From: Bacteroidales bacterium
GTDB taxonomy: Bacteria > Bacteroidota > Bacteroidia > Bacteroidales > UBA932
Direction of reading: 5' to 3'
NCBI GenBank assembly: GCA_024401945.1
Contig: JAKSKC010000050.1
Location: 1-9,443 of the forward strand
DNA length: 9,443 nucleotides
The translations under genes were made by a program, and so were the position numbers. Below the pieces are notes generated by a model. The model saw only the letters and a list, made by a program, of their open reading frames with translations, was not told where the DNA came from and did no database searches. Numbering within the stretch: position 1 is the stretch's first letter; every line of letters begins with the position of its first letter. Shown here piece by piece: positions 1 through 9,443 of the stretch.

Positions 1-1135
1 CAAAATCCGCAAGGTCGATCCAGTATTCCTTCCCGTCAGCGAGCAGCGCATTCCCAATATGGAGGTCGCCGTGGATGCAGGTATCCGCCCCCGGGACGGA
101 ATCAATGAACTGCCTTATCTTCTTTCTGCCTGCGTCATCAAGGTACCTGGAGGTCGAGATCCTGTCAAGGAAACGTTTCTCCACCGGCCGGAAGACCTTC
201 CTGTCGCAAGGGGTGGAGTGCAGTTTCAGACACATCCTGGCGAACTCCCTCGAATATTCCTCAAGCCTGACCGGCCCCTGTGAGATAGCGCGGGCGAAAG
301 ACCGTATGCCCGCGACCCTTTCGAATTCCACGCCCGTGCGCTTCCCGTCGGTGACCAGACGGTATGCCTCCGGGACAGGGATTCCCATCCCGGAAACGGA
401 CCTGGACACTTCGAGTTCCCTTTCGGGAATGTCCGGAGTGACGAAGTCCTCGTAGAGCTTCATCATCCTGTTCTTTGTCCTGTGGAAGTAGCTTACAGCG
501 GTGAAACCGTCCCCGCTGACTTCATAGTCGTCCATATCAACAAGCTCCGGCGCAGCCTTGCCGAACACGGAGTTTATCTTTTCAAGGAATTCCTCGTATG
601 GAGGAAGGCCCTTCAGTTCGCTCAGGGATGCTGCAAGGCCACGGTAATGCCACTCGTGGTCGGCTCTCCCGCCCGGAGCGTGGAAAAGCTCCCAGAGTTT
701 GTCCCCCCGGACTTCATAGTCCCTTGCGATCGCCCTCATATTTGAGAGCTTGTCGCCGATGGCGACGGTCTTTGCATCCATCGATGCATCCTTCAGGCGG
801 GATATTGCCTTCTGCTTCCTCTCCCTCCAGGTTTGGCTTTCCGGGCCGCCCGTGTCAATATTGTCCGATTCAGCCTCGACTATCCCGGCGATCCTGTCGC
901 CGAACTCCTTCCTTATGACGTCGATGGTCACGTCGGTATCCTCCACCGTATCGTGAAGCGCAGCCGCAGCGAGCAGCTCCGGATCGTTAGTCACGGTTGA
1001 GACTATCTCCATAGCCTCCAGTACATGAATTACGTACGGGAAGCCTTTTCCCCGCCTCTCGGTGTTGGCGTGCGCGTCCACCGCAAACTTTATCGCCTTG
1101 TCAACAAGTGACGTATCAAGATACCTGTTTGCCAT
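1..1135 (-). CDS. HD hydrolase (MESH1/SpoT-like) fused to APH-like kinase, 3' part missing
   Basis: Frame is open from ATG at 1135 to the left edge (378 codons, no stop), so the C-terminus is outside the window. Residues about 1-185 form an RSH-type HD hydrolase domain: H37, the H61-D62 pair, E65-D66 within HDTVEDT, and D128/N132 in GDKLSNMR. Order and spacing match the Mn-binding and catalytic residues of MESH1 and SpoT, which remove the 3' pyrophosphate of (p)ppGpp. Residues about 205-378 are an aminoglycoside-phosphotransferase-like kinase: probable ATP lysine in MKLY (K226), a following acidic helix, the catalytic loop HGDLHIGN (355-362, D357, N362), and the metal-binding WIDLAD (D374). 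This half recalls the TIGR02172 phosphotransferase group, from memory. It starts four bases after the RelA/SpoT synthetase gene, so it is probably co-transcribed and translationally coupled. Inference: it degrades the product of that synthetase, and the kinase modifies an unknown substrate. Both active sites look intact. Domain calls are firm; biological role is not known. Confidence 0.88.
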   Translation of the reverse strand, partial: MANRYLDTSLVDKAIKFAVDAHANTERRGKGFPYVIHVLEAMEIVSTVTNDPELLAAAALHDTVEDTDVTIDVIRKEFGDRIAGIVEAESDNIDTGGPESQTWRERKQKAISRLKDASMDAKTVAIGDKLSNMRAIARDYEVRGDKLWELFHAPGGRADHEWHYRGLAASLSELKGLPPYEEFLEKINSVFGKAAPELVDMDDYEVSGDGFTAVSYFHRTKNRMMKLYEDFVTPDIPERELEVSRSVSGMGIPVPEAYRLVTDGKRTGVEFERVAGIRSFARAISQGPVRLEEYSREFARMCLKLHSTPCDRKVFRPVEKRFLDRISTSRYLDDAGRKKIRQFIDSVPGADTCIHGDLHIGNALLADGKEYWIDLADF

Positions 1136-1139
1136 AATT

Positions 1140-2240
1140 TCAGATATCCTTTTCCGAAGTGATGAAACTTGCCTGCTCGAACACCGACTTCGCCCTCTCC
1201 GCGTTGTACGGGGACTCCCCTGTCAGCATGTCGAACATTTCCCTGAGTCCGTCCACACCGCCTCCTGTCTTCAGGATGTGCACGATGCAGAGGTCCTGTA
1301 TCGCTATAGTGGATGAGATGATATCGATGTCAGTGTTGCCGATCTGGTAAACAGCCAGATGATAGGCATCGTTGCTGTTGTCCTCTATGAACTTCTCGAC
1401 GCCGGCCAGTGTCTCTATGCCGAACGACTTGAGCAGCTTGACATAGGGCAGGGCGGATGATTCGTGCACTTCCGCCTGGTTTATCGCCGCGATCCTGTCC
1501 ACCAGCTTTGCGAACGGATTCAGCTGCAGGTAGCTCTTGAAGGTCTCGCCGTCCAGGGGAACATCCTCGAACTGACCGCTGGCCACCAGTTTCCGGACCT
1601 GACGCCAGTAATTGTTTATGTTATTCCTTATCAGGCTGAACTGCTCGTCCACCAGCTCCAGCATTCCGGCAAGCCTGTTCAGGCTGCGGATATACTCCCT
1701 CGGCACCTCCACTCCGGACTTGTAGCCGGTATCGTGGTCCAGGGTGGCCCAGACGTGCTGGAGGGCTGTCCTCATCTGAACCTCGAAACGGAACTCGTTT
1801 ATCTGCGGATACTTCGGATTGCTGTACAGGCTGACCGGTATCCTGCAGATGTAATGCAGTGAATTGTAACCGAAGGAATTCAGTTCGTGCTTCCTGCGCT
1901 TGTCCACGCTGTTTTTCCAGTCCACCTCGAAAAGCTTGTCGATTATGGCTGAAATCTTGTCGACCTCCTCTACGTAGAAAGTAATTATGCGGGCGCCTAC
2001 GATATCTGTTACATCCTTGATATCAGCATACTTGTAGCCTTTCAGCTCAAGTTTGCCGGCAAGGCTTTTCTCAGTCTTTATCCTCGTTTCGACCGCAGTT
2101 ACATAAACTCCGCTGGTCTTTATCGCCCTGTTGATTTCCGTATTGACGATATTCTCGATGATCTCGAAGACCGGCGTCTCGTTTCTGTACTCCTCAAGAA
2201 TGGAGCTGCAATGCTGGTCGAGACCGTAGTTGTTAACCAT
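1140..2240 (-). CDS. Stand-alone RelA/SpoT-domain pyrophosphokinase (small alarmone synthetase or toxSAS-like)
   Basis: The 366-residue cytosolic protein carries one RelA/SpoT synthetase domain at about residues 25-215 and no HD, TGS or ACT domain. Visible signatures are R53/K55/S59/K63 with the ATP-binding RxKxxxSxxxK spacing, D79 in DIVGARI (Mg ligand), the G-loop FGYNSLHY with Y125, and FEVQMRT with E154, followed by HVWATLDHD as in small synthetases such as RelQ. The family transfers pyrophosphate from ATP to the 3' OH of GDP/GTP, to adenine nucleotides, or, in toxSAS members, to the CCA end of tRNA. Which acceptor is used cannot be read from the sequence. Residues about 220-366 form a probably helical extension that I do not recognise and that makes the protein longer than typical RelQ/RelP enzymes. 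The gene is first in an operon with the HD-kinase fusion, whose ATG is four bases downstream. The ATG at 2240 follows a TAnnTTTG promoter box closely; AGGAT lies too near to be a good ribosome-binding site. Confidence 0.9.
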   Translation of the reverse strand: MVNNYGLDQHCSSILEEYRNETPVFEIIENIVNTEINRAIKTSGVYVTAVETRIKTEKSLAGKLELKGYKYADIKDVTDIVGARIITFYVEEVDKISAIIDKLFEVDWKNSVDKRRKHELNSFGYNSLHYICRIPVSLYSNPKYPQINEFRFEVQMRTALQHVWATLDHDTGYKSGVEVPREYIRSLNRLAGMLELVDEQFSLIRNNINNYWRQVRKLVASGQFEDVPLDGETFKSYLQLNPFAKLVDRIAAINQAEVHESSALPYVKLLKSFGIETLAGVEKFIEDNSNDAYHLAVYQIGNTDIDIISSTIAIQDLCIVHILKTGGGVDGLREMFDMLTGESPYNAERAKSVFEQASFITSEKDI

Positions 2241-2253
2241 ATCCTAGAATAAC

Positions 2254-2277
2254 ACGTAATACGCAAAAATACGTAAT
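2254..2277. promoter_or_regulatory. Possible operator: repeated ACGTAAT / TACG words
   Basis: ACGTAAT occurs twice in direct orientation (2254-2260 and 2271-2277, 17 bases apart). Between and around them lie the inverted pair CGTA-A-TACG (2255-2263) and the palindrome TACGTA (2270-2275). The cluster covers the -7 box and probable start site of the minus-strand promoter and the expected -33 region of the plus-strand promoter. Such a position would suit a repressor acting on both, but these are short words in AT-rich DNA and may be chance. Confidence 0.25.
2264..2271 (-). promoter_or_regulatory. Putative -7 promoter box for the synthetase/HD-kinase operon
   Basis: On the minus strand these bases read TATTTTTG, an exact match to the Bacteroidota -7 consensus TAnnTTTG. 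The box ends 23 bases before the ATG at 2240, which would leave a very short leader. No convincing TTTG -33 element sits about 19 bases upstream, so the promoter may be weak or need an activator. Confidence 0.5.
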
Positions 2278-2283
2278 TTTTCT

Positions 2284-2291
2284 TACTTTTG
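2284..2291 (+). promoter_or_regulatory. Putative -7 promoter box for the rhamnosidase-trmO operon
   Basis: The bases read TACTTTTG, an exact TAnnTTTG match, and end 28 bases before the ATG at 2320. As with the opposing promoter, no clear -33 TTTG is present at the expected distance (about 2261-2265). The two -7 boxes are only 12 bases apart, so the divergent promoters overlap physically. Confidence 0.55.
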
Positions 2292-2319
2292 TGACTGTCG
2301 CAAACAAAAAGAACAGGTA

Positions 2320-4038
2320 ATGGGCAATTATTTTCACAGAACATTGATTGTCGCCTCACTGGCGGCAATATGCATCAGTGCCGGGGCACGGGAAATCAGC
2401 AGGGAGTTCATAACCCCGAAGGCCGTGATGCTGGAGGAAGGCTGCGAACACAGCGGTGAACTGCTGGTCGCCAAAAGCAGGCAGGCGTCCCTGGGAAGTG
2501 CCGGAATGTGCGCGATGAGCACGAAGAACGGTGCGAAGGCCAGCATACTGCTGGATTTCGGGCAGGAGCTCCAGGGCGGGCTTGAACTTGTGCTGGGCTC
2601 TTCGAAGCCGTACAGGCCGGCAAGGATGCACATCTGCCTCGGGGAATCGGTGGCGGAGGCTCTCAGCAGCGTGGACGAAGCTGGAGGAACGGCCACCAAC
2701 GACCATGCAATGAGGGATTTCGAGATAACGGTGCCGAGAGACGGCAGCATACGGGTCGGAAACAGCGGATTCAGATTCGCAAGGATAGACCTGGTGGAGC
2801 CGGGCCAGACAGTATTCGTGCAGAACGTCAGCGCCATAAGCGAGATGAGGGATCTTCCGCGCAGGGGAAGTTTCCGTTGCAGCGACCCTCTGCTGAACAA
2901 GATATGGGAAACCGGAGTGAGGACGGTGCAGCTCTGCATGCAGGACTATCTCTGGGACGGCATCAAGAGGGACAGGCTGATATGGGTCGGGGACATGTAC
3001 CCGGAAGTGGCTACCATCTATTCGGTATTCGGGGATGACCCTATCATCAGGGAGAGCCTGGATGTGGTGGAGAAGCAGTTCCCTCTCCCTAACTGGATAA
3101 ATGGAATGCCTGCTTATTCACTGTGGTACATCATATTACAGGATCAGATCTACAGGCATACTGGAGATTACGAATACCTCAGCGGAAAGCTTCCTTACAT
3201 AAAGGGAGTCATAGCGAAACTTGATGAATCCTTCAACGCTGACGGAGAACTCTGCCTGCCGTCAGAGTTTCTGGACTGGCCTTCATCCGACAATAGGAAG
3301 GCTGTCCACAGCGGCACGGTGGCGCTGGCCCTGAAGGCGGCGCAGACAGCGGGCGAACTCGCATCAGCCTGCGGGGACGGAAGCATCGGGGGCCAGGTGG
3401 CCGGGATAGTCTCCAGGCTGGAGGACCTGCTGGCCGGTGACGGGGGCCAGACCTTCGGAAACAAGCAGGCTGCGGCCATGCTGGGGCTTTTCGCGGACAA
3501 GACCGACAGGGAGATCTGCGGAGTGATCGAGAAGGACGGAGTTAAAGGCTTCAGCACCTTCTACGGATATTATATGCTCGAGGCGATGGCCCAGTACGGC
3601 AACCAGCACACGCTCAAGGCAATCGAATTCATAAGGAAATTCTGGGGCGGGATGCTGGAACTCGGGGCGACAAGCTTCTGGGAGGATTTCAACATCGAAT
3701 GGATGAACAATGCGGGACGCATAGACGAACTTCCGGTTCCCGGAAAGGTCGACGTCCACGGAGCATACGGCAACTACTGCTACAAGGGTTACCGTCACAG
3801 CCTCTGTCACGGCTGGGCATCCGGTCCTACGGCCTGGATGAGCAGCCACATCCTGGGTGTCGAGATCATCAATCCCCATATGGTTGTGCTCGATCCGAAC
3901 CTCGGGGACCTCGAATGGGCCGAGGGAAGTGTTCCTCTGCCCGAAGGGGCCGTCGAAGTCAAGCTCACAAGGAAGAATGACGGTTCATTCAGCATCCTCT
4001 ACGATGCTCCGGAAGACGTAACAGTTATGTTAAAATAG
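2320..4038 (+). CDS. Secreted GH78-type alpha-L-rhamnosidase, first of a tandem pair
   Basis: This 572-residue glycosidase should hydrolyse terminal alpha-L-rhamnose from glycans in the periplasm or outside the cell. Residues 1-23 look like a Sec signal peptide ending near SAGA, with no good lipobox. A beta-sandwich region (about 30-180) precedes an (alpha/alpha)6 barrel (about 185-515) and a short C-terminal beta domain (about 522-572). The family signature is DGIKRDRLIWVGD at 213-225, aligning with the GH78 DxxxREx(6)D motif: D213 and D225 are kept but the usual general-acid Glu is Asp (D218). The likely general base is E455 in TSFWEDFN, and H497 lies in SLCHGWASG. I recall the DGIKRDR form in other Bacteroidota GH78 relatives, so it is probably a subgroup trait rather than a loss of function. 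The next rhamnosidase starts six bases after the stop, so they share a transcript. Exact substrate is unknown, and no SusC/SusD genes are in view. Confidence 0.87.
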   Translation: MGNYFHRTLIVASLAAICISAGAREISREFITPKAVMLEEGCEHSGELLVAKSRQASLGSAGMCAMSTKNGAKASILLDFGQELQGGLELVLGSSKPYRPARMHICLGESVAEALSSVDEAGGTATNDHAMRDFEITVPRDGSIRVGNSGFRFARIDLVEPGQTVFVQNVSAISEMRDLPRRGSFRCSDPLLNKIWETGVRTVQLCMQDYLWDGIKRDRLIWVGDMYPEVATIYSVFGDDPIIRESLDVVEKQFPLPNWINGMPAYSLWYIILQDQIYRHTGDYEYLSGKLPYIKGVIAKLDESFNADGELCLPSEFLDWPSSDNRKAVHSGTVALALKAAQTAGELASACGDGSIGGQVAGIVSRLEDLLAGDGGQTFGNKQAAAMLGLFADKTDREICGVIEKDGVKGFSTFYGYYMLEAMAQYGNQHTLKAIEFIRKFWGGMLELGATSFWEDFNIEWMNNAGRIDELPVPGKVDVHGAYGNYCYKGYRHSLCHGWASGPTAWMSSHILGVEIINPHMVVLDPNLGDLEWAEGSVPLPEGAVEVKLTRKNDGSFSILYDAPEDVTVMLK

Positions 4039-4044
4039 TACAAT

Positions 4045-6201
4045 ATGAGAAAGTTAATGATTTCAGCATTGGCAGTGCTCGCATTTGCCGCCACAGCCTT
4101 CGGACAGGCCAGGTGGATAACCGTTGACGAGCCTGCCGGGGTCAACAGCTGGATATGTTTCAGCAAATCGGTCCATCTGGACAACGTCCCTTCAAGCGTT
4201 CAGGCAAGGATCGCCGTGGACAGCAAGTACTGGCTCAGGATCAACGGCGAGGAAGTCATCTTCGAGGGCGGACTCAAGAGAGGACCGAACCCGTCGGACA
4301 CATATTGCGACCTCGTTGAACTCGCCCCGTTCCTGCACAGCGGCGACAACAACATAGAACTGCTCCTGTGGTATTTCGGCAAGAGCGGATTCTCGCACAA
4401 CAGCAGCGGCAAGGCGGGCCTCTTCTTCGATGCGCCGGCCATAGGACTGAAATCGGACAGCAGCTGGCTCAGCGGCATCAACCGCGCATACGGCACCACA
4501 TCCAACCCCGCTCCGAACTACCGTCTTCCGGAATCCAACATCCGCTATGACGCACGCTTCGAGACAGTATTCCTCAGACCTTCAGTGGAAGTCTGCGAAG
4601 AGGGCGGACAGCCTTGGGGCAAGCTCGTGGAGCGTCCTATCCCGCAGTTCAGGAACTTCGGGGTCAAGGATGTCGAATACACTGTCGACGGGGACAGGAT
4701 CGTGGCCAGGCTCCCTTATAACATGCAGTTCACACCGGTCATCGAGCTCAATTCCAAATACGCCGGGGAACTCATAGACATCAAGACCAACCACAGTTTC
4801 GCCGGAGCCACCTGGAACGTGCGCGCCGAGTACGTGACAAAGGCCGGTGAACAGAGCTACGAGAGCCTCGGATGGATGAACGGCGAGGAACTGTGGCTCA
4901 CCGTGCCGAAAGGCGTGGAGATCAAGCGAGTGGCCTACCGTGAATCCGGCTACGACACGGAATACGCAGGAAGCTTCAACTTCGACGACGAGTTCTTCAA
5001 CAGATTCTGGCAGAAGGGAGTCAACACCCTCTACATCAATATGAGGGACAATTTCTTCGACTGTCCGGACAGGGAAAGGGCCCAGTGGTGGGGAGACGTC
5101 GTGGTTCTCAGCGGCGAATGCTTCTACACACTTTCCCCGAGCGTGGACAAGCTCATCGCGAAGGCCATCCGCGAACTCTGTGACTGGAAGACCGGGGAGG
5201 GAGTGCTCCACAGCCCGGTGCCTACGGGAATCGGGATAAGCGAACTTCCGGGACAGATGCTCGCTGCGATCAGCCTGTACGGCTTCTGGAACTACTATAT
5301 GAACACCGGGGACCGGGAGGTCCTTGAATACGCCTACCCTTCCGTCAAAGGTTATCTGAAGCTTTGGAAGCAGGACAGCAACGGTCTCACCGAATACCGC
5401 AAGGGCGGCTGGAACTGGGGCGACTGGGGTGATGAGAAGGATATGAGGCTCATATATGCGGGCTGGCATTCTCTGGCGCTGCAAAGCGCAGAGAAGATGG
5501 CCCGGGAACTGGGCCATCCGGCCGAGGCGAAGGAATTCGCCGCGGCGGCAGCCCGCCTCAAGAAGGGATTCAACCTCAGGTGGAAGGACGGCGCATACAG
5601 GTCGGACGACTACAAAGGCAGGACTGACGACAGGGTCCAGGCCCTGGCAGTGCTGGCCGGCATAGCCGGAAAGGACAAGTATCCGCAGATATTCAACACC
5701 CTCAGGAAGGAGGAGCACGCAAGCCCGTATTTCGAGAAATACGTGATGGAGGCGCTTTTCCGTATGGGATACGGTGAGTACGCCCTGGAGCGGGACAAGA
5801 AGAGATTCTCCGATATGGTCAACAACACGCAGTACAGCACCCTCTTCGAGGGATGGGACATCGGTAACGCCAAATTCGGAGGCGGAACCACCAACCACGC
5901 CTGGTCCGGCGGCACGATCACCGTCATCGGGGCCGAGCTGTGCGGCATCCGTCCTACGGCTCCGGGCTGGACCGAGTTCACAATGGCCCCGGCGGCATCC
6001 ACAAGCGCGCATTCATACAGCATAAGCATACCGACCGTCAAGGGTGACGTCAAATCAAGCTGGCAGGTGGACGGCAGGAAAGCGGTATGGACGATCACGG
6101 TTCCGGAGGGAACCAGGGCGAAAGTAACCGCACCGGGACAGAGCGGCTTCAGGACATACTCCCCTGGCACATACACAATCAACTGCAAGGTAGCTGAATG
6201 A
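4045..6201 (+). CDS. Secreted GH78 alpha-L-rhamnosidase, second of the pair
   Basis: The 718-residue protein has a clear Sec signal peptide (residues 1 to about 20, ending AFG before Q21) and no lipobox, so it is probably periplasmic. Residues about 22-130 resemble the carbohydrate-binding-like N-terminal domain of bacterial rhamnosidases (YWLRINGEE, then an LLLWYFG strand). A further beta domain extends to about 305, the (alpha/alpha)6 catalytic barrel covers about 310-635, and a C-terminal beta-sandwich ends with KVTAPGQSGF and similar strands. The motif DCPDRERAQWWGD (339-351) gives the canonical D339, general acid E344 and D351; the likely general base is E602 in TLFEGWD, with H618 in TNHAWSGG. 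Unlike its upstream neighbour it has the standard GH78 active site. Differing length and motif suggest the pair act on different rhamnosides or in sequence on one glycan rather than being a recent duplication. No Shine-Dalgarno sequence is seen; translation may rely on coupling. Its stop overlaps the start of trmO. Confidence 0.9.
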   Translation: MRKLMISALAVLAFAATAFGQARWITVDEPAGVNSWICFSKSVHLDNVPSSVQARIAVDSKYWLRINGEEVIFEGGLKRGPNPSDTYCDLVELAPFLHSGDNNIELLLWYFGKSGFSHNSSGKAGLFFDAPAIGLKSDSSWLSGINRAYGTTSNPAPNYRLPESNIRYDARFETVFLRPSVEVCEEGGQPWGKLVERPIPQFRNFGVKDVEYTVDGDRIVARLPYNMQFTPVIELNSKYAGELIDIKTNHSFAGATWNVRAEYVTKAGEQSYESLGWMNGEELWLTVPKGVEIKRVAYRESGYDTEYAGSFNFDDEFFNRFWQKGVNTLYINMRDNFFDCPDRERAQWWGDVVVLSGECFYTLSPSVDKLIAKAIRELCDWKTGEGVLHSPVPTGIGISELPGQMLAAISLYGFWNYYMNTGDREVLEYAYPSVKGYLKLWKQDSNGLTEYRKGGWNWGDWGDEKDMRLIYAGWHSLALQSAEKMARELGHPAEAKEFAAAAARLKKGFNLRWKDGAYRSDDYKGRTDDRVQALAVLAGIAGKDKYPQIFNTLRKEEHASPYFEKYVMEALFRMGYGEYALERDKKRFSDMVNNTQYSTLFEGWDIGNAKFGGGTTNHAWSGGTITVIGAELCGIRPTAPGWTEFTMAPAASTSAHSYSISIPTVKGDVKSSWQVDGRKAVWTITVPEGTRAKVTAPGQSGFRTYSPGTYTINCKVAE

Positions 6202-6854
6202 ACATCGAACCGATAGCATTCTTCCATTCTCCGCTGACGGAGAAGTTCGGGCTTCCGAGACAGGCGGGCCTGGCCCCTTCCCTGAAGGGGGAGGTCCGTC
6301 TGGTCAGGGAATTCGCAAGGGAGGAGGCTCTGCGCGGGCTGGACGGCTTCACCCACCTCTGGCTGATCTGGGGATTCGACCGGAACCGGAGCGAGGTTGC
6401 GCTTACGGTACGTCCTCCCAGGCTCGGGGGTAACACCAGGATGGGGGTTTTCGCGACACGCTCCCCTTTCAGGCCCAACGGGATGGGACTCTCGGCAGTA
6501 AGGATATGCTCGGTCAACGCGGCGGAAGGGAAGATAACCGTCGAAGGGGCCGACCTTGCCGACGGCACGCCGGTATACGACATAAAACCCTATGTCCCCT
6601 ACGCCGACAGCATCCCGGATGCAAACGGAGGATTCACCGACAGCATCGGATGGAAGAAACTGGAAGTCTGCATTCCGGATGGGATCCGGAATGAAATGGG
6701 AGAAGATGCCGGAGCGCTCATAGAAGTGCTCGAACTGGACCCGAGACCGCAGTATCAGGAGGACCCGGATAAAGTTTACGGCCTGACTTTCGCAGGCCGT
6801 AATATAAGGTTCAGGGTTTCTGAAGGCAAACTGACAGTCCTCAGCTGCGGATAG
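6198..6854 (+). CDS. trmO: tRNA (adenine(37)-N6)-methyltransferase TrmO (TsaA/YaeB family)
   Basis: TrmO uses S-adenosylmethionine to N6-methylate t6A37 in the anticodon loop of tRNA-Thr (giving m6t6A), tuning decoding. The 218-residue protein is near the length of the E. coli enzyme. Family hallmarks run throughout: FGLPRQAGL (17-25), LRGLDGFTHLWLIWGF (45-60), RPPRLGGNTRMGVFATRSPF (72-91) followed by RPNGMGLS, DLADGTPVYDIKPYVPYAD (119-137), and the C-terminal DPRPQYQ...YGL segment (181-196). The ATG at 6198 overlaps the rhamnosidase stop in an ATGA arrangement, implying translational coupling to a functionally unrelated glycosidase operon. No closer alternative start gives the conserved IxPIAFFHSP beginning. 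Its last 14 bases overlap the 3' end of lpdA on the opposite strand, and a 10-bp perfect hairpin lies within its final codons. Confidence 0.95.
   Translation: MNIEPIAFFHSPLTEKFGLPRQAGLAPSLKGEVRLVREFAREEALRGLDGFTHLWLIWGFDRNRSEVALTVRPPRLGGNTRMGVFATRSPFRPNGMGLSAVRICSVNAAEGKITVEGADLADGTPVYDIKPYVPYADSIPDANGGFTDSIGWKKLEVCIPDGIRNEMGEDAGALIEVLELDPRPQYQEDPDKVYGLTFAGRNIRFRVSEGKLTVLSCG
6776..6802 (-). terminator. Hairpin, probable terminator of the gcvPB-lpdA transcript, inside trmO
   Basis: A perfect 10-bp inverted repeat (TTACGGCCTG / CAGGCCGTAA) encloses a 7-base loop. Read on the minus strand, the loop is CGAAAGT, containing a C-GAAA-G tetraloop, which makes that strand's RNA hairpin the more stable one. 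It starts 38 bases after the lpdA stop and is followed by only a weak T-rich stretch (ACTTTATC), so termination may be partial. The same bases encode trmO residues about 193-202. Confidence 0.5.
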
Positions 6855-8112
6855 CGGCCTGAAGGACTTCGGAAAGGGTCGGATGCGCGTGAATCAGCCA
6901 TCCGGCCTTTTTTATGTTCACCCCGAGGGCCACCAGGGTCGCTGCCTCGTGGATGATGTCGGACGCATGCGCGCCCAGGATGTGACATCCGATGATCCTG
7001 CCCCCGCAGTCCGTAAGAAGCTTGCAGCAGCCCTCGGAACAGTCGGAGGCCACAGCCTTCCCGTTTGCACGGTAAAAGGCCTTGTGAGCCTTGAAATCGA
7101 TGCCTGCGGCCTTGCAGTCCTCCTCCGTCATGCCGACGGTGGCAAGTTCCGGCTCCGTGAACACTGCGGCAGGGACTACGGAGAAATCTATCTCATCCTC
7201 CACCCCTGTAATGTCATTGAGGGCCCTGAGTCCCTGGAACGAAGCCACGTGCGCGAGCATCATCCCCCCGGTAACGTCTCCGACAGCGTAGATATCAGGT
7301 ACGGAAGTCCGCATACGACCGTCGACGACTATGCCGCGCGGACCGTATTCCACACCGGCAGCCTCGAGGTTCAGCCCCTCGGTATTGGCCCTGCGTCCGA
7401 CTGCCATCAGGACGCAGTCCGCATCCGCCTGCAGGCTCTCCCCCGCCAGTTGGTACTGCACGCCCAGGACTCCGTCCCCAGACTTTGAGATGCCCGTAAC
7501 CTGAGCTGAAGTAACGATATTGATTCCGGACCTTACAAGGCTTTGTTTCAATCTTTTCGCGATATCGATATCAAAGCGTGGAAGTATGTTTGCGCAATAC
7601 TCGAGGACAGTCACTTCGGAGCCTCTCGCCTTGAATATCCCGGCGAATTCCAAGCCGATGACACCGCCCCCGATAATCACCAGACGGGACGGGGTTTCAG
7701 TCATTTTCAGAAGATCCCCGGACTCTGACGCGAGCTCCGCACCAGGTACAGGGAGCCGGGCTCCCCTGGAACCCGTAGCGATGATTATCCTGTCGGCCTC
7801 CATTACCTCATCCCCCACCTTCACGCTGTGGGCGTCGACAAAGGAAGCCTTCCCGTTCACCACCCTTACCTTCCTGAGCAGGGACGCTATGCCCGTGCGG
7901 AGCTGCTGTACGACCTCATCCTTCCTGGCCACGGCATCCGAAGCGGACAGGGCCTTGGAGTGGATAAGGGCCTTGGTAGGGATACAGCCCTCGTTAAGAC
8001 AGGTTCCGCCAAGCGGTCCGTCAGTCACGAGAGTGACATCCAGTCCCCGGGAAGCGGCTTCTGCCGCAGTCTCGTAGCCTCCGGGGCCGGCACCTATGAC
8101 AATCAGTCTCAT
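6841..8112 (-). CDS. lpdA: Dihydrolipoyl dehydrogenase, L-protein of the glycine cleavage system
   Basis: This flavoprotein reoxidises the dihydrolipoyl arm of GcvH with NAD+. The N-terminal FAD site is IGAGPGGYE (6-14), the redox disulfide is C38/C43 in GGTCLNEGCIPTKAL (35-49), the second nucleotide-binding glycine motif is IIGGGVIGLEFAG (146-158), FAD contact ATGSRG is at 112-117 and IYAVGDVTG at 274-282. The C-terminal catalytic dyad is H410/E415 in HAHPTLSE. At 423 residues it is shorter than the usual roughly 460-475: the stretch after CIPTKAL is compressed (about 50-80) and the tail stops eight residues after the catalytic Glu, yet every catalytic element is present. The start ATG at 8112 shares its A with the gcvPB stop (TGATG), so the two are translationally coupled, assigning this copy to glycine cleavage. 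Its 3' end overlaps trmO by 14 bases. Another flavin disulfide reductase is possible but unlikely given the context. Confidence 0.94.
   Translation of the reverse strand: MRLIVIGAGPGGYETAAEAASRGLDVTLVTDGPLGGTCLNEGCIPTKALIHSKALSASDAVARKDEVVQQLRTGIASLLRKVRVVNGKASFVDAHSVKVGDEVMEADRIIIATGSRGARLPVPGAELASESGDLLKMTETPSRLVIIGGGVIGLEFAGIFKARGSEVTVLEYCANILPRFDIDIAKRLKQSLVRSGINIVTSAQVTGISKSGDGVLGVQYQLAGESLQADADCVLMAVGRRANTEGLNLEAAGVEYGPRGIVVDGRMRTSVPDIYAVGDVTGGMMLAHVASFQGLRALNDITGVEDEIDFSVVPAAVFTEPELATVGMTEEDCKAAGIDFKAHKAFYRANGKAVASDCSEGCCKLLTDCGGRIIGCHILGAHASDIIHEAATLVALGVNIKKAGWLIHAHPTLSEVLQAAIRS
6877..6913 (+). terminator. Intrinsic terminator of the rhamnosidase-trmO operon, inside lpdA
   Basis: GGTCGGATG (6877-6885) pairs with CATCCGGCC (6899-6907) over nine base pairs including one G-U, around a 13-base loop, and is followed directly by six T (6908-6913) then AT. 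Upstream A residues (6873-6875) can extend the stem into the T tract. It lies 23 bases downstream of the trmO stop and has textbook intrinsic-terminator form for the plus strand, although the same DNA encodes the lpdA C-terminus around residues 400-412. Confidence 0.72.
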
Positions 8113-9443
8113 CAGTCTTCATATTTGAGGACAGGCTGCCTTGCGGCAAGCGTCTCGTCCGGTCTTCCGATAGGGGTGTTGTGAGGGGCGAGATGAAGCA
8201 TCTCAGGGTCGCTCTCGGCCTCCTGCGCTATCTTGCGCATAACGTCTATGAAGGCATCGATGGTCTCCACCGACTCCGTCTCCGTAGGCTCGATCATAAT
8301 GGCCTGGTGGAAGAGCAGAGGGAAATATATGGTAGGAGCGTGGAAGCCGTAGTCAAGAAGTCTCTTGGCAACATCCAGGGTGCTGGCCGCACCGCTGGCA
8401 AGACCGTCGAACACGAACTCGTGCTTGCAGACCTGAGGAAGCGGAAGCTTGTAGCAATCCTTGAGTGATTCCTTCACGTAATTGGCTGCAAGGGTGGCGA
8501 GACGGCCCGCCATAAGCAGGTTCTCCTTGCCGAGCATCAGGATGTAAGCATAGGCTTTAAGCATCACGCCGAAATTTCCGTGATAACCTGAAACCTTCAC
8601 ATTATCAAGATATTTAACAAGTTTGTCACATACTCCGACAGGGCCACTTCCAGGACCGCCGCCGCCGTGAGGCGTGCTGAAAGTCTTGTGCAGGTTGAGA
8701 TGCATCACGTCAAAGCCCATATCACCAGGACGGACAACACCCATAAGCGGATTCATATTCGCCCCGTCATAATAGAGCAGTCCTCCGCATCCGTGGACAA
8801 GTTCGGCGATCTGCGCTATATTGCTCTCGAAGAGTCCGAGGGTGTTCGGATTGGTCATCATTATTCCCGCGATGTCCGGTCCGAGCAGAGGCTTCAGCGC
8901 CTCCACGTCAATGAGGCCGTCAGGACCTGATTTCACCTCCACTATCTCGAGTCCGCAAACTGCAGCCGAAGCCGGGTTGGTGCCGTGCGCGCTGTCAGGA
9001 ACGATGATCCTGGTACGGGCGAGGTCTCCCCTCCCGAGGTGATACTCCCTTATGAGCATAAGCCCGGTCAGCTCCCCGTGGGCGCCGGCACAAGGAAGGA
9101 AGGTGAAATGATTCATTCCGGTAATCTCCGCCAGACACGCATCAAGAGACTCGATCACTGCTTCAGCCCCCTTTACGGTCTCCTTTGGCTGGAGCGGATG
9201 AAGTCCAGCGAACATCCCGCCGAGTTCCTCGTTGACCTTGGGGTTGTATTTCATCGTGCAGCTTCCGAGCGGATAGAAGCCCGTGTCCACGCCGAAGTTC
9301 ATCTGACTCAGATTGGTGTAGTGACGGACAACGTCGGGTTCGCTGAGTTCGGGAAGGGCCGGGGCCTTGTCCCTGAGCAGCTTTGCCGGAATATCCGAAG
9401 TGAAGGTTGAAGGAACGGAATCGGCACCGCTGCGAGAGTATGC
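8112..9443 (-). CDS. gcvPB: Glycine dehydrogenase (decarboxylating) subunit 2, 5' end missing
   Basis: This is the PLP-binding C-terminal half of the P-protein, which decarboxylates glycine and passes the aminomethyl group to lipoyl-GcvH. The frame stays open to the right edge, 47 codons beyond the internal Met at 9302, so that Met is not the start; the extra residues begin AYSRSG, comparable with the PGRRAYS region near the GcvPB N-terminus, so only a short piece is missing. Recognisable segments are [19 protein letters not shown] (from 9296 down), [22 protein letters not shown], and the PLP lysine in [17 protein letters not shown] (residue 253 of the visible part). The visible 443 residues match the size of a split GcvPB rather than a full-length fused GcvP of about 950. 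A gcvPA gene would be expected just outside, to the right. The stop overlaps the lpdA start by one base, forming a glycine cleavage operon. Confidence 0.95.

What the first reader, a model, noticed from the sequence alone, without database searches (positions are those of the whole stretch)
1..2240. Alarmone-type synthetase coupled to an HD hydrolase-kinase fusion: candidate toxin-antitoxin or signalling module
Seen: a stand-alone RelA/SpoT synthetase with its key residues intact (R53, K55, D79, Y125, E154) is followed four bases later by a MESH1-like HD domain with H37, H61-D62, E65-D66, D128 and N132 intact. Known: toxSAS toxins such as FaRel can be paired with small alarmone hydrolase antitoxins, and some toxSAS pyrophosphorylate tRNA CCA ends, a mark that hydrolases can remove. 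Inference: this operon encodes an enzyme and its eraser, either growth-arrest toxin plus antitoxin (possibly anti-phage) or a local signalling switch. The fused kinase is not part of the toxSAS pairs I know, so the module may be a new variant.
Basis: partly seen in the sequence, partly recalled or inferred. Interest (0 to 1): 0.78.

Follow-up and report, generated by a model that had tools for sequence, protein, structure and literature searches.

The report
Alarmone synthetase-hydrolase pair beside partner switch
The window holds a gene for an enzyme that probably makes a bacterial alarm nucleotide next to a gene for its probable eraser, and in related gut bacteria this pair often sits with a sensor-driven protein switch, so it looks more like a dedicated alarm-signalling circuit than a toxin and antidote.

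Summary
Confirmed: window 1140-2240(-) encodes a stand-alone RelA/SpoT-type synthetase (366 aa) with an intact active site, followed 4 nt later by an HD_4 hydrolase fused to an APH-type kinase (2-1135, cut by the window edge). The toxin-antitoxin reading is not supported: by profile and predicted fold the synthetase is nearest RelP/RelQ, ahead of CapRel, Tas1 and FaRel2, and no phage or plasmid record matches it over 80% of its length. In an even draw from one Bacteroidales family, 33 fetched loci had 5 kb or more on both sides: HD lies near the synthetase in 32, and so does a partner-switching module: SpoIIE phosphatase (31), RsbW-like kinase (31), STAS protein (30). There, 42 of 42 genomes with the synthetase have SpoIIE, against 40 of 157 without. 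In seven of 13 genomes the only STAS gene lies within 6 kb of it; none of the 13 has a SigB/F/G-type sigma factor over the cut-off. Best reading: an alarmone analogue of SiaABCD, in which a partner switch controls the synthetase and HD resets the signal. Binding is inferred, most Fibrobacter loci lack an adjacent switch, and the window ends before any switch gene.

The parts
1140..2240 (-). small alarmone synthetase, 366 aa (SYN)
   Evidence: PF04607 E 2.2e-17; 66-sequence alignment; AlphaFold2 pLDDT 88.8
1608..2204 (-). catalytic domain of SYN (about residues 13-211), RelP/RelQ-like
1143..1580 (-). C-terminal helical domain of SYN (about residues 221-366), no Pfam family; candidate regulatory or partner-binding domain (inferred)
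   Evidence: confidently predicted helices; no Pfam hit; fold barely tested in the structure search
2..1135 (-). HD-hydrolase/APH-kinase fusion, cut by the window edge
   Evidence: HD_4 2.8e-18, APH 7.3e-9; TIGR02172 2.5e-49 (168.1 bits, under its cut-off of 228.2); full-length relative P0121, 470 aa, 98% identity
551..1135 (-). HD domain (about residues 1-195), RelH/MESH1-like small alarmone hydrolase with intact HD motifs
2..541 (-). N-terminal part of APH-type kinase domain (residues 199-378; the relative P0121 has 470), HGDLHIGN and IDLADF present
   Evidence: fold of the full-length relative matches AmiN and APH(3') kinases
1136..1139 (-). 4-nt spacer between the two genes (operon-like)

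Best explanation
The two genes are the enzyme core of a sensor-controlled alarmone circuit. SYN transfers pyrophosphate from ATP to a nucleotide (most likely GDP/GTP) to make an alarmone; the HD domain removes it again. In many relatives the same operon encodes a partner-switching module: a SpoIIE-type PP2C phosphatase with dCache-type sensor and HAMP domains, an RsbW-like serine kinase (HATPase_c_2, often fused to the phosphatase) and an RsbV-like STAS protein with a conserved SSxGLR motif. I propose that the signal activates the phosphatase, the STAS protein is dephosphorylated, and STAS (or the kinase it sequesters) then changes SYN activity, perhaps through SYN's extra C-terminal domain; the kinase re-phosphorylates STAS to switch off, and HD clears the product. 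SYN takes the place that a sigma factor or a diguanylate cyclase has in known partner switches. Shown by sequence: gene content, motifs, linkage and co-occurrence, and no SigB/F/G factor over the cut-off in 13 genomes. Inferred: product, binding, direction of control, kinase substrate, and that the window's own operon continues the same way.
For: Linkage: in an even draw of 199 genomes from the family of G001, 39 of the 43 matching loci were fetched; of 33 with at least 5 kb on both sides, HD 32, kinase 28, SpoIIE 31, HATPase 31, STAS 30, same strand, within 7 kb. Co-occurrence: SpoIIE in 42 of 42 genomes with SYN against 40 of 157 without (Fisher 1.7e-20, not corrected for kinship; G330, whose match looks like another SAS, counted as without; with it 42 of 43, 5.6e-19), and SpoIIE within 10 kb of SYN in 35 of 42. 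Fibrobacter order: 54 of 55 against 33 of 58. Uniqueness: of 20 genomes searched, G001, G002, G476 and G488 have one SpoIIE each, within about 5 kb of SYN (SYN positions); of 13 searched, G001, G003, G004, G005, G007, G476 and G488 have one STAS gene each, within 6 kb of SYN. SigB/F/G: a match over the cut-off in 0 of 13 genomes (weaker matches in all 13, presumably other sigma factors). Motifs: SSxGLR in 46 of 46 STAS; N-box-like EExxN and GGLG in 29 of 29 HATPases; GDVSGKG in 23 of 25 SpoIIE, but NDD[IV]T in only 15 of 25 (sets chosen by length from the clusters). STAS abuts SYN (within 60 nt) in 29 of 140 loci. 13 of the first 80 loci, 12 of them titled Prevotella or Prevotellaceae, have STAS at SYN although HD and kinase were not found in the fetched flanks. 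Two loci of G011's phylum (one MAG titled Akkermansia) have STAS, SYN, HD-kinase and HATPase, and a degenerate STAS-like stretch lies between HD and kinase (Pfam STAS_2 E 0.0015 for L206, below cut-off). Enzymes: RelP/RelQ-like SYN, RelH-like HD. Precedent: SiaABCD, HsbA-HsbD, BgrV-BgrR, where a STAS or STAS-like partner controls a diguanylate cyclase (PMC8457831, passages).
Against: The window ends inside the HD-kinase, so no switch gene of its own locus was seen; among the 120 listed SpoIIE relatives none has the 38,977-base contig length given for the window's SYN. 12 of 15 fetched Fibrobacter-order loci (of 55 with SYN) have HD but no switch gene within 7 kb, and 8 of 49 well-flanked loci of the first 80 likewise; 6 of those 49 have neither on the same strand (L002, L010, L029, L052, L057, L071; L002 has the switch genes on the other strand). 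In the family sample, G440, G494 and G499 have no SpoIIE in 7-10 kb downstream of SYN. The two loci of G011's phylum show no SpoIIE within the fetched 19 kb. SpoIIE is also in 40 of 157 and 33 of 58 genomes without SYN, so it has other uses. No interaction was modelled or measured. The C-terminal domain is also present where no switch is adjacent, so it need not be a STAS receptor. The SYN tree is weakly supported around the window, and independent pairs showed no significant joint change of switch and HD (median p 0.5). Genomes are mostly draft MAGs by title.
Confidence: 0.6

Rival explanations
1. toxSAS toxin-antitoxin pair: SYN makes (p)ppApp or pyrophosphorylates tRNA CCA ends and stops growth; the HD enzyme is an antitoxin that erases the product, perhaps as phage defence.
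For: SYN next to a small alarmone hydrolase, as in C. marina faRel with aTfaRel (PMC11782079, passages); patchy in Bacteroidales (8 of 295 genomes of the order, one of them a weak partial match); PADLOC candidate model PDC-S33 matches SYN, 4.4e-17.
Confidence: 0.1
2. Synthetase and hydrolase form an auxiliary (p)ppGpp metabolism pair, and the partner switch next to them controls a different output (a distant sigma factor, transporter or envelope enzyme); the genes only share a promoter or a stimulus.
For: 12 of 15 fetched Fibrobacter-order loci have HD-SYN without an adjacent switch; transporters, Na/H exchangers or a lipid-kinase domain occur in some loci; SpoIIE also occurs in genomes without SYN.
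Against: In seven of 13 genomes the only STAS gene is within 6 kb of SYN, and no SigB/F/G factor passes the cut-off in the 13; STAS is found at SYN even where HD and kinase are not; in the loci scanned the transporters differ from locus to locus.
Confidence: 0.2
3. SYN and HD act on a substrate other than the usual alarmones: a signalling pyrophosphorylation of another nucleotide or RNA, reversed by HD, with the APH kinase acting on the same molecule.
For: The APH-type kinase is fused or near in many loci (28 of 33 in the family sample) and has no known part in alarmone metabolism that I can recall; 14 of 15 genomes searched also have a RelA_SpoT match in an open frame of over 600 aa, so ordinary (p)ppGpp synthesis is already provided for (G011 shows SYN only).
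Against: RelP/RelQ-like catalytic domain with Y125 invariant, and RelH-like HD.
Confidence: 0.1

Closest known systems
SiaABCD of Pseudomonas aeruginosa (also HsbA-HsbD, BgrV-BgrR)
   Same: Phosphatase, kinase and STAS or STAS-like partner control a second-messenger synthase; [quoted passage not shown]
   Different: The synthase there is a diguanylate cyclase (c-di-GMP); here a RelA/SpoT-type synthetase with its own hydrolase and an APH-type kinase; the partner here is a classical STAS protein, whereas SiaC is DUF1987. Control is shown there, inferred here
RelP / RelQ small alarmone synthetases
   Same: Nearest solved relatives by profile and fold
   Different: SYN has an extra C-terminal helical domain of about 145 residues, sits beside a hydrolase gene, and scores 60.7 bits against a RelQ-model cut-off of 320
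RelH-type / MESH1 small alarmone hydrolases
   Same: HD domain 27-31% identical to RelH (C. glutamicum) and the Leptospira hydrolase in the fold alignments, HD motifs intact
   Different: Fused to, or near, an APH-type kinase
DsRel, the SAS-TPR of Treponema denticola (Tde-SAS) with Tde-SAH
   Same: SAS with a C-terminal regulatory domain; the TPR domain brakes synthesis; a separate SAH in the same genome (PMC10434055, abstract and passages)
   Different: C-terminal domain there is TPR (no TPR hit here); no partner switch named in the passages read; gene numbers TDE1711 and TDE1690 are not adjacent
FaRel/aTfaRel and other toxSAS modules
   Same: Synthetase beside a hydrolase
   Different: Catalytic domain scores far lower against FaRel2 and CapRel than against RelP/RelQ; relatives of SYN carry a sensor-switch module

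Membership tests
Small alarmone synthetase (RelA/SpoT superfamily) | RelA_SpoT domain with intact catalytic residues, no HD domain in the same chain | tested here: met
   PF04607 63.8 bits against cut-off 27, no other family; residues. Activity not tested
Small alarmone hydrolase | HD_4 domain with HD, ED and DxxxN motifs | tested here: met
   PF13328 66.6 bits against cut-off 27.2; residues; RelH-like fold. Activity not tested
RelQ equivalog (NF053588) | score over the curated cut-off of 320 bits | tested here: not met
   60.7 bits
toxSAS toxin-antitoxin | synthetase groups with toxSAS rather than housekeeping SAS | tested here: inconclusive
   profile and fold rank RelP/RelQ far above CapRel and FaRel2, but no RSH-wide tree was built
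toxSAS toxin-antitoxin | toxic alone, neutralised by the partner | not testable with these tools
   needs an expression assay
toxSAS toxin-antitoxin | association with phages, plasmids or other mobile elements | tested here: not met
   SYN: 0 records with 80% cover in 50,697 phage and 72,556 plasmid records; HD-kinase: 0 in plasmids, phage records not searched; no relative in viral contigs. Partial hits exist in 29 phage and 58 plasmid records. Chromosomal islands were not examined
Partner-switching system (in relatives) | PP2C phosphatase, HATPase_c_2 switch kinase and STAS protein with conserved serines, encoded together | tested here: met
   SpoIIE 31, HATPase 31, STAS 30 of 33 loci of the family sample; SSxGLR 46 of 46; Pfam on representatives. 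Phosphorylation not tested
Partner-switching system (window itself) | switch genes in the window's own operon | not testable with these tools
   window ends inside the HD-kinase; no whole genome held
Partner-switch-controlled second-messenger synthase | STAS or kinase binds the synthase and sets its activity | not testable with these tools
   only linkage, and 0 of 13 genomes with a SigB/F/G match over cut-off

The most novel reading that the evidence does not exclude
A RelA/SpoT-type alarmone synthetase is the direct output of a SpoIIE-RsbW-RsbV partner switch: gut Bacteroidota, some Fibrobacterota and (from one record title) Verrucomicrobiota make alarmone on command from an extracytoplasmic dCache-type sensor, independently of ribosome stalling, with a dedicated hydrolase to reset it and an APH-type kinase as a further arm.
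Probability: 0.5. Interest if true: 0.8.

Novelty: new variant of a known kind. Interest (0 to 1): 0.67.

Why it matters
From general knowledge, most known inputs to alarmone synthesis are intracellular (stalled ribosomes, nutrient-sensing partners of long RSH enzymes, transcription of SAS genes). A partner switch with an extracytoplasmic sensor wired to an alarmone synthetase would be a new input route, would extend to alarmones a logic reported for sigma factors and diguanylate cyclases, and would give a function to lone SpoIIE/STAS genes in bacteria without SigB-like factors. It can be tested with one operon of a few genes. No report of a partner switch controlling an alarmone synthetase was seen in the held papers: listings (2 papers; 3; 0; 5), and the STAS review PMC8256260, where a term search for ppGpp and alarmone gave nothing. 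Subscription papers and preprints were not searched.

Tried and rejected
Toxin-antitoxin reading: weighed as rival 1. Viral origin: two scans, no relative. TIGR02172 in the literature: 0 papers. The founding toxSAS paper (10.1073/pnas.1916617117) is not held, so toxSAS names rest on the papers seen and on recall. An RSH-wide tree against toxSAS clades was not built; profile and fold ranking were used instead. Joint change of switch and HD on the SYN tree gave no significant result. A first gene caller that took the longest ORFs missed SYN or chose antisense ORFs in several loci; profile searches of stop-to-stop ORFs were used instead. Lengths of stop-to-stop ORFs are upper limits because they can start before the real start codon.

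Rows left out: one search also gives full-set counts; the quoted ones use loci with at least 5 kb on both sides (33 of 39; 49 of 80), same strand, within 7 kb. Of 43 matching genomes, 39 loci were fetched (not G330, which looks like a different SAS; not the partial matches G493 and G498; G001 was already held as L001). Fibrobacter-order loci: 15 of 55 fetched, chosen by me from the upper part of the list. Motif sets: 46 STAS of 50 cluster members and, from a shared cluster of 60, 29 HATPases and 25 SpoIIE, picked by length. Tree: 128 of 140 loci plus the window (identical or short rows dropped), 89 labelled, switch genes on either strand counted.
Full report
Observation. Window 1140-2240(-) encodes a 366-aa protein with one Pfam domain, RelA_SpoT (E 2.2e-17); 2-1135(-) encodes HD_4 (2.8e-18) fused to APH (7.3e-9) and runs off the window. 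The gap is 4 nt. E51, R53, K55, D79, Y125, E153 and Q155 are invariant in an alignment of 66 sequences, the HD residues in one of 30. The kinase shows HGDLHIGN and IDLADF before the window ends. No whole genome is held for the window.

Distribution. By genome search: 8 of 295 genomes of the order of G001 (one, G063, a weak match to the catalytic part only), 43 of 199 of its family (one, G330, likewise, and two partial), 55 of 113 of the order of G008, a Fibrobacter-titled genome (at least four of them partial or broken), and 5 of 240 of G011's phylum, of which two are full-length. One match per genome, except G595 with two adjoining pieces. Both viral-contig scans found no relative. Phage and plasmid records hold only partial matches to SYN (29 and 58 records, none with 80% cover); the HD-kinase has no plasmid match with 80% cover. 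Of 15 genomes searched with RelA_SpoT, 14 also have a match in an open frame of over 600 aa, that is a long RSH.

The neighbours. Clustering of ORFs around SYN in the 80 loci showed three recurrent families besides HD and kinase: a STAS protein of about 105 aa (cluster in 48 loci), and SpoIIE phosphatases of about 630-800 aa with dCache/MCP-like_PDC and HAMP domains together with HATPase_c_2 proteins, often fused to them (joint cluster in 44 loci); a tyrosine phosphatase family (PF13350) is in 19. L001, the locus with the highest identity to the window (66%), reads SYN, HD-kinase, HATPase, SpoIIE, STAS, tyrosine phosphatase, all on one strand. The least biased sample is the even draw from one family: of 33 loci with at least 5 kb on both sides, HD 32, kinase 28, SpoIIE 31, HATPase 31, STAS 30. 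In the first 80 loci, 49 with such flanks: HD 27, kinase 18, SpoIIE 24, HATPase 33, STAS 33. Thirteen Prevotella-type loci have STAS-SYN-LuxR, with HATPase upstream, and no HD or kinase found nearby. In the Fibrobacter loci HD usually precedes SYN, and 12 of 15 fetched loci have no adjacent switch gene; in three further genomes not fetched (G531, G545, G600) a SpoIIE lies within 4 kb of SYN by position.

Is the link more than chance? SpoIIE occurs in 42 of 42 genomes with SYN and in 40 of 157 without in the family sample (Fisher 1.7e-20), within 10 kb of SYN in 35 of 42. Of the other seven, G408 lies on a 3.4-kb contig and G386 has 1.6 kb downstream, while G440, G494 and G499 have 7-10 kb downstream without SpoIIE; G493 and G498 were not fetched. 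In Fibrobacter's order 54 of 55 against 33 of 58. Neither figure is corrected for kinship. Uniqueness is a further argument: of 20 genomes searched, in G001, G002, G476 and G488 the only SpoIIE of the draft genome is within about 5 kb of SYN (on the other strand in G002), and of 13 searched, in G001, G003, G004, G005, G007, G476 and G488 the only STAS gene is within 6 kb. A SigB/F/G-type sigma factor passes the cut-off in 0 of 13 genomes; the weaker hits are presumably other sigma factors. The switch proteins look active: SSxGLR in 46 of 46 STAS (SSSGLR 25, SSQGLR 20), EExxN-type N-box and GGLG in 29 of 29 HATPases, GDVSGKG in 23 of 25 SpoIIE, though a strict NDD[IV]T pattern fits only 15 of 25. 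On a tree of 129 SYN sequences the switch is found in many separate groups, with 12 changes of state for the switch, 7 for HD and 16 for the kinase on 89 labelled rows; support is weak in places, the window's position is not resolved, and a test of joint change of switch and HD was not significant.

Fusions. In two loci of G011's phylum (L040/L207 and L206) HD and kinase are separated by a STAS-like stretch: Pfam STAS_2 E 0.0015 in L206, below the curated cut-off, and a weak match to the local STAS profile in both; it lacks the serine motif. These loci have STAS and HATPase genes but no SpoIIE in the fetched stretch. In L142 a lipid-kinase-like protein (DAGK/YegS) is fused to the HATPase. These are hints, not proof.

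Mechanism. Known partner switches release a sigma factor, or, in SiaABCD, HsbA-HsbD and BgrV-BgrR, control a diguanylate cyclase through a STAS or STAS-like partner; unphosphorylated SiaC binds and activates SiaD (PMC8457831, passages read; PMC5085249, passages). The loci described here have the same parts with an alarmone synthetase in the place of the cyclase, and a hydrolase of their own. I take the synthetase as the most likely output (about 0.6), co-regulation of another output as the main rival (0.2), and toxSAS as unlikely (0.1). The role of the APH-type kinase is open; its frequent fusion with HD suggests that it works on the same molecule or reports the state of the circuit (inference).

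Against it. The window itself shows only the two enzyme genes. Most fetched Fibrobacter loci keep the pair without an adjacent switch, and SYN keeps its C-terminal domain there. SpoIIE is common in genomes without SYN too. No binding was tested.

Novelty. The enzymes are new members of known families; the arrangement with a partner switch was not seen in the held papers (listings; term search in a STAS review). In 2011 Fibrobacteres were listed with two unplaced divRel synthetases and a Mesh1-L hydrolase (PMC3153485, passages), which may include this pair; that was not tested.

Noticed in passing
window 2320-4038 and 4045-6201 (+): Two adjacent alpha-L-rhamnosidase-like six-hairpin glycosidases (PF17389), divergent from the synthetase gene.
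   Followed up: no
window 6198-6854 (+), 6841-8112 (-), 8112-9443 (-): TrmO tRNA methyltransferase, a pyridine-nucleotide-disulphide oxidoreductase (dihydrolipoyl-dehydrogenase-like) and a glycine dehydrogenase protein (GcvP2_C).
   Followed up: no
window 2264-2271 (-) and 2284-2291 (+): Back-to-back TAnnTTTG motifs between the divergent genes, like the Bacteroidota -7 promoter element (consensus recalled).
   Followed up: no
L142:11913-13214: Diacylglycerol-kinase/YegS-like protein fused to the HATPase_c_2 switch kinase; HATPase ORFs of similar length in L144, L149, L152, L154, not scanned with Pfam.
   Followed up: partly
L206:10015-11808 and L040:8848-10785: HD-kinase fusions with a degenerate STAS-like stretch between the two domains.
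   Followed up: partly
L003, L005, L009, L023, L026: A family with an NMT1-like substrate-binding domain (PF09084 in L005) within the operon near the switch genes, perhaps a periplasmic co-sensor.
   Followed up: no
L056, L060, L063-L065, L069, L070, L074-L076, L078-L080: LuxR-type regulator (GerE in L056) directly downstream of STAS-SYN in Prevotella-type loci, where HD and kinase were not found.
   Followed up: no
G013, G014, G015 (loci L056, L065, L070, titled Prevotella): 14, 12 and 9 SpoIIE-domain matches per genome, against 1 to 5 in the other 17 genomes searched.
   Followed up: no
G011: No RelA_SpoT match other than SYN in the draft genome, so SYN might be its only alarmone synthetase, if the draft is complete.
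   Followed up: no
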